A DNA stretch of 64,000 bases, taken from Virgisporangium aliadipatigenens. Lineage in GTDB: Bacteria; Actinomycetota; Actinomycetes; Mycobacteriales; Micromonosporaceae. Of this stretch, positions 1-64,000 are shown piece after piece. The notes under the pieces were generated by a model that was not told where the DNA came from, made no database searches, and was given only the letters and a program-made list of their open reading frames with translations. The first letter of the stretch is position 1. Every line of letters begins with the position of its first letter. Both the position numbers and the translations under genes were made by a program. Location: assembly GCF_016863615.1 (NCBI RefSeq), contig NZ_BOPF01000004.1, positions 124,001 to 188,000 on the forward strand. Reading direction: 5' to 3'.

Positions 1-796
1 TGTAATCACCGGCAACGATATGCTGCCGCGCCCTCCGGCGGCTGATCGCGGTGATGCCGAGGAAGACGGGCAGCCGCAACGCCATTGCCGGTTCGCGGCG
101 CAGGACGCCGAGCAGGTCGCCGCGGGTGGTGCGGGCGGAGTCCGTCGCGGCGGTGCGCGCGGCGAGCTGCGTGGTGGCCGTGACGGAACGGACCCGCCGC
201 TTCACCAGATCCGCGCGGGTGCGTGGCGCGTGCACCGTGACCCGTGCGCGCGGCACGACGCGGCGGGCCGCCGGCTCGAACGCCACCGACGCGGCCAGGT
301 CGTCGCCGAGCACGTCCGGGATGGCGCCGAGGCGTTCCTTGCCGGCGGCGTTGACGCCGATGACGCCCCGGCCGAACAGGCCCTCGCGCACCACGGGAAG
401 GCGTTCCCAGAACTGGTAGTACCAGCGCACGGAGAGCGGCCGGCGGTCGAGGGCGACGTCGCGCGCCGGCGCCACGGCCAGAACGCCCGGCTCGGCGAGC
501 GCGTCGGCGAGGGCCCGCGCGTCGTCGGTGCGCAGTTCGACGTCGGCGTCGACGTACAGCCGCGGGAAGCCCTTGGCGTGCTCGTCGCCGAGGCGCAGCG
601 CCGCGAACTTGGACGGGACCGGCGACTCCAGGACGGTCACGCCGTAGCCCCGGGCGACGTCGGCGGTGTCGTCGGTGCAGCCGTTGGCCACCACGATCAC
701 GTCGAACTCGTCGGGAAGGGCGTCGCGCAGCAGACCGGACAGCAGCCGGCCCAATACGGCGGATTCGTTGTGGGCCGGTACGACCACGCTGATCAC
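1..796 (-). CDS. Glycosyltransferase family 2, 3'-truncated by the window edge
   Basis: About 265 codons are visible, from a GTG at 796 to the left edge, and the end of the gene lies outside the window. The N-terminus VISVVVPAHNESAVL is the typical GT-A opening, followed by an ANGCTDDT nucleotide-binding segment and a VDADVEL stretch at the DxD position. The family moves a sugar from an activated nucleotide donor to a lipid-linked or growing glycan on the cytoplasmic face. The gene is divergent from the nucleotide-sugar genes that start at 1068, so it probably belongs to the same polysaccharide locus. GTG at 796 is chosen because the family motif begins at its second codon. Donor and acceptor cannot be read from sequence. 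Confidence 0.85.
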   Translation of the reverse strand, partial: MISVVVPAHNESAVLGRLLSGLLRDALPDEFDVIVVANGCTDDTADVARGYGVTVLESPVPSKFAALRLGDEHAKGFPRLYVDADVELRTDDARALADALAEPGVLAVAPARDVALDRRPLSVRWYYQFWERLPVVREGLFGRGVIGVNAAGKERLGAIPDVLGDDLAASVAFEPAARRVVPRARVTVHAPRTRADLVKRRVRSVTATTQLAARTAATDSARTTRGDLLGVLRREPAMALRLPVFLGITAISRRRARQHIVAGDY

Positions 797-1067
797 GCGC
801 CGAGTCCACCAACTCCACGCAGGAGGGTCAAGTCAGATCATGGTCAGCTCTGGCTGACCGTCCGGCGGCCATGTAATCCGAGCGTCCCGAGATGCGAAAC
901 CTCTTCGCCAGGAATCCGTCCCAAGGGTGTCGGAAATGCATTCGGTGCCAGTAGCTTCGCTCCAGCCAGGGTACGCCCGACCTGCGCGATCAGGCGAGAT
1001 AAGACGCCACCGGGGAACGGTGTCCGAATTCGCCTTCCACGTCCGTCGAGAGAAGGATTAGACGAAC
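797..1067. other. Divergent intergenic region with a small perfect inverted repeat
   Basis: This 271-base gap separates two divergent polysaccharide genes and should hold promoters for both. It is less GC-rich than the flanking genes. At 842-859 a perfect 7-bp inverted repeat (GGTCAGC, four-base loop, GCTGACC) could be an operator half-site pair or a small hairpin. No convincing gene is present. Confidence 0.4.
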
Positions 1068-2129
1068 ATGTCGCTTGCTGCGGCAGATGCCGAAGAGCCG
1101 ATCGGCGTCGCAGTCGTCGGGGCCGGTTACTGGGGGCCCAACCTCGTCCGCAATTTTCAAGCCTGTCCGGAATTTCATCTCCGCTGGCTCGTAGATCTGG
1201 ACAAGACCCGCGCGGAGCGGGTATTAGGGCGCTACTCGACCGTGCGTCCGACTGACGATCTCGCATCGGTACTCGCCGATCCCGCAGTGGGCGCGGTAGC
1301 CATTGCGACGCCCGCCGGCACCCATCTCGAGGTGGCCATGGCGGCGCTCTCGGCCGGCAAGCACGTGCTGCTGGAGAAGCCGCTCGCGGCAACGTTCGAC
1401 GAGGGGAGACGCCTGGTCGACGAGGCGGAACGGCGCGGTCTCACGCTGATGTGCGACCACACCTTCTGCTACACCCCGGCGGTGCTGCGCATCCGCGAGC
1501 TGCTGCGCGGCGGCGAACTGGGCGAGCTGCACTACATCGACTCCGTGCGGATCAACCTCGGCCTGGTGCAGCGCGACATCGACGTGCTGTGGGACCTGGC
1601 GCCGCACGACCTGTCGATCCTGGACTTCATCCTGCCGGACAACGTCAGCCCGGTGTCGGTGTCGGCGGTCGGGGCGGACCCGATCGGCGCCGGCAACTCC
1701 TGCGTGGCCTACCTGACCGTGCGGCTGTCGACCGGCGGCATCGTGCACATCCACGTCAACTGGCTCTCGCCGGTGAAGGTGCGCACGATGATCGTCGGCG
1801 GTTCGAAGCGGACGCTGGTGTGGGACGACATGAACCCGAGCCAGCGGGTCGCGGTCTACGACCGGGGCGTGGACCTGGCCGGGGCCGAGGCGCTCGGTTC
1901 GGAGGAGCGGCGGGACCTGCTCATCTCGTACCGCTCGGGCGAGATGGTGGCCCCCGCGCTGGCCGAACGCGAGGCGCTGCGGGCGATGGTGACGGAGTTC
2001 GGCGAGGCGATCCGGGGCGGGCGGCCGGCGCTGACCGACGGGCGTTCCGGGCTGCGGGTGCTGGGCCTGCTCGAAGCGGCCTCCGAAAGCCTGCGCAATG
2101 CCGGTACTCCCGTGGAGGTGAAGGCGTGA
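1068..2129 (+). CDS. Gfo/Idh/MocA-family nucleotide-sugar dehydrogenase
   Basis: This 353-residue protein has an N-terminal Rossmann fold with VGAGYWG at residues 17-23 and the family EKP motif at 103-105, where the lysine contacts substrate and cofactor. The family oxidises or reduces sugar hydroxyls with NAD(P). Next to DegT aminotransferases in surface-glycan clusters, its members usually oxidise C3 of UDP-GlcNAc or UDP-GlcNAcA before amination (GnnA and WlbA/WbpB types). That C3 role is inferred from neighbours; the N-terminus is not the classical WbpB one. The gene starts the rightward operon, and its stop overlaps the next GTG start in a GTGA junction. Its first 250 bases have looser third-position GC than the rest. 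Confidence 0.85.
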   Translation: MSLAAADAEEPIGVAVVGAGYWGPNLVRNFQACPEFHLRWLVDLDKTRAERVLGRYSTVRPTDDLASVLADPAVGAVAIATPAGTHLEVAMAALSAGKHVLLEKPLAATFDEGRRLVDEAERRGLTLMCDHTFCYTPAVLRIRELLRGGELGELHYIDSVRINLGLVQRDIDVLWDLAPHDLSILDFILPDNVSPVSVSAVGADPIGAGNSCVAYLTVRLSTGGIVHIHVNWLSPVKVRTMIVGGSKRTLVWDDMNPSQRVAVYDRGVDLAGAEALGSEERRDLLISYRSGEMVAPALAEREALRAMVTEFGEAIRGGRPALTDGRSGLRVLGLLEAASESLRNAGTPVEVKA

Positions 2130-3088
2130 TCCGCGATTCCCGGGTGCTCGTCACCGGCGGGGCCGGGACGATCGGCTCGCACGTGGTGGACCTGCTGGTG
2201 GAGGGCGGTGCCCGCGAGGTCGTCGTCCTGGACAACCTGGTGCGCGGGCGGCACGCCAACCTCGCCGCCGCGCTGTCCTCCGGAAAGGTGCGGCTGGTCG
2301 AGGGAGACATCCGCGACCGCGCGCTCGTCACCGAGCTGACCGCCGGCCGGGACCTCGTGTTCCACCTGGCGGCGATCCGCATCACGCAGTGCGCCGAGGA
2401 GCCGCGGCTCGCCAACGAGGTGCTGGTCGACGGGACGTTCAACGTCGTGGAGGCCGCCGCCGAGGCCGGGGTGCGCAAGGTGATCGCCTCGTCGTCGGCG
2501 TCGGTGTACGGGCTAGCCGAGGAGTTCCCCACGACCGAGAAGCACCACCCGTGGGACAACGACACCATCTACGGCGCCGCCAAGGCGTACAACGAGATGC
2601 TGCTGCGGTCGTTCAAGGCGATGAAGGGGCTGGACTACGTCGCCCTGCGCTACTTCAACGTCTACGGCCCCCGGATGGACATCTACGGGCTCTACACCGA
2701 GGTGCTCATCCGCTGGATGGAACGCATCGTCGACGGCAAGGCGCCGCTGATCTTCGGCGACGGGCTCCAGACGATGGACTTCGTGCACGTCAAGGACATC
2801 GCGCGGGCGAACGTCCTGGCGGCCGAGGCCGACGTGACGGACACCGTGTACAACATCGCGTGCGGCGTCGAGACGAGCCTGGTCGAGCTGGCCCGCATGC
2901 TCGCCGAGGTGATGGGCGCCAAGCCGGATCCGGAGTTCGGGCCGCCGCGCGCGGTCAACGGCGTGACGCGCCGGCTCGCCGACATCGGCCGCGCCGAGAA
3001 GGAACTCGGATGGCGGCCGGAGTATCAACTCCGCGAGGGACTTGCCGATCTGGTGTCGTGGTGGCAGTCGGAGAGGGACAGCGTATGA
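2126..3088 (+). CDS. NAD-dependent sugar epimerase/dehydratase (extended SDR)
   Basis: A 320-residue extended short-chain dehydrogenase/reductase. The glycine-rich NAD site GGAGTIG lies at residues 11-17 and the catalytic pair is Y149/K153 in YGAAK, preceded by a conserved serine run near 122-126. ALRYFNVYGPR is typical of nucleotide-sugar 4-epimerases and 4,6-dehydratases. The GTG start overlaps the preceding stop and follows a GGAGGTGAAG ribosome-binding site. The stop overlaps the next ATG (ATGA), so the three genes are translationally coupled. The most likely role is epimerisation or dehydration of a UDP- or dTDP-hexose for the glycan repeat unit. The exact substrate is not evident. Confidence 0.85.
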   Translation: MIRDSRVLVTGGAGTIGSHVVDLLVEGGAREVVVLDNLVRGRHANLAAALSSGKVRLVEGDIRDRALVTELTAGRDLVFHLAAIRITQCAEEPRLANEVLVDGTFNVVEAAAEAGVRKVIASSSASVYGLAEEFPTTEKHHPWDNDTIYGAAKAYNEMLLRSFKAMKGLDYVALRYFNVYGPRMDIYGLYTEVLIRWMERIVDGKAPLIFGDGLQTMDFVHVKDIARANVLAAEADVTDTVYNIACGVETSLVELARMLAEVMGAKPDPEFGPPRAVNGVTRRLADIGRAEKELGWRPEYQLREGLADLVSWWQSERDSV

Positions 3089-3164
3089 GCGCGCAGCGGG
3101 ACGGCGCGGCGCCGTCTGGACTGAGGAGCGAAGCGACGAGGGAAGACGGTGCCTCCGGGCGCCG
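3085..3164 (+). repeat. 80-bp dispersed element, copy 1, fused in frame to an aminotransferase
   Basis: This stretch matches 29765-29687 on the opposite strand over about 80 bases with roughly ten differences. Both copies start exactly at an ATG that overlaps an upstream stop codon. Both encode the same peptide theme (MSA-R-G-A-P-GLRS-ATRE-GASG). In this copy the reading frame runs on into the aminotransferase. Confidence 0.75.
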
Positions 3165-4296
3165 GCCCGCGCTTGCGCGGGAAGCACTGATTCCGGTCAT
3201 GCGGCCCTTCCTGGGTGAGGAAGAGGCGCTTGCCGCCGCCGAGGCGGTGCGTTCCGGCTGGGTGGCGCAGGGGCCGCGGGTGGCGCGGTTCGAGCAGGAG
3301 TTCGCGACCTACGTGGGGGCCTCGCACGGGGTGGCCGTCAGCTCCTGCACCACCGCGCTGCACCTGGCGCTGGTCGCCGCCGGCGTGTCGGCCGGGGACG
3401 AGGTGATCGTGCCGTCGTTGTCGTTCATCGCGACGGCCAATGCCGCCCGGTACGTGGGAGCCACCCCCGCCTTCGCCGACGTGGAGCTCGCGACCGGCAA
3501 CCTGACCGTCGATACGATCGACGCGGTGCGCACGTCGCGCACCCGGGCCGTGATCGCGGTGCACCAGGGTGGGGTGCCGTTCGACACGGGTGCCCTGCGG
3601 GCCGCTTGTGCCGGGTGGGGCGTCGCGCTGGTCGAGGACGCCGCGTGCGCGGCCGGGTCCACAGTGGACGGTAAGCCGGCGGGCACGGGTGCGGCCGTGG
3701 CGGCGTGGTCGTTCCATCCGCGGAAGGTGATCACCACCGGTGAGGGCGGCGCGCTGACCCTGGACGACGGCGAGGCCGCCGTCCGGCTGCGCCGGCTGCG
3801 CGAACACGGCATGAGCGTCTCCGCCGCCGACCGGCACAAGAGCGCGCAGCCCGTGCTGGAGCAGTACCTGGAGACCGGGTTCAACTACCGGATGACCGAC
3901 GTGCAGGCCGCGATCGGGCTGGTGCAGCTGGCGAAGCTGGATGCCATGGTGGCCCGGCGGCGCGAGCTGGCCGCGCGGTACCACGAACGCCTCGACGGCG
4001 TGGAGGGCGTCGTGCCCGTGCGGGACCCGGCGTACGGGACGACCAACTACCAGTCGTTCTGGGTGCTGCTGGACCAGCGCTACGACCGCAACGACGTGCT
4101 GGCGCGGCTGGCCGAGGCGGGGATCTCGGCGCGGCGCGGCATCATGGCGGCCCACTCGGAGCCCGCCTACGCGGTGCCGGCCGACCTGCCGAACACCGAA
4201 CGGATCACCCGGGATTCACTCATCCTGCCGCTGTTCCACGAGCTGACCGAGACCGATCAGGATCACGTGGTGGACACCCTCACGAAGCTGCTGTGA
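3085..4296 (+). CDS. DegT/DnrJ/EryC1/StrS-family sugar aminotransferase (first copy)
   Basis: A 403-residue PLP-dependent aminotransferase that adds an amino group to a keto-sugar nucleotide. The Schiff-base lysine is K214 in SFHPRKVITTGEGG, and VEDAACAAG supplies the conserved aspartate contacting the PLP ring nitrogen. The ATG overlaps the preceding stop. The first ~36 residues do not belong to the family fold: they are encoded by an 80-bp element found again at 29687-29765, while the recognisable domain begins near IPVMRPFLGEEE. The element thus appears to have been captured in frame at the N-terminus. The next gene starts inside the stop codon (GTGA). The gene likely acts with the dehydrogenase at 1068. 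Confidence 0.88.
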   Translation: MSAQRDGAAPSGLRSEATREDGASGRRPALAREALIPVMRPFLGEEEALAAAEAVRSGWVAQGPRVARFEQEFATYVGASHGVAVSSCTTALHLALVAAGVSAGDEVIVPSLSFIATANAARYVGATPAFADVELATGNLTVDTIDAVRTSRTRAVIAVHQGGVPFDTGALRAACAGWGVALVEDAACAAGSTVDGKPAGTGAAVAAWSFHPRKVITTGEGGALTLDDGEAAVRLRRLREHGMSVSAADRHKSAQPVLEQYLETGFNYRMTDVQAAIGLVQLAKLDAMVARRRELAARYHERLDGVEGVVPVRDPAYGTTNYQSFWVLLDQRYDRNDVLARLAEAGISARRGIMAAHSEPAYAVPADLPNTERITRDSLILPLFHELTETDQDHVVDTLTKLL

Positions 4297-4976
4297 AACC
4301 GCTCCTCATCGCGGGAGCCGGAGGGCTCGCCCGGGAGACCGCCGCCGTCGTCGCGGCGGTCAACCGGGTGCGGCCCACCTGGGACCTGCTCGGCTTCCTG
4401 GACGACGAACCGGCGCTGCACGGCACCTCGCGCGGCGGCGTCCCGATCGTCGGCCCGCTGGCGCATGCCCAGGAGGCGACCGCGGGCGTGGTGGTGTGCA
4501 TCGGCAATCCCAACGACCCGGGGGTGCGCAAGCGGGTCGTGGCGAGGCTGGGCCTGCCGGCCGAGCGCTACGCGACGCTGGTTCACCCGTCGGCCGAGGT
4601 CGGCAGCGGCTGCCTGATCGGGCCCGGCACGGTGCTCCTGGCGCACACCGTGCTCACCGCCGACGTCACCGTCGGGGCCCACGTGGCGGTCATGCCGCAC
4701 GTGGTGCTCACGCACGACGACGTCGTCGAGGACTTCGTCACGATCGCCGCGGGCGTTCGGCTGGGCGGGAATGTGCGCATCGGACCGGCCGCGTACCTGG
4801 GCAGCGGTGCCCTTGTCCGGCAGGGGGTCCGGATCGGCGAAGGCGCGCTGATCGGCATGGGCTCGGTCGTGCTGCACGACGTTCCACCGGGCGAGGTGTG
4901 GGTGGGCAACCCCGCGCGTCGCCTCCGTTCCACCGTCACGAAGGAGACGCAGCCCCATGGGAGTACCGCTCGTTGA
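4293..4976 (+). CDS. NeuD/PglD-type sugar O/N-acyltransferase
   Basis: A 227-residue protein with an N-terminal PglD-type nucleotide-sugar-binding fold (GAGGLARE, residues 8-15) and a C-terminal left-handed beta-helix of hexapeptide repeats from about 95 to 215. Family members acetylate the amino group made by a DegT aminotransferase, using acetyl-CoA. H141 in VVLTHDDVVEDF sits where the catalytic histidine of PglD is expected. The GTG start overlaps the stop of the aminotransferase, and the 3' end overlaps the next gene by 20 bases. Its position between two aminotransferases suggests it acetylates the product of one of them. Which amino sugar is made is not settled. Confidence 0.85.
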   Translation: MKPLLIAGAGGLARETAAVVAAVNRVRPTWDLLGFLDDEPALHGTSRGGVPIVGPLAHAQEATAGVVVCIGNPNDPGVRKRVVARLGLPAERYATLVHPSAEVGSGCLIGPGTVLLAHTVLTADVTVGAHVAVMPHVVLTHDDVVEDFVTIAAGVRLGGNVRIGPAAYLGSGALVRQGVRIGEGALIGMGSVVLHDVPPGEVWVGNPARRLRSTVTKETQPHGSTAR

Positions 4977-6045
4977 TCTGCAGGCCGCGCACGCCGAGGT
5001 CGCGGAGGAGGTCGAACTCGGGTTCAAGCGCGTCATCGCCAACACCGCCTTCGTCGGCGGGGCCGAGGTGGCGGCGTTCGAGCGCGAGTACGCGGAGTTC
5101 ACCGGTGTGCCGTACTGCGTCGGCGTCGCCAACGGCACCGACGCGCTCGAACTGGCACTGCGCGCCGTCGGCGTCGGACCCGGCGACGAGGTGATCATTC
5201 CGGCGAACACGTTCATCGCCACGGCCGAGGCGGTCGCCTGCGCGGGCGCGACGGTCGTTCCCGTGGACATGGACCCGGCGACGTACCTGATGGACACCGA
5301 CGCGGCGCTCGCAGCGGTGACCAAGAGGACCAAGGCGATCATGCCGGTGCACCTGTACGGCCAGCTCGCACCTGTGGAACGCCTGGCAGACAAGGGAACC
5401 ATCATCATCGAGGACGCCGCGCAGTGCCAGGGCGCCACTCGCCACGGGCGCGGCGCCGGGTCGTGGGGCATCGCCGGCACCAGCTTCTACCCCGGCAAGA
5501 ACCTCGGCGCCTACGGCGACGCCGGCGCCGTCGTCAGCACCGACGAAACCCTGGCGACGACCGTGCGCACCATCGCGGCCCACGGCGGGCTGGTGAAGTA
5601 CGCGCACGACCTGATCGGCCGCAACAGCCGCCTCGACGCGCTCCAGGCGGTCGTGCTGCGCGCCAAGCTCGCCCGGCTCGCCAAGGGCAACGCGGCCCGC
5701 CGCGCGGCGGCGCAACGCTACGACGCCCTGCTGGCCGACGTGGACGTGGTGCGCCCCGTGACGCTCGAGGGCAACGAGCACGTCTGGCACCTGTACGTCA
5801 TCCAGGTGCCGGCCGACCGGGACGGCGTCGTCGCGCGGCTGAACGCCGACGGCATCGGCGCCGGCATCCACTACCCGACGCCGGTGCACCTGACGAAGGC
5901 GTTCGACGGACTGGGCCTCAAGAAGGGCGCCTTCCCGCACGCCGAGGCGGCCGCGACGAAGATCCTGTCGCTGCCCCTCTTCCCCCAGATCACCGAGGCG
6001 CAGCAGGAACTCGTCGTCGAACGCCTCAAGGCCGCGCTCGCCTGA
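4957..6045 (+). CDS. DegT/DnrJ/EryC1/StrS-family sugar aminotransferase (second copy)
   Basis: A 362-residue PLP-dependent aminotransferase. The Schiff-base lysine is K181 in SFYPGKNLGAYGDAG, and IIEDAAQCQGA is the conserved PLP-binding segment. It is clearly distinct from the copy at 3085 and more like the FdtB/WecE/WlbC branch, with a GIHYPTPVHL substrate loop near the C-terminus. Two paralogues in one operon suggest either two amino sugars or a diamino sugar. The ATG lies inside the acyltransferase gene, and its stop overlaps the MFS start (TGATG), so translation is coupled. This is the best candidate for a WlbC/WbpE-type C3 aminotransferase; that assignment is an inference. Confidence 0.88.
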   Translation: MGVPLVDLQAAHAEVAEEVELGFKRVIANTAFVGGAEVAAFEREYAEFTGVPYCVGVANGTDALELALRAVGVGPGDEVIIPANTFIATAEAVACAGATVVPVDMDPATYLMDTDAALAAVTKRTKAIMPVHLYGQLAPVERLADKGTIIIEDAAQCQGATRHGRGAGSWGIAGTSFYPGKNLGAYGDAGAVVSTDETLATTVRTIAAHGGLVKYAHDLIGRNSRLDALQAVVLRAKLARLAKGNAARRAAAQRYDALLADVDVVRPVTLEGNEHVWHLYVIQVPADRDGVVARLNADGIGAGIHYPTPVHLTKAFDGLGLKKGAFPHAEAAATKILSLPLFPQITEAQQELVVERLKAALA

Positions 6046-7277
6046 TGTACGTCTCCGTCCGCGACCGGCCCGCCGGCGACCAGCCCGACGCCCCCACCGG
6101 GCGGCGGAAGAAGGTCGCCGGCACCGTCGTGCTGCTCGGCATCGTCAGCCTGCTCACCGACGTCTCCTCCGAGATGGTCAACGCCGTCCTGCCGCTGTAC
6201 CTCACGGCGACGCTCGGCCTGGCGGTCCTGGCGTACGGCTTCATCGACGGCATCTACCAGGGCGTCAGCGCGCTGGTGCGGATCGCGGGCGGCTACCTCG
6301 GCGACCGCAACGAACGCCCCAAGTGGGTCGCGGCCGCCGGCTACGGCATCTCGGCGGTGAGCCGCATCGCCATGTTGCCCGCGGCCGGCTGGGTGGCGGT
6401 CACCGGTGTGGTGACGGCCGACCGGCTCGGCAAGGGGCTGCGCACCGCGCCGCGCGACGCGCTCATCGCCGACGCCTCCGACCCGGAGGTGCGGGGGCGG
6501 GCGTTCGGGGTGCACCGCACGCTCGACACGGTCGGCGCGGCGCTCGGGCCGCTGGTGGCGTTCGCGCTGCTGTGGGCGGTGCCGGGCGGGTACGACTCGG
6601 TGTGGGTGGTGTCGTTCGCCTTCGCGATCGTGGGCGTGGCGGTGATCGTCCTGCTGGTCCCGGACCGGCGGCCCGCTCCCTCCGGCGGCAAGCCCGCGCC
6701 GCGGGACCTGCTGCGGACGATGGTGCTCCTGAGGCGGCCGCTTATCGCCTGCGGGCTGTTGGGCATCCTGACCGTCGGGGACGGGTTCATGTACCTGTCG
6801 CTGCAGCACCGCGACGACTTCGCGGCCCGGTGGTTCCCGCTGCTCTACGTCGGCAGCAACGTCGCCTATCTGGTGCTGGCCGTCCCGCTGGGCCGCCTCG
6901 CCGACCGGATCGGGCGGGCGAAGGTCTTCCTGGGCGGGCACGTGGTGCTCGTGGCGGTGTACCTGACCGCCGCGCTGCCGTCGGTCGGCACCGCGTGGAC
7001 GCTGGTGACGCTGCTGCTCGTCGGGGCGTTCTACGCGGCGACGGACGGGGTGCTGGCGGCGTTCGTGAGCCGGCTCGTGCCCGATGGCGCGCGGGGCAGC
7101 GGGATCGCGGCGGCGCAGACCGTCGTGGCCGTCGCGCGGTTCGGGTCGTCGGTCGGGTTCGGGGCGCTGTGGCTGGCCATGGGGCCGTCGTCGGCGCTGC
7201 TGCTCGTCGCCGGGCTGCTGACCGTCGTCCTGCCGGTGGCCTGGTGGCTGCTGCGAAACACCGAGGCCGCCGCATGA
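6045..7277 (+). CDS. Major facilitator superfamily transporter
   Basis: A 410-residue integral membrane protein with about twelve hydrophobic segments and the motif SLLTDVSSEMVNAVLPLYL in the first helix. This opening defines a bacterial MFS subgroup of unknown substrate. GGYLGDRNERPK fits the cytoplasmic loop after helix 2 (motif A), and GRLADRIGRAK is the same loop in the second half. It directly follows the aminotransferase (TGATG) and is coupled to the beta-propeller gene downstream (ATGA). Coupling to glycan genes suggests export or uptake of a precursor or decorating group, but no substrate can be named. The polymer itself is more likely flipped by the protein at 21181. Confidence 0.85.
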   Translation: MYVSVRDRPAGDQPDAPTGRRKKVAGTVVLLGIVSLLTDVSSEMVNAVLPLYLTATLGLAVLAYGFIDGIYQGVSALVRIAGGYLGDRNERPKWVAAAGYGISAVSRIAMLPAAGWVAVTGVVTADRLGKGLRTAPRDALIADASDPEVRGRAFGVHRTLDTVGAALGPLVAFALLWAVPGGYDSVWVVSFAFAIVGVAVIVLLVPDRRPAPSGGKPAPRDLLRTMVLLRRPLIACGLLGILTVGDGFMYLSLQHRDDFAARWFPLLYVGSNVAYLVLAVPLGRLADRIGRAKVFLGGHVVLVAVYLTAALPSVGTAWTLVTLLLVGAFYAATDGVLAAFVSRLVPDGARGSGIAAAQTVVAVARFGSSVGFGALWLAMGPSSALLLVAGLLTVVLPVAWWLLRNTEAAA

Positions 7278-8305
7278 GCGCCAGGTGGAAGATCGTCGCG
7301 CTCGTCGCCGTCGTGGTCCTCGCCGTTTCCGGGGGAACGTTCTACGTGCTGCGCGCCCGCGCCGAGCACCGGCCCCCGGAGGCCGGGCCGGCACAGGTGC
7401 CCACGTCGGACCGGCTCGGCGCGGTGCAGGCCGTGCCGCACCTGGTGTTCCGCAGCACCGCGCTCGGCGAGGGGTACGGGCGGGTGGCGCTCGTGCCGTT
7501 GACGGACCCCGCGGGGGCGCGGGCCTTCGCACCCGCGGCGTGCGACCGCATCTACGCGCGCCCCGGCGAGACCCTGTGCCTGATGGCCGAACGCGGACTC
7601 GTCACCACGTACCGGGTGGACCTGCTCGGCGCCGACTGGCAGCCCCGGCAGAGCGCGCCGCTGGCCGGCCTGCCGTCGCGGGCCCGCATCTCGCGCGACG
7701 GTTCGCTCATCGCGACGACGACGTTCGTGTACGGCGACTCCTACGCCAACCCGGGCCAGTTCTCCACCCGAACGGTGCTGACGAAGGCCGGCGGCGGGGA
7801 GATCGGGGAGCTGGAGAACTTCACGCTGACCGTGAACGGCAAGCAGATCACCGCCGCCGACCGGAACTTCTGGGGCGTGACGTTCACCGACGACAACGAC
7901 GCCTTCTACGCGACGGCGTCCTCCGGCGGGAAGACGTGGCTGGTGCGCGGCAGCATCTCGGGCCGTTCGATGGTGTCGGTGCGGGAGGACGTCGAGTGCC
8001 CGTCGCTGTCGCCCGACGGCACGCGGATCGCGTTCAAGAAGCACGGGACGCTGGCGGCGGGCAAGTGGCGGCTGGCCGTCTACGACCTGCGCACCGGTGC
8101 CGAGACCCTGCTCGCCGAGGAACGCTCGTTCGACGACCAGGCCGAGTGGATCGACAACACCACGGTCGCCTACGGGCTGGCCCGCACCGGCGACACCGGC
8201 GCGGCGACGAGCGACGTCTGGGCGGTACCGGCGGACGGCACCGGCCGGCCCAGGGTCCTGATCCCCGACGCCTGGTCGCCCGCGGTCGTCGGCGCCGCGA
8301 GCTGA
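7274..8305 (+). CDS. Membrane-anchored TolB-like beta-propeller protein
   Basis: A 343-residue protein with one N-terminal transmembrane or signal-anchor helix at about 7-26 and an extracellular body of propeller-like blades. Blade signatures include ARISRDGSLIATTT and CPSLSPDGTRIAFKK, the SPDG-type turns of TolB/WD40-like periplasmic propellers. No catalytic residue is evident. It is translationally coupled to the MFS gene (ATGA), so the two probably act together at the membrane, perhaps in binding an exported sugar or polymer. That role is inferred only from context. It is the last gene of the rightward operon, with the lipoprotein gene converging on it 4 bases later. Confidence 0.7.
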   Translation: MSARWKIVALVAVVVLAVSGGTFYVLRARAEHRPPEAGPAQVPTSDRLGAVQAVPHLVFRSTALGEGYGRVALVPLTDPAGARAFAPAACDRIYARPGETLCLMAERGLVTTYRVDLLGADWQPRQSAPLAGLPSRARISRDGSLIATTTFVYGDSYANPGQFSTRTVLTKAGGGEIGELENFTLTVNGKQITAADRNFWGVTFTDDNDAFYATASSGGKTWLVRGSISGRSMVSVREDVECPSLSPDGTRIAFKKHGTLAAGKWRLAVYDLRTGAETLLAEERSFDDQAEWIDNTTVAYGLARTGDTGAATSDVWAVPADGTGRPRVLIPDAWSPAVVGAAS

Positions 8306-8309
8306 ATGC

Positions 8310-8981
8310 CTACGGCGCGGTGATCGCCTCCGAACGGGCGATCATCGGCTCGCGCACCCCGCGGTACGCCGTCGTCACCACCGCGTCCAGCCAGAACACG
8401 TAGCGCAGCCCGCTGGTCAGCCCGGTGATCGTGGCGGTCATCTCCTGGCAGTCCGGGGCCGGCTCCACGTCGCGCCAGTCGTACGGCGGATGGGAGCCGC
8501 CGGGCAGCTGCTGCGGCGTGGTCGCCAGCCGGTACGAGATCAGCCGCGGGTCGACCGTGTTCGGCCAGCGAACGGTCACCTGCCCCGGCGTGGTGCCGAC
8601 GTCGACCGTGAGCCCGTTGATCTGCCCCTGCTCCAGCCAGTCCACGCACACCGGCCCCGGACTCGAACTCGGCAGGTTGGGGTCGTACGACGGGAGGCTC
8701 AGCGGGCTGCGGGACGTCTTCGCCGGCCAGATCACCTCGGGCGTGGTCGACTCCACGCGTTGGCCCTGGTCGTAGTAGTGCCAGGTGGCCCCGCCGGCCC
8801 CGTCGGTACCCGAACTGCCCGCGCCGCCGCCGGAGCCGCCGAGGCCGGGGACCAGGCTGCACCCGCCGAGCGCGGCGAGCGCGGCGACACCGGCCACCAG
8901 ACCCGCGAGCACGCCGCGACGCCCCCCGATCCGCCGGCCGGCGGAGGAGGGGCGGGGCGGAACGGCGGGCCGAACGCTCAC
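8310..8981 (-). CDS. Secreted lipoprotein with a fibronectin-III-like domain
   Basis: A 223-residue protein with a 22-residue basic leader, a hydrophobic stretch and a lipobox LGGC ending at C41, so it should be anchored to the outer face of the membrane. A Gly/Ser-rich linker follows. The C-terminal part, with GQVTVRWPNTVDPRLISYRL and ATITGLTSGLRYVFWLDAV, has the strand pattern of a fibronectin type III fold. No enzyme motif is visible. The gene starts with GTG and ends 4 bases from the converging propeller gene. Surface location and neighbourhood suggest a role in glycan attachment or display, without direct evidence. Confidence 0.7.
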   Translation of the reverse strand: MSVRPAVPPRPSSAGRRIGGRRGVLAGLVAGVAALAALGGCSLVPGLGGSGGGAGSSGTDGAGGATWHYYDQGQRVESTTPEVIWPAKTSRSPLSLPSYDPNLPSSSPGPVCVDWLEQGQINGLTVDVGTTPGQVTVRWPNTVDPRLISYRLATTPQQLPGGSHPPYDWRDVEPAPDCQEMTATITGLTSGLRYVFWLDAVVTTAYRGVREPMIARSEAITAP

Positions 8982-9012
8982 CCCCGCGTCATCGGCGGGA
9001 AAAGCGCGAAGA

Positions 9013-9666
9013 TTACGGCTTTACCGCGATCAGTGATTTCGTCAGTCCGAGTACCCGTTCGCTCCGGATGACGGAATCGGGAAAGTAATAACGCATCTGG
9101 GTCTTGTCGACCAGTTCGGTCCAGAGGACGCCGTCAAGCGCATCCCGAAGATTGGCGGATCTGACGTGTGCGAGCGGCCATCGGCGCGCCATTGCCGCAC
9201 GCGCGCGCACCGGCATGAACTGCATCCCCGGCGCGATCCAGTGCGGCTCCACGGGGAAGTACCGGTAGGGCGTCTGCACCCAGTGCGCGGGGGCGAGTTT
9301 GTGGACGTTCTCGGCGAAGCGCATGCGCCGCTCGTGCCCGCCGACGTGCTCCAGGACCGAGTTGGAGAAGACGAGGTCGTACCGGCGCGAGGCGATCTCG
9401 GCCGGCAGCGCGCAGGCGTCGCCGCGGTCCACCGCGATCCAGTCCGGGACGTTGGCGTCCAGGTCCTCGATGTTGACCACGTGCACGTGGGCGGGCCGGG
9501 TGTCGCCCTGGATCCAGGTCGACGGGTAGCCCCCGAGGTCGAGGACCGTCATCTCGTCCAGACGGGGGAACGCCCGCAGCAGCCAAGCCCACCGTTCGGC
9601 CCGGCGGCGGCTGGCCCACGAGTCGCCGTCCCCGACGACACGCTCCCGAATCGACTGCGACGCCAT
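9013..9666 (-). CDS. SAM-dependent class I methyltransferase
   Basis: A 217-residue methyltransferase. VLDLGGYPS (about 41-49) is the SAM-binding loop, NIEDLD the acidic residue contacting the ribose, and LVFSNSVLEHV the motif IV region typical of Methyltransf_11/23 enzymes in glycan clusters. The ATG at 9666 follows AAGGGA with good spacing. It is divergent from the Wzz-like gene across a 216-base promoter region. The likely job is O- or N-methylation of a sugar in the repeat unit or of the lipid-linked chain end. The acceptor is unknown. Confidence 0.75.
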   Translation of the reverse strand: MASQSIRERVVGDGDSWASRRRAERWAWLLRAFPRLDEMTVLDLGGYPSTWIQGDTRPAHVHVVNIEDLDANVPDWIAVDRGDACALPAEIASRRYDLVFSNSVLEHVGGHERRMRFAENVHKLAPAHWVQTPYRYFPVEPHWIAPGMQFMPVRARAAMARRWPLAHVRSANLRDALDGVLWTELVDKTQMRYYFPDSVIRSERVLGLTKSLIAVKP

Positions 9667-9882
9667 GCGGATGATCCCTTCGAAGCGAGCCGGGCGCGAA
9701 ATCGCCCCACGTTCAGCAAGCTAGTCGTCGCACACCGGGCGCCAATACCCTCTGGCGAGCCGGGTCCAAATTCTGACAGGACGATAAATGAGGCCCTTTC
9801 GGATGTCTCCGACCCCCTGGTTGATGGCCGTACCCTGTTCGTTGCAGGTCTGGTGCAACCCCGTCGGGAAAGAGAGAAGTCC

Positions 9883-10806
9883 GTGGACTTTTGGGATCTC
9901 ACGAGACTGGTGTTCCGACGGTGGTACGTCGCGCTGCCTCTCGTCGTGATCACCGTTCTGCTGAGCGGATGGGCTTACACGACGGTCAAGCCTGACTACA
10001 AGGGCGTCGGCTATGTGCAGCTGATCCCGCCGCAGGCCGCCACCAACACCAAGAACACCGAGCTGCGCAACGTGTGGCTCGACACCGGCCTGCAGTCCCT
10101 GCTCCAGGCGGCCAACTACGCGACGATCGACAAGTCGTTCCTCAAGGAACTGGGCCAGCGGGGCCTGAGCGAAAACGTCGTCCTGGACATGGGCTACCCG
10201 GCGCCGACGCTCACGGTCACCGTCATCGGGACCAGCGAGGGCCAGGTCATGGCGACGATGGACGCGGTCATGCAGCGGTTCCAGGAGACCGTCAAGGTGC
10301 TCCAGACGGACCAGGGCGTCACGGACATCGGCCTCATCTCCAGCCGGCGCCTGGACAACGGGCAAAACCTGGAGGAGACCGGCGGCAAGGTCAAGCGCGC
10401 GCTCATCGCCGTTCTCGGCGCGGGGCTGCTCGCGACGGCCGGCCTCACCATCGGCTTCGACGCCTGGATGCGGACCCGGACCCGGCGCAAGCAGAGCGCG
10501 GCGGTCAAGTCCGAGCCGACGCCGGATCCCCACGATCCCGGTGGCGACCCGACGGCGACGGCGATCATCCCCACCGCCGCGACGGTCGAGGCCCGGGCGC
10601 CGATCGTGCCGCGCATCCTCAGTTCCAACGGCACCTCCATCAAGCCCGCGTTCGACGCGCAGCAGGACGTCGAGGTGGCCGCGATGCGTCGGCGGCGCAG
10701 CGGCGGCCGGCGGGAGACCGACGTCTCCTCCAGCGAGGTGACGATCATCCTGCCCCGCAACGCCACGGTCGAACGGCAGAACGGGAGCGGGAGTACGCCG
10801 CGTTGA
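9883..10806 (+). CDS. Wzz/YveK-like chain-length determinant protein
   Basis: A 307-residue protein with a transmembrane helix near 18-37, an extracytoplasmic domain with a coiled region, a second helix near 180-200 and a cytoplasmic tail rich in Arg, Pro and Thr. This is the layout of Wzz/polysaccharide co-polymerase proteins that set glycan chain length with a Wzy polymerase. No Walker motif is present, so it lacks the fused BY-kinase of some homologues. GTG at 9883 follows AGAGAGAAG, and the family fold starts right there. The stop overlaps the TTG start of the next gene (TTGA), which codes for the predicted polymerase and supports the assignment. Confidence 0.72.
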   Translation: MDFWDLTRLVFRRWYVALPLVVITVLLSGWAYTTVKPDYKGVGYVQLIPPQAATNTKNTELRNVWLDTGLQSLLQAANYATIDKSFLKELGQRGLSENVVLDMGYPAPTLTVTVIGTSEGQVMATMDAVMQRFQETVKVLQTDQGVTDIGLISSRRLDNGQNLEETGGKVKRALIAVLGAGLLATAGLTIGFDAWMRTRTRRKQSAAVKSEPTPDPHDPGGDPTATAIIPTAATVEARAPIVPRILSSNGTSIKPAFDAQQDVEVAAMRRRRSGGRRETDVSSSEVTIILPRNATVERQNGSGSTPR

Positions 10807-12182
10807 CGGCCTCCTCGATCCACCCCGGCGACCTCGAACCGTCCCGGGTGAAGCTGCGCACCTACATCACCCGCCGCCGGATACTGCGCTTCGACGCGGC
10901 GATGGTGCTGGGGCTGATGTTCACGCTCCTGACCGTCATCCCGGCCCGGCTGATCCTGCCGGGCACCACCGACATCGGCCGGCCCGCGCTGGTGGTCGCG
11001 CTCGGCATGTTCTGCTGGTGGGTCATCGCGCGGATGAGCCCCGGCCTCACGCTCACCGGCCCGCAGCCGATCCGCTGGGCGCTCGTCGCGTGGTGGTTCT
11101 CGCTGCTGCTGTCGTACGCGGTCGGGTTCCAGCGCGGCTACACGGGCATGGAGGCCAACTCCGCCGACCGGTGGCTGCTCGGCATGGCGGCGTTCTCCGG
11201 GGTGGTGCTCGGGCTCTCCGACGGGCTGTCCAACTGGGACCGGCTGCGCACGTTCCTCAAGGCGATGGTGTGGGCGAGCGCGTTCATGTCGCTCGTGGGC
11301 CTCGCCGAGGCGGCCCTGTCCCAGCCGCTGTCGGGATACCTGGTGCTGCCGGGCCTGGAGGAGATCCGGGCCGCGCCCGAGTTGCAGGTGCGCGGCGGGA
11401 GTCTGCGCGTGGCCAGCACCACGTCGCACTACATCGAGCTGAGCGCGGTGCTCGCGACGGCGCTGCCGTTCGCCATCCACCTGGCGCGCTTCGGCCCGAC
11501 CAAGGAGGAACGCCGCCGCTACCTGATCGCCGCGGTGCTGATCGGCGCCGGCATCCCGGCGACCATCTCGCGCACCGGCATCGTCGCGATCGGCATCTCG
11601 ATGGCCTGCCTGGTGCCGCTGTGGACGTGGCGGATGCGCTACAACGTGCTGGTCATGTGCGCGGGCGTGTTCGGGGCGCTGGGCGCGGTGAAGCCGTCGT
11701 TCGCCATGACGATCGTGGAGATGTTCACCAACATCTCGGAGGATCCGAGCATCACCTCGCGCACCGAGGACTACGAACTGGTGGGCTACTACTTCGCGCA
11801 GCGGCCGTGGCTGGGGCGCGGGACCGGTTCGTGGGTGGTGCCGCAGTACATCTACCTGGACAACCAGTGGCTGTCGACCGCCCTGTGCCAGGGGCTGCTC
11901 GGGTGTGCGTTGCTCGCCGGGCTGTTCCTCACCGCGATGGTGCTCGCGATCATCGCGTTGCGCCGGGCGACGAGCGCGGAGGACAAGCACCTGTGTGCCG
12001 CCCTGATCGGCACCCAGATCATCGCGATGTTCGTGTCGGCGACGTTCGACTCGCTCTGGTTCGACACCTACGCCATCACGATGGCGGTGACGATCGGGTT
12101 GTGCGGGGCCGTGTGGCGCTTCACCCATCCGCGGCGCGCGGTGCGGACCTCGATCCCGGACCGGTTCCTGCGGGACGGTTGA
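10803..12182 (+). CDS. O-antigen ligase/Wzy-like polysaccharide polymerase
   Basis: A 459-residue membrane protein with about ten to twelve hydrophobic helices and a large outward loop near 190-330, as in Wzy_C/WaaL proteins. SRTGIVAIGISM and the GRGTGSW segment resemble conserved positions of the O-antigen ligase family. The enzyme would join lipid-linked repeat units on the outer face of the membrane. The TTG start overlaps the Wzz-like stop; a GTG around 10849 is an alternative. Its last 62 bases overlap the 3' end of the convergent glycosyltransferase at 12121, which is unusual for two real genes. Confidence 0.78.
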   Translation: MTASSIHPGDLEPSRVKLRTYITRRRILRFDAAMVLGLMFTLLTVIPARLILPGTTDIGRPALVVALGMFCWWVIARMSPGLTLTGPQPIRWALVAWWFSLLLSYAVGFQRGYTGMEANSADRWLLGMAAFSGVVLGLSDGLSNWDRLRTFLKAMVWASAFMSLVGLAEAALSQPLSGYLVLPGLEEIRAAPELQVRGGSLRVASTTSHYIELSAVLATALPFAIHLARFGPTKEERRRYLIAAVLIGAGIPATISRTGIVAIGISMACLVPLWTWRMRYNVLVMCAGVFGALGAVKPSFAMTIVEMFTNISEDPSITSRTEDYELVGYYFAQRPWLGRGTGSWVVPQYIYLDNQWLSTALCQGLLGCALLAGLFLTAMVLAIIALRRATSAEDKHLCAALIGTQIIAMFVSATFDSLWFDTYAITMAVTIGLCGAVWRFTHPRRAVRTSIPDRFLRDG

Positions 12183-13326
12183 TCCCGAGCAGCCCGGCCA
12201 GCACGGCGGCCCGCCGCTCCCAGGTGTGTTCCTGGGCGAACGCCCGCCGTGGCGCGGAATCGCGCGGGGCGGCGACTTCCCGCTCCACGCGGGCGGCGAA
12301 CTCCGCCGGCCCGCTCGCCACGGCGATCAGGTCGGTGCCGAGCCAATCGTTGGCAGGCAGCGGGGTGGCCACCACCCGGCGCCCGGCGGCCAGGTACTCC
12401 AACGTCTTGAGCGGAAAGCTCGCCCGGTTGAACTCCGTGTCGGCATAGGGCGTCAGCCCGACGTCGATCAGCCGCAGGTAGGACGGCAGTTCGTCGAAGT
12501 CCTTCGCGCCCACCCAGCGCACGTTGGGCCGGGACACCAGGCCGGAGATGTCGTAGCCGGGCACCACCGGCCCGACGATGAGCAGCGACACCCCGGTCCG
12601 CGCGACGGCGGAGAGCAGCGAGACGTCGATGCGGTGGTTGAGATAGCCGACGAAGCCGGCGATCGGGCCGGGCAGGTCGACGTCGTCCGGCAGGGCAGCG
12701 GTGTCCACGCCGTCGTAGGCGGCCGGCAGGCAGCCGTTGGGCACCACGACCGCGTCGTGACCGCCGGCGGCGTAGCGCTCCCGCAGCCCGGGGGAGACCA
12801 CCGCGACGACGTCCGCGCCCCGCAGCGTGCGGGCCTCGTCGCGGAGCAGCCGCTCCCGCGGCTCACCGAGCAGCGCGGCGCCCGCGGGCAGGTCGTCGGT
12901 GGCGTAGAAGAGCCTGCGCCGCGCGGGAAGCGCACCCCACAGCGGCTTGGCGCGGCAGGAGACGAGCGCCGCCACGGGCTCCCGGCCCGGGCCGATCAAC
13001 CCGTCCACGATGCCCCGCACCGCGCGGCGCACCATCGGCGCGGTCAGGTGGTGCAGCCCTCGCTTCGTCATGCCGGGCGCCACGGTGGTGACGGCGCGCG
13101 CCATGCGCTCGTCGAGGACCTCGACGGGTGGCGCCTGCGCGAGCGAACGCGCGTATGCCGGATTGCGCAACGCCGTCAGCATCGACACCGGCGGCTCGAC
13201 GTACAGCACCGGCGCGTGGGCGCTGAGCGCGCGGGTGATGTGCCGGTCGGTGCCGGCCGGCCCGTACCAGGTGCTGTTGGCGAAGTAGACGATCAGGTCC
13301 CGACGCGCAACGTTCCACCGGGTCAT
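12121..13326 (-). CDS. Glycosyltransferase family 4-like (GT-B fold)
   Basis: A 401-residue GT-B enzyme. The N-terminal half begins LIVYFANSTWYGPAG, and the C-terminal half carries GFVGYLNHRIDVSLL and the donor-binding region FNRASFPLKTLEYLAAGRRV. That region has the E(x)7E-like Pro-Leu-Lys-Thr-Leu-Glu pattern of bacterial teichuronic-acid and EPS transferases. ATG at 13326 is preferred over upstream starts because it overlaps the stop of the beta-helix gene (ATGA), so the pair is coupled. Donor and acceptor are unknown. The 3' end runs 62 bases into the convergent polymerase gene, so neither transcript can end between them without crossing coding sequence. Confidence 0.85.
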   Translation of the reverse strand: MTRWNVARRDLIVYFANSTWYGPAGTDRHITRALSAHAPVLYVEPPVSMLTALRNPAYARSLAQAPPVEVLDERMARAVTTVAPGMTKRGLHHLTAPMVRRAVRGIVDGLIGPGREPVAALVSCRAKPLWGALPARRRLFYATDDLPAGAALLGEPRERLLRDEARTLRGADVVAVVSPGLRERYAAGGHDAVVVPNGCLPAAYDGVDTAALPDDVDLPGPIAGFVGYLNHRIDVSLLSAVARTGVSLLIVGPVVPGYDISGLVSRPNVRWVGAKDFDELPSYLRLIDVGLTPYADTEFNRASFPLKTLEYLAAGRRVVATPLPANDWLGTDLIAVASGPAEFAARVEREVAAPRDSAPRRAFAQEHTWERRAAVLAGLLGINRPAGTGPGSRSAPRAADG

Positions 13327-14402
13327 GGTGTGACGGGCTCCTTGGTGTCCTGCCAGACGTTGCCGGACCACTCGTTGCCGTTGCCGTCGTTGTCCCAGTA
13401 CGCCACGGGGCCGAAGTTACCGCCCTTCGGATAGACCTGGCGGCTGAACACGTTGTTGACGACCCGGATGTTGTGGGACTTCCCGTACTTTCCGGCACCG
13501 CCGTAAACGGTGTAACCGCCGCCGGCCAGAAGGTTGTTCTCGATCAGGGCGCTGTGCTGCAGGCCGAAATCCTGGAAAAGCGCGATCGCCGCCGTCTGGT
13601 CGTAGTCGATGATGATCGTGTTGTGCCGGATGATGAGCGTCTGTCCGTTTCCCGGGCCGGCGTTCGACTGAATGCCGTCAATATGGTCACCGGGGTAGAA
13701 CTTGGGCGAGTGAATGTAGTTGTCGACGATCAGACCGACGTTCGTGGAAATGTGATCGGAGAGCACGGCGAACTCGTTGCGCTGGATGGTGATCATCCCG
13801 CCCTGGTTGATCACGCCGAACTGGAGCTGCTCCCGGCCGTTGCCCTTGATCTCCGAGTCCTTGACGACCAGCCCGCTCACGCCCTGCCGCTGGATGATGC
13901 CCCACTGGCCGGTGGTGGTGACCCGGACGTTCTGGATCGTCACGTTGTCGGCCTCGACGCTGATGTCGCCGCTGAACTCCATCCCGTCGATCACCGTGCC
14001 GGCCTTCTGCACCCGGATGCCGCCGCTCGCCTTGAGCTGCTTGCCCGACGGAACGCCGGTGTTGCCCGCGTTGGGGAAGCCGCCGGCCACCGTCGCCGGG
14101 CCGGCCGTCCGGCTGGCGCTCGGCTTGGCGGAGGCGCTCGCCGACGCGCTCGCGGAGGCGGAGGCCGACGGGTCCACGCTCGCCCCGGGGTCGGCGGCGC
14201 TGCCCTCGCCGGAGCCGGGCCCCGCCGAGGCGGCCGCGTCGACGGGACGGCACCCGTCGCCACCGCACGGGTCGCTCGCCGCGTACCACGCGACGGCCCC
14301 GCCGGCCGCGAGCACGAACACGAGCACCACGGCCCCGATGACAAGCTGCCGACGCGTGAATCGAGCTAAACGAAGCACGCGCCCGAGGATAACGGAAGGC
14401 AC
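13323..14402 (-). CDS. Membrane-anchored right-handed beta-helix protein
   Basis: A 359-residue protein with a basic N-terminus, one transmembrane anchor at about 20-42, a 60-residue Ser/Ala/Pro-rich spacer that includes an (SA)n run, and a C-terminal right-handed parallel beta-helix from about 125. Helix coils show regular Asn ladders such as VTIQNVRV, MITIQRNEF, LIIRHNTII and NIRVVNNVF. This fold is shared by polysaccharide lyases, epimerases and pectate-lyase-like enzymes. The topology places it outside the cell. It is coupled to the glycosyltransferase downstream (ATGA). It may trim, epimerise or bind the exported glycan; no catalytic residues can be assigned from sequence alone. Confidence 0.78.
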   Translation of the reverse strand: MPSVILGRVLRLARFTRRQLVIGAVVLVFVLAAGGAVAWYAASDPCGGDGCRPVDAAASAGPGSGEGSAADPGASVDPSASASASASASASAKPSASRTAGPATVAGGFPNAGNTGVPSGKQLKASGGIRVQKAGTVIDGMEFSGDISVEADNVTIQNVRVTTTGQWGIIQRQGVSGLVVKDSEIKGNGREQLQFGVINQGGMITIQRNEFAVLSDHISTNVGLIVDNYIHSPKFYPGDHIDGIQSNAGPGNGQTLIIRHNTIIIDYDQTAAIALFQDFGLQHSALIENNLLAGGGYTVYGGAGKYGKSHNIRVVNNVFSRQVYPKGGNFGPVAYWDNDGNGNEWSGNVWQDTKEPVTP

Positions 14403-14565
14403 CGTGGTGAATTAGCCCTGAAACTGTCGATGAATGTCCACGTTCCGGCTTTTTCCGCCCTTCGATCTTCGGTGCCGGAATCGACGACTGATCGGCGGCG
14501 CGGTCCACCGGGAGAGGGGATGTGCGATCGGCGCGATGAGGGACGTGTTTGCTCAATTCGCTCAC

Positions 14566-14571
14566 TAGGAT
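14566..14571 (+). promoter_or_regulatory. Putative -10 element of a leaderless promoter
   Basis: TAGGAT lies seven bases before the ATG at 14579. That spacing would put the transcript start at or next to the start codon. Confidence 0.4.
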
Positions 14572-14578
14572 CGGCGGA

Positions 14579-15811
14579 ATGGACGCGCAGCGGCTCAACA
14601 TCCTGGTTTATCCGCACGCGATGGAGTTGGGCGGCAGCCAGCTCAACGCGATCGAACTCGCCGCCGCCGTGCGCGACCTGGGCCACGAGGTCACGATCGT
14701 CAGCGAGGACGGGCCGCTGCTGCGGCGGGTCGCCGAGCTGGGGCTGCCCCGGTTGGGCGTTCCGGCCGATCGGCGGCGGCCCTCGGGCACCGTGAGCCGG
14801 TATCTGCGGCGGCTGGTCGCCGAGCGGGGCGTCGACATCGTGCACGGTTACGAGTGGCCGCCGGGCATCGAGGCCAACGCGGCCGTGCTCGGCAACCCGC
14901 GCGCCGCCGCGGTGTGCACGGTGATGTCGATGTCGGTGGCGCCGTTCCTGCCCGGGTCGCTGCCGCTGGTGGTCGGCACGGAGGAGATCAGGGAACGCGC
15001 GGCGGCCGGCCGGCGCGGCCCCACGTACCTCATCGAGCCGCCCGTCGACGTCGACGCGAACGCGCCCGGCCACCCCGTCGAGGACTTCCGCGCCGCGCAC
15101 GACCTGGAGCCGGGGCCGGTCGACCTGGTCGTGGTGTGCCGCCTCGTGCCCGAGCTGAAGCTCGAGGGGATCCTGACCGCGATCGACGTCGTCGGTGCGC
15201 TCGGCGCCGAGACCCCGGTCCGCCTCATCGTCGTCGGCGACGGCGACGCACGCTCCACAGTGGAGGAACGCGCCGCCAAGGCTAACGCCCGCGCCGGCCG
15301 CCGCGCGGTCGTGCTCACGGGTGCGCTCTTCGACCCCCGGCCGGCCTACGCCGCCGCCGACGTCATGCTCGGCATGGGCGGATCGGCGTTGCGCGCGCTG
15401 GCGTTCGGCAAGCCGCTGGTGGTGCAGGGCGAACGCGGCTTCTGGGAGTTGCTCACCCCGTCCACAGTGGACACCTTCCTGAAGCAGGGCTGGTACGGGC
15501 TGGGCGACGGCACCGGTGGCGAGGAGCGGCTGACCGCGATCCTCAGTGGACTGCTGCGCGACCCCGACCGGCGCCGCTCACTCGGCGAGTACGGCCGCAC
15601 CCTGGCCGTCGAACGGTTCAGCCTGCAGCGTGCGGCCACCGTTCAAGAGAAGATCTACCGGGATGCGCTGGCCCGTCCGCGCTCCCGCGGCCGGGACACG
15701 GGAGAAGCCGCCCGCTCCGCGGTGGGGGTCTTCTCCCACAAGCTGCGCCGCCGCTACGAAGGGTTGCGCGGCACGCGGGCCCGCGACGACTTCAACGCCA
15801 TCGGAAAATAG
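14579..15811 (+). CDS. Glycosyltransferase family 4-like
   Basis: A 410-residue GT-B glycosyltransferase. ILVYPHAMELGGSQLNAIEL at the N-terminus is the acceptor-side glycine loop (GG.Q) common to GT4. DLVVVCRLVPELKLEGIL and RLIVVGDGDARSTVEE mark the linker and donor domain. MGGSALRALAFGKPLVVQG replaces the usual E(x)7E region. The C-terminal tail is basic. ATG at 14579 is chosen because the domain begins just after it and a -10-like TAGGAT precedes it at leaderless spacing. It is divergent from the beta-helix gene and ends the first arm of the polysaccharide locus; the regulatory block begins directly after it. Confidence 0.85.
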   Translation: MDAQRLNILVYPHAMELGGSQLNAIELAAAVRDLGHEVTIVSEDGPLLRRVAELGLPRLGVPADRRRPSGTVSRYLRRLVAERGVDIVHGYEWPPGIEANAAVLGNPRAAAVCTVMSMSVAPFLPGSLPLVVGTEEIRERAAAGRRGPTYLIEPPVDVDANAPGHPVEDFRAAHDLEPGPVDLVVVCRLVPELKLEGILTAIDVVGALGAETPVRLIVVGDGDARSTVEERAAKANARAGRRAVVLTGALFDPRPAYAAADVMLGMGGSALRALAFGKPLVVQGERGFWELLTPSTVDTFLKQGWYGLGDGTGGEERLTAILSGLLRDPDRRRSLGEYGRTLAVERFSLQRAATVQEKIYRDALARPRSRGRDTGEAARSAVGVFSHKLRRRYEGLRGTRARDDFNAIGK

Positions 15812-15873
15812 GCTGCAACCTATCGACCCCCCACGGGGTGGTGTTCCCGTGCGAAGGGTCGAGGGGAGCGGTC

Positions 15874-16440
15874 GTGCTCATGAACGGTGAGGTCGGTGAC
15901 GTCCGGCCGGCCGTGTCCGGATGGGCACCGGCCCGGCTGGAACGGGCAACCGACACGGTCGGTTTCGAGGAGTTCTACGCGGCGTCGTTCAGGGGGCTGG
16001 CGACGCAGCTGTACGTCTACACGGGGGATCTGGACCTGGCGCACGACCTGGTTCAGGAGGCGTTCTGCCGGGCACTGAGCCGCTGGTCCAAGCTGGTCGA
16101 GTACGACGACCCCACCGCCTGGGTGCGGCGGGTCGCGTTCAACCTGGCCAACAGCCGCTGGCGGCGCGCCAAGACCGCCGTGCAGTACCTGCTCAAGCAG
16201 CGGGTCGAGCACGTCGAGGGGCCGAGCCCGGACCGGGTCACCGCCGTCGCGGCGCTGGCGAAGTTGCCCGACGCGCAGCGGCGCGCCGTGGTGCTGCACT
16301 ACCTGGGCGACCTGAGCGTGGCGGACATCGCGACGCAGGAAGGGGTCGCGATCGGCACGGTCAAGTCGTGGCTGCATCGCGGGCGCGCCGCGCTCGCCAC
16401 CCACATCGGCGCGGAGGTCAAGGAGGGGAACGATGTCTGA
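15874..16440 (+). CDS. ECF sigma factor, SigE-family of actinobacteria
   Basis: A 188-residue extracytoplasmic-function sigma factor. Region 2 contains DLVQEAFCRAL (-10 recognition and core binding). Region 4 contains LPDAQRRAVVLHYLGDLSV and a helix-turn-helix in IATQEGVAIGTVKSWLHRG that reads the -35 element. GTG at 15874 has GAGGGGAG five bases upstream; ATG at 15880 is a close alternative. The gene overlaps the next one by 8 bases, the arrangement of a sigma factor and its membrane partner. It lies just after polysaccharide genes, so an envelope or glycan stress response is plausible, but no promoter of those genes could be matched to it. Confidence 0.88.
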   Translation: MLMNGEVGDVRPAVSGWAPARLERATDTVGFEEFYAASFRGLATQLYVYTGDLDLAHDLVQEAFCRALSRWSKLVEYDDPTAWVRRVAFNLANSRWRRAKTAVQYLLKQRVEHVEGPSPDRVTAVAALAKLPDAQRRAVVLHYLGDLSVADIATQEGVAIGTVKSWLHRGRAALATHIGAEVKEGNDV

Positions 16441-17620
16441 GTTCGAACGCGACGACCTGGTCGGTGCCGTCCTGACCGACGTGAGCCGCGAGGTGTCCGG
16501 GCACATCCGGCCGCTCGGCGCGCAGGCCGCGGTGCGGACCGTCCGGCGGCGGCGCCGGCAGCGCACGGTGGCCGGTGGAGTCCTGGCGGCGGCGCTGATC
16601 ATCGCCCCGCTCACCGGCCTCGCGCTGGCGAACAACGGTCCGAACCCGAGCCCGACCGTGGGCACCGGGACCTCGACGTCACCGTCCATGGTGGACGTTC
16701 CTCCGCAGGGCTCCCCGGGGCCGTCCGGCCCCCCGGCGTCCTCCGACGCCCCGGCCATTCCCGCGTCGGAACTGCGTAACGGAACGCTGCCGATCGCCGC
16801 GTGGCCGACGTACCCGTCCACCCCGACGCGTTGCGAGACCGGACAGGTGAAGTTCACCGACGGCAAGGCCGGCAGTGACGAGTACCTGTGGATGGAGGGC
16901 CAGCCGCTCCAGGTGGACATCGACGGCGACGGCGGCAAGGAGTCGGTGGTGCATCTGTACTGCCGGATGGCGCAGACCGGCTACTCCAGGGTGGTGGTCT
17001 TCGACCGCACGGCCGACGGCGGGATCAGGAACGTCGGCACGGTGCTCACCACGGTCTGGGCCAAGGACGACGGCAAGGAGCCGGCGAAGATCTGGGAAAT
17101 TCAGGTGACCGACAACGGGCAGATCCGCATCGACGTCGGCGACTACGAGGTCTGCTGCGGAGGCGACCCGAACCTGTCCCAGCACCAGTGGCGCACCTAC
17201 GGCTGGAACGGCACCGGTTTCGTGCAGATCGGCGGCCCGTGGACGTTCCCGCCGAACCTGAACCGGGTCGAACTCAGCCCGACCGCCGGCGAGCTCACGA
17301 TGGTGCGGCAGCCCGACGGGCAGTGGCGCGGCACCCTGCGGGTGACGGTCCGCAACGCGGGACAGCTGCGGGCGAATCCGATCCTGTACGTGCGGCTGCC
17401 CGCCGGCATCATGACGGCTTCGCTCGACTGCGCTCTGCTGAACGGCCCCGCGCAGTGCTCGCTGCCGGCGGTGGAGGCCGGCGCGTCGACAACGGTCGAC
17501 CTGGTGCTCACGACCACGGCGAACCCGGCCGGTCAGGCCGAGATCCGGGTGTACGACAACGTGGCGCGGGACAGCAAGGAGGACAACAACACGGTCACGG
17601 TGACCGTCAAGGCGAGCTGA
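16433..17620 (+). CDS. Single-pass membrane protein, candidate regulator of the ECF sigma factor
   Basis: A 395-residue protein with a cytoplasmic N-terminus of about 42 residues, a transmembrane helix at about 43-66, a Pro/Ser-rich linker and a large extracellular part. Outside, DIDGDGGKESVVHLYC resembles an FG-GAP/calcium-binding turn. The C-terminal 100 residues, with LRVTVRNAGQLRANPILYV and VRDNVARDSKEDNN-like positions, resemble a CARDB/Ig-like repeat. The overlap with the sigma gene suggests it senses outside conditions and holds the factor inactive. The classical zinc anti-sigma motif (HxxxCxxC) is absent, so any binding must use another surface. The 3' end overlaps the convergent gene by 14 bases. 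Confidence 0.65.
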   Translation: MSEFERDDLVGAVLTDVSREVSGHIRPLGAQAAVRTVRRRRRQRTVAGGVLAAALIIAPLTGLALANNGPNPSPTVGTGTSTSPSMVDVPPQGSPGPSGPPASSDAPAIPASELRNGTLPIAAWPTYPSTPTRCETGQVKFTDGKAGSDEYLWMEGQPLQVDIDGDGGKESVVHLYCRMAQTGYSRVVVFDRTADGGIRNVGTVLTTVWAKDDGKEPAKIWEIQVTDNGQIRIDVGDYEVCCGGDPNLSQHQWRTYGWNGTGFVQIGGPWTFPPNLNRVELSPTAGELTMVRQPDGQWRGTLRVTVRNAGQLRANPILYVRLPAGIMTASLDCALLNGPAQCSLPAVEAGASTTVDLVLTTTANPAGQAEIRVYDNVARDSKEDNNTVTVTVKAS

Positions 17621-18440
17621 GCCCGCTCAACTGCCCGGCCAGGCTCCGCAGCTTCCGCTCGGAGTCTGAGCCGGGCTCGGCCGTGTAGGCGAGGATCCGC
17701 AGGTCGTGGTCGACCGAGGTGAGCACGTCGCAGTCGAGCGTGAGCGTGCCCACCGCCGGGTGCGTCACGGTCTTGCCCTCGGCCACGTACGTCGACGCGT
17801 CGCCGCCCTCGGCCCACAGTCGCGCGAACACCGGCTCGGTCTCCCGCAGGTCCGCGATGAGCTGACGCAGGAACGGGTCGTGCGGGTAGCGGGCCGACGT
17901 GCGGCGCAGGTCGCTCACGAACGCGCGCCGCAGGGCGGTCAACGCCTCCGGCCCGCCGGCCGACACCGTCGACGGGTCGTTCGTGAACGCCGCCCACGCC
18001 ACGTTGGCCGCCCGGCCGACCGGCGTCGGCCCGAGCACCGCGCCCCACACGACGTTGTGCGACAGCAGCGTCCACGCCGCGTCGTACACGGCGACCGGGG
18101 TGTCGGACAGCCGCGTCAGCAGCCGCAGCACGCCGGGGCCGATGTGCGTGGGCACCATGAGATCGGTCGGCGGAAGGTGGCCGGCGATGCGGTAGAAGTG
18201 GTCGAGTTCGGCGCGGGACAGTTGCAGGGCACGGCCGAGCGCGGCGACGACCTGCCGGGACGGGTTGTCCGCGCGGCCCTGTTCGAGGCGCATGACGTAG
18301 TCGACCGACAGGCCGGCGAACGCGGCGAGTTCCTCGCGGCGCAGGCCGGGCACCTTGCGCGTGCCTCCCGCCGGGAGCCCCAGGTCGCGGGGTCGGACCC
18401 GGTCGCGCGCGGTACGCAGGAGCGCTCCGAACTCGTTCAT
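17607..18440 (-). CDS. MmyB-type XRE-family transcriptional regulator
   Basis: A 277-residue regulator with an N-terminal helix-turn-helix, LRREELAAFAGLSVDYVMRL, ending in the signature EQGRADNPS, and a C-terminal MmyB-like ligand domain with the GRAANVAWAAFTNDPS segment. These proteins bind short palindromes in divergent promoters and often respond to a small hydrophobic ligand. ATG at 18440 follows a GGGGAG site. It is divergent from a SnoaL-like gene, and a near-perfect palindrome sits between them. It very probably represses that gene and itself. Confidence 0.85.
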   Translation of the reverse strand: MNEFGALLRTARDRVRPRDLGLPAGGTRKVPGLRREELAAFAGLSVDYVMRLEQGRADNPSRQVVAALGRALQLSRAELDHFYRIAGHLPPTDLMVPTHIGPGVLRLLTRLSDTPVAVYDAAWTLLSHNVVWGAVLGPTPVGRAANVAWAAFTNDPSTVSAGGPEALTALRRAFVSDLRRTSARYPHDPFLRQLIADLRETEPVFARLWAEGGDASTYVAEGKTVTHPAVGTLTLDCDVLTSVDHDLRILAYTAEPGSDSERKLRSLAGQLSGLSSP

Positions 18441-18472
18441 GCCGCCAGTCTCCCCGCAGCCGGTGGAACAGG

Positions 18473-18491
18473 GTGGGACCGGCGGTACCAC
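18473..18491. promoter_or_regulatory. Candidate operator of the MmyB-type regulator
   Basis: GTGGGACC, three bases, GGTACCAC: an inverted repeat matching at seven of eight positions. It lies between the divergent regulator and SnoaL-like genes, 35 bases before the SnoaL start. Location and symmetry suit autoregulation. Confidence 0.5.
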
Positions 18492-18512
18492 GGAGGTCCG
18501 CGGGGCCGCTCC

Positions 18513-18518
18513 TAGCGT
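18513..18518 (+). promoter_or_regulatory. Putative -10 element of a leaderless promoter for the SnoaL-like gene
   Basis: TAGCGT ends seven bases before the ATG at 18526, and no ribosome-binding site is present in the gap. The transcript would start at the start codon. Confidence 0.5.
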
Positions 18519-18525
18519 CGGCGCC

Positions 18526-18933
18526 ATGAGCGATTCACTGCACATCGTCCAGGAACTCCTCGCCGCGTTCGGCAGCCGCGACCCCGACATCGTCATGCGG
18601 TTCTTCGCACCCGAGCCGACCGTCGTCTATCCGATGAACATCGACGGTTCGACCGACCCACAGCTGGTCTTCACCGGCACCGAGCAGGTGGCGGGTTTCG
18701 TCAACCTGCTCGTCACCCACTTCTCGCACGTGGGCATCACGGATCCGGTGTGGACGGTCAGCGACGACGGCCGGGTCGTCTTCGTGCAGGGGACCAGCGA
18801 CATGGTCCTGTCCGGCGGCACGCCGTACCGCAACGTCGTCGTGTTCAAGTTCGAGCTGACCGACGAGGGTCTGGTGAGGCGCATGACCGAGTACGCGAAC
18901 CCGGTGACGATGGCCACCCTCAACCTCGGATAG
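18526..18933 (+). CDS. SnoaL-like / NTF2-fold protein
   Basis: A 135-residue single-domain protein with the NTF2-like alpha+beta cone layout: an N-terminal helix HIVQELLAAFGSRD, then FFAPEPTVVYP, and strands such as GRVVFVQGTSDMVL and YRNVVVFKFEL. SnoaL-like proteins include small isomerases, cyclases and ligand-binding proteins, so no reaction can be assigned. It is divergent from the MmyB-type regulator and almost certainly its main target. A leaderless start is likely. Confidence 0.75.
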   Translation: MSDSLHIVQELLAAFGSRDPDIVMRFFAPEPTVVYPMNIDGSTDPQLVFTGTEQVAGFVNLLVTHFSHVGITDPVWTVSDDGRVVFVQGTSDMVLSGGTPYRNVVVFKFELTDEGLVRRMTEYANPVTMATLNLG

Positions 18934-19059
18934 CGCCCGGTAAGCGCTCAGCGTCTTCTTACTCGATCGGGTGACCTGAGGCGGAAATTCGGCAATCTCG
19001 ATCTTTTGCGCAGCCGTAGGGTCGTGCGGTCCGCACACGACGGCGCCTGGAGGGCTGTG

Positions 19060-19326
19060 ATGCGACTAAAGTTTCTCGGGATCTATCCGAACACACCTGA
19101 TGACGGCTCACCGACGATCTGGCTCGACGAGGACACGGGTGATCTGGTGATCCAGTCCTACCGCGCCGACGAGGCGACGATGCGGCAGTGCCGCGAGGTC
19201 GGTTCCGTTCCCGGCCACTCGACCGACGTTCCCGACCATGAGACGGTGGTTCGGCTTCCGGCGAACATGCTGCAGTTCATTCCGCGGCCCGACGGCGAGG
19301 TTCGCAGTGACAACACCGGTTCGTGA
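19060..19326 (+). CDS. Small conserved-type hypothetical protein of the DUF6879/XRE module
   Basis: An 88-residue acidic protein that I do not recognise by family. It has no signal peptide or membrane segment. WLDEDTGDLVIQSYRADE suggests a small beta-sheet fold. ATG at 19060 follows GGAGGG with good spacing. Its 3' end overlaps the DUF6879 gene by 20 bases, and small proteins of this sort often precede DUF6879 genes in actinomycetes. That supports it as a genuine gene and as part of the same module. Confidence 0.65.
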   Translation: MRLKFLGIYPNTPDDGSPTIWLDEDTGDLVIQSYRADEATMRQCREVGSVPGHSTDVPDHETVVRLPANMLQFIPRPDGEVRSDNTGS

Positions 19327-19825
19327 TGCGCTGGCGTCGGCGAGGAGTTCCGCCGTCCACCTCGAGATGCGCGACAGCTACATGCGCGACGATCCGGCAT
19401 TCCTGGCGTGGCAGCAGGGGCACCGGTTGGACCCGGTCGATCGGACCTCGTGGTGGCGCCCTTGGCTCGATGTCGTGGTCGCCGCAACCGCTAGGGGCGT
19501 GGCGATGCGTCGTGCCCGGATCGTCTCCGAGCCGATCAGCGACTACGTCCGTTACGAGTACGACGGGACCTTCACCAACGTCTCGGCCGGTGAGCAGGTC
19601 CGGTGGCTGCCCCGCCGCCGGACCGTCGACCTACTGGTACCCGGCGTCGACCTCTGGATCTTCGACAATGATCTGGTGATCTTCAATCACTTCACCGGTG
19701 ACGGGCAATGGGCCGATCCCGGCATGGAGCTGTGTCGAGACTCTGACGTGATCAAGCGGTGCGCCGCCGCGTTCGAAGCCGTTTGGGAGCGGGCCGTCCC
19801 GCACGAGCACTATCGGCCAGTGTGA
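19307..19825 (+). CDS. DUF6879-family protein
   Basis: A 172-residue protein. The body contains MRDSYMRDDPAFLAWQQG, ARIVSEPISDYVRYEY and FDNDLVIFNHFTGDG, which together define the DUF6879 family of actinobacteria. Its biochemical role is not known. Members sit next to XRE-DUF5753 regulators, which is the case here: the regulator begins nine bases after this stop. GTG at 19307 follows GAGG and overlaps the previous gene by 20 bases. There are no membrane segments. Confidence 0.75.
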   Translation: MTTPVRDALASARSSAVHLEMRDSYMRDDPAFLAWQQGHRLDPVDRTSWWRPWLDVVVAATARGVAMRRARIVSEPISDYVRYEYDGTFTNVSAGEQVRWLPRRRTVDLLVPGVDLWIFDNDLVIFNHFTGDGQWADPGMELCRDSDVIKRCAAAFEAVWERAVPHEHYRPV

Positions 19826-19834
19826 CTCCTTGCC

Positions 19835-20671
19835 ATGCCCGCAGCGTCGTCGAGCGTTCAGCAGGCCCGACAGGTACTCGGCACAAGGTTGGCCGAGCTG
19901 CGTCGCGACGCCGGGCTGACCGGCCGGGCGCTGGCGGCCCGGTGCGGGTGGCACGCCTCGAAAATTTCGCGGATCGAGCATGCGGTGACCCCGCCGTCGG
20001 AGGACGACATACAGCTGTGGGCCGCCAACTGCGGAGCGGATGACCAGATTCCCGACCTGGTGGCCTCATTGCGAACGGTCGAGGGCATGTGGATCGAGTG
20101 GCGCCGGATGGAGCGGACCGGCCTGCGCCGAGCTCAGGAGGCCCGGTTGCCCCTGTACGAGCGCACGCGCAATTTCCGTTCGTACTCCTCCTGGCTGGTA
20201 CCCGGCATGATCCAGACTCCGGGCTACACCGAGGCGGCGTTGCGCGCGGTGCAACGGCGTCGCGGCCTTGTCGATGACGTCGAACAGGCCGTCGCCGCCC
20301 GTATCGCGCGCCAGCGGATGCTGTATGAGGGCGACCATCGCTTCGCCTTCCTGATCGAGGAATCCGTCCTGCGATCCGGTATCGGCGGCGCTGCGGTGAT
20401 GGCGGCTCAGCTCCACCACCTGATCACGATCGCCACGTTGCCGAACGTCAGTGTCGGGGTGGTTCCCATGCGTCCGGACCGAAGCCGGTGGCCCGTCGAA
20501 GGGTTCTGGCTCTTCGATGCCGCACAGGTCAACGTTGAACTGGTGTCCGGCTACCTGACCATCACACAGCCACGCGAGGTCGAAATGTACGTCCAGGCGT
20601 TCGGCGAGCTGGCGGCGCTGGCACTGTACGGCGCTGCTGCCCGCGTACTGATGGAAGCCGCCCTGCCGTAG
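19835..20671 (+). CDS. XRE-family regulator with DUF5753 domain
   Basis: A 278-residue regulator. The helix-turn-helix spans about residues 14-70 (LAELRRDAGLTGRALAARC, then WHASKISRIEHA). The remaining ~200 residues are DUF5753, with YERTRNFRSYSSWLVPGMIQ and LEYLTITQPREVEMY-like positions (here SGYLTITQPREVEMY). These proteins control development and secondary metabolism in streptomycetes, usually with a small DUF397 partner. No DUF397 gene is adjacent; instead a DUF6907 gene follows. A perfect palindrome 10 bases after the stop may be its binding site. Confidence 0.88.
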   Translation: MPAASSSVQQARQVLGTRLAELRRDAGLTGRALAARCGWHASKISRIEHAVTPPSEDDIQLWAANCGADDQIPDLVASLRTVEGMWIEWRRMERTGLRRAQEARLPLYERTRNFRSYSSWLVPGMIQTPGYTEAALRAVQRRRGLVDDVEQAVAARIARQRMLYEGDHRFAFLIEESVLRSGIGGAAVMAAQLHHLITIATLPNVSVGVVPMRPDRSRWPVEGFWLFDAAQVNVELVSGYLTITQPREVEMYVQAFGELAALALYGAAARVLMEAALP

Positions 20672-20680
20672 CTGCGATGC

Positions 20681-20695
20681 AACTTCGTAGAAGTT
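20681..20695. promoter_or_regulatory. Perfect palindrome, candidate XRE operator
   Basis: AACTTC-GTA-GAAGTT is a perfect 6-bp inverted repeat with a three-base spacer, between the XRE-DUF5753 gene and the DUF6907 gene. A TAGCGT -10-like hexamer follows near 20722, so a bound regulator could block that promoter. Confidence 0.45.
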
Positions 20696-20853
20696 CGTTG
20701 ATTGCGTGGGGCTCCGATTCCTAGCGTCGTTGCGAGCTTGCGTTGTCGTGCTGCTCCATGGCCGCGACGGCGGAAGCGCAAAGGCCGGTCGGTGCACGGA
20801 ACAGCGCCCGGCGCACCGGCCGGCCACACCATCCGCGCAACCGGGAGGCCATG

Positions 20854-21177
20854 GTGGTCATGACCGAAGTCAAGCACCCTCGCTGGTGCGATCTGTCGTT
20901 GTGCACAGCCGGACAGTTGCTGAGCCTGCACCGCAGCACGCCTCGTCGGATCGAGGCGGAGCGGCTCGGTGACGTCACCGTAGCGGCTCAGCTCAGCTGC
21001 AACGCGGACGATCCGCTCCCCGAGGCGCCGGTGTCGGTCGAACTGCTGCTGACCCGTACGGATCACACCAGCGTCGAGTCCTACCGGTTCGACGAACGAG
21101 CGGCGCGCAGGCTCGTCGGCGTTCTTGATGACCTGCTGTCGGAAACCGGTGTCGTGAACGTAGGGGTGTCCGCGTAG
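20854..21177 (+). CDS. DUF6907-family protein
   Basis: A 107-residue protein with HPRWCDLSLCTAG near the N-terminus, the hallmark of DUF6907, and a C-terminal segment ending in RLVGVLDDLLSETG. Function is unknown; members are widespread in actinomycetes near XRE-DUF5753 regulators. Several in-frame starts lie close together: ATG 20851, GTG 20854 and ATG 20860. GTG 20854 is chosen because GGGAGG ends six bases before it. The two cysteines in WCDLSLC may bind metal. The gene ends 3 bases from the convergent flippase gene. Confidence 0.7.
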   Translation: MVMTEVKHPRWCDLSLCTAGQLLSLHRSTPRRIEAERLGDVTVAAQLSCNADDPLPEAPVSVELLLTRTDHTSVESYRFDERAARRLVGVLDDLLSETGVVNVGVSA

Positions 21178-21180
21178 CGG

Positions 21181-22629
21181 CTAGGTGGCGCGTAACGCGC
21201 GGAGCGAGTCGCGCATCCGCCACAGCAACGCCGCGAGCACGGCCGCCGTGAAGAAGCCCGACGCCAGCGCCGCAAGCAGGTCGACGTGCACGAACCGCGC
21301 CGCCACCGCACACCCGACGCCGACCACCAGGCCGGCCAGCAGCGGCAGGCCGAGCCGGCGGCCCAGCGGCAGCACGCCGATGCCGGTGCGCCGCAGCTCC
21401 CACAGGTAGATCGGTGCCACCACGAGAAGAGCGACCAGCAGCGAGGCGGCCCCGGCCCCGGCCGGACCCCAGTGCCGCGCACCGAGGTACAGCGCCGGCA
21501 GCAGCGCGACCAGCCACACCACCTGCACGACGAAGACGACGCGGGTGTTGGCCAGCACCACGAAGTAGTCGTAGACCAGCTCGAACATGATCTTCAGCGC
21601 GGCCAGCAGCCCCACCCACAGCAGCACCGCCGCGGCCGGCTGCCACTCGGCGCCGTACACCAGGCCGACGATCGGGCCGGCGCCGGCCGCGAGCAGCACA
21701 CACGCCGGCAGCGTGATCGCCGCGAGCAGCCCGGCCGTGGACAGGAACGTGCGCCGCATCGCCGGCGGATCCCCCTGCAGCCGGGCGAGCAGCGCCGGCG
21801 CCACGGATCGCACGGGAAGCGCGAACATGCTCGCCGGCCAGTTCGACAGATTGGTGGCGAGGACGTAGAAACCGAGGGGGACGGGACCCAACGCCGCGCC
21901 GACGACCACCTTGTCGATCTGGGTCACGGCGAAGACGACGATGCTGGAGCCGGCGAGCGGCAGGCCGAAGCGCAGCAGCCGCCCGGCGATCTCCCGGTCG
22001 TAGCCGAAGCGGACCGTGCCGGGCGCGAAGCGGATGAACAGGATCGCGCCGAGGACCGACCCGGCGAGCTGCCCGACCGCGAGGCTCATCGCGCCGAGCC
22101 CGCCGACGGCGCAGGCCATCGAGGTCAGGGCGGTCGTCCACGCCGCCGCCTGGTCGGCCACCATCTTCTTCTTCTGATGGAACTCCCGTTGCAGCATCGC
22201 CACCGGCCCGGCGACGAGCCCGGAGACGACGACGCTGATCCCGAGCACCCGCACCACCGGCACGGCGTCGGGCGCGCCCATCACGGCGCAGAACCACGGC
22301 GCCGCAAGGAATCCCGCGACGGCGATGAGCGCGCTGGCCGCCACCGAGATGGTCGTGACGGTGGGGATGATCCGCCGGGGGTCGTCCGGCCAGCGCACGA
22401 TCGCGAGGCTCACGCCCAGTTCGTTGAAGCTGAGCACGGCCAGCAGCGCCACGGTGGCCACGGCGAACGTGCCGAACTCGGCCGGCCCGAGCAGTCGCGC
22501 CAGCACCACGCCGATGGCGAGCGTGCTGAGCTTGCTGACGGCGGTGCTGAGAAAGGACCACCCGAGGGCACGACCGGCCCGGGCCGAGAGCGAACTCTCG
22601 GCCCGGACCTCGTCATTCACAACAGACAT
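21181..22629 (-). CDS. Polysaccharide flippase (MOP superfamily, Wzx-like)
   Basis: A 482-residue protein with twelve to fourteen hydrophobic helices. The N-terminus SARAGRALGWSFLSTAVSKL and ARLLGPAEFGTFAVATV match the Polysacc_synt/MviN-like lipid-linked oligosaccharide flippases, with LQREFHQKKKMVADQ as the usual basic loop after helix 4. It should turn the undecaprenyl-linked repeat unit to the outer face for the polymerase at 10803. Its ATG overlaps the stop of the large DUF4082 protein gene (TGATG), so the two are translated together. It opens the second arm of the polysaccharide locus. Confidence 0.88.
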   Translation of the reverse strand: MSVVNDEVRAESSLSARAGRALGWSFLSTAVSKLSTLAIGVVLARLLGPAEFGTFAVATVALLAVLSFNELGVSLAIVRWPDDPRRIIPTVTTISVAASALIAVAGFLAAPWFCAVMGAPDAVPVVRVLGISVVVSGLVAGPVAMLQREFHQKKKMVADQAAAWTTALTSMACAVGGLGAMSLAVGQLAGSVLGAILFIRFAPGTVRFGYDREIAGRLLRFGLPLAGSSIVVFAVTQIDKVVVGAALGPVPLGFYVLATNLSNWPASMFALPVRSVAPALLARLQGDPPAMRRTFLSTAGLLAAITLPACVLLAAGAGPIVGLVYGAEWQPAAAVLLWVGLLAALKIMFELVYDYFVVLANTRVVFVVQVVWLVALLPALYLGARHWGPAGAGAASLLVALLVVAPIYLWELRRTGIGVLPLGRRLGLPLLAGLVVGVGCAVAARFVHVDLLAALASGFFTAAVLAALLWRMRDSLRALRAT

Positions 22630-25600
22630 CAGGCTCCTGGCTTGAACACCGGATCGACCCAGAAGTTGTGGTTGCTGGTGTTGTTCGGGAAGCCGACGCC
22701 GTACTTGTACACCGCGCCGCCCTGCGGGATCGACAGCGGCCCGCTGGTGACCCCCGCCGACTGGAACCCGTTGACGTTGACCGCGTACCGGCCCACCGTC
22801 GTCGAGTACGACACGATGTACGTGGTGCCCGGTGTCAGGGTCACCGGCGCCGCGAAGAGCATCAGCTGCCAGCCGGATGCCGACTCCCCGACGAAGTTCC
22901 CGCTGGCGATGGGGTTGCCGGCGGTGTCCCACAGCGTGCCGGTGTGTGCGCCCGTGTTCGTCGGGCCCTTGTAGAAGCGCACGCCGTACGCCTTGCCGGC
23001 CGTGTTGGTGGTGAACTTGACGCCGACCTCGATGGCCGCGTTGTCGTTCCAGTTGGCGTTCGCCGGGACCGTGGTGTCCGGCCACACCGTCACCGCACCG
23101 GCCGGGAAGGTCGGCGGCGGAGGCGGCGGGTCGGCGACGAACAGCGGATCCACCCAGTAGTTGCTGCGGTTCCAGCTGGCCGTCGGGAAGCCGTCCGAGC
23201 CGTACAGGTACACGCCGTTGTTGACGCTCGTCGCCGTCAGCGGGCCGTTCACCTGTGTGCTGGTGAAGTAGTTGCCGTTGACGGAGTACCGGCCGATCGG
23301 GGCGAAGTAGGTGGCCACGTACGTCTGGCCCGCGGTCACCGTGACCGGCGAGTCGAAGTACACGGTCTGCCACCCGGACGCCGACTCCGCCGCGAACGTC
23401 GCCGTCGCGAGGCGCTGCGTGCCGTCGGAGTTCCACAGGCTGCCGGTGTGCACGCCGCCGTTGCCGGTGCCGCCCTTGTAGAAGCGCACGCCGATCACGG
23501 TGCCGTTCTCGGTCGGCGACCACTTCATGCCGAGCGTGACGGAGCTGGAGTCGTTCGCCTCGGCGGTCGCGGGCACCGCGTCGTCGGCGAACATCTTCAC
23601 GACCGTGGTGTTGCCGGGGTCGGTCGAGAACGACCACACCTTCGGTGTCGCCATCGGCAGCCCGGTGGCGTCCGTGGCGTTCACGGTGGCCGTGTACGTC
23701 TGGCCGGCCGCGAGCGCGCTCGACGGCGTGAACGTCGCCGTGCGGGTCGTGGCGTTGTACGTCGTCGTGCCCGGCACGTTGACGTTGCCGGCGTTCTTGA
23801 GCGTGAACGTCAGCGTCGCCGTGTTGATCGCCTTGCTGAACGTCGCCTGCGGCTGGATCGTCGGCTGCACGTACTTGGCGTTGTTCGCCGGCACCTGGCC
23901 GTTGACCACCGGCGGGGTGGCCCCCGAGGAGGTGAACAGCACGTCGACGTAGTAGTTCGCGGCCTGGTACGAGCCGGTCGGGAAGGTGCCCGGGTTGCCG
24001 TACACGCCGTTGCCCCCGGCGTCCTTGTTGCTGAGCATGCTCAACGGCGGCGACTCGTAGCCCTTGTAGATCGTGAACCAGCGGTCGGCCGCGTAGCGCC
24101 CGTTCGGCGCGGTGTACGACACGACGTACGTGTTGCCGGCCTGGATCTGCACCGGCTGCGCGAACGACATCGTCTGCCAGCCGGTCGCCGTCTCGTTCGA
24201 GAAGACGCCGCTCGCCAACAGGGAGCCGTTGGCGCTCCACAGCTTGGCGTTGTGCGTGCCGGTGTTGCCGCTGCCCTTGTAGAAGCGCACACCCTGCACG
24301 TAGCCGTCGGTCGTCGAGGTGAACTTGGTACCCAGTTCGACCGCGCTGGTGTCGGTGACCGACGGCGTGGCCGGCACCTTGTTGCCGAAGATCGACGTGG
24401 CTCCGGTCAGGCCCACCGCCCGCGTGGCGGTGTTGCCGATGTTGGCGCTGTCGTCGATGGCGCGCACCCGCACCGTGTGCGAACCGTCCCCGACGGCGTT
24501 GTACGTGTAGCTCCACGACGTGGTGCCGGTGGCGGGGTGCCAGGTGGCGCCGTCGGTGGAGACCTCGACGCCGGCGACGCGGCCACCGGTGTCGGCGGCG
24601 GTGCCGGAGACCGTCACCTGCGTGCCGTTGGCCAGCGTGGTGTTGGTGCCGGGGCTGCTGATCGTGACGGTCGGCGGGGTGACGTCGGTCGACTGCCCGG
24701 CCGGCTGCATGCCCGCCATCAGGGTCGTCGGCTGCACACCCATGTCGGCGAAGAGGTTGATCGTCGCCTGCTGGATGCTCTGGTCCGGCGCCTGCGGCTC
24801 ACTGAGGAAGCCGTCGTGGTTCTGGTCCAGCCCCCACGCCCACTGCACGGTCCCGGCGCCGAACACCAGCGCGCCGCTGGGCGCCCGGTACAGAGTCAGG
24901 TTGTGCGTGGTGGTGGCGTCGGTGATCACGGTGTTGCCGAAGTCCGTCAGGTACTCCGACACCGGCCCGGTCGCGGTCGACACGCGGATCAACCCCTCGG
25001 GCCGGAACCCGTTGTCGACGTCCTCGTCGGCCTCGTAGCCGAGCGTGTGCGGGGCGAGCGTGGTGCCCAGGTTGCTGGCCGCGCGGGTGGCCACCGGGGA
25101 GTTGCGCCACAGGCGGTACTTCCCCTGGTCGGCCGGCACGGCGAGGGCCAGGTCCACGCTGTTGCTCTTGAACATCGTGCCCATGAGGGCGTTCTCCGGC
25201 TTGCCGCCGCCGGTGGAGTTGGGGAAGCGCGGGTCGCGCCAGGTGCCGGTGAACTCCGTGGTCGGGTCGAGCTGGTCGGTGTTGTTCCAGGTCTCCTTGT
25301 AGCAGACCAGCGTGCGGTGCGGCGTGTTCGCGCCGTCCTTGCTGGTCTCCCACCGGGTGCGCCAGTAGACCGAGTTGCCGCTGAAGAACGCGAGGTTGGT
25401 GCCGGTGTCGCGGGCCGCCTCGACCGCCGCGCGCTGCGGGCCGGACCAGTACTCGTCGTGCCCCACGCTCAGGAAGATGTCGTGGTTGGCGACGAGGGCG
25501 CCGTTGCGGTCGCCGTCGACGTCGGTGGTGTAGCTGACGTCGTACCCGTTCTGCTCCAGGAAGCGGATCATCGGGTACTCGTTGCTGAACAGGTAGTCCC

Positions 25601-26318
25601 GGCCGTCGACCACGCCACGGGTGGCGAACGGGCGGTTGTAGCTCACCTTGAACGCGCGGCCGTTCGGACCGCCGTGGTAGAACTCCGAGCCGCCGTAGTT
25701 GTTGTACGCCTGCCACGTCGCGTCGGAGGTCTTGAAGAAGATCTTCGAGGTGCTGGCGTCGTTGCGGACCACGAACGGGATGTGGCTGGTGTCGCCGTTG
25801 CTCGGGACGGTCAGCTTGGCGATGTAGACGCCGGAGACCTGGTTGGACGGCACGACCCAGGAGGCGGAGACGCCCCAGCTGCCGCAGTCGTAGATCTCGG
25901 TGGCCGGGTCGGTGACGCAGCCCGGCTGGATCTGCGGGAGAGTGGCCGACGGCGTGACACTGGTGATCTTCCGCGCGCCCTTACCGCCGTAGTAGCCGAG
26001 GCGGTAGATGTCGATCGTGTACGCCGACGCGGTGGTCTTGATCTTGAACCTGATCTGACCGCCGACGTTCACGCTCATGTCGGTGGCGAAGCCCTGGATC
26101 CCCTCGTCGCCGGCCCCGCTGATGTCCCACACCGACGGGTCGGTGCCGGTCTTGGAGTTCTCGCAGGCGATCACGTTCACCGGGGCGGCGCACGGGTCGG
26201 ACGCCGCGGTGGCGGACCCGGGAAGGACGGCGATCCCCGCTGAGGCGACTAAGAGCGCGGCGGCCGCCTGCCAAGCGGCTAACCGCTTACGTTGATTACG
26301 CAGCGTACTGAAACCCAT
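22629..26318 (-). CDS. Secreted 1229-residue DMFase-like protein with three DUF4082 domains
   Basis: A signal peptide ends near 38 (SATA). Residues about 60-530 resemble the beta subunit of N,N-dimethylformamidase, with YTIDIYRLGYYGGKGARK and the glutamine-amidotransferase-like core FLSVGHDEYWSGPQR. An Ig-like domain (about 545-635) follows, then DUF4082 at about 641-794, an SbsA/Big_5 Ig-like domain at 797-893, and two further DUF4082 domains at about 899-1058 and 1075-1229. DUF4082 domains repeat the GVRFYKG and GWQ signatures. The start is preceded by CTGGAG at good spacing. The protein is exported and lacks an anchor. Its coupling to the flippase suggests action on the exported glycan or wall, though known relatives are not biochemically defined in that role. 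Confidence 0.82.
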   Translation of the reverse strand: MGFSTLRNQRKRLAAWQAAAALLVASAGIAVLPGSATAASDPCAAPVNVIACENSKTGTDPSVWDISGAGDEGIQGFATDMSVNVGGQIRFKIKTTASAYTIDIYRLGYYGGKGARKITSVTPSATLPQIQPGCVTDPATEIYDCGSWGVSASWVVPSNQVSGVYIAKLTVPSNGDTSHIPFVVRNDASTSKIFFKTSDATWQAYNNYGGSEFYHGGPNGRAFKVSYNRPFATRGVVDGRDYLFSNEYPMIRFLEQNGYDVSYTTDVDGDRNGALVANHDIFLSVGHDEYWSGPQRAAVEAARDTGTNLAFFSGNSVYWRTRWETSKDGANTPHRTLVCYKETWNNTDQLDPTTEFTGTWRDPRFPNSTGGGKPENALMGTMFKSNSVDLALAVPADQGKYRLWRNSPVATRAASNLGTTLAPHTLGYEADEDVDNGFRPEGLIRVSTATGPVSEYLTDFGNTVITDATTTHNLTLYRAPSGALVFGAGTVQWAWGLDQNHDGFLSEPQAPDQSIQQATINLFADMGVQPTTLMAGMQPAGQSTDVTPPTVTISSPGTNTTLANGTQVTVSGTAADTGGRVAGVEVSTDGATWHPATGTTSWSYTYNAVGDGSHTVRVRAIDDSANIGNTATRAVGLTGATSIFGNKVPATPSVTDTSAVELGTKFTSTTDGYVQGVRFYKGSGNTGTHNAKLWSANGSLLASGVFSNETATGWQTMSFAQPVQIQAGNTYVVSYTAPNGRYAADRWFTIYKGYESPPLSMLSNKDAGGNGVYGNPGTFPTGSYQAANYYVDVLFTSSGATPPVVNGQVPANNAKYVQPTIQPQATFSKAINTATLTFTLKNAGNVNVPGTTTYNATTRTATFTPSSALAAGQTYTATVNATDATGLPMATPKVWSFSTDPGNTTVVKMFADDAVPATAEANDSSSVTLGMKWSPTENGTVIGVRFYKGGTGNGGVHTGSLWNSDGTQRLATATFAAESASGWQTVYFDSPVTVTAGQTYVATYFAPIGRYSVNGNYFTSTQVNGPLTATSVNNGVYLYGSDGFPTASWNRSNYWVDPLFVADPPPPPPTFPAGAVTVWPDTTVPANANWNDNAAIEVGVKFTTNTAGKAYGVRFYKGPTNTGAHTGTLWDTAGNPIASGNFVGESASGWQLMLFAAPVTLTPGTTYIVSYSTTVGRYAVNVNGFQSAGVTSGPLSIPQGGAVYKYGVGFPNNTSNHNFWVDPVFKPGA

Positions 26319-26433
26319 GCTCGTTCTCCAGTTGTGTGTGCAGCGGGCCCCAGGACGCGGAGGGGACTCTAGTGATCACCAGAAGTCCCGACAAGGTGCG
26401 GTTGTACAAGGTGCTGATGGTTCTTTCGGGTAG

Positions 26434-26461
26434 GCCGCCGGGCCCTCGGAAGCCCGGCGGC
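26434..26461. terminator. Hairpin between the 2-epimerase and DUF4082 genes
   Basis: A perfect 10-bp stem (GCCGCCGGGC / GCCCGGCGGC) with an 8-base loop lies 16 bases past the stop of the leftward 2-epimerase gene. It has no clear T-tract in either direction. It probably ends or attenuates the 30.9-26.5 kb transcript ahead of the next leftward gene. Confidence 0.55.
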
Positions 26462-26476
26462 GGTTGTTACTCTCGG

Positions 26477-27601
26477 TTATGAGGCGGGGGTGACGGCAGG
26501 GCGCAAATCGGTCGGCCGGTGCCGGACTTCGCTACCCAGGTGAGCCATGAGCGCGTCGGCGATGCGCGCGCCGGCGTGCCCGTCCCACAGCACCGGCGTC
26601 CGCTTCGCGGGCGGGTCCGCCAGCACCAGGCCGGCCGCGGTTACGATGCGCCGCGGATCCGTGCCGATGACGAGGTTGGTCCCCTCGGAGACCGTGATCG
26701 GGCGCTCGGTGTTCTCCCGCAGCGTCAGGCACGGAACGCCCAACGCCGTCGTCTCCTCCTGCACCCCGCCCGAGTCGGTGAGCACCAGCCGCGCCGACGC
26801 CTGCAGCGCGACGAAGTCCAGATACCCGGCCGGCGCCACGGCCGTCAGGTTGGCCGGCAGGCCGACGGACTCCAGCTTCGCGGCGGTGCGCGGGTGCACC
26901 GGCCAGATCAGCGGCAGTTCCACCTGTCCCAGCGCGTCCAGCAGCCGGGCCAGGTGCGCCGGGTCGTCCACATTGGACGGCCGGTGCAGCGTCACCACGC
27001 CGTAGCCGCCCGGGGTGAGCCCGTGCCGGTGCAGCATGCCGCTGCCGAGCGCGCGGTCCAGGTTGGCGTACAGGGTGTCGATCATGACGTTGCCGGCGAG
27101 CACGATCTGGTCCTCGTGGTAGCCCTCGGCGCGCAGGTTCTCCACCGCGTCCGGCGACGGCGCGAAGAGCAGGTCCGAGACCCGGTCGGCCACCATGCGG
27201 TTGACCTCCTCGGGCATGCCCCAGTCCCGGGAACGCAGGCCCGCCTCGACGTGCGCCACGACGGCCTCCGCCTTGGCCCCGACGAGCGCGCACGCCAGCG
27301 TGGAGTTCACGTCGCCGACGACCACCACGGCGTCCGGCCGCACCTCGTCGACGAGCTTCTCGAACGCCGTCATCACCCGCGCCGTCTGCTCGGCGTGCGA
27401 GCCGGAGCCCGCACCCAGGTGGTGATCCGGTGCGCGCAGCCCGAGGTCGCGGAAGAACACGTCGTTCATCGACTCGTCGTAGTGCTGCCCGGTGTGCACC
27501 AGGCGGGCGTCGGCGCCCCGCCGTTCGAGCGCGTCGAGCACCGGCTTGATCTTGATGAAGTTGGGCCGGGCACCGGCCACGCACAGAACGGTGGGGCGCA
27601 T
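26477..27601 (-). CDS. wecB: UDP-N-acetylglucosamine 2-epimerase (non-hydrolysing, WecB/WbpI type)
   Basis: A 374-residue GT-B-fold epimerase converting UDP-GlcNAc to UDP-ManNAc, or in WbpI/WlbD relatives acting on the 2,3-diacetamido uronic acid form. GARPNFIK (10-17), D97, HVEAGLRS (117-124, with E119) and PEEVNR (130-135) are the conserved catalytic and UDP-binding positions, and SGGVQEE is the C-terminal donor loop. It lies 4 bases after the dehydrogenase gene in the same leftward operon. Presence of both fits either ManNAcA synthesis or the WlbABCD route. Sequence alone does not separate the two. Confidence 0.9.
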   Translation of the reverse strand: MRPTVLCVAGARPNFIKIKPVLDALERRGADARLVHTGQHYDESMNDVFFRDLGLRAPDHHLGAGSGSHAEQTARVMTAFEKLVDEVRPDAVVVVGDVNSTLACALVGAKAEAVVAHVEAGLRSRDWGMPEEVNRMVADRVSDLLFAPSPDAVENLRAEGYHEDQIVLAGNVMIDTLYANLDRALGSGMLHRHGLTPGGYGVVTLHRPSNVDDPAHLARLLDALGQVELPLIWPVHPRTAAKLESVGLPANLTAVAPAGYLDFVALQASARLVLTDSGGVQEETTALGVPCLTLRENTERPITVSEGTNLVIGTDPRRIVTAAGLVLADPPAKRTPVLWDGHAGARIADALMAHLGSEVRHRPTDLRPAVTPAS

Positions 27602-27605
27602 CGCC

Positions 27606-28862
27606 TCAGATCACCTCGACGTTCTCGCCGCTCATGCGCCGGCGCGTGTCCATCACGTACCTCGCGTTGGCGCGCACCAGCTCCAGGTCGAACTCGTCGT
27701 GGTCGGTCAGCAGGATCACCGCGTCCGCGGCGGCCACCTCCTCCGCCGTCAGCTCGCACCGGCGCACCTTCGCCAGCGCCGGAACGGCCTCCACCACGTG
27801 CGGGTCGGCGGCGCTCAGTTCGGCGCCCATCTCCAGGAGCAGCTCCGCCACGCGGGTGGCCGGCGACTCCCGGGCATCGCCGGTGTTCTTCTTGTAGGCC
27901 AGCCCCAGCAGCAGCACCTTCGAGCCGCTGACGGCCCGCTGGCGGGTGTTGAACGCCGCCACCAGCCGGCGCACCACGTAGTCGGGCATGTGGTTGTTGA
28001 TGTCGTTCGCCAGCTCGACGAAGCGCACGTTGCGGCCGAGCGTGCGCTGCACCCGCCACGACAGGTACGACGGGTCGATCGGCAGGCAGTGCCCGCCCAC
28101 ACCCGGCCCCGGCGTGAACTTCATGAACCCGAACGGCTTGCTCGCCGCCGCGTCGATCGCCTGCCAGATGTCGATGTTGAGGTCGTGCGCCACCATCGCC
28201 ATCTCGTTGATCAGTGCGATGTTCACGTGCCGGAACGTGTTCTCGATGAGCTTGGCCATCTCGGCCTCCCGCGGCGAGGAGACCGGCACCGTCGTGTCCA
28301 CGATCGTGTCGTAGAACTCCTGCACCACCTTGAGCGAGACCTCGTCGATGCCGGCGACGATCTTCGGCGTGGTGACGATGTCCCACGTCTCGTTGCCCGG
28401 GTCGATCCGTTCGGGGCTGAACCCGAGGTGGAAGTCGCGGCCGGCGATGAGCCCGGAGCCCTCCTCCAGGATCGGCCCGACGAGTTCCTCCGTGGTGCCC
28501 GGGTAGGTCGTCGACTCCAGCACCACCGTCGCGCCCGGCTGGAGGAACCGCGCGAGCATCCGCGCCGAAGCCTCCACATAGGACAGATCCGGGGCGCCGT
28601 CGCGCAACGGCGTCGGCACCGTGATGATGCCGATGTCGAAGCCGCCGCACTCCCGGGCCGACGAGGTCGCCTTGTAGCGTCCGGTGGCTACGACCGCCGC
28701 GAGACGTTCACTCGAAATGTCCTCCACATAGGACTGTCCGGAGGCGAGGCGGCCGATCCGGGCCTCGTCGATGTCGTAGCCGATGACCTGGTGACCCTGC
28801 TCGGCGGCCCGGACCGCGAGCGGAAGTCCGACGTAGCCCTGACCGGCGATGACAACCCGCAC
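27606..28862 (-). CDS. wecC: UDP-N-acetyl-mannosamine/glucosamine 6-dehydrogenase
   Basis: A 418-residue NAD-dependent dehydrogenase that oxidises the C6 alcohol of a UDP-HexNAc to a carboxylate in two steps. AGQGYVGLP at 6-14 binds NAD, and the catalytic cysteine is C259 in GVGGHCLPIDP. KLIENTFRHVNIALINE and AYKKNTGDARESP are the family central and C-terminal signatures. GTG at 28862 follows GAAGGAG at ideal spacing. WecC makes ManNAcA and WbpA makes GlcNAcA; which applies here is not clear. It lies 13 bases after the WecG-type gene. Confidence 0.9.
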   Translation of the reverse strand: MRVVIAGQGYVGLPLAVRAAEQGHQVIGYDIDEARIGRLASGQSYVEDISSERLAAVVATGRYKATSSARECGGFDIGIITVPTPLRDGAPDLSYVEASARMLARFLQPGATVVLESTTYPGTTEELVGPILEEGSGLIAGRDFHLGFSPERIDPGNETWDIVTTPKIVAGIDEVSLKVVQEFYDTIVDTTVPVSSPREAEMAKLIENTFRHVNIALINEMAMVAHDLNIDIWQAIDAAASKPFGFMKFTPGPGVGGHCLPIDPSYLSWRVQRTLGRNVRFVELANDINNHMPDYVVRRLVAAFNTRQRAVSGSKVLLLGLAYKKNTGDARESPATRVAELLLEMGAELSAADPHVVEAVPALAKVRRCELTAEEVAAADAVILLTDHDEFDLELVRANARYVMDTRRRMSGENVEVI

Positions 28863-28875
28863 CGTGTTTCTCCTT

Positions 28876-29661
28876 CTATCGAACGGGTTCCGTCGCGGCC
28901 TGACGCGTCGGTCGCACCATCTCGCGGGCGACCAGCGCGACGAACGCCGCGTTGGTGGTGACGTAGCGCTTGCCGAGCCGGCGGGGCTCCTGGAGCGCGC
29001 GGTAGGCCCACTCCATGCCGACCCGTTGCCAGGACCGCGGCGCACGGCGGACCACACCGGCGAGCACGTCGAACGACCCCCCGACGCCGTGCACCACCTT
29101 CGCGCCGCTGTGCTTGCCGAAGTCGGCGACGAACTTCTCCTTCTTGGGCGAGGTCATCCCGAGGAACAGCAGGTCGGCCCCGCTGCGCGCGATGCCCTCG
29201 GCGACCTCCTGCGCCTCGCTGTCGGCGAAGTAGCCGTCCCGGCTGCCCGCGACGCGCAGCTTCGGGTACCAGGTGGCGACGCGGCGTTCCATCTCGGCGA
29301 GCACGTCGGCCTTGGCGCCGAGGAAGTACACCGACAGGCCCCTGCGCTCGGCCTCGGCGAGCAGCCGCTGGAACAGGTCGATCCCGGCGACCCGCTCCGG
29401 CAGCCGGGCCCGCAGCAGGCGGCTCGCCCACACCACGGACTGGCCGTCGGCGACGATCACGTCGCAGCCGGAGACCGCCCGGTGCAGTTCGGGATCGCGG
29501 CGCATCTTGACGACCTTCGCCGCGTTGATGACGCCGACCTCGAGCAGCCGGTTGTCCTTCACCGCGTCCAGGCAGCGCTCCACGGTCTCGTCGAGGGTGA
29601 GCGCGTCCACGTCGATGCCGAAGAGCTTGCGCTTGCCGTCCGGCCGGTGCCGCCCACTCAT
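28876..29661 (-). CDS. WecG/TagA/CpsF-family glycosyltransferase (GT26)
   Basis: A 261-residue GT26 enzyme. GVINAAKVVKMRRD and VIVADGQSVVWASRLL (the catalytic Asp position in TagA is in this DG region), then VAGIDLFQRLL, VYFLGAKADV and LFLGMTSPKKEKFV are the family signatures. Members transfer ManNAc or ManNAcA to undecaprenyl-PP-GlcNAc as the second sugar of ECA or wall teichoic acid linkage units. This suits the adjacent UDP-ManNAc(A) genes. The ATG overlaps the stop of a 35-codon bridging ORF (ATGA). Confidence 0.88.
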   Translation of the reverse strand: MSGRHRPDGKRKLFGIDVDALTLDETVERCLDAVKDNRLLEVGVINAAKVVKMRRDPELHRAVSGCDVIVADGQSVVWASRLLRARLPERVAGIDLFQRLLAEAERRGLSVYFLGAKADVLAEMERRVATWYPKLRVAGSRDGYFADSEAQEVAEGIARSGADLLFLGMTSPKKEKFVADFGKHSGAKVVHGVGGSFDVLAGVVRRAPRSWQRVGMEWAYRALQEPRRLGKRYVTTNAAFVALVAREMVRPTRQAATEPVR

Positions 29662-29765
29662 CGGTGCCCCCCGCGCAGCGTCGTGGCGGCGCCCGAGGCG
29701 CCGCCTTCCCTCGTCGCTGCGCTCCTCAGTCCAGGCGGCACCGCGCCGCCCCGCCGCGCGCTCAT
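29658..29765 (-). CDS. 35-residue bridging mini-ORF made from the dispersed element
   Basis: This small ORF starts with an ATG overlapping the stop of the upstream toroid gene and ends with a stop overlapping the ATG of the WecG-type gene. Ribosomes could therefore pass along all three by reinitiation. The product is basic, short and unlike any family I know. Most of it is encoded by the 80-bp element that also forms the N-terminus of the aminotransferase at 3085. It may be a translational coupler rather than a functional peptide. Confidence 0.5.
   Translation of the reverse strand: MSARRGGAVPPGLRSAATREGGASGAATTLRGGHR
29687..29765 (-). repeat. 80-bp dispersed element, copy 2
   Basis: Matches 3085-3164 with about ten differences. 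It begins at the ATG overlapping the upstream stop, as in copy 1, but here the frame ends after 35 codons. Retained reading frame and retained ATGA junction in both copies argue that the element moves or recombines as a start-codon cassette. Confidence 0.75.
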
Positions 29766-30892
29766 CGGGCTAGCCAGGCGTAGAGGAGCCAGCCGAACTC
29801 GTACGGCCGGCACTCGCGGTCCAGCGCGAACGGCTTGTACGCCGCGTCGATCCCCGGCATGTGCAGCCCGGGGACCGCCTTCGTGGTGAGCCCCTGCACC
29901 GCGCGAACGACCTTCTTCGGGTCGCCGCGGTAGATCTTGCGCCAGGTCACGCCGTCGGCGTCGTGCACGATCGGCTCGGTCTCGTGCCCCCGGTGCTCGG
30001 CCGGATCGGTGATCCAGCGCAGCCCGCGTTCGATCGCCTCCCGGTAGCTGGGGCCGCCCGCGTCGGTCAGGTCGAGCAGCGCCATCGGGCCCATCGACGC
30101 CTGGTGCACGGTGTAGACCGGGTAGCCCTCGACCAGGCCGCCGGTGCGGGCGTCGTAGTGCCACCACCACTGGCCGCCGGGGCCCTGGAGTTCGCAGATC
30201 CGGTCGGCCGCGCGGACCGCCGCGGTCTTCGCCTCCTCGTCGCCGCGCATCCGGTGCAGGATGGCGAGCGCCTGGATCGGGTAGACCTGGTCGGCGTAGC
30301 AGGCGACGTGCGAGCGGTACCAGGGCAGCAGGCCCGGTCCCGTGCCGTGCGGGAAGAGCGGACTGTTTCCGTGGCGGGAGACCAGCAGACGTTCGCGGGC
30401 GGCCGCCAGGTGGTCCTTCACCTCCGCCTGTCCGATGGAACTGGCCAGAGCCGCCACGACCCACGATGCCTCGACCACGTACTGGGGCTTGTTCGGGTCG
30501 TCCAGCTCGCGGAGGCGTTCCAACGCCTTGGGCAGCAACGGGTGCGCACTCTGGGCGGCGGCCCATGCGATCAGGCCGGCGTCGCCGAGATTGGTGGTCC
30601 GGTCGAGGCGGCTCACGAGGAGCGCCACGAACTCCTCGACGTTCATTCCGCCGAGCACGGCCCGCTGCTTCTCCTCGGGCAACCATTGTGCCCCGAGCGC
30701 CACGATTGCGGCATAACGTGTGCTGGTGCCGCGTAATTCAAGTTCGCCGGATGTCGACCGCGCGCGGGTGAACGCGAACTCGTCGGAATCCGGACGGTAC
30801 ATCCGGGGAAGTCCCTCAAGTGCGACGGTGCAGAGCCGATCGACAAGTCGCGTGTTGTCGCCGTCCAGTTCGGCGCGCAGCGGCCACGTCAT
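29762..30892 (-). CDS. Alpha/alpha-toroid protein (prenyltransferase/terpene-cyclase-like fold)
   Basis: A 376-residue protein built of helical repeats. ICELQGPGGQWWWHYDARTG is a QW-like motif of squalene-cyclase/prenyltransferase toroids, and YVVEASWVVAAL and YPIQALAILHRM are further repeat helices. There is no DxDD or DDxxD cyclase motif in the usual place, so a catalytic role in lipid cyclisation is doubtful. A glycan- or lipid-binding or glycosidase-like (six-hairpin) role is equally possible. ATG at 30892 is preferred over ATG 30940 because the fold starts there, behind a GGGGGT run. It is the first gene of the leftward operon that leads to wecB. Confidence 0.6.
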   Translation of the reverse strand: MTWPLRAELDGDNTRLVDRLCTVALEGLPRMYRPDSDEFAFTRARSTSGELELRGTSTRYAAIVALGAQWLPEEKQRAVLGGMNVEEFVALLVSRLDRTTNLGDAGLIAWAAAQSAHPLLPKALERLRELDDPNKPQYVVEASWVVAALASSIGQAEVKDHLAAARERLLVSRHGNSPLFPHGTGPGLLPWYRSHVACYADQVYPIQALAILHRMRGDEEAKTAAVRAADRICELQGPGGQWWWHYDARTGGLVEGYPVYTVHQASMGPMALLDLTDAGGPSYREAIERGLRWITDPAEHRGHETEPIVHDADGVTWRKIYRGDPKKVVRAVQGLTTKAVPGLHMPGIDAAYKPFALDRECRPYEFGWLLYAWLAR

Positions 30893-31045
30893 CAACGGAT
30901 TACCCCCAAGAAACGGTTTCTGGCTTGGCGAACGGTACATGTGCAGTGCTCATGTCCGAAGTCAGGAATTGGCAGTAAGGTGTTGGCCGTTTGTGCGCGA
31001 TTCGGTACCCCGGCTAGTGGACGAGGCCGACGGAAGGACGAGGGA

Positions 31046-31657
31046 ATGGACCAGGGGAGTGCGGGATCGGCCGTTCGGGTGATGCCGGGTGCGGATATCG
31101 ACGAAAAGGCCCGGATCGGCGACGGGACAACTGTTTGGCACCTGGCGCAGGTGCGCGAAAACGCCGTGGTCGGTACGCGGTGCAATATCGGGAGAGGTGC
31201 CTATGTGGGGCCCGGTGTCCGGATCGGGGACAATTCGAAGCTGCAGAATTACGCGTTGGTCTACGAACCGGCCGAATTGGGCGATGGGGTGTTCATCGGA
31301 CCGGCGGCGGTGCTCACGAACGACGAGTTCCCCCGGGCGGTCACTCCCGACGGCGTGCTGAAGACGGGTGAAGACTGGACCGCGGTCGGGGTGGTGATCG
31401 GGGACGGCGCCTCGATCGGGGCGCGCGCCGTGTGCGTGGCCCCGGTGCGCATCGGGCGCTGGGCCCTGGTCGCCGCCGGTGCTGTCGTAACGACGGACGT
31501 GCCCGACTTTGCCCTGGTCGTGGGCGTTCCGGCGCGTCGGGTCCGCTGGGTGGGTCGCGCCGGCGTCCCCCTCGAACCGGACGGCGACGGCGACTTCGTC
31601 TGCCCGAAGACGGGTGCGCGGTACGTCGAGACGGACGGTGTGCTCGCTGAGAAGTGA
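31046..31657 (+). CDS. WlbB/WbpD-type UDP-sugar N-acetyltransferase
   Basis: A 203-residue left-handed beta-helix acetyltransferase. The hexapeptide turns ADIDEKARIGDGTTVWHLAQ, VRENAVVGTRCNIGRGAYVG and LQNYALVYEPAELGDGVFIG are near-diagnostic for the branch that acetylates the 3-amino group of UDP-GlcNAc3NA (WlbB, WbpD). NDEFPRA is the conserved loop. C-terminal residues form a small zinc-ribbon-like tail, FVCPKTGARYVE. ATG at 31046 follows AGGACGAGGGA. It is divergent from the toroid gene and converges on the sugar-transferase gene, so it is expressed separately from both arms. Confidence 0.85.
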   Translation: MDQGSAGSAVRVMPGADIDEKARIGDGTTVWHLAQVRENAVVGTRCNIGRGAYVGPGVRIGDNSKLQNYALVYEPAELGDGVFIGPAAVLTNDEFPRAVTPDGVLKTGEDWTAVGVVIGDGASIGARAVCVAPVRIGRWALVAAGAVVTTDVPDFALVVGVPARRVRWVGRAGVPLEPDGDGDFVCPKTGARYVETDGVLAEK

Positions 31658-31681
31658 CCGCACGGCTGCTCCGGGGCACTC

Positions 31682-33205
31682 TCAGTAGGCCCCGGAGCGG
31701 CGCAGAACGGCGCTGAGGGTGCGGGCCAGGATCGCCAGGTCCATGGTGAGTGACCAGTTCTCCACGTAGGTCAGGTCGAGCCGGATGGACTCCTCCCAGG
31801 AGAGGTCGGAACGGCCGGAGACCTGCCACAGGCCGGTGAGCCCGGGCTTGACCACCAGCCGGCGGCGCATGTCCGCGGGGTAGCCCGCCACCTCGCGCGC
31901 CAGCGGCGGGCGCGGACCCACCAGGGACATGTCGCCCTTGAGCACGTTGAGCAGCTGCGGGATCTCGTCGAGGGAGAGCCGGCGCAGCCACTTGCCGAGC
32001 GGCGTGACCCGGGGGTCGTCGCGCATCTTGAACAGCTCGCCGTCGGTCTCGTTCAGGTCGAACAGGTCGGAGAGCCGCGCCTCGGCGTCGAGGTACATCG
32101 AGCGGAACTTGTACATCATGAACGGCTGGCCGTTCTTGCCGACGCGTTCCTGACGGAAGATCGCCGGCCCGCCCGCACCGCCCGGCGCGAAGCGCACCAG
32201 CGCGGCGATGGCCACCAGCAGCGGCGCCGACATGAACAGCAGCTGCAGCGCCAGGGCCCGGTCGAACACGGTCTTGACGAAGCGCCGGCCGCCCTTGAGT
32301 CGCGGGTGCTCCACGTGCAGCATCGGCAGCCCGTCGACGGGGCGGATCGTGGTGCGGTCGCCGGCGACGTCGACCAGGGTGCTGGCGACGATGAGGTCGA
32401 TCTCGTCGCGTTCGAGGCGCCACGCCATGCGCCGCAGCGCCGCGCCGTCGATCTCGGCACACGAGAGCACCACGACCGTGTCGGCGCCGGCGTACGCCAC
32501 CGCCGCGGCGACGTCGTCGAACGTCCCCAGCACCGGCGGCAGGTTGCCCGCGGTGCGGCGCTCGGCCGGGCCGATCTGGCGTTCGGGCAGGCAGGCACCG
32601 ATGACGCCGAGCCCGTGGTAGCGCTCACGGCTGAGCCGGCGCGTCATCTCTCCCACCGCCAGGTCGTGTCCGACCAGGATGACCCGGTGCAAACGCTCAC
32701 CACGCGCCCATGAACGGTGCAACCGTTGCCGTGCGGCATAACGCCACGCGACTCCGGCAAAAGTCATCAACGGCATCGCGATGATGACGTATCCACGGGC
32801 TAATGGAAAATTGGCCACATAGGCAACGAATGCGAGTGCCGCCGTGAGTCCGAGACCCGAGCGAAAAACTCTGGCGTATTCCTCGTTTCCCACGAAGAGG
32901 TGCCGATGCTCGTACGTGCGGTTGAGAGCGAGCGCGGCGAGCCAGGCGAACGGTAATGCGAGCGTCACCCACAGGTATGTGCGCGTGGAGGGTGTCCCCG
33001 AGGTCGGTCCGAATCGAATTTGCAGTGCCGCGAATGCGGACGCGAGACCGACCAGCGAGTCGACTCCCGCGAGCGTGGCCACATAACGCAGGCGCCAGCC
33101 GTTGCGGCCGGCGCCGAGGGTGTGTGGCGTCGGGTGGGACGGGTATCGCTTTACCGGCTCGACTGCGGTGGTGTCAATGGTCGGTTTCATCTCGACCGAG
33201 TGCAC
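31682..33205 (-). CDS. Polyprenyl-phosphate glycosyl-1-phosphate transferase (initiating enzyme)
   Basis: A 507-residue membrane protein of the WbaP/WcaJ family. Five hydrophobic helices lie in the N-terminal 340 residues with a CoA/NAD-binding-like domain between, followed by the catalytic domain. VFDRALALQLLF, VGKNGQPFMMYKFRSM, DEIPQLLNVLKGDMSLVGPR and VKPGLTGLWQVSGRS are the family blocks. It moves a hexose- or HexNAc-1-phosphate onto undecaprenyl phosphate and so starts repeat-unit synthesis. GTG at 33205 is chosen because GGAGG ends five bases upstream, although an ATG exists at 33217. Its promoter must lie in the 0.7 kb gap upstream. Confidence 0.9.
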   Translation of the reverse strand: MHSVEMKPTIDTTAVEPVKRYPSHPTPHTLGAGRNGWRLRYVATLAGVDSLVGLASAFAALQIRFGPTSGTPSTRTYLWVTLALPFAWLAALALNRTYEHRHLFVGNEEYARVFRSGLGLTAALAFVAYVANFPLARGYVIIAMPLMTFAGVAWRYAARQRLHRSWARGERLHRVILVGHDLAVGEMTRRLSRERYHGLGVIGACLPERQIGPAERRTAGNLPPVLGTFDDVAAAVAYAGADTVVVLSCAEIDGAALRRMAWRLERDEIDLIVASTLVDVAGDRTTIRPVDGLPMLHVEHPRLKGGRRFVKTVFDRALALQLLFMSAPLLVAIAALVRFAPGGAGGPAIFRQERVGKNGQPFMMYKFRSMYLDAEARLSDLFDLNETDGELFKMRDDPRVTPLGKWLRRLSLDEIPQLLNVLKGDMSLVGPRPPLAREVAGYPADMRRRLVVKPGLTGLWQVSGRSDLSWEESIRLDLTYVENWSLTMDLAILARTLSAVLRRSGAY

Positions 33206-33916
33206 GCCCGCCTCCATCAGCTATGCCGACCATGGTTTTTCTCGTGCGCATCGTATGCGGTGGATCCCATGAGGGAACGCGCGGCGGAAGCACCACGGCA
33301 GAAGGCTGTCCAATCGAGCGGCTTTACGCCAGTGCGTCTCGCGTATTGAACACTAAAGGTCGAGTTAATGACAACTAAAACTAGTCAGCCTGCTCGCCTT
33401 CGGCTCAAAGCAGCAAATCGGGAAGATCCATCCTCGGCACCGCAGATCAGGCGGGTTCTTCGAGGGTGACGGCGGTCGATCCGTTGGGGCGTAAAAGCTT
33501 CTTCGTCCCGACTGTCCTAAAAGGACCATCGTGCTCATGACGGAATGTTGCACAATGAGCACGGAACGTCGAGAGCCCTTGCCCCGTCTATGGATCTGAG
33601 CGTGAGGGCGGCCCTACCCCTAGTGTCGGGAACCGGCCTGACCTGGCGCGCGGCGTGTCCCACATCATGGGACACTTAAGGTTCGCTCTGCGCAGGCTCA
33701 AGATCACTCTCGGTCCTGATATTCAGAATGTAATTGCGGAGAAACTGAGAGTCCGCATTTTCGGCCTGTCGCGCGATGAATTCGTCCCGCCGAACGATCG
33801 GTTGCCCGTATTCGACTTTCGGTCAGCGGCCCTCATTCGTGCGGCGTGAACGGATCCTATCGCCGGACATTCAAGAGATCCACCATCCGGAGTATCGGTT
33901 GGGTCAAGGGCCCCGC
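33206..33916. other. AT-richer 0.7 kb gap with inverted repeats and no convincing gene
   Basis: Base composition and third-position use drop well below the surrounding genes. The only plus-strand ORF of size (33655-33849) shows no GC-rich third-position bias and no known family. Structure includes two perfect inverted repeats at 33514-33526 (GTCCT AAA AGGAC) and 33530-33563. The gap should carry the promoter of the sugar-transferase gene. Confidence 0.5.
33530..33563. promoter_or_regulatory. Perfect 9-bp inverted repeat upstream of the sugar-transferase gene
   Basis: CGTGCTCAT, 16-base spacer, ATGAGCACG. Both arms match perfectly, with a centre-to-centre distance of 25 bases, which suits a dimeric regulator bound to the same helix face at two turns or a weak hairpin. 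It lies 325 bases before the transferase start. Confidence 0.4.
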
Positions 33917-35047
33917 TCACGCCGGAACGAACACCAGCCGGCCGCTGATGACGGTCAGCCGCTCCGGAGTCAGATCGCAATAAAAGACCAATTCCTCCGG
34001 ATGGCTGAACCCTCCGTGTGCTTCTCGTTGCGCTATGAGACGGTGCGCATCCTCGGCAGGGATTTCCAGCTCCCGCACGAGAACCTCCGCAGGTACATGG
34101 TTGATGTCGATCAGGCCGCCGTCGTCGTAGTCGCGCGGAAGGTCGGGCCGCCCGATCCTCAACTCGAACGCCAGATCCGGCTCCCGGGCCAGGATCTGGC
34201 GGGCCTTCTTGCGGCGGCGCAGCCGTGCGCGGGCCTCGGCGACGGCGATGCCGGACGTCGGCCGCGCCGCGCTCATCCCCGAGGAGAAGACCAACCAGTC
34301 GTGCGTGGCCATCCGCGGGACCGCCACACCGCGCGCCACCGCCAGCGCGGGTACCAGGTACGGCACGGGTGTGCCGTGCGGCGGGGTCGGCCCCGACGGC
34401 CGACCAGGCACCGGCGCGGCACCTGAAGTCGGCGCTGCGCCCAGCGCCGGAGGGATGGGCGATGTCGGCGGCACATAGGGCGCGAGCGGCACCCGCACCG
34501 CCGGGGTCGGCACGGCGGGCGCCGTCGGCTGGTGCGGCGCGGGGACGCGGTGTGCAGTCTCGCGAGCCGGCGCGGGATCGCGCTGCCAGTGGACCGCCGG
34601 GAAGGCCGTCGCCGGAATCGCGGCGGCGGTCGTCGCGTCGAGCGCGGGAGCCGCCGGCGCATCCGGCGCGGTCGGCATCTCTACCTCTATACCCCGCAGC
34701 GCGGCGACGGCGTTGATCGCCGCGACCCGGCGGTGCAGGATCGGCGCCGCCCACCCGGCATGCACCACCCCGAGCACCCACACCGCGGCAAGGATCGCGA
34801 GCCGGACGGGGAGCGGGAACGGCGTGTGGTCCCAGTAGCCGAAGACGTCGAACGGTGGTCCGGTGCCGATCAGGATCGCGACGACGTAGTAGGCGCTGAG
34901 TTGGATCTGGCTGTCGTCGCCGAGTCGCCAGCCGGCGTGAAAGAGGAGCGCCGGGGTCGCCCATCCGCCGGTCCAGAACGCCAGATCCTTCCAGTACCGC
35001 TCCGGGATGAGTCGTGGCGGCTTGCGTGGACGCGCCCGCTTACCCAT
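33917..35047 (-). CDS. Membrane protein with C-terminal helix-hairpin-helix domain
   Basis: A 376-residue protein. Two or three hydrophobic helices lie within residues 20-110 (AFWTGGWATPALLFHAGW, LSAYYVVAILIG, LAILAAVWVLGVVHAGW). A 100-residue Ala/Pro/Thr-rich spacer follows. The C-terminal 70 residues, IDINHVPAEVLVRELEIP with AHRLIAQREAHGGFSHPEEL, form a helix-hairpin-helix of the ComEA/T2SS-K type. ComEA binds DNA outside the cell, but here the domain may lie in the cytoplasm. It is last in a leftward three-gene unit with two WXG100-type-like genes. I do not recognise the full-length family. Confidence 0.65.
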   Translation of the reverse strand: MGKRARPRKPPRLIPERYWKDLAFWTGGWATPALLFHAGWRLGDDSQIQLSAYYVVAILIGTGPPFDVFGYWDHTPFPLPVRLAILAAVWVLGVVHAGWAAPILHRRVAAINAVAALRGIEVEMPTAPDAPAAPALDATTAAAIPATAFPAVHWQRDPAPARETAHRVPAPHQPTAPAVPTPAVRVPLAPYVPPTSPIPPALGAAPTSGAAPVPGRPSGPTPPHGTPVPYLVPALAVARGVAVPRMATHDWLVFSSGMSAARPTSGIAVAEARARLRRRKKARQILAREPDLAFELRIGRPDLPRDYDDGGLIDINHVPAEVLVRELEIPAEDAHRLIAQREAHGGFSHPEELVFYCDLTPERLTVISGRLVFVPA

Positions 35048-35057
35048 GTCCGCCTCC

Positions 35058-36113
35058 TCAGGTCGCGCTCGCGACGCCGGGATTCGACAGCCGTTTGACC
35101 AGCATGACGAGGAGGTCCCAGATCGCCTCCACAGTCGAGGCCGCCAGCTTGACCCGGCCCCAGTAGGCCTTGAAGAGCTTCTTGATGACGTGGATGATCT
35201 CGACCACGAAGTTGATCAGCTCGTTGATGACGGCTGCCGCGGTGGGTGCGGAGGTGCCGACCACCAACGTCGTGGCGATCTTCGCGATCTTGCCGATCCC
35301 GGCGACGACGACTCCACTGATGAAGACGTCGATCTCGGTGAAGAGCTGCTCCGCGGCTTCGGCGATGAGGTTCAGCACGGTGGCGCTGCGGTCGCAGATG
35401 TTTTTCCAATTGGAGAAGTCGTTGTGCCAGTAGTTGCGCACGAAGCTCTCGAACGTCTGGGCGGCGGGACCGTCCCACAGGGGCGCCAGTGAATCCATCC
35501 CGAACTGGACGTTGCGGTCGATGCCCCAGACGCCGAGGTCGCCGCCGAGCTGCTGGTAGCCGCGCGCCAGCTGGCGCACCTTGCCCCAGTCGCCGACGAA
35601 CAGGGGAACCAGTTCGTTCATGATGCTGATCTTGACGATCTTCTCGAGGATGCTGTCGACCAGCTTCACGCTGCTCATGAGCTTGTCGAGCTTCTTGCCC
35701 ATCTCGTCCTTGTACTCGGGCGGCGGGGGCCCGATCGCGACCGGGTTTTCGAAGTGGCCCTGGTGGCTGGTGTCGGAGACGGACTGGCCCTCGGCGCGGT
35801 GCACGTCGACGCTTGCCCAGATCTGCTCGGCCGCCGCTTGATCGGTGCGTTCGTAGGCCGCCGCGCTCGCGTCGACCATGCTTGCGGTCGTCTCGAGGTT
35901 TTTGCCGAATGCGTCGGTGACCTTGTGCTGGATGTCCTGCAGCAGCTCGGCGACGATCTTGGCATCGGCCCACATGACGCCGGTGAGGCCGTCGGTGTCG
36001 GCGCAGTGCTTGTCGCAGTATGAACGCAGGTCGGTGATGTCGTCGATGTCGACCGTGAGCTGCTTGGCGTAGGACCGCAGGGCCCAGGGGTGGGCGTAGA
36101 TGGGCTCGGTCAT
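35058..36113 (-). CDS. WXG100/ESX-like secretion-associated protein
   Basis: A 351-residue protein of mostly alpha-helix. The N-terminal 110 residues form helical hairpins, and WDGPAAQTFESFVRNYWHN in the middle has the W.G.A...F pattern of WXG100 proteins. A hydrophobic C-terminal half (FISGVVVAGIGKIAKIATTL, NELINFVVEIIHVIKKLF) may be membrane-active or mark a secreted effector. The ATG overlaps the stop of the small upstream gene (ATGA). No ESX ATPase or EccB-E gene lies in the window, so export by a type VII system would rely on components elsewhere. This role is an inference. Confidence 0.6.
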   Translation of the reverse strand: MTEPIYAHPWALRSYAKQLTVDIDDITDLRSYCDKHCADTDGLTGVMWADAKIVAELLQDIQHKVTDAFGKNLETTASMVDASAAAYERTDQAAAEQIWASVDVHRAEGQSVSDTSHQGHFENPVAIGPPPPEYKDEMGKKLDKLMSSVKLVDSILEKIVKISIMNELVPLFVGDWGKVRQLARGYQQLGGDLGVWGIDRNVQFGMDSLAPLWDGPAAQTFESFVRNYWHNDFSNWKNICDRSATVLNLIAEAAEQLFTEIDVFISGVVVAGIGKIAKIATTLVVGTSAPTAAAVINELINFVVEIIHVIKKLFKAYWGRVKLAASTVEAIWDLLVMLVKRLSNPGVASAT

Positions 36114-36454
36114 CGCCGGGCCTCCTTGGCGAGCTCGGCGGCGGCCTCTTCGGGCGTGGCGCCGTCGCGAATGGCCTCTGCGAGCGGCGCCAGCTCGGCC
36201 AGCCGCGCGTCGATGAGCCGGCTGGCGGCGCCGCCCTCGCCGGCGAGCACCGCGTCCCACGAAAGCAGCCCGAGGTCGATGCGCTCCTGCGCCTCGCGCA
36301 ACTCCGGAGGTGCTCCGGCCGTACGGGCATACGCGGTCAGCTCCGCGAGTGCCTCGGCCTTTGCCCGCGCGGCTTCCTCCTGCTGCTGCTCGAACCACCG
36401 CCGCAGCTCCGAGACGGTGTCCTGCCAGTCGTCGTACGCACCCACCCCGTCCAT
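36110..36454 (-). CDS. Small alpha-helical coiled-coil protein
   Basis: A 114-residue helical protein with a strong heptad-like stretch, VSELRRWFEQQQEEAARAKA, and an acidic C-terminus. I do not recognise the family. ATG at 36454 follows AGGGAGG at six bases, better than the upstream ATG at 36583. Its stop overlaps the next ATG. Small helical partners of WXG100-like proteins are common, so it may form a complex with the downstream protein; that is an inference from coupling. Confidence 0.65.
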   Translation of the reverse strand: MDGVGAYDDWQDTVSELRRWFEQQQEEAARAKAEALAELTAYARTAGAPPELREAQERIDLGLLSWDAVLAGEGGAASRLIDARLAELAPLAEAIRDGATPEEAAAELAKEARR

Positions 36455-36597
36455 GCCCCGCCTCCCTATCGGCATCCTTCGCTGGACAGTCACGCTAGGG
36501 CCGCCGTCACCGGACCCGGAAGAACCACTTTCCCGCTGTGGATAACCTTGCCCGCGTGCGTATACTCGCCTACGAATAATCATCGGGGGGTGAGGGC

Positions 36598-37218
36598 GTG
36601 GCCAAGCGGAAGGTGCGCAACCTCCTCGCGCTCGCCCTCCTGGGTGTGCTGTCCGAGCGGCCGATGCACCCGTACGAGATGGCGTCGGTGCTGCGCGAGC
36701 GCGCCAAGGACACCAGCATGAAGATCCAGTGGGGTTCGCTCTACACCGTGGTGCAGAACCTGGAGAAGCACGAGTTCGTGCGCGCCACCGAGACCACGCG
36801 GCAGGGTGGCCGTCCGGAGCGCACGGTCTACACGATCACCGAGGCCGGCCGGGCGGAGCTGGTCGACTGGCTCAGCGAGCTGGTCGAGCGGCCGCAGCAC
36901 GAGCACAACAGCTTCGAGGCCGCGCTGTCACTGGTCGGGCACCTGACGCCGGACCGGGCGATCGAGCTGCTGCGGCAGCGGTTGTGGACGCTCGACGCCG
37001 ACGTCGACAACATCACGCGCAGCCTGCGGCAGATGGTCGAGGAGTTCAATTTTCCCCGGGTGTTCCTCATCGAGGCGGAGTACCGGCTCACGATGATCCG
37101 GGCGGAGGCCGACTACGTGCGCGCCCTGCTCAAGGAGATCACGGAGGGCAGCATCTCCGGGATCGAGGGCTGGCACGCGTACCACCGCGACAGGGAGGCG
37201 CCGAAAGCCGAGCACTGA
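36598..37218 (+). CDS. PadR-family transcriptional regulator
   Basis: A 206-residue regulator with a PadR winged helix: LLALALLGVLSERPMHPYEM, SLYTVVQNLEKHEFV and the wing RPERTVYTITEAGRAEL, then a helical dimerisation domain typical of the PadR_C/Vir_act group. PadR proteins usually repress a transporter next to them. The rightward ABC exporter genes start 160 bases downstream, beyond a strong hairpin. GTG at 36598 follows GGGGGGTGAGG. Confidence 0.88.
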   Translation: MAKRKVRNLLALALLGVLSERPMHPYEMASVLRERAKDTSMKIQWGSLYTVVQNLEKHEFVRATETTRQGGRPERTVYTITEAGRAELVDWLSELVERPQHEHNSFEAALSLVGHLTPDRAIELLRQRLWTLDADVDNITRSLRQMVEEFNFPRVFLIEAEYRLTMIRAEADYVRALLKEITEGSISGIEGWHAYHRDREAPKAEH

Positions 37219-37223
37219 CAGAG

Positions 37224-37266
37224 CGACGGCCCCGGGCGGTGCGGCAACACCGCGGCGGGGCCGTCG
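37224..37266 (+). terminator. Strong stem-loop after the PadR gene
   Basis: An 11-bp outer stem (CGACGGCCCCG / CGGGGCCGTCG) encloses a 6-bp inner stem (GCGGTG / CACCGC) with loop CGGCAA, five bases after the PadR stop. There is no T-tract, as is common in GC-rich actinobacteria. It should separate padR from the ABC genes, which then need their own promoter in 37267-37378. Confidence 0.7.
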
Positions 37267-37378
37267 ACCCCGAAACCACGTCCGTCAGGGACGGAACCCG
37301 GCCACAGGGCTGCAACCGCAAGGATAGCCGGGTGCCCTCCCCGGCGGATCGTTCCCGCGATCCGTGAAGGAGGAGCCC

Positions 37379-38368
37379 GTGAGCGACGACGTCGTCACGG
37401 CACATCAACTCGTCAAGACGTATCCGAAGGGCATCCGCGCGCTCGACGGGCTTTCCGTCGACGTTCGGCAGGGCGAGGTCTTTGCCCTGCTGGGGCCGAA
37501 CGGTGCCGGTAAGTCCACGACCATCAAGATCCTGACCACGCTGGCCCGTCCCGACTCGGGCACCGTCACCGTCGCCGGGCACGACGCACTGCGCCGGCCC
37601 GAACGGGTGCGGCGGCTGATCGGCGTGGTGTCGCAGCGTTCGGGGGCGGATCCCGTCGCCACCGGGCGGGAGAACCTCGTGCTCCAGGGCCGGCTGTACG
37701 GGCTGCGCGGCACCGACCTGCGCCGGCGGGTCGGCGAACTGCTCGACCGGTTCGACCTCGGCGGAGCGGCCGACCGGGCGGTGAGCACCTACTCCGGCGG
37801 CATGCGGCGCCGGCTCGACGTGGCGCTCGGGCTGGTGAACCGGCCGCGGGTGCTGTTCCTCGACGAGCCGACCACGGGGCTCGACCCGCAGGCGCGTTCG
37901 GCCATGTGGGCGGAGATCGCGCGGCTGTCCGCCGACGAGGAGCTGGCCGTCCTGCTGACCACGCACTATCTCGAGGAGGCCGACCGGTTGGCCGCACGAC
38001 TGTCCATCGTGGACAGTGGGCGGGTCGTCGTCCGGGGCACCCCGGAGACGCTCAAGGCGGAGCTGCGCGGCGACGCCGTTCACATAGAACTGCGGGACCA
38101 CACCGCGGAACCGGTGGCGCGGGCGGCTATCGCGCGGGTCCCGGGCCTGCGGGACGTGACCCTCGACGGGCGGCGACTCTCGGCGCGGGCCGACGACGGC
38201 GCGGCGGCGGTGCCCGACGCGCTGGCCGGTCTGGACCGGGCCGGCCTGGCGGTCGCCACCGTCACCGTCGCCCGGCCGTCGCTGGACGACGTGTACCTGC
38301 GGCACACCGGCCGCACCTTCGCCCAGGCGGAAGTCGGAGCGGGCGCGGAAGCGGAGGCCAGGGCATGA
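37379..38368 (+). CDS. ABC exporter ATP-binding protein (DrrA-like)
   Basis: A 329-residue ATPase. Walker A GPNGAGKST lies at 39-47, signature YSGGMRRRLDVALGL near 136-150, Walker B VLFLDEPTTGLD near 158-169, and the switch histidine in LLTTHYLEEA. The C-terminal 90 residues form the DrrA_C-like extension of drug-exporting ABC-2 systems. GTG at 37379 follows GAAGGAGGAG. Its stop overlaps the permease ATG (ATGA). The pair resembles daunorubicin-resistance exporters, and PadR upstream supports drug- or lipid-induced efflux. Confidence 0.9.
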   Translation: MSDDVVTAHQLVKTYPKGIRALDGLSVDVRQGEVFALLGPNGAGKSTTIKILTTLARPDSGTVTVAGHDALRRPERVRRLIGVVSQRSGADPVATGRENLVLQGRLYGLRGTDLRRRVGELLDRFDLGGAADRAVSTYSGGMRRRLDVALGLVNRPRVLFLDEPTTGLDPQARSAMWAEIARLSADEELAVLLTTHYLEEADRLAARLSIVDSGRVVVRGTPETLKAELRGDAVHIELRDHTAEPVARAAIARVPGLRDVTLDGRRLSARADDGAAAVPDALAGLDRAGLAVATVTVARPSLDDVYLRHTGRTFAQAEVGAGAEAEARA

Positions 38369-39144
38369 GCGACACGCTCTTCATGACCCAGCGGCGGCTC
38401 AAGGCGCTGGCCAAACAGCCGTGGTTCCTCTTCTTCGCGCTGGTCCAGCCGATCATCTGGCTGTTCCTCTTCGGGAACCTGTTCCGGCGGATCGTCGAAC
38501 TGCCGGGCTTCGGCGGCGGCTCGTACCTGACCTACCTGGTGCCGGGCGTCGTCGTCATGAGCGCCATGTCCTCGAACATGTGGGCCGGCATGGGCACCCT
38601 CGAGGAGATCGAACGCGGCACGCTCAACCGCTTCCTCGTCACGCCCGTCCGGCGCGGCGCCATCATCAACGCGAACGTCATCGAGCAGGCGCTCACGACG
38701 ACGTTCCAGTCGGTGGCGATCGTGCTGCTCGGGTGGGCGGCCGGCGCGCACTACCCCGGCGCGCACTACCCCGGCGGCATCGTCGGCGTGCTCGTGCTGC
38801 TCGTCGCGGCGGTGTTGCTCGGCACGGTGTTCAGCGCCATGTCGAACGCCGTCGGCATGCTCGTGCGCCAGCGGGAAACCATCATCGGGCTCAACACGCT
38901 GCTGTTGCTGCCGTTGACGTTCCTGTCGACGGCGTTCATGGCGAAGGAGCTGATGCCGGGGTGGATGCGGGCGCTCACCGGCGCCAATCCGGTCGACTGG
39001 GCGCTGGCGGCCGGCCGTGGCGCGCTCACCGACAGTCCCGATTGGGGGCGGGTGTGCGCCAACGGCGGGGCGCTCCTGCTCCTCGCCGGGCTGGCGGTGT
39101 GGCTGTCGACCCGGACGTTCCGGGCCTACCAGCGGGCGGTGTAG
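38365..39144 (+). CDS. ABC-2 type exporter permease
   Basis: A 259-residue membrane protein with six helices and the ABC-2 signature: FALVQPIIWLFLFGNLFRRI, then YLVPGVVVMSAMSSNM and EEIERGTLNRFLVTPVRR. LTFLSTAFMAKELMPGWMR is the usual periplasmic loop of DrrB-like proteins. A perfect 15-base tandem duplication at 38743-38772 doubles a GAHYP block in an extracytoplasmic loop. It is coupled to the ATPase. Confidence 0.88.
   Translation: MSDTLFMTQRRLKALAKQPWFLFFALVQPIIWLFLFGNLFRRIVELPGFGGGSYLTYLVPGVVVMSAMSSNMWAGMGTLEEIERGTLNRFLVTPVRRGAIINANVIEQALTTTFQSVAIVLLGWAAGAHYPGAHYPGGIVGVLVLLVAAVLLGTVFSAMSNAVGMLVRQRETIIGLNTLLLLPLTFLSTAFMAKELMPGWMRALTGANPVDWALAAGRGALTDSPDWGRVCANGGALLLLAGLAVWLSTRTFRAYQRAV
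38743..38772 (+). repeat. Perfect 15-bp tandem duplication in the permease gene
   Basis: GGCGCGCACTACCCC occurs twice in a row and keeps the reading frame, giving GAHYPGAHYP in the loop after helix 3. It may be recent slippage. Confidence 0.9.
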
Positions 39145-39154
39145 CGGGTGAACG

Positions 39155-39195
39155 CGCCGGGGGCCGGCGACCTCGCGGTCGACGGCCCCCGGGCG
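39155..39195. terminator. Bidirectional hairpin between the permease and chaplin genes
   Basis: A 12-bp stem with one bulge (CGCCGGGGGCCG / CGGCCCCCGGGCG) lies between two convergent genes. It should serve both directions. Confidence 0.6.
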
Positions 39196-39212
39196 AGAGA
39201 GGGTGGTGCTGC

Positions 39213-39452
39213 TCAGTTCCAGTTGTAGGCGTACGCGCCGCCGCGGCAGCTGGCCGACGAGAAGCCGATGACCGAGATCGCGTTGCCGCAGACGTTGATC
39301 GGCGCCTGGAACACGAAGCTCGACTGGTTGCCGTTGCCGAAGCCGTAGTTGTGGCTGCTGTGCCAGCCGGCCGAGGCCGGGGCGCTGAACATCAGTGCGC
39401 CACCGACGGTCAGGGCGGAAATGGCGGCGAGCCGGAGGACCTTCTTCTTCAC
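39213..39452 (-). CDS. Chaplin-like small secreted peptide
   Basis: A 79-residue precursor with a basic N-terminus, hydrophobic signal core and AxA cleavage near 28 (SAPASA), leaving about 51 residues. The mature part has INVCGNAISVIG with a second cysteine ten residues later. That matches the chaplin core (PVNVCGNSV.V.G....C), although it is shortened and the glycine/asparagine-rich N-terminal half is unusual. Chaplins coat aerial hyphae and spores of filamentous actinomycetes. The GTG start follows AAAGG at about nine bases. There is no sortase anchor, so it would be a short chaplin. Confidence 0.75.
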   Translation of the reverse strand: MKKKVLRLAAISALTVGGALMFSAPASAGWHSSHNYGFGNGNQSSFVFQAPINVCGNAISVIGFSSASCRGGAYAYNWN

Positions 39453-39614
39453 GATGATGCCTTTCCCCGTGTGTGTCCGCCGGGCGCGGAGGCCACAGCG
39501 GTGCGTCAGGCATAGCTAACCGCAACCCTGAGTTATTTTTCCGGTTTTCTCGTGATTTCGGACTTTACGGCAGGTGGGGGTCGGACGTGGGGACAAAGTG
39601 TCGGACCCCGGCGC

Positions 39615-39620
39615 TAGCGT
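39615..39620 (+). promoter_or_regulatory. Putative -10 element of a leaderless promoter for the VOC gene
   Basis: TAGCGT lies six bases before the GTG at 39627, with no ribosome-binding site between. Confidence 0.5.
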
Positions 39621-39626
39621 TCGCGC

Positions 39627-40334
39627 GTGACACTCGCCTCGTTCAAGGATCTGATCGTGAAGGCCGGGGACGCGCTCGCCCTGGCGGCGTTCTGGGGAAG
39701 GATTCTCGGCGCCGAGTCGACCGATCTCGGCGATGCGTCGGCCCGGCTCGACGCCGACGGCTTCCGGGTGTGGGTCGATCCCGTGCCGGAGCCGCATCCG
39801 GGGCAGACCCGCGTGCATCTCGACCTGCGGCTGCCGACCGCCGACCCGGCCGCGTTGGTCGCCGCGGGCGCGCAGGTGCGGCGCGAGCCTGGCGGCGACA
39901 TCGGCTGGTGGGTGCTGGCCGACCCGGAGGGCAGCGAGTTCTGCGCGTTCCCACCGCGCGAGGGCTACGCGAGTGGCGTCGACGAGCTGGTGACCGCCTC
40001 CGCCGACCCGGTGCCGCTCGCGCACTGGTGGGCCGGGATCCTCGGCGGCACCGTGCGGGAGCAGCCCTACGGCGCCGACCTCACGGGCGCGGCCGGGTTC
40101 CCGTGGCGCACCTGGTGTTTCGACCGGGTGGCCGACCCGCGGGTCGCACCCAACCGGTGGCACTGGGACGTCACGCTCACCGGCGGGGCGACCGTGGCCG
40201 CCGTGCAGGCCGCGGGGGCGCGGCTGATCCGCCCACGCGGCGGAGATTTGCACTGGTCGGTGTTCAAAGACCCGGATGGCAACGACTTCTGCGTGTTCGA
40301 GGCACCTGAGGCATCCCCGCCGACGACTGCGTGA
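39627..40334 (+). CDS. VOC-superfamily protein with two glyoxalase-like domains
   Basis: A 235-residue protein made of two tandem glyoxalase-like (VOC) modules. DPVPEPHPGQTRVHLDLRL and WWVLADPEGSEFCAF in the first mirror RWHWDVTLTGGA and WSVFKDPDGNDFCVFE in the second. The paired His/Glu positions of metal-binding VOC enzymes are partly retained. Members bind or degrade small electrophiles or drugs, so no substrate can be given. It has its own leaderless promoter and converges on an aldo/keto reductase across a terminator. Confidence 0.8.
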   Translation: MTLASFKDLIVKAGDALALAAFWGRILGAESTDLGDASARLDADGFRVWVDPVPEPHPGQTRVHLDLRLPTADPAALVAAGAQVRREPGGDIGWWVLADPEGSEFCAFPPREGYASGVDELVTASADPVPLAHWWAGILGGTVREQPYGADLTGAAGFPWRTWCFDRVADPRVAPNRWHWDVTLTGGATVAAVQAAGARLIRPRGGDLHWSVFKDPDGNDFCVFEAPEASPPTTA

Positions 40335-40383
40335 TCGCCGACCACTACCCTGGGTGCATCAAGGCTTTCTTGGGGGTGGTGGT

Positions 40384-40427
40384 GAAAGCACCCCCGCATC
40401 GGGCTGCCCCGGTGCGGGGGTGCTTTC
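40384..40427. terminator. Perfect 15-bp stem-loop between convergent genes
   Basis: GAAAGCACCCCCGCA and its exact complement TGCGGGGGTGCTTTC are separated by 14 bases. Each arm ends in A or T runs outward, so the hairpin can terminate both the VOC gene and the leftward aldo/keto reductase gene. Confidence 0.8.
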
Positions 40428-40436
40428 GAACCGCCG

Positions 40437-41417
40437 CTACCAACGATGGTGGATCTGCGGGCGGATGAGCTCGTCGTACACCCGGCCGACCGCGCGGCGG
40501 GCCCGATCCGTCAGCGGCTCCTGGCCGGCGACGGCGGCGTTCGACCGCGCCTGCTCGGGATTGCGCGCACCGGGGATCACCACCGAGACGCCCGGCTGGT
40601 CGATGACCCACCGCAACGCCCACTGCGCCGTCGACACGCCCGACGGGACGTACTCCCGCAGGGCGCGCACCGCCTGCAGCCCGGTCTCGTAGTCCACCCC
40701 GGAGAACGTCTCGCCGACGTCGAACGCGGCACCGTGCCGGTTGAAGTTGCGGTGGTCGTTCTCGGCGAACGTGGTCTGCTCGTCGTACCGGCCGGACAGC
40801 AGTCCACTGGCCAGCGGCACCCGGGCGATGACGCCGACCCCCGCCTCCGCCGCGACCGGCAGCACCTCGGTGACCGGCTTGAGGCGCAGGACGTTCAGGA
40901 TGATCTGCACCGTCGCCACACCCGGGCGGGCGATCGCCGTCAGGGCCTGCGCACAGGTCTCGACGCTCACGCCGTAGGCCGCGATGCGCTTCTCCTGGAC
41001 CAGGGTGTCGAGGGCGTCGAACACCTCGTCGCTGGCGAACACCGCGTCCGGCGGGCAGTGCAGCTGCACGAGGTCGAGCGTGTCGACCTGGAGGTTCTCC
41101 CGGGAGCGGTCGTTCCACTCGCGGAACGCCGCCAGGGTGTAGTTGGCCGGCTCCTGGGGCACGCGGCGGCCCATCTTCGTGGCGACGAAGACGTTGGCTC
41201 CCGTCTGCCGCAGGAAGCGGCCGATGAACTTCTCGCTGCGGCCGTCGCCGTACACGTCGGCGGTGTCGAAGAAGGTGACCCCGGAGTCGACGGCCGCCTG
41301 CAGCGTGGCGAACGCCGAATCCTCGTCCACCTCGCCCCAGTCGGCGCCGAGCTGCCAGGCGCCGAGTCCGATCACGCCGACCGGCGTACCGGTGCGGCCG
41401 AGAATGCGCTGTTCCAT
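40437..41417 (-). CDS. Aldo/keto reductase
   Basis: A 326-residue NAD(P)H-dependent TIM-barrel reductase. The catalytic tetrad is visible as D51, Y56, K81 and H120 (in TFFDTADVYGDG, FVATKMG and DLVQLHCPP). The NADP-binding loop VVIPGARNPEQARSN is at the C-terminus. GLGAWQLG at the N-terminus matches the YgaE/AKR12-like branch. Substrate is unknown. The ATG has TACGGT six bases upstream, so it is probably leaderless and fires back-to-back with the DUF72 gene. Confidence 0.9.
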   Translation of the reverse strand: MEQRILGRTGTPVGVIGLGAWQLGADWGEVDEDSAFATLQAAVDSGVTFFDTADVYGDGRSEKFIGRFLRQTGANVFVATKMGRRVPQEPANYTLAAFREWNDRSRENLQVDTLDLVQLHCPPDAVFASDEVFDALDTLVQEKRIAAYGVSVETCAQALTAIARPGVATVQIILNVLRLKPVTEVLPVAAEAGVGVIARVPLASGLLSGRYDEQTTFAENDHRNFNRHGAAFDVGETFSGVDYETGLQAVRALREYVPSGVSTAQWALRWVIDQPGVSVVIPGARNPEQARSNAAVAGQEPLTDRARRAVGRVYDELIRPQIHHRW

Positions 41418-41444
41418 GCGGCAACCGTAGGGTATCTACCAGCC
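41418..41444. promoter_or_regulatory. 27-bp divergent gap with two leaderless -10 elements
   Basis: On the minus strand TACGGT (41429-41424) is six bases from the reductase ATG. On the plus strand TATCTA (41433-41438) is six bases from the DUF72 GTG. The -35 elements must lie inside the opposite coding region, so the two promoters overlap and may exclude each other. Confidence 0.5.
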
Positions 41445-42173
41445 GTGATCCTGCTCGGCACCTCCGGATGGCAGTACAAGGACTGGCGCGGCCGGCTGTA
41501 CCCGCAGCGGCTGCCGCAGTCCCGGTGGCTGGAGCACTACGCCACGCAGTTCGACACCGTCGAGGTCAACAACGCGTTCTACCGGCTGCCCGAGCGGGAC
41601 ACCTTCGCCGGCTGGCGGGAACGCACCCCGGACGGTTTCTGCTTCGCCGTCAAGATGAGCCGCTACCTGACCCACATCAAGCGGCTGCGGGAGCCGGCCG
41701 AGCCGGTCGAGCGCTTCCTCTCCCGCGCCACCGCGCTCGGCGACAAGCTCGGCCCCGTCCTGCTCCAGCTGCCGCCGACCCTCCAGGCCGCCCCCGAGCT
41801 CCTCGACGCCGTCCTCACGCTCTTCCCGCGCGAGGTGCGGGTCGCCGTCGAGCCGAGACACAAGACTTGGTGGAACGACGAGACGCGCGCACTCCTGACG
41901 CGACACAACGCGGCGCTGTGCTGGGCCGACCGCCACAGCCGCCCGATCACTCCACTGTGGACGACCGCCGACTGGGCCTACCTCCGCCTGCACGAGGGCC
42001 GCGCCAAACCCTGGCCCAACTACGGCAGAGCCGCCCTGCGAACCTGGCTGCACAGAATCCCGCGGGACATCCCGACCTACGTCTACTTCAACAACGACCC
42101 CGGCGGCGCGGCCGTGGACAACGCGCGCACCCTGCGGGCCCTGCACGAGCAAGCCGCCGCCGAACGTGTGTGA
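41445..42173 (+). CDS. DUF72-family TIM-barrel-like protein
   Basis: A 242-residue protein with the DUF72 opening LLGTSGWQYKDWRGRLYP, then VEVNNAFYRLP and FCFAVKMSRYLTHIKRL, and the closing YVYFNNDPGGAAVDNARTL. The fold is a TIM barrel with a conserved pocket, but no reaction is established. GTG at 41445 is fixed by the family start and by a -10 element six bases upstream. It is widely conserved in bacteria and shares the divergent promoter with an aldo/keto reductase. Confidence 0.88.
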   Translation: MILLGTSGWQYKDWRGRLYPQRLPQSRWLEHYATQFDTVEVNNAFYRLPERDTFAGWRERTPDGFCFAVKMSRYLTHIKRLREPAEPVERFLSRATALGDKLGPVLLQLPPTLQAAPELLDAVLTLFPREVRVAVEPRHKTWWNDETRALLTRHNAALCWADRHSRPITPLWTTADWAYLRLHEGRAKPWPNYGRAALRTWLHRIPRDIPTYVYFNNDPGGAAVDNARTLRALHEQAAAERV

Positions 42174-42248
42174 GCTCACGGATATCAACTAGCCGGATGA
42201 TCTCCCTGAACTCACACACGTCCGCACTCAACTCACACCCGTGTGAGT
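42164..42248. repeat. Nested GTGTGAG/CTCACAC inverted repeats at a convergent junction
   Basis: A perfect 11-bp inverted repeat (ACGTGTGTGAG at 42164-42174; CTCACACACGT at 42211-42221) starts inside the DUF72 stop. A second, perfect 8-bp hairpin (ACTCACAC CC GTGTGAGT) spans 42231-42248. Together they give five copies of the CTCACAC/GTGAG word. They may form a terminator for the two convergent genes or a protein-binding cluster. Confidence 0.5.
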
Positions 42249-42256
42249 GCGACCGC

Positions 42257-44710
42257 CTACGCCTTGGGGAGCCGGACGACGAACGTACATCCCGGGCCGG
42301 AGTGCTCGCCGAGCGACAGGGATCCGCCGTGCCGCTCGACCACGACGCGGGAGATCGCCAACCCCAGCCCGCTGCCCGGGATGCCCGCCTCCTTGGCGCC
42401 CGCGCCCCGGAAGAACCGGTTGAACAGCTTCGACCGGTCCGCCTCCGGGATGCCCATGCCGGTGTCGGAGACGGTCAACGCCACGAACTCCGGCCCGTCG
42501 TCCGCCAGCCGCACGGTGATCCGGCCGCCGCGCGGCGTGTACCGGGCGGCGTTGCGCAGCAACGTGTCGATCACCTGGCGGATCCGCGGCACGTCGGCCT
42601 GCGCCATCAACGACGGCGGCACGTCGACGATCGTGCTGTGCCCGCGCTGCGCGATCTCCGGCTCCGCCTCGGCGAGCGCCTCGCGCAGCAGGCTCGCCAG
42701 GTCGGCCCGTTGCGGGCGGACCGTCGCGTCGCCGGAGTCCAGCGCGGCGAGATCGAGCAGGCTCGCGATGATGCCGCGCAGCGTCTCCGCGTTGCGCGCC
42801 ACGACCGTCAGCAGTTCGCGCTGCTCCTCGGTCAGCTCCGGGTCGTCGAGCACCAGGTCGGTGTAGGAGGAGATCGACGTCAACGGGGTGCGCAGTTCGT
42901 GGCCGACGAGGCCGATGTACTCGTCCTTGCTGCGGGCCAGTTCGGCGGCGAGGCCGGCGGCGCGACGGCGTTCGAGGTGCTGGCCGACGTGCGCGGCGAC
43001 GCCGGCCAGCAGCGCGGCGAGCACCCGCTGCGGCTCCTCGACGTGCGTGGAGAAGAACGACAGCACGCCGAGCGTGTGCTCCGCGCTGCGGATCGGCAGG
43101 GCCACCCCGGCGCGCAGCCCCGTGCGGGCCATCGTCTCGGCCGAGATCATGTCGACGGTGGTGAAGTCGCGCACCCAGACCGTGCGCGCGCGTTCCCAGG
43201 CGACGCCGGCGAAGCCCTCCCCGCGGGCGAGGCTCTGCGGGGTGATCGCCAGGTGCGCGGCACCGTCGCGGTCGCACGTCGCGGTGAGCCGCAGCAGCCC
43301 CGCCTCCTCGTCGACCAGCCAGAGCGCGCCACCGGCCCATTCGAGGGCGTCGGTGACGGCGCTGAGGAGTTCCTCGCCGATGCCGGCCGGGTCGTCGTTG
43401 CGCTCGAGGATCCGGGCGACCGCCACCTCGCAGTCCTTGAAGCGATCCGTGCGCACCTGGTCGGTGGTCTCCATGACGGCCAGCACGGCGCCGAGCGTCT
43501 CGCCGTCCGCGCCGTACATGCGGTGGCCGTTCGCCCGGAAGTACCGGGGGGAACATCCCGGCAGGTGCACGCTGTACGGCAGGTCGCGCACCTCCTCACC
43601 GGCGAGGGCGCGCAACAGCGGGATCCGCTCCTTCGGGATCGGGGTCCCGTCCGCCTCGCGCAGTTCGTACCGGCCGTCCCAGCTCTCGCCGAGTTCCTCG
43701 GGAACCTCGAAGATGCGGCGCATCGCGTGGTTGAGCAGCACCGGCCGGCCCTGGGCGTCGCACGCCGCGACGGCCGTGTCGATCGACTCCAGCAGCGCCT
43801 CCAGGAACGCCCGGTGCCGGGCCGCCTCCCGCTGGCCGTCCATGCGTTCGGTGGCGTCGTGCAGGAACGCGTGCACCACCGGGCCGTCCGGTCCCGGCGT
43901 CGTGCTCAGCGCCATCTCCACCGCGAACTCGTGCCCGTCGCGGTGCCGCGCCCAGATCAGCGGCCGGGCGGGCTGATCCGTCCGGTGGCCGGCGAGGGCG
44001 CGGGCGGTGCGCGCCGCGGCGCGGGACTGCTCGGCGGCGACCAGGTCGTCGAACGGCCGGCCGACCGCCTCCGCCGGCTCCCACCCGAACATCGACTCGG
44101 CGCCGCCGCTCCACTGCAGGATCCGCCCGCCGTGGTCGACGGCGACGTAGGCCTCCCGCATGGCCGCGAGAACGGTGTCCACCTGCGCGGCCGCGAGGGT
44201 GCTCCGGCTGGCCGACTGGTCGTTCGCCAGCAGGTTGGTGAACAGGTCGGCGGCGTCGCGCACCACGTCCAACTGCTCGGCGCTCCACTCCCGGGACGCC
44301 ACGTCGGCCACGCAGAACGCCCCCACGGCCGCGCCGTCGAGCCGGATCGGGTAGCCCGCGTAGGCGTGCAGCCCGGCGGCCCGCGCCCGGGCGCTGAGCT
44401 GCGGGGCGTCGACGACGACGAGCGCGTCCTTCGCGATGACGAACTGGCACATGGACTCGTCGACGGGCACCTCGGCCGGCGCCTCGGCCCCGTGCACGGC
44501 CAGGAACCGCTCACTGTCGGCGTCGAGCAGGGAGATCGCGGCGTACGGGACACCGGCGGCGGTCGCGGTGAGGCGGGCCATCCGCTCAAGCGGCAGGCCG
44601 GTCGCGGTGAAGAGCAGGCGCGCGCGTTCCACCGCAGCAAGTCGCCCGGGACGACGCAGCACGATGGTCTCCGTCCCTACCGCTGGTAACTCGTTGTCCG
44701 CGCCGCACAC
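42257..44710 (-). CDS. Soluble hybrid sensor histidine kinase with GAF and PAS domains
   Basis: An 817-residue kinase without transmembrane helices. Domain order is GAF (about 28-165), PAS (170-290), PAS (300-400), a second GAF (about 420-570), HisKA with the phospho-acceptor H604 in VGHELRTPLTS, and HATPase with N box RNAARYTPRG and G boxes DTGMGIPE and GSGLGLAIS. It would sense cytoplasmic redox, light or small ligands and pass phosphate to an unlinked regulator, as no receiver gene is adjacent. The N-terminal GAF resembles those of actinobacterial anti-anti-sigma phosphatases. It is divergent from the Hsp70-like gene across 98 bases. Confidence 0.88.
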   Translation of the reverse strand: MCGADNELPAVGTETIVLRRPGRLAAVERARLLFTATGLPLERMARLTATAAGVPYAAISLLDADSERFLAVHGAEAPAEVPVDESMCQFVIAKDALVVVDAPQLSARARAAGLHAYAGYPIRLDGAAVGAFCVADVASREWSAEQLDVVRDAADLFTNLLANDQSASRSTLAAAQVDTVLAAMREAYVAVDHGGRILQWSGGAESMFGWEPAEAVGRPFDDLVAAEQSRAAARTARALAGHRTDQPARPLIWARHRDGHEFAVEMALSTTPGPDGPVVHAFLHDATERMDGQREAARHRAFLEALLESIDTAVAACDAQGRPVLLNHAMRRIFEVPEELGESWDGRYELREADGTPIPKERIPLLRALAGEEVRDLPYSVHLPGCSPRYFRANGHRMYGADGETLGAVLAVMETTDQVRTDRFKDCEVAVARILERNDDPAGIGEELLSAVTDALEWAGGALWLVDEEAGLLRLTATCDRDGAAHLAITPQSLARGEGFAGVAWERARTVWVRDFTTVDMISAETMARTGLRAGVALPIRSAEHTLGVLSFFSTHVEEPQRVLAALLAGVAAHVGQHLERRRAAGLAAELARSKDEYIGLVGHELRTPLTSISSYTDLVLDDPELTEEQRELLTVVARNAETLRGIIASLLDLAALDSGDATVRPQRADLASLLREALAEAEPEIAQRGHSTIVDVPPSLMAQADVPRIRQVIDTLLRNAARYTPRGGRITVRLADDGPEFVALTVSDTGMGIPEADRSKLFNRFFRGAGAKEAGIPGSGLGLAISRVVVERHGGSLSLGEHSGPGCTFVVRLPKA

Positions 44711-44795
44711 GCTGACCCCTTTTGCCGGATAGGACCAGTGTGCCCTATCTTTCCCGTTACCAAACGCGCATGCGAGCTAACAAGCCCCCGACTCG

Positions 44796-44801
44796 TATGT
44801 T
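44796..44801 (+). promoter_or_regulatory. Putative -10 element of a leaderless promoter for the Hsp70-like gene
   Basis: TATGTT ends seven bases before the GTG at 44809. There is no ribosome-binding site, which supports that start over the ATG at 44797. Confidence 0.5.
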
Positions 44802-44808
44802 GTCTCCC

Positions 44809-47127
44809 GTGAACGATGACGCGTATCGGATCGGCATCGACTTCGGCACCTCCAACACCGTCGCGGTCTACACCGGACCGGGCGGACAGGTGCACCCGCT
44901 GGTGTTCGACGGTTCGCCGACGCTGCCCTCGGCCGTCTGCCTCAACGACACCGGCGGCCTGCTCGTGGGGCCGGACGCCGTGCACGCCGCGCGGGTGCAC
45001 CCCGAGTCCTACGAACCGCACCCGAAGCGGCGCATCGACGAGGACGTCGCGCTGCTCGGCGGCCGCGAGATCCCCGTCGCCGACATGATCGCCGCCGTGC
45101 TGCGCCGCGTCGTGACCGAGGCCCGCCGGGTCACCGGCCACGCCCCGGGCCGGGCCTTCCTGACCTACCCGGCCGCGTGGGCGCAGACCCGGCGCGGTCG
45201 GCTCGCCGCGGCCGCCGAACGCGCCGGCCTCACCGGCATCACGCTGATCCCGGAACCGGTCGCCGGCGCCGCCTCGTTCCTCGCCGTCGCCGGCGCGGCC
45301 GTCCGACCCGGGGCCTGTGTCGTGGTCTACGACCTCGGCGGGGGAACGTTCGACGCCTCCGTCGTGCGCCACGGGCCGGGCGGCTTCGAGGTGCTCTCCA
45401 CGGAGGGGCTGGAGGAGGCCGGCGGGCTCGACGTCGACGCGGCCGTCATCGAGTACTTCGGCACGGTCTTCGCACCCCGGCACGAAGCGGCCTGGCGGCG
45501 GCTCACCGCACCGGCGACGCCGGTCGACCGGCGGGCGCACCGGCTGCTGTGGGAGGACGTGCGGACCGGCAAGGAGATGCTCTCGCGCACCTCGTCGACC
45601 GTGATCCACCTGCCGCTGATCGAGGAGGACGCGCCGCTCGGGCGGGGGCAGTTCGACGAGCTGGCCCGGCCGATCCTGGACCGCACGGTGCGCACCACCC
45701 GTTCCGCCATCGCGACCGCGGGGATCGCGATGTCGGAGGTGGCGGGGATCTTCCTGGTCGGCGGGGCCAGCCGGATGCCCCTGGTGGCGACGCTGCTGCA
45801 CCAGGCGTTCGGCACGGCGCCGACGATTCTCGACCAGCCGGAGCTGGTGGTGGCCCGGGGAAGCCTGACGATCCCGGATCCGGCGGCTTCCGCGCGGCCG
45901 GTCGCGGGGCCGGCCGTCGCGGGGCCGGTGTCGGGGCCACCGGCCGAGGGGCCGGGATTCGCGGGGAGCGGGGGCGGGCGGCCCGGGACAGCCGGGACGC
46001 CGGCGGGCTTTCCGGCGGGCGGCTGGTCCGAGTCGACGGGCGGCCCGGGTGGTCCGGGCGGATCTCCGGTCGGCGGGTCCGGCTTCTCCGGCGGCGGCGC
46101 GGGGTTCCCGGCCGGCGGGCCAGGACAGGCGGGCGCCGGGCCGGGTGGGTCGGGCTTCTCGTCGGCCGCTTCGGGCGGTCCCCTGGGGCCGGCTTCCGGC
46201 GGGCCGACCGGCTCGACCTCCGGCGGGCCGGCGGCTCCCGCTTCCGGCGGCGGCGCCTTCGGCGGGTCGGGCTTCGCGGCTCCCGGACCGGCGTCGGGCG
46301 GGCCGGCGTCCGGCGGGCCGACCGGCTTCGCGGGTCCGGTGTCGGGCGGCTCGCGCACCGGCGCCCAGGCGACCGGCGGCTCGCACTCCTCGAGTTGGTC
46401 CCACTCGTCCAGCGGTTCGCACACCACGTCGGGCTCGTTCGGCGTGCCGCAGCCCGTCTCGGGGATGCCCGGCGGCCCGCCCGTGGTGCCGCTCTCCGTC
46501 CCGCCGGTGCCCGGCCCGATGACGACCGGCCCGATGACGGGGCCGGTGCGCCCGGCTCCGAGCGGCCCCTACCCCGCCCCGCCGCGGCGGAGGTCGTCCA
46601 ACGGGCCGTGGATCCTGGTGGCCGTTCTCGTCGTGGTGCTGGTGTGCGTGTCGGGCCTGTTCGTCCTCATGAACCTCGGCGGCGACGACGACCCCACGGG
46701 CGACCGGGCCGGCGACGTGGGCGCGACGCGGGGAGCCGCGACCCGTGGCCCCGCCGGCACGCCCGGTTCGACCGCCGGTGCCGCCCCGACCTCGGCGCCC
46801 TGGATCGGCCGCTGGGCCGGCCCGATCAAGCAGGGCAGCCAGTCCTACGACATCGACGTGACGCTGAAGGGCGGCGCCGTCAACGCGGTGATCGGCGAGG
46901 TCGCCTACGACCCGCTGAACTGCTCCGGCATCTGGACCCTGACGGCGGCCACCGACCAGGAGGTGCGGGCGAAGGAGACCATCACGAACGACCCGAAGCG
47001 CACCTGCGTCGCCACCACGCTGGTGGCGTTCCGGCCGATGGACGCGAACCGGATCCTGGTGCAGATCTACACGTCGATGGGCTACCAGGCGGACCCGATC
47101 GCCTCCGGCATCCTCAGCCGCAAGTGA
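44809..47127 (+). CDS. Membrane-anchored Hsp70-like protein
   Basis: A 772-residue protein. The N-terminal ~355 residues are an Hsp70/actin-type ATPase: GIDFGTSNT at 9-17 (phosphate 1), VYDLGGGTFDAS (phosphate 2) and IFLVGGASRMP (adenosine loop). The normal substrate-binding domain is missing. Instead comes a 240-residue Gly/Pro/Ser-rich region, a transmembrane helix at about 602-624 (WILVAVLVVVLVCVSGLFVL), and an extracellular domain of about 130 residues including AVIGEVAYDPLNCSGIWTLT. This layout couples a cytoplasmic ATPase to an outside sensor and is not a general chaperone. GTG at 44809 is set by the -10 spacing. Confidence 0.85.
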   Translation: MNDDAYRIGIDFGTSNTVAVYTGPGGQVHPLVFDGSPTLPSAVCLNDTGGLLVGPDAVHAARVHPESYEPHPKRRIDEDVALLGGREIPVADMIAAVLRRVVTEARRVTGHAPGRAFLTYPAAWAQTRRGRLAAAAERAGLTGITLIPEPVAGAASFLAVAGAAVRPGACVVVYDLGGGTFDASVVRHGPGGFEVLSTEGLEEAGGLDVDAAVIEYFGTVFAPRHEAAWRRLTAPATPVDRRAHRLLWEDVRTGKEMLSRTSSTVIHLPLIEEDAPLGRGQFDELARPILDRTVRTTRSAIATAGIAMSEVAGIFLVGGASRMPLVATLLHQAFGTAPTILDQPELVVARGSLTIPDPAASARPVAGPAVAGPVSGPPAEGPGFAGSGGGRPGTAGTPAGFPAGGWSESTGGPGGPGGSPVGGSGFSGGGAGFPAGGPGQAGAGPGGSGFSSAASGGPLGPASGGPTGSTSGGPAAPASGGGAFGGSGFAAPGPASGGPASGGPTGFAGPVSGGSRTGAQATGGSHSSSWSHSSSGSHTTSGSFGVPQPVSGMPGGPPVVPLSVPPVPGPMTTGPMTGPVRPAPSGPYPAPPRRRSSNGPWILVAVLVVVLVCVSGLFVLMNLGGDDDPTGDRAGDVGATRGAATRGPAGTPGSTAGAAPTSAPWIGRWAGPIKQGSQSYDIDVTLKGGAVNAVIGEVAYDPLNCSGIWTLTAATDQEVRAKETITNDPKRTCVATTLVAFRPMDANRILVQIYTSMGYQADPIASGILSRK

Positions 47128-47133
47128 CGCCGG

Positions 47134-47610
47134 TCAACCGACCGATTCGGCCACCTCGGCGTAGGGCGCGGTGGACCACCAGCGGAACGACACCCGCGAG
47201 ATGGTCCGGTCGTTCACGAACGTCACCTCCACGGCCTCGTCGCTGAGCCGCCGGATCTCGACCTGGTACCCGTCCTTCGGCACGGTCTCCTGCACGCGCG
47301 CGGTCCCCGGTTCGACCCAGACGGCCACGTCCCCGCCGAGCGTGCGGAACGTCCGCCGGAACGCCGTCCCGCCCGCGCCGTTGGAGACCGGCGACCACGA
47401 CGGGTTGGGCGCCGGCGGGGTGACCCCGGGCGGCCGGGTCCCGGAGGGCCGCGGCGAACTCGGCACGTTCACATATCCGGGCACCGAATTGGAGGCGTTT
47501 CGTGTCTGCGTAGGAGCGGAGAGTATCGAATGGATGCTCAACCAGGAGGCTCCCGCCACAATCGCGGTGGCGAGAGCCCAGGCAAGTAGGTAGGCAACCC
47601 GAAGTCGCAC
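47134..47610 (-). CDS. Small membrane-anchored protein of unknown function
   Basis: A 158-residue protein with an N-terminal signal anchor at about 5-25 (VAYLLAWALATAIVAGASWL), a Pro/Ser-rich spacer and an extracellular beta-rich domain. GGDVAVWVEPGTARVQETVP and EVTFVNDRTISRVSFRWW are its strands. I do not recognise the family. GTG at 47610 is close to an AGGATGAG site. It lies between the Hsp70-like gene, which converges on it, and the response-regulator gene, divergent by 55 bases. It may be an accessory to that two-component pair. Confidence 0.65.
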   Translation of the reverse strand: MRLRVAYLLAWALATAIVAGASWLSIHSILSAPTQTRNASNSVPGYVNVPSSPRPSGTRPPGVTPPAPNPSWSPVSNGAGGTAFRRTFRTLGGDVAVWVEPGTARVQETVPKDGYQVEIRRLSDEAVEVTFVNDRTISRVSFRWWSTAPYAEVAESVG

Positions 47611-47653
47611 GGACTCATCCTGCCCCAGCGGCCCCGGAAGTCTCAAAGCCCAG

Positions 47654-47659
47654 TACGGT
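47654..47659 (+). promoter_or_regulatory. Putative -10 element of a leaderless promoter for the response regulator
   Basis: TACGGT lies six bases before the ATG at 47666. Confidence 0.45.
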
Positions 47660-47665
47660 GCATGC

Positions 47666-48355
47666 ATGGCAACGGTGTTGCTAGTCGAGGACGACCACGT
47701 CATCCGTGGTGCGCTGCTGCGTTCCCTGACCGACCTGGGGCACACGGTGTACGCGGTCGGTACCGCCCTGGAGGCGTTACGGAGAGTGGCGTCCGATGCC
47801 CCTGACTGCGTCGTTCTCGATCTCGGTCTGCCCGACCTCGACGGGTCCGACGCCCTGCGGATGATCCGCGGGGTGTCCGACACGCCGATCATCATCGCGA
47901 CGGCTCGCGACGATGAGGCCGAGATCGTGCGGCTGCTCAAGGCCGGTGCCGACGACTACATGGTCAAACCGTTCACCAGTGCGCATCTCGACGCGCGGAT
48001 GGCATCCGTGCTGAGGCGCACCGGACGGGCGACCCGCGAACCTCCGTCGATCATCGAGGCGGGCGGGCTCAAGGTGGACCTGGCGCAGCGTCAGGCGTAC
48101 CTTGACGGCGCGCTCCTCACGCTGACGCGCAAGGAGTTCGACCTGCTGGCCTACCTGGCCGCCCGTCCGGGACGGGTGGTCTCTCGTCGGGAGTTGCTGG
48201 AGGAGGTATGGCGACAGCCCTCGGTGGGGGAGGACCAGACGATCGACGTGCACCTGTACTGGTTGCGGAGAAAGCTGGGCGAGAGCGCGGCGGCACCGAA
48301 ATACCTGCACACCGTGCGGGGGGTCGGCGTGCGCTTCACGGCGGGTCCGGCCTAA
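47666..48355 (+). CDS. OmpR/PhoB-family response regulator
   Basis: A 229-residue regulator. The receiver has acidic residues in VEDDHV (D9, D10), phospho-acceptor D52 in VVLDLGLPD and K101 in YMVKPF. The C-terminal winged helix carries LTRKEFDLLAYLAARPGRVV and DVHLYWLRRKLGE. It would bind DNA as a dimer once phosphorylated by the kinase at 48208. Its 3' part overlaps the kinase reading frame, if the kinase uses the only canonical start available. A leaderless promoter is predicted. Confidence 0.9.
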   Translation: MATVLLVEDDHVIRGALLRSLTDLGHTVYAVGTALEALRRVASDAPDCVVLDLGLPDLDGSDALRMIRGVSDTPIIIATARDDEAEIVRLLKAGADDYMVKPFTSAHLDARMASVLRRTGRATREPPSIIEAGGLKVDLAQRQAYLDGALLTLTRKEFDLLAYLAARPGRVVSRRELLEEVWRQPSVGEDQTIDVHLYWLRRKLGESAAAPKYLHTVRGVGVRFTAGPA

Positions 48356-49752
48356 GGGCCGCGCTCGCCTACGTCGCGGTTGCCGTCACGGCCATGGTGG
48401 CCGTGGCGTTCCTCATCCCGCTCGGCATGGTGGTCCAGCAGATCGCCGAGGAACGCGCGCTCGCCGACGCCCAGCGTCAGGCGGCCGCGGTCGTCGCCGT
48501 GCTCACCGTGACCGACAACGTCGTCGCGATCGACAACGTCATCGCGACCACAAGTGGACGTTCGATCGGGCGGGTCGCTGTGCACGGCCTGCCCAGCGGG
48601 CGGATCGGTGACGGGCACGCCGCGCAGGCCGAGATCGACGCCGCCGGCCGCCAGTCGCGCACGAGCGTGGTGGACGCGCCGGGCGGTGAGTCGTTCCTCG
48701 AACCGGCGCGCCTCGGCGACGGCACCGTCGTGGTGGTCGAGGTCTTCATCCCGATGGAGGAGAGCAGCAAGGGCGTGGGCGTCGCCTGGCTCACGCTGTG
48801 CACGCTCGCGATCGGGCTGGTGGCCGTCTCGGTGTGGGTCGGCGACCGGCTCGCCGCCACGGTGGTGGGTTCCGCCAAGGGGCTCGCCGACGCCGCGAAG
48901 TCGCTCGGCGACGGGCAGCTCGGCGTGCGCATCGTGCCCAGCGGTCCACAGGAGCTGGTGGAGGCCGGTCTGGCGTTCAACAGCATGGCGGATCGCGTCG
49001 TGGCGCTCCTCAAGGGCGAACGGGAACTGCTCGCGGACCTCTCGCACCGGCTGCGGACCCCGCTGACCGGCCTGCGGCTGGACACCGAGCCGATCGAGGG
49101 CCCGCTCGGCGAACGGGTGCGCAACTCGATCGCGTCGCTGGAGGCGGAGGTCGACTCGATCATCCGGGCGGCGCGGCAGCCTCCGGCCAACACCGGGGAG
49201 ATCACCCGCCTCAACGCCGACGGCGAGCCGGTCCAGGTGAAGACCGACGCGGCGGATGTCGTCCGCGAGCGGATGGTCTTCTGGTCGGCGGTCGCCGGGG
49301 ACCAGGGGCGCACCTGCAAGCGGGTCGGTGCCTCGCTGCCCGCCCCGGTCAACGTGGCGCGCGCCGACCTGGTCGCGGCCATCGACGCCCTGCTGGGGAA
49401 CGTCTTCCGCTACACCCCGCAGGCCACCCCGATCGAGGTCGCGGTGACCCGTAGGGACGGCTGGGTGGCGGTGCGCGTCGACGACGGCGGCCCCGGCATC
49501 CCCGACCCGGACGCGGCGCTCAAGCGCGGCGTGAGCAACAAGGGGTCGACGGGCCTGGGCCTCGACATCGTGCACAAGCTGGCGGCGGGAGCCAACGGCG
49601 CGGTGAACATCGGCCGCAGCCGCTTCGGCGGGGCGAGCGTGGTGGTGCTCCTGCCGGACGCCGAGGCGCCGCCGCCGCCCACGGGCACGCGCTTCGGTCT
49701 GGTCGGCCGGCTCTCCCGGGAGCCCCGGCGCCGCAGGCGCGCCCGCGACTGA
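48208..49752 (+). CDS. Membrane sensor histidine kinase with an unclear start
   Basis: A kinase whose conserved body begins near LRAALAYVAVAV (first membrane helix). A second helix lies near VAWLTLCTLAIGLVAVSV, followed by a HAMP-like segment, H280 in LSHRLRTPLTG and the HATPase boxes GNVFRYTP, DDGGPGIPDP and GSTGLGLDIV. In the kinase frame, the only ATG/GTG/TTG before the first helix is the ATG at 48208, which lies 148 bases inside the response-regulator gene and follows GGAGGAGGT. The next, ATG 48394, would cut the helix. Coordinates use 48208, giving 514 residues, and are provisional. Partner of the adjacent regulator. Confidence 0.8.
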   Translation: MATALGGGGPDDRRAPVLVAEKAGRERGGTEIPAHRAGGRRALHGGSGLRAALAYVAVAVTAMVAVAFLIPLGMVVQQIAEERALADAQRQAAAVVAVLTVTDNVVAIDNVIATTSGRSIGRVAVHGLPSGRIGDGHAAQAEIDAAGRQSRTSVVDAPGGESFLEPARLGDGTVVVVEVFIPMEESSKGVGVAWLTLCTLAIGLVAVSVWVGDRLAATVVGSAKGLADAAKSLGDGQLGVRIVPSGPQELVEAGLAFNSMADRVVALLKGERELLADLSHRLRTPLTGLRLDTEPIEGPLGERVRNSIASLEAEVDSIIRAARQPPANTGEITRLNADGEPVQVKTDAADVVRERMVFWSAVAGDQGRTCKRVGASLPAPVNVARADLVAAIDALLGNVFRYTPQATPIEVAVTRRDGWVAVRVDDGGPGIPDPDAALKRGVSNKGSTGLGLDIVHKLAAGANGAVNIGRSRFGGASVVVLLPDAEAPPPPTGTRFGLVGRLSREPRRRRRARD

Positions 49753-49971
49753 GGGTGACGTGGGGGCCGCATTTCTGGCGGATTCCGTCCTGAAATGCAA
49801 GCCGCGAAGTGACGCTCCGTCGACCCTGGTCACGGCTGCGGCAAATCCGGATTAGGTCCCGGTTAAGGGTGATGACCAAGGGTCGGATGCCCGACTAACG
49901 TTCTCGTTGTTCCCACCGGACGCACCGGTTCCGCCCCCTGTCCCGCCCTGTCGAAACGGTGCGTCCAAGCT

Positions 49972-50018
49972 GCGAGGGTGCAGGTCGGCTCGGCCCCGAC
50001 CTGCGCCCTCGCTTTATT
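49972..50018 (+). terminator. Intrinsic terminator after the histidine kinase gene
   Basis: A 17-base stem with one mismatch (GCGAGGG-t-GCAGGTCGG / CCGACCTGC-g-CCCTCGC) is followed by TTTATT. This is the most classical terminator in the window. Confidence 0.8.
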
Positions 50019-50108
50019 GCGTCCCGGGGTCCGGCGAGAACACCTAGGGGAGTGCTCTCAGGGTGCTGACCGGGATCGCTCCCGATGATTCTCGGCAGCC
50101 CGCGCCCA

Positions 50109-50114
50109 TAGCGT
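50109..50114 (+). promoter_or_regulatory. Putative -10 element of a leaderless promoter for the MMPL gene
   Basis: TAGCGT lies seven bases before the GTG at 50122. Confidence 0.5.
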
Positions 50115-50121
50115 CCAGCAC

Positions 50122-52329
50122 GTGACGGATACAAGGCGGCCGATGACGGTCCGGGTGGCGCGGTGGAGCGCCACCCACCCGTGGCGGGCGATGGGGATGT
50201 GGATCGTCTTCGTTGCCCTGTGCTTCGTGGTCGGCAGCGCTGCCGGCCTCAAGGAATCCGACGGCGACGACGCGATCGGCGAGTCGGGTCGGGCGAGCAC
50301 GATCTACGACGAGGCGCACTTCGACGACCCGGCGGTCGAGAGCATTCTGATCTCCGCCCGGAGCGGCGCCCTGGACAAGGCGGCGGCCGAGAGCGTGGCC
50401 AACGACGCGATGGGCCGGATGCGGACCCACAAGGACGTGGCGAAGGTCGACGGGCCGATCCCGTCGCCGGACGGCACCGCGATCCTGGTGCGCGTCACGA
50501 TGGCCGGCGACCCGGACACGGCCACGGACCGCGTGCAAGGGCTGCGCGACGTGACGGCCGCCGTTCAAGCGGATCATCCGGAACTGCGGGTCGAGGAGAC
50601 CGGCGGCCCCTCGATCAACCGCGCGCTCGACGAGACGCTGGGCAAGGACTTCCAGCGGGCCGAGTTCCTGAGCCTGCCGGTGACGCTGCTGATCCTGGTG
50701 GTGGCGTTCGGGGCGCTGCTGGCGGCCGGCGTGCCGATCCTGCTGGCCGTCTCCTCGGTGATGGGCGCGATCGGCCTGTCGACCCTGGCCTCGCACCTGT
50801 TCCCGGCGAGCGACGCCACCAACAGCGTGATCCTGCTGATCGGCATGGCCGTCGGCGTCGACTACTCGCTCTTCTACATCCGCCGGGAACGCGAGGAGCG
50901 GGCCCGCGGCCGGGCCCATCTGGACGCGGTGGAGATCGCCGCGGCCACGTCGGGGCACGCCGTCGTGGTCTCCGGCGTCGCCGTGATGATCTCGATGGCG
51001 GGGCTGTTCCTGGCGAGCGACACGACGTTCTCGTCGCTGGCGGTCGGGTCGATCCTGGTCGTGGCCGTCGCGATGCTCGGTTCGCTGACGGTACTGCCGG
51101 CGATGCTGGCCAAGATGGGCCGCTGGATCGACCGGGGTCGCATCCCGGGGCTGTGGCGGCTGACCGCCCGCCAGGGGCCGCCGCGGTTCTGGCCGGCGGT
51201 GCTGCGCCCCGCCCTCAAGTACCCGCTCCCCACGCTGCTGGTCTCGGCCGGCATCCTGATCGCGCTGGCCGTTCCGGCCCTTTCGATGGAACTGCGTCTG
51301 CCCGGCGCCGAGGACCTGCCCCGCACGACACCGGCGATGCAGGCGTACGACCGGTTGACGGCGGCGTTCCCAAGTCAGGGCACCACCCACATGGTGGCCG
51401 TCAAGGCACCGGCGGACCAGCGGGAGAAGGTCGACGCCGCCCTGCACGCCATGCTCGACAGGGCCGGCGCGGATCCGCTGTTCAGCACCGCCGAACGGCC
51501 GGAGATCGAGGTGTCGGCCGACGGCCGGGTCTCCATCGTGGAGGTGCCCACCCCGTACTCCGGCCGCAGCGAGCAGGCCGCCGACTCCCTCGCGAAGCTG
51601 CGCGGGACGCTGGTGCCGCAGGCGCTCGACGGCGTGCCGGGCGTCGAGTACGCGGTCGGCGGGTTCGTGGCCGGCAGCGTGGACTACGCCGACCACGTGC
51701 GCTCGAAGCTGCCGCTGGTGATGGGCTTCGTGCTGCTGTTGACGTTCATCGTGATGGCGGTGACGTTCCGCTCGGTGGTCGTGGCGCTGACCTCGATCGC
51801 CCTGAACCTGCTCTCCGCCGGCGCCGCCTACGGCCTGCTGGTGCTGGTCTTCCAGGGAACCTGGGCCGAGGGTGTGCTCGACTTCCGTTCGATCGGGGCG
51901 ATCGTCACCTGGCTGCCGCTGTTCCTGTTCGTGGTCCTGTTCGGCCTGTCGATGGATTACCACGTGTTCGTGGTGAGCCGGATCCGGGAGGCCGCGCTAC
52001 GGGGGATGCCGACCCGGTCGGCCGTGGCGCACGGGATCACCACCTCGGCCGGAACGGTGACCAGCGCGGCCATCGTCATGGTGGCGGTGTTCTCGATCTT
52101 CGGAACGCTCAGCACGATCGACATGAAGCAGCTCGGCGTCGGGCTGGCCGCGGCGATCCTGATCGACGCGACGATCATCCGCGCGGTGGTGCTGCCGTCG
52201 CTGATGACCCTGCTGGGCCGCGCCAACTGGTGGGCCCCGCGCTTCCTGCGCAAGACGGAACAGCCGCCGGCGGTGCCGCCCGTGGCGATCCCCGCGCCGG
52301 ACGAGCGCGAACTGATCTCCACTCGCTAG
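50122..52329 (+). CDS. MMPL-family RND transporter
   Basis: A 735-residue transporter with two repeats of one plus five membrane helices and large outward loops, the MmpL layout. VDYSLFYIRREREERARG (first half) and MDYHVFVVSRIREAALRG (second half) are the paired GxxxDY motifs that carry protons. MRLPGAEDLPR-like text (ELRLPGAEDLPRTTPAMQAY) matches the start of the second repeat. Actinobacterial MMPL proteins export lipids and glycolipids. It stands alone, with its own promoter and a terminator after it. Confidence 0.9.
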   Translation: MTDTRRPMTVRVARWSATHPWRAMGMWIVFVALCFVVGSAAGLKESDGDDAIGESGRASTIYDEAHFDDPAVESILISARSGALDKAAAESVANDAMGRMRTHKDVAKVDGPIPSPDGTAILVRVTMAGDPDTATDRVQGLRDVTAAVQADHPELRVEETGGPSINRALDETLGKDFQRAEFLSLPVTLLILVVAFGALLAAGVPILLAVSSVMGAIGLSTLASHLFPASDATNSVILLIGMAVGVDYSLFYIRREREERARGRAHLDAVEIAAATSGHAVVVSGVAVMISMAGLFLASDTTFSSLAVGSILVVAVAMLGSLTVLPAMLAKMGRWIDRGRIPGLWRLTARQGPPRFWPAVLRPALKYPLPTLLVSAGILIALAVPALSMELRLPGAEDLPRTTPAMQAYDRLTAAFPSQGTTHMVAVKAPADQREKVDAALHAMLDRAGADPLFSTAERPEIEVSADGRVSIVEVPTPYSGRSEQAADSLAKLRGTLVPQALDGVPGVEYAVGGFVAGSVDYADHVRSKLPLVMGFVLLLTFIVMAVTFRSVVVALTSIALNLLSAGAAYGLLVLVFQGTWAEGVLDFRSIGAIVTWLPLFLFVVLFGLSMDYHVFVVSRIREAALRGMPTRSAVAHGITTSAGTVTSAAIVMVAVFSIFGTLSTIDMKQLGVGLAAAILIDATIIRAVVLPSLMTLLGRANWWAPRFLRKTEQPPAVPPVAIPAPDERELISTR

Positions 52330-52339
52330 GGGGATATAA

Positions 52340-52385
52340 GCCGAGGGGCGTGATCGGGTCGGGGACCCCGGTTACGCCCCTCGGC
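52340..52385. terminator. Perfect 12-bp stem-loop between convergent genes
   Basis: GCCGAGGGGCGT and ACGCCCCTCGGC flank a 22-base loop. It lies 11 bases after the MMPL stop and overlaps the end of the leftward DUF3072 gene, so it can serve both. Confidence 0.7.
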
Positions 52386-52608
52386 CCGTCTTCTCCTGGA
52401 GTTCGTCGATGCGGCGGGAGGCCTCGGCCTTCGTAAGGTCCTCGGGCGGCGGCTCCTCGCCGGCCTCGCGGGCGAGGGTGCCCAGGTAGGAGGCCTGGGC
52501 GCCGGTCATCGGCTCGTCCCCGGTGGTCCAGTCGTCGGGGTCCTTGGCGGCGGTGTTGTCGACCATGCCGGCCCCATACCCAGGATCCGTCCGCGGGTCA
52601 CCTGCCAT
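52372..52608 (-). CDS. DUF3072-family small protein
   Basis: A 78-residue acidic protein. The C-terminal half, DEPMTGAQASYLGTLAREAG and LTKAEASRRIDELQEKTGRG, matches DUF3072, a short helical domain of unknown role common in actinobacteria. The ATG at 52608 lies in one arm of a large palindrome whose other arm holds the cyanophycinase start. ATG 52566 is an alternative that leaves the domain intact. The last codon overlaps the terminator stem. Confidence 0.75.
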   Translation of the reverse strand: MAGDPRTDPGYGAGMVDNTAAKDPDDWTTGDEPMTGAQASYLGTLAREAGEEPPPEDLTKAEASRRIDELQEKTGRGA

Positions 52609-52677
52609 GATCGTGACTTTTTACGGAAAACCGCCGCGAGACGACACTTTTTCGTAAAAGGTGACGATCATGCCAGG
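52601..52677. promoter_or_regulatory. 30-bp-arm palindrome covering two divergent start codons
   Basis: Arms at 52601-52630 and 52648-52677 match at 26 of 30 positions around a 17-base centre. Both arms run TTTT-CGTAAAA, then ACGATC, then the start codon and CAGG. Each arm therefore carries a mirror-image start region, the rightward one with AAAAGG as ribosome-binding site. No space remains for ordinary promoters outside the palindrome, so they must lie in it. It may be a shared operator or a cruciform. Confidence 0.6.
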
Positions 52678-53491
52678 AGATGGCGGGCGGTTACTGGTCA
52701 TCGGGGGAGCGGAGCAGCTCAATCCGGGGCGGGAGACCATCCTGCAGCGGTTCGTCTCCCTCGCAGGGGGCGCCGAGGCGCGGATCGCGGTCATCGCGAC
52801 GGCCACCGCCGACCCGGCCGCGCGGGAGGCGGAGTACCGCGAGGTGTTCCTGCGGCTGGGCGCCGGCGAGGTGGGGCCGGTGCGGCTGAGCACCCGCGAG
52901 GAGGCCAACGCCGACGAGGCCGTCGCGCGGCTCGCCACCGTCAGCGGCGTCTTCTTCACCGGCGGGGACCAGCGGCGCATCACGAACATCCTGGGCGGCT
53001 CCCGGGTCGACTGCCTGCTGCACGCCCGGCTGGGCCGCTCCGACGGCGGCATCGTCCTGGCCGGCACGAGCGCCGGAGCGGCCATGATGTCCGGCACGAT
53101 GATCGTCGGCGGTTCGGACTCGGACGGGCGCGTCGCGGCGGCCTGCGTGCGCACCGGACCCGGCCTGGAGTTCCTGCCCGGGGTGCTGATCGACATGCAC
53201 TTCGCCGAGCGCGGACGCCTGAACCGCCTGCTCAGCGCCATCGCCATGTACCCGCACGAGCTGGGGCTCGGCATCGACGAGGACACCGCCATCGAGGTGC
53301 ACGGCGACCGGTTCGAGGTGCTGGGCAGCGGCGCGGTGACGGTGATCGACGCGGGCCGCGCCACCCATCTCGACACGCCGGCCGAGGGCGAGGGCCCGAT
53401 CGCGCTGTGCGGGGTGCAGCTGCACGTCCTGCCGGCCGGCTACACGTTCGCGCTGACCGAACGGCGCCCGCAACAGAGCGTGAGGACCTGA
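52670..53491 (+). CDS. cphB: Cyanophycinase
   Basis: A 273-residue S51-family serine peptidase that cleaves the Asp-Arg polymer cyanophycin to beta-Asp-Arg. The nucleophile is S134 in GTSAGAAMM, and FTGGDQRRI is the conserved turn before it. IDMHFAERGRLNRL and GIDEDTAIEV complete the family pattern. ATG at 52670 follows AAAAGG; GTG 52661 is the alternative. Cyanophycin synthetase starts 4 bases after its stop, a common pairing. The cell probably stores nitrogen as cyanophycin. Confidence 0.92.
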   Translation: MPGDGGRLLVIGGAEQLNPGRETILQRFVSLAGGAEARIAVIATATADPAAREAEYREVFLRLGAGEVGPVRLSTREEANADEAVARLATVSGVFFTGGDQRRITNILGGSRVDCLLHARLGRSDGGIVLAGTSAGAAMMSGTMIVGGSDSDGRVAAACVRTGPGLEFLPGVLIDMHFAERGRLNRLLSAIAMYPHELGLGIDEDTAIEVHGDRFEVLGSGAVTVIDAGRATHLDTPAEGEGPIALCGVQLHVLPAGYTFALTERRPQQSVRT

Positions 53492-53494
53492 CCC

Positions 53495-56155
53495 ATGCGC
53501 ATCGAGCACACCCGGCGCCTGCGCGGGCCCAACGTGTACCTCGAACGGCCGGTCATGGTGGCCCGGGTGAACCTCGACGGGTTCACCGAACGGGAGAGCA
53601 CCGACGTGCCCGGCCTGGCCGAACGCCTCCTCGCCACCCTGCCCGGGCTGGCCGAGCACCACTGCGCGAGCGGTGCGCCGGGCGGCTTCGTGCGGCGCCT
53701 GCGCGAGGGCACCTACTTCGGGCACATCGCCGAGCACGTGGCGATCGAGTTGTCGGTGCGCATCGACCGCCGGGTGAACTTCGGCCGGACCGTCTACGCC
53801 GACGCGCCCGGCGTCTACGACGTGATCACCGAGTGCCCGGTCGACGAGCCGCCCGACTCGGAGCTCGCCGAGGATCTGCTCTGCGTCGCGATCGACCTCG
53901 TGACGGGCCGCCAGCGGGAGCCGCGCCTGGACGGGCTCGCCGAGCGGTGGGAGCGGCTGCGCCCGGGGCCGACGACCGACGGCATCGCCCGCGCCGCCCG
54001 CGCCCGCGGCATCCCCGTCGAACGGGTGGGCGCGCTCAGCCTGCTCCGGCTCGGCTACGGGCGGCACCGCCGCCTGGTGTGGGCCGCGATGACGGACGGC
54101 ACGTCGGCCGTGGGCGTCGACATCGCCGGCGACAAGGAGCTGACCCGCCGGATCCTGGGCGACGCGGCGGTGCCCGTTCCCGAGGGAGGAACGGCGCGGA
54201 CGGTGGAGGAGGCGCTCGCGATCCACGCCGCGCTCGGCGGACCCGTGGTCGTCAAGCCCCGGCACGGGCGGCAGGGCAGCCACGTCTACCTGGGGCTGAC
54301 CTCGGCGGAGGCGGTCCGCGCGGCCTTCGACGCGGCGTCCGCCGACGGCGAGGTCGTTCTCGAGCGCCAGCTCACCGGGCGGGACTATCGGGTCCTGGTG
54401 GTCGGTGGTCACGTCATAGCCGCGGCGGAACGGCTTCCCGCGCACGTGGTCGGCGACGGCGACGCGACACTCGCCGAGCTGGTCGAACGCGCCAACGCCG
54501 ACCCCCTGCGCGGCAGCGGACACGGCCGGGCGCTCACCCGGCTGCGGCTTGACGAGGTGGCGGCCGCGCTGCTGGAGCGGCAGGGGCACACGCCGGCCTC
54601 GGTGCCGGCCGCGGGCGAGACCGTCTGGCTGCGCGACAACGCGAACCTTTCCACCGGCGGCACCGCCCGCGACGTCACCGAGCGGCTGCACCCCGACGTG
54701 ATCGACCTGTGCCGGCGAACGGTTGAGATCGTCGGGCTGGACATCGCCGGGATCGACCTGCGCCTGCCGGACGTCGCGGCGCCGCTGCCGCCCTGCGGCA
54801 CCCGGGTCGACGGCGGCGTCATCGAGGTGAACGCCGCACCCGGCCTGCGCATGCACCTGAGTCCCACGGAGGGCCGGCCGCGCGACGTGGCCGGCGCGGT
54901 GGTGGGTGCGCTGTACCCGCCGGGGGCGCCGACGCGCATCCCGACCGTGGCCGTCACCGGCACGAACGGCAAGACGACCGTCGCGCGGCTGATCGCGCAC
55001 CTGCTCGGCTGTTCCGGGCTGCGGGTGGGGCTTACCAGCACCGACGGCGTGTACGTCGGCGGCCGGATGGTGCAGCGCGCCGACGCGACCGGGCCGCGTT
55101 CGGCGCACGTGGTGCTGAGCGACCCGACCGTCGAGGCCGCCGTCCTGGAGACGGCGCGGGGCGGGATCCTGCGGCAGGGCCTCGGCTACGACGTGACCGA
55201 CGTCGGGGTCGTCACCAACCTGGCCGCCGACCACCTGGGCCAGGACGGCGTGCGCACCCTCGACGACCTCGTGCACGTCAAGTCGCTCGTGGCCGAACGG
55301 GTCCGCGACGGCGGCGCGCTCGTCCTCAACGCCGACGACCCGCGGGTGCGCGACCTGATCTCCCGGCCCCGGGTGCGGGCCGCGCACAAGCGCCTGCTGT
55401 GGTTCGGGCTGTCGCCGTCGCCCCTGGTGCACACGCACGTCGAGAACGGCGGCACCGCCTACGTGCTGGTCGACGGGATGCTGGTCGAGCGCACCCGCGG
55501 GCGGGAGACGCCGCTGATCGCCCTGGAACGGCTGCCCGGGTCGTTCGGCGGCGCGGCCCGGTACGCCGCCGCCAACGCCCTCGCCGCCGCTGCCGCCGCC
55601 CGGGGACTGGGCGTGCCCGCCGAACGGGTCGCCGCGGGGCTGGCGGCGTTCGACCCGGCCGACGGCAATCCCGGGCGCGGGCAGCTGTACACGGTGGACG
55701 GTCGATACGTGCTGGTCGACTACGCGCACAACCCGGCCGCGATCGACGCCGTCGGCGAACTGCTGCACGGCGTGTGGGGACCCGAGCGCTGCGTGGCCGC
55801 GGTGACGCTGCCCGGTGACCGCAGCGACGAACTGATCGCGGACTGCGCGCGCGCCGTGGCCGACCGGTTCGGGCGTGTGGTGCTGTACGAGGACACCGAC
55901 CCGCGTGGGCGCGCACCCGGCGAGCTGCCCGCGCTGGTCCGCGACGGCATCGCCGCCCGACGGCCCGACGCGGAGGTGACCGTCCTGCGGACCGTCGAGG
56001 AGGCGCTGCCCGCCGCGCTCGCCGTCGCCCGGGCGGGTGACGTGGTGCTGCTGCTCTACGAGCGGTTCGACGCCGTGGCAGGCTTGCTCGACGCGCTGGA
56101 CGCCGGCCCGGTAGCGGATGTTACCCATTTGTTGGTTTCCCTGCCGGTCCCCTAG
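53495..56155 (+). CDS. cphA: Cyanophycin synthetase
   Basis: An 886-residue two-domain ligase that builds cyanophycin from Asp and Arg with ATP. The N-terminal region (about 1-160) is the CphA-specific domain. The ATP-grasp domain (about 205-460) contains VVVKPRHGRQGSHVYLGL and ends at GGVIEVNAAPGLRMH. The C-terminal Mur-ligase domain carries GTNGKTT at 489-495, VLETARGGILRQGLG and DYAHNPAA. The length is normal. Its ATG lies 4 bases after the cyanophycinase stop, so the two are cotranscribed. Confidence 0.95.
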   Translation: MRIEHTRRLRGPNVYLERPVMVARVNLDGFTERESTDVPGLAERLLATLPGLAEHHCASGAPGGFVRRLREGTYFGHIAEHVAIELSVRIDRRVNFGRTVYADAPGVYDVITECPVDEPPDSELAEDLLCVAIDLVTGRQREPRLDGLAERWERLRPGPTTDGIARAARARGIPVERVGALSLLRLGYGRHRRLVWAAMTDGTSAVGVDIAGDKELTRRILGDAAVPVPEGGTARTVEEALAIHAALGGPVVVKPRHGRQGSHVYLGLTSAEAVRAAFDAASADGEVVLERQLTGRDYRVLVVGGHVIAAAERLPAHVVGDGDATLAELVERANADPLRGSGHGRALTRLRLDEVAAALLERQGHTPASVPAAGETVWLRDNANLSTGGTARDVTERLHPDVIDLCRRTVEIVGLDIAGIDLRLPDVAAPLPPCGTRVDGGVIEVNAAPGLRMHLSPTEGRPRDVAGAVVGALYPPGAPTRIPTVAVTGTNGKTTVARLIAHLLGCSGLRVGLTSTDGVYVGGRMVQRADATGPRSAHVVLSDPTVEAAVLETARGGILRQGLGYDVTDVGVVTNLAADHLGQDGVRTLDDLVHVKSLVAERVRDGGALVLNADDPRVRDLISRPRVRAAHKRLLWFGLSPSPLVHTHVENGGTAYVLVDGMLVERTRGRETPLIALERLPGSFGGAARYAAANALAAAAAARGLGVPAERVAAGLAAFDPADGNPGRGQLYTVDGRYVLVDYAHNPAAIDAVGELLHGVWGPERCVAAVTLPGDRSDELIADCARAVADRFGRVVLYEDTDPRGRAPGELPALVRDGIAARRPDAEVTVLRTVEEALPAALAVARAGDVVLLLYERFDAVAGLLDALDAGPVADVTHLLVSLPVP

Positions 56156-56169
56156 GGAACGGTGCGTCC

Positions 56170-57801
56170 GTGGACGAACCCCGATACCTGGCCGGCCGCT
56201 ACCGGCTGGTCGAACGGCTCGGACAGGGCGGCATGTCCGTCGTTTGGCGCGCGTACGACGAGGTGCTCGGCCGGCTGGTGGCGGTGAAGACGCTCGACCC
56301 CGTCAAGGCGGCCACCGATCCGGCCTCCCGGGAACGGATCCGTGCCGAGGCCCGCGTCGCCGCGCGACTCAGCCACCCGTTCATCACGAACGTCTACGAC
56401 TACGGCGAGTGCACGGCCGGCGGCGGTGAGCCGACCCCGTTCGTCGTGATGGAACTGGTCGAGGGTGAGCCCCTGGACGAACGGCTCGACCGGGAGCGGC
56501 TGTCGCCGGCGTTCGCGGTCGAGGTGTGCGGTCAGGTGGCGGCCGCGCTCGGTGCCGTTCACGCGCGGGGGCTGGTGCACCGCGACGTGAAGCCCGCCAA
56601 CGTCATGCTCACGCCCGACGGCGCCAAGGTGGTCGACTTCGGCATCTCGGCCGTCGCGGGGGACAGCCCCGACACGGTCGACCGCGTCATGGGCACTCCC
56701 GCCTACCTCGCCCCCGAACGCCTCGACGGCGGGCCGGCCGACGCGGCCAGCGACATGTACGCCCTGGGGCTGCTGCTGTACAAGACGCTGACCGGCCGGC
56801 TGCCGTGGGACGCCGACACCACCACGCAGATGCTGGTGGCGCACTGCTACCTCCCGCCGGCGCCGCTGCCGCGGGTGCCCGGACTGCCGCCGGAGGTGGT
56901 CGACCTGGTGCACCGCTGCCTGGCCAAGGAGCCCGCCGACCGCCCGAACGCCGTCGAGGCCGCGCGCGTTCTCGGCGCCGGCATCGCGGCCCGGCTGCCC
57001 GTCGTCGACCCCGTCGCCGCCGCACCGGTGGGCGCCCGGGCCAAGGAGGCGGCGGCGCGGGCCACGCAGGCGGTGGTGCGCGGTTCCCGGGCGCTCGCCA
57101 CCGTCGCGATCAACCGCACGGACGCCACGGGACCGTCGGACAACCGGCCGGCGGCCGGGCGCACGGCGCGCAGCCGTCTTGTGCGCCCGGGCCTCGCCCT
57201 CGCCGCGCTCTGCGCCGCCACGATCACCGTCGTGAGTTGGACCGGCTCCGACGGCGCCACCCCGCCCGCCAACGCCGGCACCGGCGGCTCCGCGGCCGGC
57301 CCCGCCGCGGCGAGCGGCCCCGTCCCGGGCGGGAACGACGGCCGCGTCGCCATGCCGGACCGCGGCTGCCAGGTGCAGTACGCGACCCGTTCGGACACGG
57401 CGGGGCAGTTCGTGGTGGAGCTGACCCTGCGCAACACCGGCACCGAGGCCGTCGCGGAGTGGGAGCTGGAGTTCGCCTACCCGGGGGATCAGCAGGTGCG
57501 GCAGTTGACCGGCGCCGAGTACCACCAGGAGGGTTCCGACGTCCGGCTGCGCGGCGGTGAGCTGCCCGCCGGCGGGACGGCGACGGTGACGCTGACCGGC
57601 ACCTACGCCGCAGCGAACCCGCTGCCGACGGCGTTCACGCTCGGGGACAAGGTGTGCGGCAGCCGGCTCGTCGGCGTCGCGAACAGCCCGACCCAGGGCG
57701 CCCAACGGCCCGCCCAGCAACAGCCGGGGCAGCAGCAGCCCGCCGGCGGACCGCCCGCCCCGAAGAAGAACGGCAAGGATCCGAAGCCCCCGCGACCGTA
57801 G
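56170..57801 (+). CDS. Transmembrane Ser/Thr protein kinase with a CBM2-like outer domain
   Basis: A 543-residue kinase. The kinase domain spans about 9-270: glycine loop LGQGGMSVVW, lysine in VAVKTL, catalytic loop HRDVKPANVML, DFGIS and APE. A cytoplasmic juxtamembrane region follows, then a helix near 340-358 (LALAALCAATITVV). Outside lies a domain of about 100 residues between two cysteines (CQVQYATRSDTAGQF...DKVCG), with NTGTEAVAEWELEFAYPG. This is the layout of a family 2 carbohydrate-binding module. A Gln/Pro-rich tail ends the protein. PASTA repeats, the usual sensor, are absent. GTG at 56170 begins 15 bases after the cphA stop. Confidence 0.88.
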   Translation: MDEPRYLAGRYRLVERLGQGGMSVVWRAYDEVLGRLVAVKTLDPVKAATDPASRERIRAEARVAARLSHPFITNVYDYGECTAGGGEPTPFVVMELVEGEPLDERLDRERLSPAFAVEVCGQVAAALGAVHARGLVHRDVKPANVMLTPDGAKVVDFGISAVAGDSPDTVDRVMGTPAYLAPERLDGGPADAASDMYALGLLLYKTLTGRLPWDADTTTQMLVAHCYLPPAPLPRVPGLPPEVVDLVHRCLAKEPADRPNAVEAARVLGAGIAARLPVVDPVAAAPVGARAKEAAARATQAVVRGSRALATVAINRTDATGPSDNRPAAGRTARSRLVRPGLALAALCAATITVVSWTGSDGATPPANAGTGGSAAGPAAASGPVPGGNDGRVAMPDRGCQVQYATRSDTAGQFVVELTLRNTGTEAVAEWELEFAYPGDQQVRQLTGAEYHQEGSDVRLRGGELPAGGTATVTLTGTYAAANPLPTAFTLGDKVCGSRLVGVANSPTQGAQRPAQQQPGQQQPAGGPPAPKKNGKDPKPPRP

Positions 57802-57852
57802 GCCCTGTCCCGCCGATCACTGCCGACCCGGCCACGGCCACCGGGACAGGGC
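57802..57852 (+). terminator. Stem-loop after the Ser/Thr kinase gene
   Basis: A perfect 10-bp stem (GCCCTGTCCC / GGGACAGGGC) with a 31-base loop starts right at the kinase stop and is followed by TTG. A weak but likely terminator. Confidence 0.5.
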
Positions 57853-57902
57853 TTGACCTGCAAGTTGCGCGGGCATCCGCACGTGCAAGAGCGCGGATTA
57901 GT

Positions 57903-57955
57903 GAAACCTGGGTTTCGCCACTCCCGCGTGGATGGTTCCACCACCTAGGGTGGTG
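57903..57955. promoter_or_regulatory. Two palindromes in the FHA-gene promoter
   Basis: GAAACC TG GGTTTC (57903-57916) and CACCACC TAG GGTGGTG (57939-57955) are both perfect. TAGGGT inside the second resembles a -10 element, which would start the transcript about 20 bases before the GTG at 57979. Confidence 0.4.
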
Positions 57956-57978
57956 CCCACCGACGGGAGGAGGGCACC

Positions 57979-59235
57979 GTGCGCTTCGAGGTCAGCCGGG
58001 TTCTGGACACGATCGAACAGCGACTGACCACGGACGTCACGTTGGCGCAGGCGGTTGTCGACCTCGCCGACGTCGCGCGGTTCCAGGACCTGGACGGCGG
58101 CAAGGGCATCAGCCTGATGCGCATCGGCATGGTGCTCGACGCGTTCGCGCAGTACCTGATGGACGGCCACGCCATGCTGTACCCCGTGGTGGGCCGTGAG
58201 CTGCTCTCCGACGCCGGGTTCACCTCCAAGGAGCGGATGGTGCTCGGCCGCTGGATCGACGACGGCCGGATCGAGGCGACCCCGATGACCGGTGACCGGG
58301 TCGTCGAGATCGCCGACTTCACGGGAATGCCGATCATCGCGTGCCGGGACTACCGGCAGTTCGCCGAGCGGTTCGGCTGGGTGACGACGGAGCCCGAGCG
58401 GCTGCTGCGGCTCTCGCCCCGGCCGGGCAAGGCGGTGCTGACCCCCTGGATCGACGGTGTGCCGATGCCGGCCGAGAGCACGCGGGCGCGGGCGACGTTC
58501 GCCGCGCCGGGGCGCTCCGAGCCGCCGGAGGACGGGCCGCACCGGGTGTTCGCGGCGCGGTCGCGGCAGGCGCAGACGCGCGTGAGCACCCGGGCGATCG
58601 AGCCGGCCGCCAAGCCGAGCGGGCTCGGTGCCTCGTTGCTGGCCCGGCTGTGGAGCTGCCCCGAGATGGACTGCCCCTCGTTCAGCGACTTCCGCCGGAT
58701 CGGGCAGCCGGTGCCGCGCATGCTGAAGGGCGTTGCGGCCTGCCCACGGCACGGGGAGCCGCTGAAGGACGCGGGCGTGCGTCCCGCCGAGTACCCGGTG
58801 GCCGTGGTCATCGACGACGTGGTGCGGCTGCGGTTCCCGGTGACCGGCTCGCGCCCGGTGACGGTGGGGCGTTCGCTCGACGACCCCGAGGACATCTCGC
58901 TCGACCTGTGGCTGCACGAGGCCGCCAGCAACTGGATCTCCAAGCGGCACGCCCGCCTCGACATCGTCGACGGTGCGCTGCGGATCACCGACCACGGAGC
59001 AAACGGCATGCTGGTGTGGCGCCGCAAGGAGGCCGGCGGCGCGGCCGAGAGTTCGCGGCTGTACCCGGGGCGTTCGGCGACGCTGGGGCCGCACGACAGC
59101 GTGGAGCTGTACACCGGCGTCGAGCTGGTGCCGGGCAACCGCCGCGTGGTGGGCGGCGGGCCGGTGGTCGCGTCCGACGTGCGTTCCGTCCTGGTGGACG
59201 CGCCGACCGTCGCCCTCCGCGCGCGCGACAGGTGA
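57979..59235 (+). CDS. FHA-domain protein with a zinc-ribbon-like middle segment
   Basis: A 418-residue protein. Residues 1-150 are helical, with no family I recognise. A cysteine pair set, LWSCPEMDCPSF and AACPRHGEPL (about 232-262), looks like a zinc ribbon. The C-terminal ~120 residues are an FHA domain: VGRSLDDP, SNWISKRHARLDI, DHGANGMLVW. FHA domains bind phosphothreonine, so the kinase just upstream is a likely partner. GTG at 57979 follows GGGAGGAGG. Its stop overlaps the RecQ start (GTGA), so FHA protein and helicase are made together. Confidence 0.8.
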   Translation: MRFEVSRVLDTIEQRLTTDVTLAQAVVDLADVARFQDLDGGKGISLMRIGMVLDAFAQYLMDGHAMLYPVVGRELLSDAGFTSKERMVLGRWIDDGRIEATPMTGDRVVEIADFTGMPIIACRDYRQFAERFGWVTTEPERLLRLSPRPGKAVLTPWIDGVPMPAESTRARATFAAPGRSEPPEDGPHRVFAARSRQAQTRVSTRAIEPAAKPSGLGASLLARLWSCPEMDCPSFSDFRRIGQPVPRMLKGVAACPRHGEPLKDAGVRPAEYPVAVVIDDVVRLRFPVTGSRPVTVGRSLDDPEDISLDLWLHEAASNWISKRHARLDIVDGALRITDHGANGMLVWRRKEAGGAAESSRLYPGRSATLGPHDSVELYTGVELVPGNRRVVGGGPVVASDVRSVLVDAPTVALRARDR

Positions 59236-61301
59236 GAGAGCGCGCCGAGGCGGTCCTCCGGCAGCTGGCCGGCGACCGCGCGCAACTGCGCCCGGACCAG
59301 TGGGTCGCCATCGAGGCGCTCGTCGCGGGGAAGCGGCGGGTGCTCTGCGTCCAGCGCACCGGCTGGGGCAAGTCGGCGGTCTACTTCGTCGCCACCGCGC
59401 TGCTGCGCGCGGCGGGCGCCGGCCCGACCGTGATCGTCTCGCCGCTGCTCGCGCTGATGCGCAACCAGGTCGACGCCGCGGCCCGCGCCGGCATCCGGGC
59501 CCGCACGATCAACAGCGCCAACCTGGAGGAGTGGGACGAGGTCGCGGCAGGAGTCGCCGCCGGGTCCGTCGACGTCCTGCTCATCTCGCCGGAACGCCTC
59601 AACAACCCCGATTTCCGCGACAACGTGCTGCCGAAGCTGGCCGGCACCACGGGACTGCTCGTCGTCGACGAGGCGCACTGCGTCTCCGACTGGGGCCACG
59701 ACTTCCGGCCGGACTACCGGCGGCTGCGCACGTTCCTGGCCGACCTGCCGCCGGGCACGCCGGTGCTGGCCACCACGGCCACCGCCAACGAACGGGTCAC
59801 CGCCGACGTCGCCGAGCAGTTGGGCGACGCGCTGGTGCTGCGCGGTTCGCTCGACCGGGAGTCGTTGCGCCTGGGCGCGCTGCGGCTGCCGACACCCGCC
59901 CACCGGCTCGCATGGCTCGCGGATCACCTGGCGGCGCTGCCCGGTTCGGGGATCATCTACACGCTGACCGTCGCCGGTGCGGCCGACACCGCAGCTTTCC
60001 TCACCGCGCAGGGCTTTCCGGTGACTGCCTACAGTGGACAGTCCGACGACGCCGAACGCCGTGCCGCCGAGCGGGATCTCCTGGACAACCGCATCAAGGC
60101 GCTGGTCGCCACGTCGGCGCTCGGCATGGGGTTCGACAAGCCGGATCTCGGGTTCGTGGTGCACCTGGGTGCGCCGTCCTCGCCGATCGCCTACTACCAG
60201 CAGGTGGGACGCGCCGGCCGGGCGGTGGAACGCGCGGACGTGCTGCTGCTGCCGGGCAGCGAGGACGAGGCCATCTGGCGGTACTTCGCGTCGCTGGCGT
60301 TCCCGCCGGAGGAGCAGGTGCGCGCGGTGCTCGACGCGCTGCTGGACAGCGACCGTCCACTGTCGACACCGGCCCTGGAGGCAAAGGTCGACCTGCGCCG
60401 CGGCCGCCTCGAACTGATGCTGAAGGTGCTCGATGTCGACGGCGCGGTGCGCCGCGTGCGGGGCGGCTGGACGGCGACCGGCGCGCCCTGGCGGCACGAC
60501 GCCGAGCGCTACGAACGCATCGCCGCCGCCCGCACCGCAGAGCAGGCCGCGATGCGCGAGTATCCACAGGAGACGGTGGACTGCCGGATGGCTTTTCTAC
60601 GGCGCTGCTTGGACGATCCGGGCGCTGTCGCATGTGGACGGTGCGACGCGTGCGCCGGCCCCTGGTACCCGACGGGCGTGTCCGACGAGGCGCTGCGCGT
60701 CGCGCAACGGCACCTCGGGCGCACCGGCGTCGACATCGCGCCGCGCAAGATGTGGCCCACCGGGCTGCCGGCCGTCGGGGTGCCGCTGTCCGGGAAGATC
60801 CCGCCGGGTGAGCAGGCGCTGCCCGGCCGTGCCCTGGGCCGGCTCAGCGACCTCGGCTGGGGGCAGCGGCTGCGGCAGGCCGTGGCCGTCGATTCGCCCG
60901 TTCCCGAGGAGGTGGTGAAGGGTGTGGTGGAAGCCCTCGCCGCCTGGGCCAAGGGTGACGACCCGTGGCCGGCGCGGCCCGTGGGGGTCGTGACGATCGC
61001 GTCGCGGTCGCGGTCGGCGCTGGTCCGCTCGCTGGGCGAACGCATCGCGGCGGTCGGCCGCCTCCCGCTGCTCGGCGAGGTCGAGACGGTCGGGCCGGCG
61101 GTTCCGGCGACCAACGGCGCCCAGCGCGTCCGACTCCTGCACGACGCCCTCCTCGCGCCGCCGCTGCCCGACCTCGACGGCCCGGTGCTGCTCGTGGACG
61201 ACTTCGTCGACACCGGCTGGACGATGGCCCTCGCCGCGCGGGCGCTGCGTCTCGCGGGTGCGCCGGGGGTGCTTCCCTTCACGCTCGCCACGGTCACCTG
61301 A
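59232..61301 (+). CDS. RecQ-type DNA helicase with a phosphoribosyltransferase-like C-terminus
   Basis: A 689-residue SF2 helicase. Walker A is QRTGWGKSAV near 44-53, DEAH box VVDEAHCVSDWGHDFRPDY near 145-163, and motif VI QQVGRAGR. A RecQ-type zinc site is present (RRCLDDPGAVACGRCDAC, about 457-475). The HRDC domain is replaced by a C-terminal tail of about 120 residues with VLLVDDFVDTGWTMALA near 650-666, the PRPP loop of type I phosphoribosyltransferases. The start overlaps the FHA gene stop. Unwinding of DNA is secure; the purpose of the tail is not. Confidence 0.88.
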   Translation: MRERAEAVLRQLAGDRAQLRPDQWVAIEALVAGKRRVLCVQRTGWGKSAVYFVATALLRAAGAGPTVIVSPLLALMRNQVDAAARAGIRARTINSANLEEWDEVAAGVAAGSVDVLLISPERLNNPDFRDNVLPKLAGTTGLLVVDEAHCVSDWGHDFRPDYRRLRTFLADLPPGTPVLATTATANERVTADVAEQLGDALVLRGSLDRESLRLGALRLPTPAHRLAWLADHLAALPGSGIIYTLTVAGAADTAAFLTAQGFPVTAYSGQSDDAERRAAERDLLDNRIKALVATSALGMGFDKPDLGFVVHLGAPSSPIAYYQQVGRAGRAVERADVLLLPGSEDEAIWRYFASLAFPPEEQVRAVLDALLDSDRPLSTPALEAKVDLRRGRLELMLKVLDVDGAVRRVRGGWTATGAPWRHDAERYERIAAARTAEQAAMREYPQETVDCRMAFLRRCLDDPGAVACGRCDACAGPWYPTGVSDEALRVAQRHLGRTGVDIAPRKMWPTGLPAVGVPLSGKIPPGEQALPGRALGRLSDLGWGQRLRQAVAVDSPVPEEVVKGVVEALAAWAKGDDPWPARPVGVVTIASRSRSALVRSLGERIAAVGRLPLLGEVETVGPAVPATNGAQRVRLLHDALLAPPLPDLDGPVLLVDDFVDTGWTMALAARALRLAGAPGVLPFTLATVT

Positions 61302-61302
61302 G

Positions 61303-61308
61303 TATCGT
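61303..61308 (+). promoter_or_regulatory. Putative -10 element of a leaderless promoter for the HMA gene
   Basis: TATCGT lies six bases before the GTG at 61315, directly after the helicase stop, so the small gene may be independently expressed. Confidence 0.45.
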
Positions 61309-61314
61309 GAACCC

Positions 61315-61533
61315 GTGTCCACGACTGCGACGTACACCGTGACGGGGATGACCTGCGGGCACTGCGCGTCCGCGGTGACCGAGGAGCTGACCCGGCTGCC
61401 CGGGGTGCACGACGTGCGGGTGGAGGTCGCCACCGGCGTCGTGACCGTGCAGAGCGGCGGGCCGCTCCCGATCGACGAGGTGCGCACCGCCATCGATGAA
61501 GCCGGATACGCGCTGGTCGAGACCGGTGCCTGA
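61315..61533 (+). CDS. Heavy-metal-associated (CopZ-like) protein
   Basis: A 72-residue HMA domain. GMTCGHCASAVTEEL supplies the metal-binding C14 and C17, and the fold is complete. Such proteins carry Cu(I) to P-type ATPases or sensors. No CopA or CsoR gene is next to it; the neighbour is a His-rich membrane protein overlapping by 8 bases. Copper is the likely metal but was not shown. Confidence 0.88.
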   Translation: MSTTATYTVTGMTCGHCASAVTEELTRLPGVHDVRVEVATGVVTVQSGGPLPIDEVRTAIDEAGYALVETGA

Positions 61534-62482
61534 GACCGCCGCACCGCCGCGGCCGGCGGCGGCCCGCGCGCCGGGCCTGTTCGACTCGGCGGCCAAGCGC
61601 GGTGCGATCTTCGCGGTCGCTGTGGTGCTCGCGTTGCTGGCGGGATATTCGATCGGCAAGGTGTCGGTGCCCGCCCCCGACTCGGGCGACCCCGTGGTCG
61701 GCGTCCCCGCCGGTGGGAGCCGGCTGCCCGGGGCCCAGGGCCAGCAGCCGGCCGCCGGGCACTCGCACGGCCCCGAGGACGCGGCCGCCGCCGGGCTCTC
61801 GGCCACCGTCGGTCAGTACACGCTCGTCCCGGACACCACGACCTTTCCCGTGGGAACGGCGCAGCCGATGCGCTTCGCCGTGCAGGGCCCGTACGGCCCG
61901 GTCCTGCGCTACGAGACCGTGCACGACAAGAAGTTGCACCTGATCGTGGTGCGCGCCGACCTCAGCGGCTTCCAGCACCTGCACCCGGAGCTGGGCACCG
62001 ACGGGTACTGGACGGTGCCGCTGACCCTCGGGGCGCCCGGCAGCTACCGCATGTACGCCGACTTCACCATGTCGGAGAACAGCGGCCGCCAGCTCGCGCT
62101 CGTGCTCGGCGTGCAGCTGACGGCGGCGGGGGCGTTCGCGCCCGAACCGCTGCCGGGGCCGGCGACCGCGGCCACCGTCGAGGACCTGTCCGTCACGCTC
62201 ACCGGCGCGCCCAAGATCGGCAGCGCCGCACCGATGACGGCCCGGGTGACGAAGGGCGGTGCGCCGGCGCAGCTGGAGCGGTATCTGGGGGCGTTCGGGC
62301 ACCTGGTCGTGGTGCGCGAGTCGGACCTCGGCTACCTGCACGTCCACCCGGACGAGCAGCTCGTCGACAACGGCGTGCGCTTCTGGGTGTCGGCGCCGGG
62401 GCCGGGGCGCTACCGGGCGTTCTTCGACTTCTCCACCGGCGGGGTGGTGCGCACGGCGGCGTTCACGGTGCAGGTGGCGTGA
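61526..62482 (+). CDS. His-rich membrane-anchored protein of a metal-handling pair
   Basis: A 318-residue protein with one transmembrane helix at about 26-46 and an extracellular part. Histidine clusters AGHSHGPED, FQHLHPELG and LGYLHVHPDEQ recur in what look like two related beta-rich repeats. I do not recognise a named family. Overlap with the HMA gene and metal-suited residues point to copper binding or delivery outside the cell. GTG at 61526 lies in the HMA gene; ATG 61496 is also in frame. The last 20 bases overlap the convergent methyltransferase gene. Confidence 0.7.
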   Translation: MPETAAPPRPAAARAPGLFDSAAKRGAIFAVAVVLALLAGYSIGKVSVPAPDSGDPVVGVPAGGSRLPGAQGQQPAAGHSHGPEDAAAAGLSATVGQYTLVPDTTTFPVGTAQPMRFAVQGPYGPVLRYETVHDKKLHLIVVRADLSGFQHLHPELGTDGYWTVPLTLGAPGSYRMYADFTMSENSGRQLALVLGVQLTAAGAFAPEPLPGPATAATVEDLSVTLTGAPKIGSAAPMTARVTKGGAPAQLERYLGAFGHLVVVRESDLGYLHVHPDEQLVDNGVRFWVSAPGPGRYRAFFDFSTGGVVRTAAFTVQVA

Positions 62483-63557
62483 GCAGCGTCTCCAGGTAGG
62501 GCGTGACGGCCCACTCTGCGGCGAGGTCCCCGGTCGTCGCGGTCCCCGCGTAGGTCGCCTTGATCAGCGCGTTGCGGGGAGTGTGCGCCGAGTCGATGAA
62601 CTCCACCACCTCCACGCGGTAGCCGTGCCGGCCCAGGATCTCGGCGCGCAGCGCGTCCGTCAGGACGTCGGCGAAGCGTTCGCGCAGGATGCCGTGCCGG
62701 GTGAGCGGGCCGGGGCGGTTGCGCAGCTGGGTCGCCACGTCGTGGTGGCAGCAGGGGGCGGCGAGGATCCAGCGGGCGTTCCACTCGACGGCCCGCGCGA
62801 GGGCGTCGTCGGTGGCCGTGTCGCAGGCGTGCAGGGCGAGGACCAGGTCGGGTTCCGGTTCGGGCCGGACCGACGCGATGCTCGCCGCGGTGAAGCGCAG
62901 GTTGTCCCAGCCCAACTTCTGTGCGAGGGCGGTGTTGCGGTCGCGCTGGTCCTCCCGTACGTCCACGCCGGTGACCGTGACGGCCGGGTTTCTTTCGCTC
63001 AGGTACCGGTACGCCGCGAACGTCAGGTACGCGTTGCCGCAGCCCAGGTCCACCACGTGCGCGGGCCGGTCGACGGTCGCGTCCAGCGCCCGCAGGAACG
63101 CGTCCACCTGCCGGCGCTTGGCCGCGTTGCCGCCGATCACGTCGAACAGCGGGTCGTCCGGCGGGATCAGATGTTCCTTCGGCCGGTCGTGCACACCCGC
63201 CGCCGGATCCCGCGCCACCGCCGAACGGTGCACCTGCGCCTCGCCGCGCTTGGTGACCCGCAGCTGCACCGTCTCGTCGGCGGTCTCCACGTGCCAGTTG
63301 CCGAACGGCTCGGCCAGCAGTTCGTCCACTGTGGACAGGTACGCCCCGTCGAGGTTGCGCACGGTCGGCCGGACGCCGTCGGAGGTGGTGAGCTGGATGC
63401 GCCGCTGCCCCCTGAGCGCGACGGGCTTCAGCTCGGCGCGCGCCACGGCGGGCACCGCGTTGCGCCGCCGCCCGGAGGCCACCGCCCGCACCAGCTTCTC
63501 CTGATCCAGCAGCAGCGTCCGAAGCCGATCGAGCGCATCGGAGAGCGGTTCAGGCAC
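62463..63557 (-). CDS. SAM-dependent methyltransferase (Methyltransf_32-like)
   Basis: A 364-residue enzyme with an N-terminal ~140-residue domain and a class I SAM fold. VVDLGCGNAYLTFAAYRYL is motif I, VTGVDVREDQ the ribose-binding acid, and LALHACDTATDDALA with LAAPCCHHDVATQL define the Methyltransf_32 group, related to RNA- or glutathione-associated methyltransferases. The target is unknown. ATG at 63557 lies just past the hydrolase stop, so both are in one leftward unit. Confidence 0.82.
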   Translation of the reverse strand: MPEPLSDALDRLRTLLLDQEKLVRAVASGRRRNAVPAVARAELKPVALRGQRRIQLTTSDGVRPTVRNLDGAYLSTVDELLAEPFGNWHVETADETVQLRVTKRGEAQVHRSAVARDPAAGVHDRPKEHLIPPDDPLFDVIGGNAAKRRQVDAFLRALDATVDRPAHVVDLGCGNAYLTFAAYRYLSERNPAVTVTGVDVREDQRDRNTALAQKLGWDNLRFTAASIASVRPEPEPDLVLALHACDTATDDALARAVEWNARWILAAPCCHHDVATQLRNRPGPLTRHGILRERFADVLTDALRAEILGRHGYRVEVVEFIDSAHTPRNALIKATYAGTATTGDLAAEWAVTPYLETLLTPPAP

Positions 63558-63569
63558 GCGTGGTCCCCC

Positions 63570-64000
63570 TCATGAGTCGGGCCCGGCGGGCAGCAGCCGG
63601 GTCTCGCCGACGGCCAGGTCCCAGAGGTCGTCCCTCGGCATCCCCGCCGACTCCCACTCCCTGATCGCCTCCTGGACCGGCGCCAGCAGCGGCTCCGCCG
63701 ACAGGATGAACGTCCCCCAGTGCATCGCCGCCATCCGCGGCGCACCGAGGTCGAGACACGCCCGCACGGCCTCGGCCGGATTGGTGTGCACCGCTCGCAT
63801 GAACCAGCGCGGCTCGTACGCCCCGACCGGCAGCAGCGCCAGGTCGATGTCCGGATGGCGCGCACCGATCTCGGCGAACCAGTGCCCGTACCCGGTGTCC
63901 CCGGCGAAGTAGATCTTGAATTCCCCGCTGGACAGCACCCAGCCGCCCCACAGGCTCTTGCACGTGTCGAACGCCCCCCGCCGGCTCCAGTGGTGCGCCG
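63570..64000 (-). CDS. MBL-fold metallo-hydrolase, NAPE-PLD-like, 5'-truncated by the window edge
   Basis: About 143 codons to the stop at 63570; the start and the HxHxDH metal motif lie beyond the right edge. AHHWSRRGAFDTCKSLWGGW followed by FAGDTGYGHWF is the typical central block of bacterial NAPE-PLD/UlaG-like hydrolases, where D in AGDTGY and H in MAAMHWGTF are metal ligands. The substrate is probably a phosphodiester or lactone, not decided here. It precedes the methyltransferase gene by 12 bases. Confidence 0.88.
   Translation of the reverse strand, partial: AHHWSRRGAFDTCKSLWGGWVLSSGEFKIYFAGDTGYGHWFAEIGARHPDIDLALLPVGAYEPRWFMRAVHTNPAEAVRACLDLGAPRMAAMHWGTFILSAEPLLAPVQEAIREWESAGMPRDDLWDLAVGETRLLPAGPDS

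Follow-up and report, generated by a model that had tools for sequence, protein, structure and literature searches.

In this computational analysis, the gene directly upstream of a Wzx-type flippase in Virgisporangium aliadipatigenens was found to encode an exported 1229-residue protein whose core carries the complete metal-ligand set of a dimethylformamidase (DMFase), and the gene is closely linked to glycan export throughout the Micromonosporaceae. The strongest new facts reported here are that the iron site of DMFase is present in full and that linkage to glycan export is tight across the family. Our preferred reading, which we hold at about even confidence, is that the protein is a secreted iron amide hydrolase of the DMFase superfamily, which docks on an exported surface glycan and strips it of N-acyl groups. 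Because the iron site is complete and the gene recurs beside genes that build and export glycans, the protein probably trims the sugar coat outside the cell; we propose that a common surface glycan, on which both proteins work, accounts for its being made together with the flippase.

The window, i.e., the whole 64,000-nucleotide stretch of DNA that was analysed, contains the gene pair and its domains as follows:

22629..26318, minus strand: exported DMFA2_C / Big / DUF4082 protein, 1229 aa (open reading frame, Pfam)
24816..26018, minus strand: DMFase-like core PF20254, residues 101-501, with an Ig-like part ahead of a ThuA/GATase-like alpha/beta domain (Pfam, AlphaFold2, structure matches)
24465..24674, minus strand: Big_7 Ig-like domain, residues 549-618 (Pfam)
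23946..24380, minus strand: DUF4082 module 1 (167 bits)
23622..23918, minus strand: Big_5 Ig-like domain, residues 801-899 (Pfam)
23151..23579, minus strand: DUF4082 module 2 (173 bits; model pLDDT 97.6)
22656..23072, minus strand: DUF4082 module 3 (144 bits)
21181..22629, minus strand: Wzx-type MOP flippase, 482 aa (TGATG junction, Polysacc_synt_3, 14 hydrophobic segments)

An earlier note on this DNA, which took in both genes (21181-26318), had described a TGATG junction between the exported protein and a Wzx-like flippase. This junction was confirmed; the TGA stop of the 1229-residue frame overlaps the flippase ATG, and an AGGAG lies 4 nt upstream of that ATG. The ATG start of the 1229-residue frame is itself preceded by GGAGAACGAGC, with a GGAG ribosome site. 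The flippase matches Polysacc_synt_3 with 196 bits in a Pfam scan and, with 14 hydrophobic segments (about 12-14 expected), belongs to the Wzx proteins of the MOP superfamily. Judged from sequence, the N-terminus of the 1229-residue protein is a typical export signal that ends at about residue 39. A simple motif and hydropathy test detected neither a sorting signal nor a C-terminal membrane segment in this protein or its homologues, and cell-wall sorting or a C-terminal membrane anchor was therefore dropped as an explanation. Between wecB and the DMFase-like gene lies a 10-bp GC-rich hairpin (26434-26461), which lacks a clear T-run on the coding strand and is a possible processing or termination site; the protein and the flippase may therefore form their own transcript, apart from wecB.

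A DMFase-like core combined with Ig-like domains and three DUF4082 modules, as the earlier note had suggested, was recovered by Pfam in the order DMFA2_C (101-501), Big_7, DUF4082, Big_5, DUF4082, DUF4082. The core belongs to PF20254 (DMFA2_C, the C-terminal family of the DMFase large subunit), scoring 340 bits against a cut-off of 27 over profile positions 1-372 of 374, and the three DUF4082 stretches together score 454 bits; a match to CE4 polysaccharide deacetylases (NodB-type, Polysacc_deac_1) was absent from the Pfam scan of the 1229-residue protein. An AlphaFold2 model of residues 41-545 of the protein (mean pLDDT 79, pTM 0.87) matched two structures best, 8huy (Z 29.2, 421 residues) and that of DMFase, 6lvb (Z 28.1, 424 residues). 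The next structural family, the levan-utilisome chain 8aa2_G, scored far lower (Z 11.5), and some resemblance to the site-one protease 9csd (Z 9.4) was also seen. The earlier description of the protein as amidohydrolase-like is apt only with respect to the hydrolysis of an amide; the core is of the DMFase type and not of the TIM-barrel amidohydrolase superfamily.

In the structure of the Paracoccus DMFase, Fe(III) is held by Y399, Y440 and E521 in a 2-Tyr-1-carboxylate site, the Y440A, E521A and H519A mutants have no activity, and N547 is an active-site residue (PMC7686228). A profile built from 43 homologous cores and aligned against solved structures matched none but those of DMFase and N-acetyl-(R)-beta-phenylalanine acylase. 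It placed the following equivalents in the window:

25704..25706, minus strand: Tyr205, equivalent of the Fe ligand Y399 (profile alignment; invariant)
25677..25679, minus strand: Tyr214, equivalent of the Fe ligand Y440 (profile alignment; invariant)
25452..25460, minus strand: His287-Asp-Glu289, equivalents of the catalytic H519 and the Fe ligand E521 (profile alignment; His and Glu invariant)
25374..25376, minus strand: Asn315, equivalent of N547 (profile alignment; invariant)

The register of this alignment was confirmed by the structure entries of the DMFase mutants Y440A and E521A. The core thus has equivalents of two tyrosine ligands and one glutamate ligand, plus the histidine and the asparagine, and all five residues (Y205, Y214, H287, E289 and N315) are invariant in 43/43 homologous cores. 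They are likewise invariant in 23 further cores of 36-64% identity, which include one from a Bacteroidetes genome and six distant cores at 36-41% identity; in the distant cores, insertions of up to 8 residues change the spacing between Tyr205 and Tyr214 and both tyrosines are kept. The earlier note had raised the prospect of a core without a conserved pocket, and the conservation of the catalytic site residues in homologues speaks against this. A pseudoenzyme with a lost active site is ruled out by the same conservation. We infer that the core contains iron and hydrolyses amides.

Full-length relatives were found in Actinoplanes and other Micromonosporaceae, Cellulomonas, Agromyces, Microbacterium, Promicromonospora and others, giving 67 homologous loci, of which 65 are distinct (L008/L102 and L026/L113 are the same genomes seen twice). 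At least two glycan-gene families lie within 10 kb in 57/67 loci, from Micromonosporaceae, Cellulomonas, Agromyces, Microbacterium, Cryobacterium and Pseudofrankia; homologues are therefore usually, rather than seldom, found near polysaccharide genes, the opposite of what the earlier note had set as counting against its reading. Wzx was detected by tblastn in 38 of the 67 loci, and in 13 loci from several genera the flippase is the next gene downstream, on the same strand and almost or entirely without a gap; the TGATG junction recurs in L099, and an overlapping GTGA is found in L092. At most of the remaining loci, Wzy or an ABC-2 exporter accompanies glycan genes. Loci without Wzx often have an ABC-2 exporter, and Wzx and an ABC-2 exporter occur together in none.

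The linkage was further surveyed in 301 genomes of the window's family, the Micromonosporaceae, using tblastn and Pfam searches for flippases. The protein and a strong Wzx were both present in 62 genomes, the protein alone in 19, Wzx alone in 48 and neither in 172. Strong Wzx was therefore found in 62/81 protein-positive and 48/220 protein-negative genomes (Fisher p 7e-18, a value that is too optimistic, as are the other p values, since the genomes are related and the test loci themselves supplied the neighbour models). In protein-positive genomes, 61 of the 63 strong Wzx genes lie within 10 kb of the protein gene, 57 of them on the same strand and 13 immediately downstream, while the chance of finding Wzx within this distance is about 0.3% per gene. 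Despite the kinship of the genomes, these distances leave little doubt that the protein gene is linked to Wzx in this family.

No recognised glycan gene was found nearby in 10/67 loci, namely five from Promicromonospora, one from Xylanimicrobium, two from Microbacterium, and L111 and L117, both of which belong to the window's own genus, Virgisporangium. The Promicromonospora and Xylanimicrobium relatives adjoin a peptidyl-tRNA hydrolase gene, and the two Microbacterium relatives are near an MFS gene. At such loci the protein may act on glycans made elsewhere in the genome, or it may have another role. In Promicromonospora (L016, L023, L025, L028 and L032) the gene adjoins ribosomal protein L25 as well as peptidyl-tRNA hydrolase, and several Cellulomonas loci have these two genes next to it as well, a hint that its place on the chromosome is fixed.

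In many genomes of the Actinoplanes type there are two DMFA2_C/DUF4082 genes, separated by about 10-25 kb and apparently part of one glycan locus (L169, G161:C9:361500-381000; also G224, G186, G146, G240, G242, G202, G030, G214 and G200), and the second copy can be part of an open reading frame some 2,500 residues long. A different DUF4082 protein, about 660 aa long and otherwise devoid of known domains (L101:1716-3701 and its cluster, 10 loci), also recurs in these glycan loci.

In the window, the neighbourhood of the gene pair is composed of:

26477..27601, minus strand: wecB-type UDP-GlcNAc 2-epimerase (TIGR00236 over cut-off)
27606..28880, minus strand: nucleotide-sugar dehydrogenase, likely a UDP-ManNAc dehydrogenase, wecC-type (TIGR03026 over cut-off)
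28876..29661, minus strand: WecG/TagA/CpsF glycosyltransferase (TIGR00696 over cut-off)
29762-30940, minus strand: conserved soluble protein of 392 aa, adjoining WecG, of no known Pfam or NCBIfam family
30941..31657, plus strand: hexapeptide sugar acyltransferase-like gene (from sequence; cluster C11, shared with the L010 hexapeptide transferase), its true start probably internal to this frame
31682..33217, minus strand: polyprenyl-phosphate sugar phosphotransferase, the initiating enzyme (TIGR03025 over cut-off)

WecB, the sugar dehydrogenase, WecG/TagA, the 392-residue protein and the initiating phosphotransferase thus lie upstream of the 1229-residue gene on the same strand. The 392-residue protein is common to L078, which has the same wec genes. 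As the WecB, WecC and WecG families are all represented, the repeat made here probably contains N-acetyl-mannosaminuronic acid. In the proposed mechanism, the flippase would move the lipid-linked repeat outward (probably with N-acetyl-mannosaminuronic acid here), and the enzyme would then bind the glycan through its three lectin-like DUF4082 modules. A mononuclear Fe(III) would be held in the core between Tyr205, Tyr214 and Glu289, His287 and Asn315 would help to hydrolyse the amide, and the removal of N-acyl groups from amino sugars would alter the charge or attachment of the glycan.

With regard to which amide is cleaved, profile searches with models from the test loci compared 22 Wzx loci that have the protein with 40 control Wzx loci of the same family, from genomes lacking it. 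Sugar aminotransferase (12/22 vs 9/40) and hexapeptide acyltransferase (11/22 vs 3/40) were commoner near the protein, Gfo/Idh dehydrogenase was not enriched (6/22 vs 9/40), and NAD epimerases were commoner at the control loci, at loose thresholds. A neighbour-gene enrichment by tblastn, biased to the test loci, was set aside, and part of it vanished in the profile searches. The excess of aminotransferase and acyltransferase gives modest support to a link with N-acyl sugars. By the glycan-locus linkage and the conserved catalytic site, the earlier proposal of a glycan-modifying surface factor is supported in part, its enzyme activity and N-acyl-sugar substrate being presumptive.

Alternatively, the protein could belong to the glycan locus and hydrolyse amides with its iron site, but cut an amide-linked amino-acid or peptide decoration of the glycan, or cell-wall peptide amides, and not sugar N-acyl groups. 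The same five invariant residues speak for this alternative too, and an exosortase-A-type acyl-CoA ligase (TIGR03098) and decarboxylase (TIGR03099), both over cut-off, stand beside the gene in several Actinoplanes loci, about ten in all (the latter a pyridoxal decarboxylase; e.g., L102:12091-13302, L105:13600-15165 and similar loci), so that the amide there could also be a non-sugar decoration. These genes are found in only about 10-12 of the 67 loci, however, and are absent from the window, and we regard this alternative as unlikely, if still worth weighing.

The DUF4082 modules bear on how the protein would meet its substrate. The module model (pLDDT 97.6) is a beta-sandwich. It matches the lectin-like domain of Cwp84 (Z 12.8, 132 residues, 2.6 A) and, also among its best hits, components of phage baseplates, PHR domains and portions of esterases that act on polymers or carbohydrates, including the carbohydrate esterase PbeAcXE (Z 8.7). 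This predicted lectin-like beta-sandwich, a fold expected of carbohydrate-binding modules, fits docking on a polymer without proving it; the docking role suggested earlier is thus plausible, and retention of the protein at the cell surface is conjectural. Several beta-sandwich modules, three of them lectin-like, could also belong to a scaffold or glycan-binding protein with a structural metal site, whose task would be to keep the polymer in place after export or to organise it, and the resemblance of the core to the levan-utilisome chain would suit such a purely binding role. Against this, His287 and Asn315, which correspond to DMFase residues outside the metal-ligand set, vary no more than the ligands themselves; we hold this account to be rather improbable.

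Placement of the gene at the export step would also suit a transferase, in which an amide or acyl group, activated at the iron site, would serve to join the glycan to another molecule, e.g., the cell wall, and DMFase-type chemistry could in principle use an acceptor other than water. Against this, both characterised relatives are hydrolases (PMC7686228; 8huy title), and we consider it very unlikely. Least likely of all is a secreted scavenging amidase that adjoins the flippase by chance, which the ten loci without recognised glycan genes would allow and the proximity of 61/63 strong Wzx genes, at a chance of about 0.3% each, strongly contradicts.

If our preferred reading of an N-deacylating hydrolase is extended, the protein could tentatively represent an undescribed extracellular glycan-editing class, mainly in actinobacteria, in which a ferric 2-Tyr-1-carboxylate site N-deacylates exported amino-sugar polymers; we consider this possible, with the balance somewhat against it. 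On that view, a superfamily that naturally processes glycans or amides would have given rise to the solvent-degrading DMFase as a side branch. In which natural setting the DMFase iron site works has been unclear, as DMF was not introduced until 1893 (PMC7686228), and a widespread intact site tied to surface-glycan export offers a testable natural role for it. Moreover, a glycan N-deacylation route other than that of CE4 enzymes and a role for DUF4082, on which almost no literature was found, become possible. The literature searched on DUF4082, DMFA2_C, and DMFase with polysaccharide held no account of the present system and no published description of such a secreted DMFase-like protein of glycan loci.

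Compared to known systems, the protein shares its core fold and all five iron-site residues with the large subunit of the Paracoccus DMFase (6lvb; PMC7686228), at about 18% identity, but it is exported, carries Ig-like and DUF4082 modules and is encoded in a glycan locus. The pentraxin-like domain II, which is inserted in domain I of DMFase, is absent from the present core; only the profile positions between 59 and 103 stand opposite DMFase residues 48-337, which leaves no room for it. The closest solved relative by both profile (E 3e-13) and fold (Z 29.2) is N-acetyl-(R)-beta-phenylalanine acylase (8huy, 8i5a), which acts on an N-acetyl amide; its identity to the present core is about 20%, and the local alignment does not fix the equivalence of the second tyrosine. 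With Wzx/Wzy surface-glycan clusters, the locus shares Wzx, Wec-type sugar genes and the initiating phosphotransferase, whereas a secreted DMFase-superfamily protein as a recurrent member of such clusters was not found in the literature searched. Extracellular polysaccharide N-deacetylases of the CE4/NodB type, such as PgaB and IcaB, strip N-acyl groups from exported glycan; the job proposed for the present protein is alike, while its fold is unrelated to theirs.

Follow-up and report, generated by a model that had tools for sequence, protein, structure and literature searches.

In a 64,000-nucleotide stretch of Virgisporangium aliadipatigenens DNA (the window), we established that a gene for an FHA protein overlaps the gene for RqlH (PsyrT), a helicase of a known family whose C-terminus has a predicted phosphoribosyltransferase (PRTase) fold. 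The FHA domain and a receptor kinase encoded upstream retain intact motifs, and the FHA protein ends in a conserved tail. We propose, with a probability of roughly 0.37 for the reading as a whole, that the FHA protein is a phospho-switched adaptor that binds and regulates RqlH, with a kinase acting on tail threonine T410.

An FHA protein gene overlaps rqlH

57979..59235, + strand: FHA protein gene, 418 aa (ORF call, Pfam, predicted fold)
59232..59235, + strand: start/stop overlap GTGA, 4 bases (frame coordinates, overlaps in relatives)
59232..61301, + strand: RqlH (PsyrT) helicase–phosphoribosyltransferase, 689 aa (PADLOC profile, alignment)

The preliminary description of this locus had tied a phospho-dependent binding protein to a helicase through GTGA. 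Both open reading frames, each with a GTG start, and the 4-base overlap were verified at these coordinates, and the upstream protein is of the phospho-binding type, matching the Pfam FHA model (PF00498; 23.6 bits, cut-off 20.7) and having a predicted FHA fold. GC content at third positions (0.95 in the FHA gene and 0.91 in the helicase gene) is that expected of genes in a GC-rich host. The FHA stop codon and the rqlH start overlap in all three same-genus genomes compared, the window genome included, taking the form GTGA in one of the other two and TGATG in the other. Because the overlap recurs in both of these genomes, with starts as called here, it is unlikely to have arisen by chance.

The helicase is RqlH

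59280..60275, + strand: RecQ-type helicase core, residues 17–348 (Pfam and profile matches)
60582..60653, + strand: zinc-type Cys cluster C451, C468, C471, C474 (common to all three aligned RqlH proteins)
60852..61298, + strand: phosphoribosyltransferase fold, residues 541–689 (predicted structure)
61185..61223, + strand: PRPP loop VLLVDDFVDTGWT, residues 652–664 (motif, alignment)

The PADLOC model of PsyrT (PDLC03928) matched the window helicase end to end (residues 3–687, 711.7 bits), and by this profile comparison the protein is RqlH/PsyrT. A new helicase–PRTase fusion was ruled out by the full-length match. The helicase is 47% identical to a cyanobacterial RqlH, directly behind whose gene lies a DprA-type gene. 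Its RecQ-type SF2 core is complete, with GWGKS (Walker A), DEAH and QQVGRAGR (motif VI), and scored 75.5 bits for DEAD and 57.5 bits for Helicase_C in Pfam. The protein missed the NCBIfam recQ equivalog cut-off (260 versus 640 bits), and RecQ_Zn_bind scored 18.5 bits, under its cut-off of 25.

The PRPP loop previously read at the C-terminus is present. PF00156 reached 18.9 bits in this tail, below its cut-off of 26.3; in the predicted structure, the nearest match was ComF (Z 13.6, 172 residues aligned), and ShosT followed at Z 10.3. On the model, the RqlH C-terminus is a PRTase fold. By this predicted fold the tail does not lack the rest of the PRTase core, a lack that the preliminary description had named as one of two findings that would refute its reading, and a chance loop motif without such a core was ruled out by the same fold.

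The FHA protein and its relatives

58030..58455, + strand: N-terminal domain, residues 18–159, PIN/NYN-like by predicted fold only (predicted structure)
58657..58752, + strand: zinc-ribbon-like site C227, C232, C255, H258 (45 of 45 aligned family members)
58783..59142, + strand: FHA fold, residues 269–388, with G297-R298, S321xxH324 and N342-G343 (alignment, predicted structure)
59197..59217, + strand: C-terminal tail D407-A-P-T410-V-A-L413 with candidate phosphothreonine (alignment of relatives)

Fewer than half of the aligned family members (20 of 45) reached the Pfam FHA model at E ≤ 1; the predicted structure of the window protein contains an FHA fold (PDB 6i2r, Z 12.2; 4qcj, Z 12.0). Across the 45 aligned rows, the phosphopeptide residues are largely kept (G297 in 45, R298 in 43, S321 in 39, H324 in 44 and N342-G343 in 45), and the window domain, carrying the motifs GR, SxxH and NG, is predicted to bind phosphothreonine. 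The tail APT is present in 51 of 52 relatives, with D or E at −3 from the threonine (50 of 51) and L, M, I or F at +3 (49 of 51); this near-invariant [DE]APTxx-hydrophobic tail resembles a kinase site.

The family turned up almost exclusively in Micromonosporaceae and, judging from literature searches and a Pfam scan, is apparently not yet described. A search of the plasmid collection at E ≤ 1e-5 gave no relative of the FHA protein. In the open literature searched, no paper joined RecQ, an FHA domain and actinobacteria, and none joined RecQ, a phosphoribosyltransferase domain and helicase; among the matches listed, none contained both RqlH and FHA.

The N-terminal domain, modelled as part of a longer chain, resembled the nuclease domains of ZC3H12C, MCPIP1 and PRORP2 (7ndk, Z 11.4, 141 residues aligned, 3.7 Å; 3v33, Z 11.3; 5ft9, Z 11.2), these Z values coming from a VIA list of re-ranked Foldseek hits in which some ranges overrun the domain. 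By sequence, it had no match to PDB, Pfam or NYN: hhalign against 15 NYN sequences gave a probability of 0.3%, and a Pfam scan of 36 members yielded nothing convincing (best E 0.0083). We therefore call the domain PIN-like as a prediction from structure, with negative sequence comparisons. The fold raises the idea of the FHA protein as an RNase of PIN/NYN type that phosphothreonine directs to its targets. The window protein has D28, D106 and D124, which we take to be the candidate catalytic acids; their positions were assigned visually from the order of strands and not from a residue alignment. Position 28 is D in all 36 aligned proteins. However, the complete set occurs in just 8 of the 36, the window protein included, and position 124 varies (D in 11 of 36; N and S in two same-genus proteins). 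With the sequence matches also negative, we consider this reading quite improbable, and the domain is probably not a working nuclease across the family.

Gene order across Micromonosporaceae

RqlH is a core gene in Micromonosporaceae, found in 344 of 354 genomes, whereas the window FHA family (E ≤ 1e-45) is in only 30 of these 354, and this FHA group was found in 20 genomes. RqlH in general would thus not need an adaptor of this kind. The preliminary description expected the order kinase–FHA–RqlH to be conserved. Seven of the 20 genomes with the FHA group, from two genus-level groups, have this order; in the others the genes are rearranged or not linked. The order is not general, given the unequal distribution of the two genes and their separation by about 0.7 Mb in a single-contig genome (G025).

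These distributions bear on whether the two proteins are ordinary neighbours, with RqlH working alone in actinobacteria, the FHA protein serving another kinase pathway, and the overlap serving only to secure co-expression or being a by-product of ancestral adjacency. Consistent with this view, 17 RqlH regions in other genomes contained no FHA gene, 11 of them retaining the downstream neighbours c17 and/or c13; in two Dactylosporangium genomes the genes are adjacent but convergent; and the remaining half of this FHA family is mostly encoded away from RqlH. In that half, the FHA residues and tail are identical in kind, and so they are not specific to RqlH. By contrast, the start/stop overlap in all three same-genus genomes, and the co-direction of FHA and RqlH kept in the second genus-level group despite a small gene in between, speak against independent neighbours. 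A phospho-switched RqlH regulator is plausible, and we give it much the same probability as plain co-expressed neighbours.

The upstream kinase

56170..57801, + strand: PknB-type receptor Ser/Thr kinase, CBM_2-like outer domain (Pfam, motifs)
57802..57852, + strand: hairpin, 11-bp perfect inverted repeat (57802–57812 / 57842–57852), without a T run (by eye, arms checked)
57944..57952, + strand: CCTAGGGTG, promoter −10-like element (same position in all three same-genus genomes)
57965..57974, + strand: GGGAGGAGGG, probable ribosome-binding site of the FHA gene (GGGAGGAG in all three same-genus genomes)

The kinase (Pkinase, 159.6 bits) has intact HRD and DFG motifs and a single hydrophobic span (residues 337–355), and its gene ends 177 bases before the FHA gene. 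In 11 of the 20 genomes with the FHA group, a similar kinase gene immediately precedes the one for the FHA protein. Kinases like it also occur in the absence of the FHA group: at E ≤ 1e-60, 23 of 25 searched genomes gave a match, in some cases full length. In two genomes (G005 and G033), such a kinase is encoded about 10–12 kb away from RqlH, and the interval contains no FHA gene. Its top PADLOC match, PD-T4-6 (288.8 bits), is taken as generic kinase similarity.

Between the two genes, positions 57790–57870 fold at −40.6 kcal/mol (z −3.9). Scans of 57700–61400 gave two terminator-like sites, neither of them the hairpin, and no Sigma-70 promoter; CCTAGGGTG matches once in the window, against 0.16 expected. 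Since a conserved promoter-like element and a strongly folding hairpin separate the two, the kinase gene is probably transcribed apart from FHA–rqlH.

Proposed mechanism

We take RqlH to be a core RecQ-like helicase of actinobacteria. Its PRTase probably works on nucleotides or bases close to where DNA is opened, and could damage DNA when unrestrained. The FHA protein, with its PIN-like domain, zinc-type site, FHA domain and phospho-acceptor tail, would be a phosphothreonine adaptor that is translated with RqlH in the genus Virgisporangium and most probably binds RqlH as its regulator. T410 would be phosphorylated by a Ser/Thr kinase, possibly the receptor kinase encoded next to it; the FHA domain may then bind the phosphorylated tail of the same protein or of a partner, much as GarA does, and this would alter the adaptor's grip on RqlH. 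Here we infer the binding of the FHA protein to RqlH, the regulation, and the phosphorylation and its direction.

On the side of this adaptor reading we count the PsyrT match (711.7 bits), the ComF-like tail (Z 13.6) and a genome with no RqlI match beyond DprA and two marginal ones; the overlap in three of three genomes, the shared promoter-like element and ribosome-binding site, and the kinase in 11 of 20; and the conserved FHA residues and tail, with FHA then RqlH co-directional in 7 of 20. On the other side stand the unlinked genes in G025, the convergent pairs in Dactylosporangium, an FHA group limited to 20 genomes, FHA residues and a tail that are not RqlH-specific, and similar kinases where the FHA group is absent.

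Antidotes and defence context

In Escherichia coli, the RqlH PRTase domain is genotoxic unless the DprA-like RqlI is present (PMC4670107). Among Gram-positives examined with an RqlH/RqlI gene, 99.6% have RqlH alone; Russell and Mulvey left the question of why they tolerate it, suggesting that other proteins could restrain RqlH without RqlI (PMC4670107). A PF02481 search of the window genome found one DprA, and a PsyrA search found the DprA gene (74 bits) and two marginal matches (21.4 and 20.1 bits); these searches revealed no RqlI beyond those genes, and a hidden RqlI was rejected on the same results. By gene order and both searches, no DprA-like antidote gene adjoins the window rqlH.

The FHA protein might stand in for RqlI, as an antidote on the RqlH PRTase that phosphorylation releases, in a toxin–antitoxin or anti-phage module. 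In keeping with this, the PRTase-linked toxins of ShosTA, PsyrTA and RqlHI are paired with DprA-like antidotes (PMC9122126), and ShosTA is anti-phage according to a review (PMC12593503). However, RqlH is a stable core gene and most family genomes lack this candidate antidote; the known systems place the antidote gene after rqlH, whereas the FHA gene precedes it; and the surroundings are unlike a defence island. We consider this reading unlikely. That actinobacteria without RqlI may restrain RqlH through a phospho-switched PIN-like/zinc/FHA antidote, co-translated with RqlH and governed by a receptor kinase, is likewise a long shot.

Seven of the nine flanking genes had no PADLOC match, and two had weak or generic ones: mad2 for a methyltransferase (35 bits), and generic helicase models for a DEAD helicase (up to 71.7 bits). 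Named flanking genes comprise cyanophycin genes, a transporter, a metal chaperone-like gene and the methyltransferase. Neither a patchy distribution (RqlH in 344 of 354 genomes) nor a defence neighbourhood (nine flanking genes) was seen. Plasmid records matched RqlH in 29 cases at E ≤ 1e-40, with at least 80% of the query covered in 8; none of the 18 phage records matching at E ≤ 1e-30 reached 80% coverage.

The preliminary description had combined these elements into a kinase-controlled repair or phage-defence unit using nucleotides as signal. The recurring kinase–FHA–RqlH order and the listing of the helicase family in a defence library as PsyrT fit that model, but the conserved promoter-like element of FHA–rqlH stands apart from the kinase, the unit showed no nucleotide-signal enzyme nor anything else pointing to such signalling, and the flanking genes offer no defence context. 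The model is very improbable, and its phage-defence and nucleotide-signal elements were not borne out.

Comparison with known systems

In Virgisporangium and Planosporangium at least, a gene translated with rqlH, encoding a phospho-reading domain and adjacent to a kinase gene, is a candidate for regulating RqlH. If RqlH does have such a phospho-switched antidote, a PRTase toxin would be controlled without a DprA-like protein, and cell-surface kinase sensing would be linked to DNA processing. Independently of RqlH, the FHA protein defines a family of its own with a predicted PIN-like N-terminal domain.

Like the window RqlH, RqlH of Mycobacterium smegmatis (MSMEG_5935) and that of RqlHI in E. 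coli F11 combine a RecQ-type helicase with a PRTase tail. The PRPP-loop motif DxVD, needed for toxicity, is DIVD in E. coli RqlH in print and DFVD in the window protein, as matched by motif. In contrast to RqlHI, the window has an overlapping FHA gene upstream and no DprA-like gene downstream. The window RqlH matches the PsyrT model of PsyrTA end to end, but no PsyrA lies beside it, the PsyrA matches of the genome being DprA and the two marginal ones. With ShosTA, an anti-phage PRTase toxin system, it shares the PRTase fold of ShosT; the ShosTA antidote is DprA-like, whereas the partner here is an FHA protein, and ShosT is not known to have a helicase part. The actinobacterial FHA switches GarA and OdhI share with the window protein an FHA fold and, beyond that domain, a threonine resembling a kinase site. 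In the window protein this threonine sits in a C-terminal tail, and its FHA domain is preceded by two more conserved regions. Taken together, what is new here is not RqlH itself but its partner, with its predicted PIN-like domain, invariant C-C-C-H site, FHA domain and tail.

RqlH and its phosphoribosyltransferase tail

The window comes from a 10.3-Mb genome of a Virgisporangium-like member of the Micromonosporaceae.

Genes around the FHA–rqlH pair (window positions, strand, product)
52661-53491, +, cyanophycinase
53495-56155, +, cyanophycin synthetase
56170-57801, +, receptor kinase
57979-59235, +, FHA protein
59232-61301, +, helicase
about 61315-61533, +, HMA-domain (CopZ-like) protein
61496-62482, +, unnamed protein
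62463-63557, −, methyltransferase

The helicase is securely identified as RqlH: it matches the PADLOC PsyrT model at 711.7 bits over residues 3-687 and scores too low to count as the ordinary RecQ equivalog. According to the Escherichia coli study, RqlH is a RecQ-like helicase with a phosphoribosyltransferase (PRTase) domain, which in strain F11 is genotoxic without the DprA-like protein RqlI, its likely binding partner (PMC4670107). For comparison, the RqlH encoded on a Nostoc plasmid (47% identical to ours) is followed by a gene annotated as DprA; an Arthrobacter relative is 59% identical, and no DprA-annotated neighbour was found within its 4-kb flanks. The FHA–RqlH pair draws its interest from a named open question, namely how RqlH is tolerated by Gram-positive bacteria that lack RqlI.

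The preliminary description had read a phosphoribosyltransferase-like tail with a PRPP loop in the helicase, and the fold predicted from residues 478-689 with 33 relatives bears this out (mean pLDDT 93.3, pTM 0.88). VIA-align placed ComF first (Z 13.6, 172 aligned residues, 5.8 Å) and ShosT second (Z 10.3), followed by numerous purine, orotate and PRPP enzymes; in Foldseek the top hits were PyrR proteins (E 1.5e-4), whose TM-scores of about 0.4 are modest. Because the well-predicted fold matches these enzymes, the objection that the tail lacks a PRTase core fails. Residues L653, L654, V655, D656, W663 and T664 are conserved in at least 95% of the 34 rows. RqlH would open DNA and the PRTase would act on bases or nucleotides nearby, in line with a speculation in the E. 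coli study (PMC4670107); ShosT, according to a review, alters the nucleotide pool (PMC12593503).

The proposal that nucleotides serve as a signal found no echo, as we saw no indication of nucleotide signalling. Likewise, the surroundings do little to support a defence unit: none of nine flanking genes has a clear PADLOC match (one shows generic helicase similarity, and one a methyltransferase match at 35 bits). Inside the locus, the defence library has a match for the helicase (PsyrT) and, as a kinase, for the kinase (PD-T4-6 models).

An accessory FHA gene beside a core helicase

The FHA stop and rqlH start overlap as GTGA in the window and in V. aurantiacum and as TGATG in V. ochraceum (starts as called here). 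The 177-base gap between kinase and FHA genes contains an 11-bp perfect inverted repeat (folding z −3.9), and CCTAGGGTG then GGGAGGAG precede the FHA start in all three same-genus genomes, window included. A sigma-70 scan found no promoter, so it is conservation that speaks for one here. We infer that FHA and rqlH are transcribed as a unit of their own, separately from the kinase, which is at most a candidate member of a functional unit with them.

Of the 354 family genomes, 344 have a strong RqlH match (E ≤ 1e-120) and 30 a match to the FHA protein at E ≤ 1e-45; at E ≤ 1e-3 the latter is found in 32 of 61 relatives, and the 24 of these 61 that belong to other families of the order contribute one of the 32 (G040). 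A search with just its N-terminal domain hit 2 of 396 genomes sampled from the phylum, both of the window's family. In a midpoint-rooted tree of 52 complete FHA relatives, 18 sequences, the window's among them, group apart from the other 34 (support 100/99). The window's side covers 20 of the 30 genomes: the 18 in the tree plus G184 and G355, whose FHA genes run off contigs and were placed by genus and identity; this count misses members scoring below the E 1e-45 threshold. A second FHA copy in the window's genome (C31:33822-34847) falls on the other side. There, the one locus with inspected neighbours (L092) has metabolic-looking ones by eye, which several related loci share. In two genomes (L130:5526-8189 and L132:1619-4273) an FHA relative lies directly 3′ of what looks by eye like a GGDEF/EAL gene, a hint that this branch may be linked to c-di-GMP.

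The kinase–FHA–RecQ order is conserved in part. FHA then RqlH, co-directional, with a kinase ahead of them, occurs in 7 of the 20 window-side genomes, three Virgisporangium-type and four of one genus group (three Planosporangium and a MAG titled Dactylosporangium) in which a gene of 132-171 aa separates FHA from RqlH. The remaining 13 depart from it: the two genes are convergent neighbours in D. roseum (0.1-kb gap) and D. vinaceum (1 kb), about 4-19 kb apart on one contig in three, and far apart, on separate contigs or without an RqlH hit in eight, some assemblies being fragmentary. The product encoded between FHA and RqlH in that genus group is small and, by eye, membrane-like in all four genomes (for example, L084:7746-8189 and L123:9726-10217).

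A kinase is immediately 5′ of FHA in 11 of the 20, and in 2, from related genomes, a degenerate kinase-like protein with HGN and DHG replacing HRD and DFG, a probable pseudokinase, takes that place (L082:10434-11195 and L128:1377-2339). A named scan found 197 coding stretches, and among the 80 FHA loci listed from it, with flanks reaching at most 5 kb, RqlH is nearby at 8 and a kinase like the window's at 11, once on the opposite strand beside an FHA gene of the other tree side. No FHA gene was found in 17 RqlH regions from other genomes; the downstream neighbours c17 and/or c13 are kept in 11, and a kinase like the window's lies about 10-12 kb from RqlH in two (G005 and G033). Similar kinases (E ≤ 1e-60) occur in 23 of 25 genomes searched and are therefore not specific to the FHA–RqlH setting. 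From these gene-order and distribution counts, RqlH is a vertically inherited core gene, a kinase may be its old neighbour and the FHA partner is accessory. In G023 (L088:8287-11825), an other-side FHA relative sits divergent beside RqlH, a second, different adjacency.

Cyanophycinase and cyanophycin synthetase (52661-56155) directly precede the kinase. The synthetase–kinase–FHA order recurs at two Dactylosporangium loci (L162 and L164), and in three Dactylosporangium genomes no kinase was found between synthetase and FHA. The kinase has a cellulose-binding-like outer domain (CBM_2, 47.4 bits) and full-length matches in other genomes, and is a candidate carbohydrate sensor.

A possible phospho-switch

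The FHA protein model, built with 45 sequences (mean pLDDT 85.7, pTM 0.85; residues 167-207 low confidence), predicts an FHA fold at residues 269-388 (best Z 14.0), with phosphopeptide residues mostly conserved. In the predicted structure, residues 18-159 resemble the PIN domains of ZC3H12C, MCPIP1 and PRORP2 (Z 11.2-11.4), a likeness that no sequence profile recovered. D28, ending strand 1, is present in 36 of 36 proteins, D106 in 29 and D124 in 11 (N and S in the two same-genus proteins); all three acids coincide in 8, including ours. We take this region for a PIN-like domain, probably without a nuclease role across the family overall, and give an active form in the window's species a low but real probability. 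Cys227, Cys232, Cys255 and His258 are invariant (45/45).

The tail carries APT in 51 of 52 relatives, the exception (L111) being a frame that ends early. Position −3 is acidic (D or E) in 50 of 51, and position +3 is L, M, I or F in 49 of 51. This pattern appears to resemble actinobacterial kinase sites. Made together with RqlH by translation, the FHA protein would be positioned for an immediate encounter; a kinase would mark T410 for uptake by FHA domains, with the adaptor toggling between bound and free. In our estimate, an adaptor role toward RqlH and the simple co-expression of ordinary neighbours have about equal odds. For the adaptor reading, GarA offers a model by analogy: its phosphorylated ETTS motif lies outside the FHA domain (PMC12321487), as the tail threonine would here.
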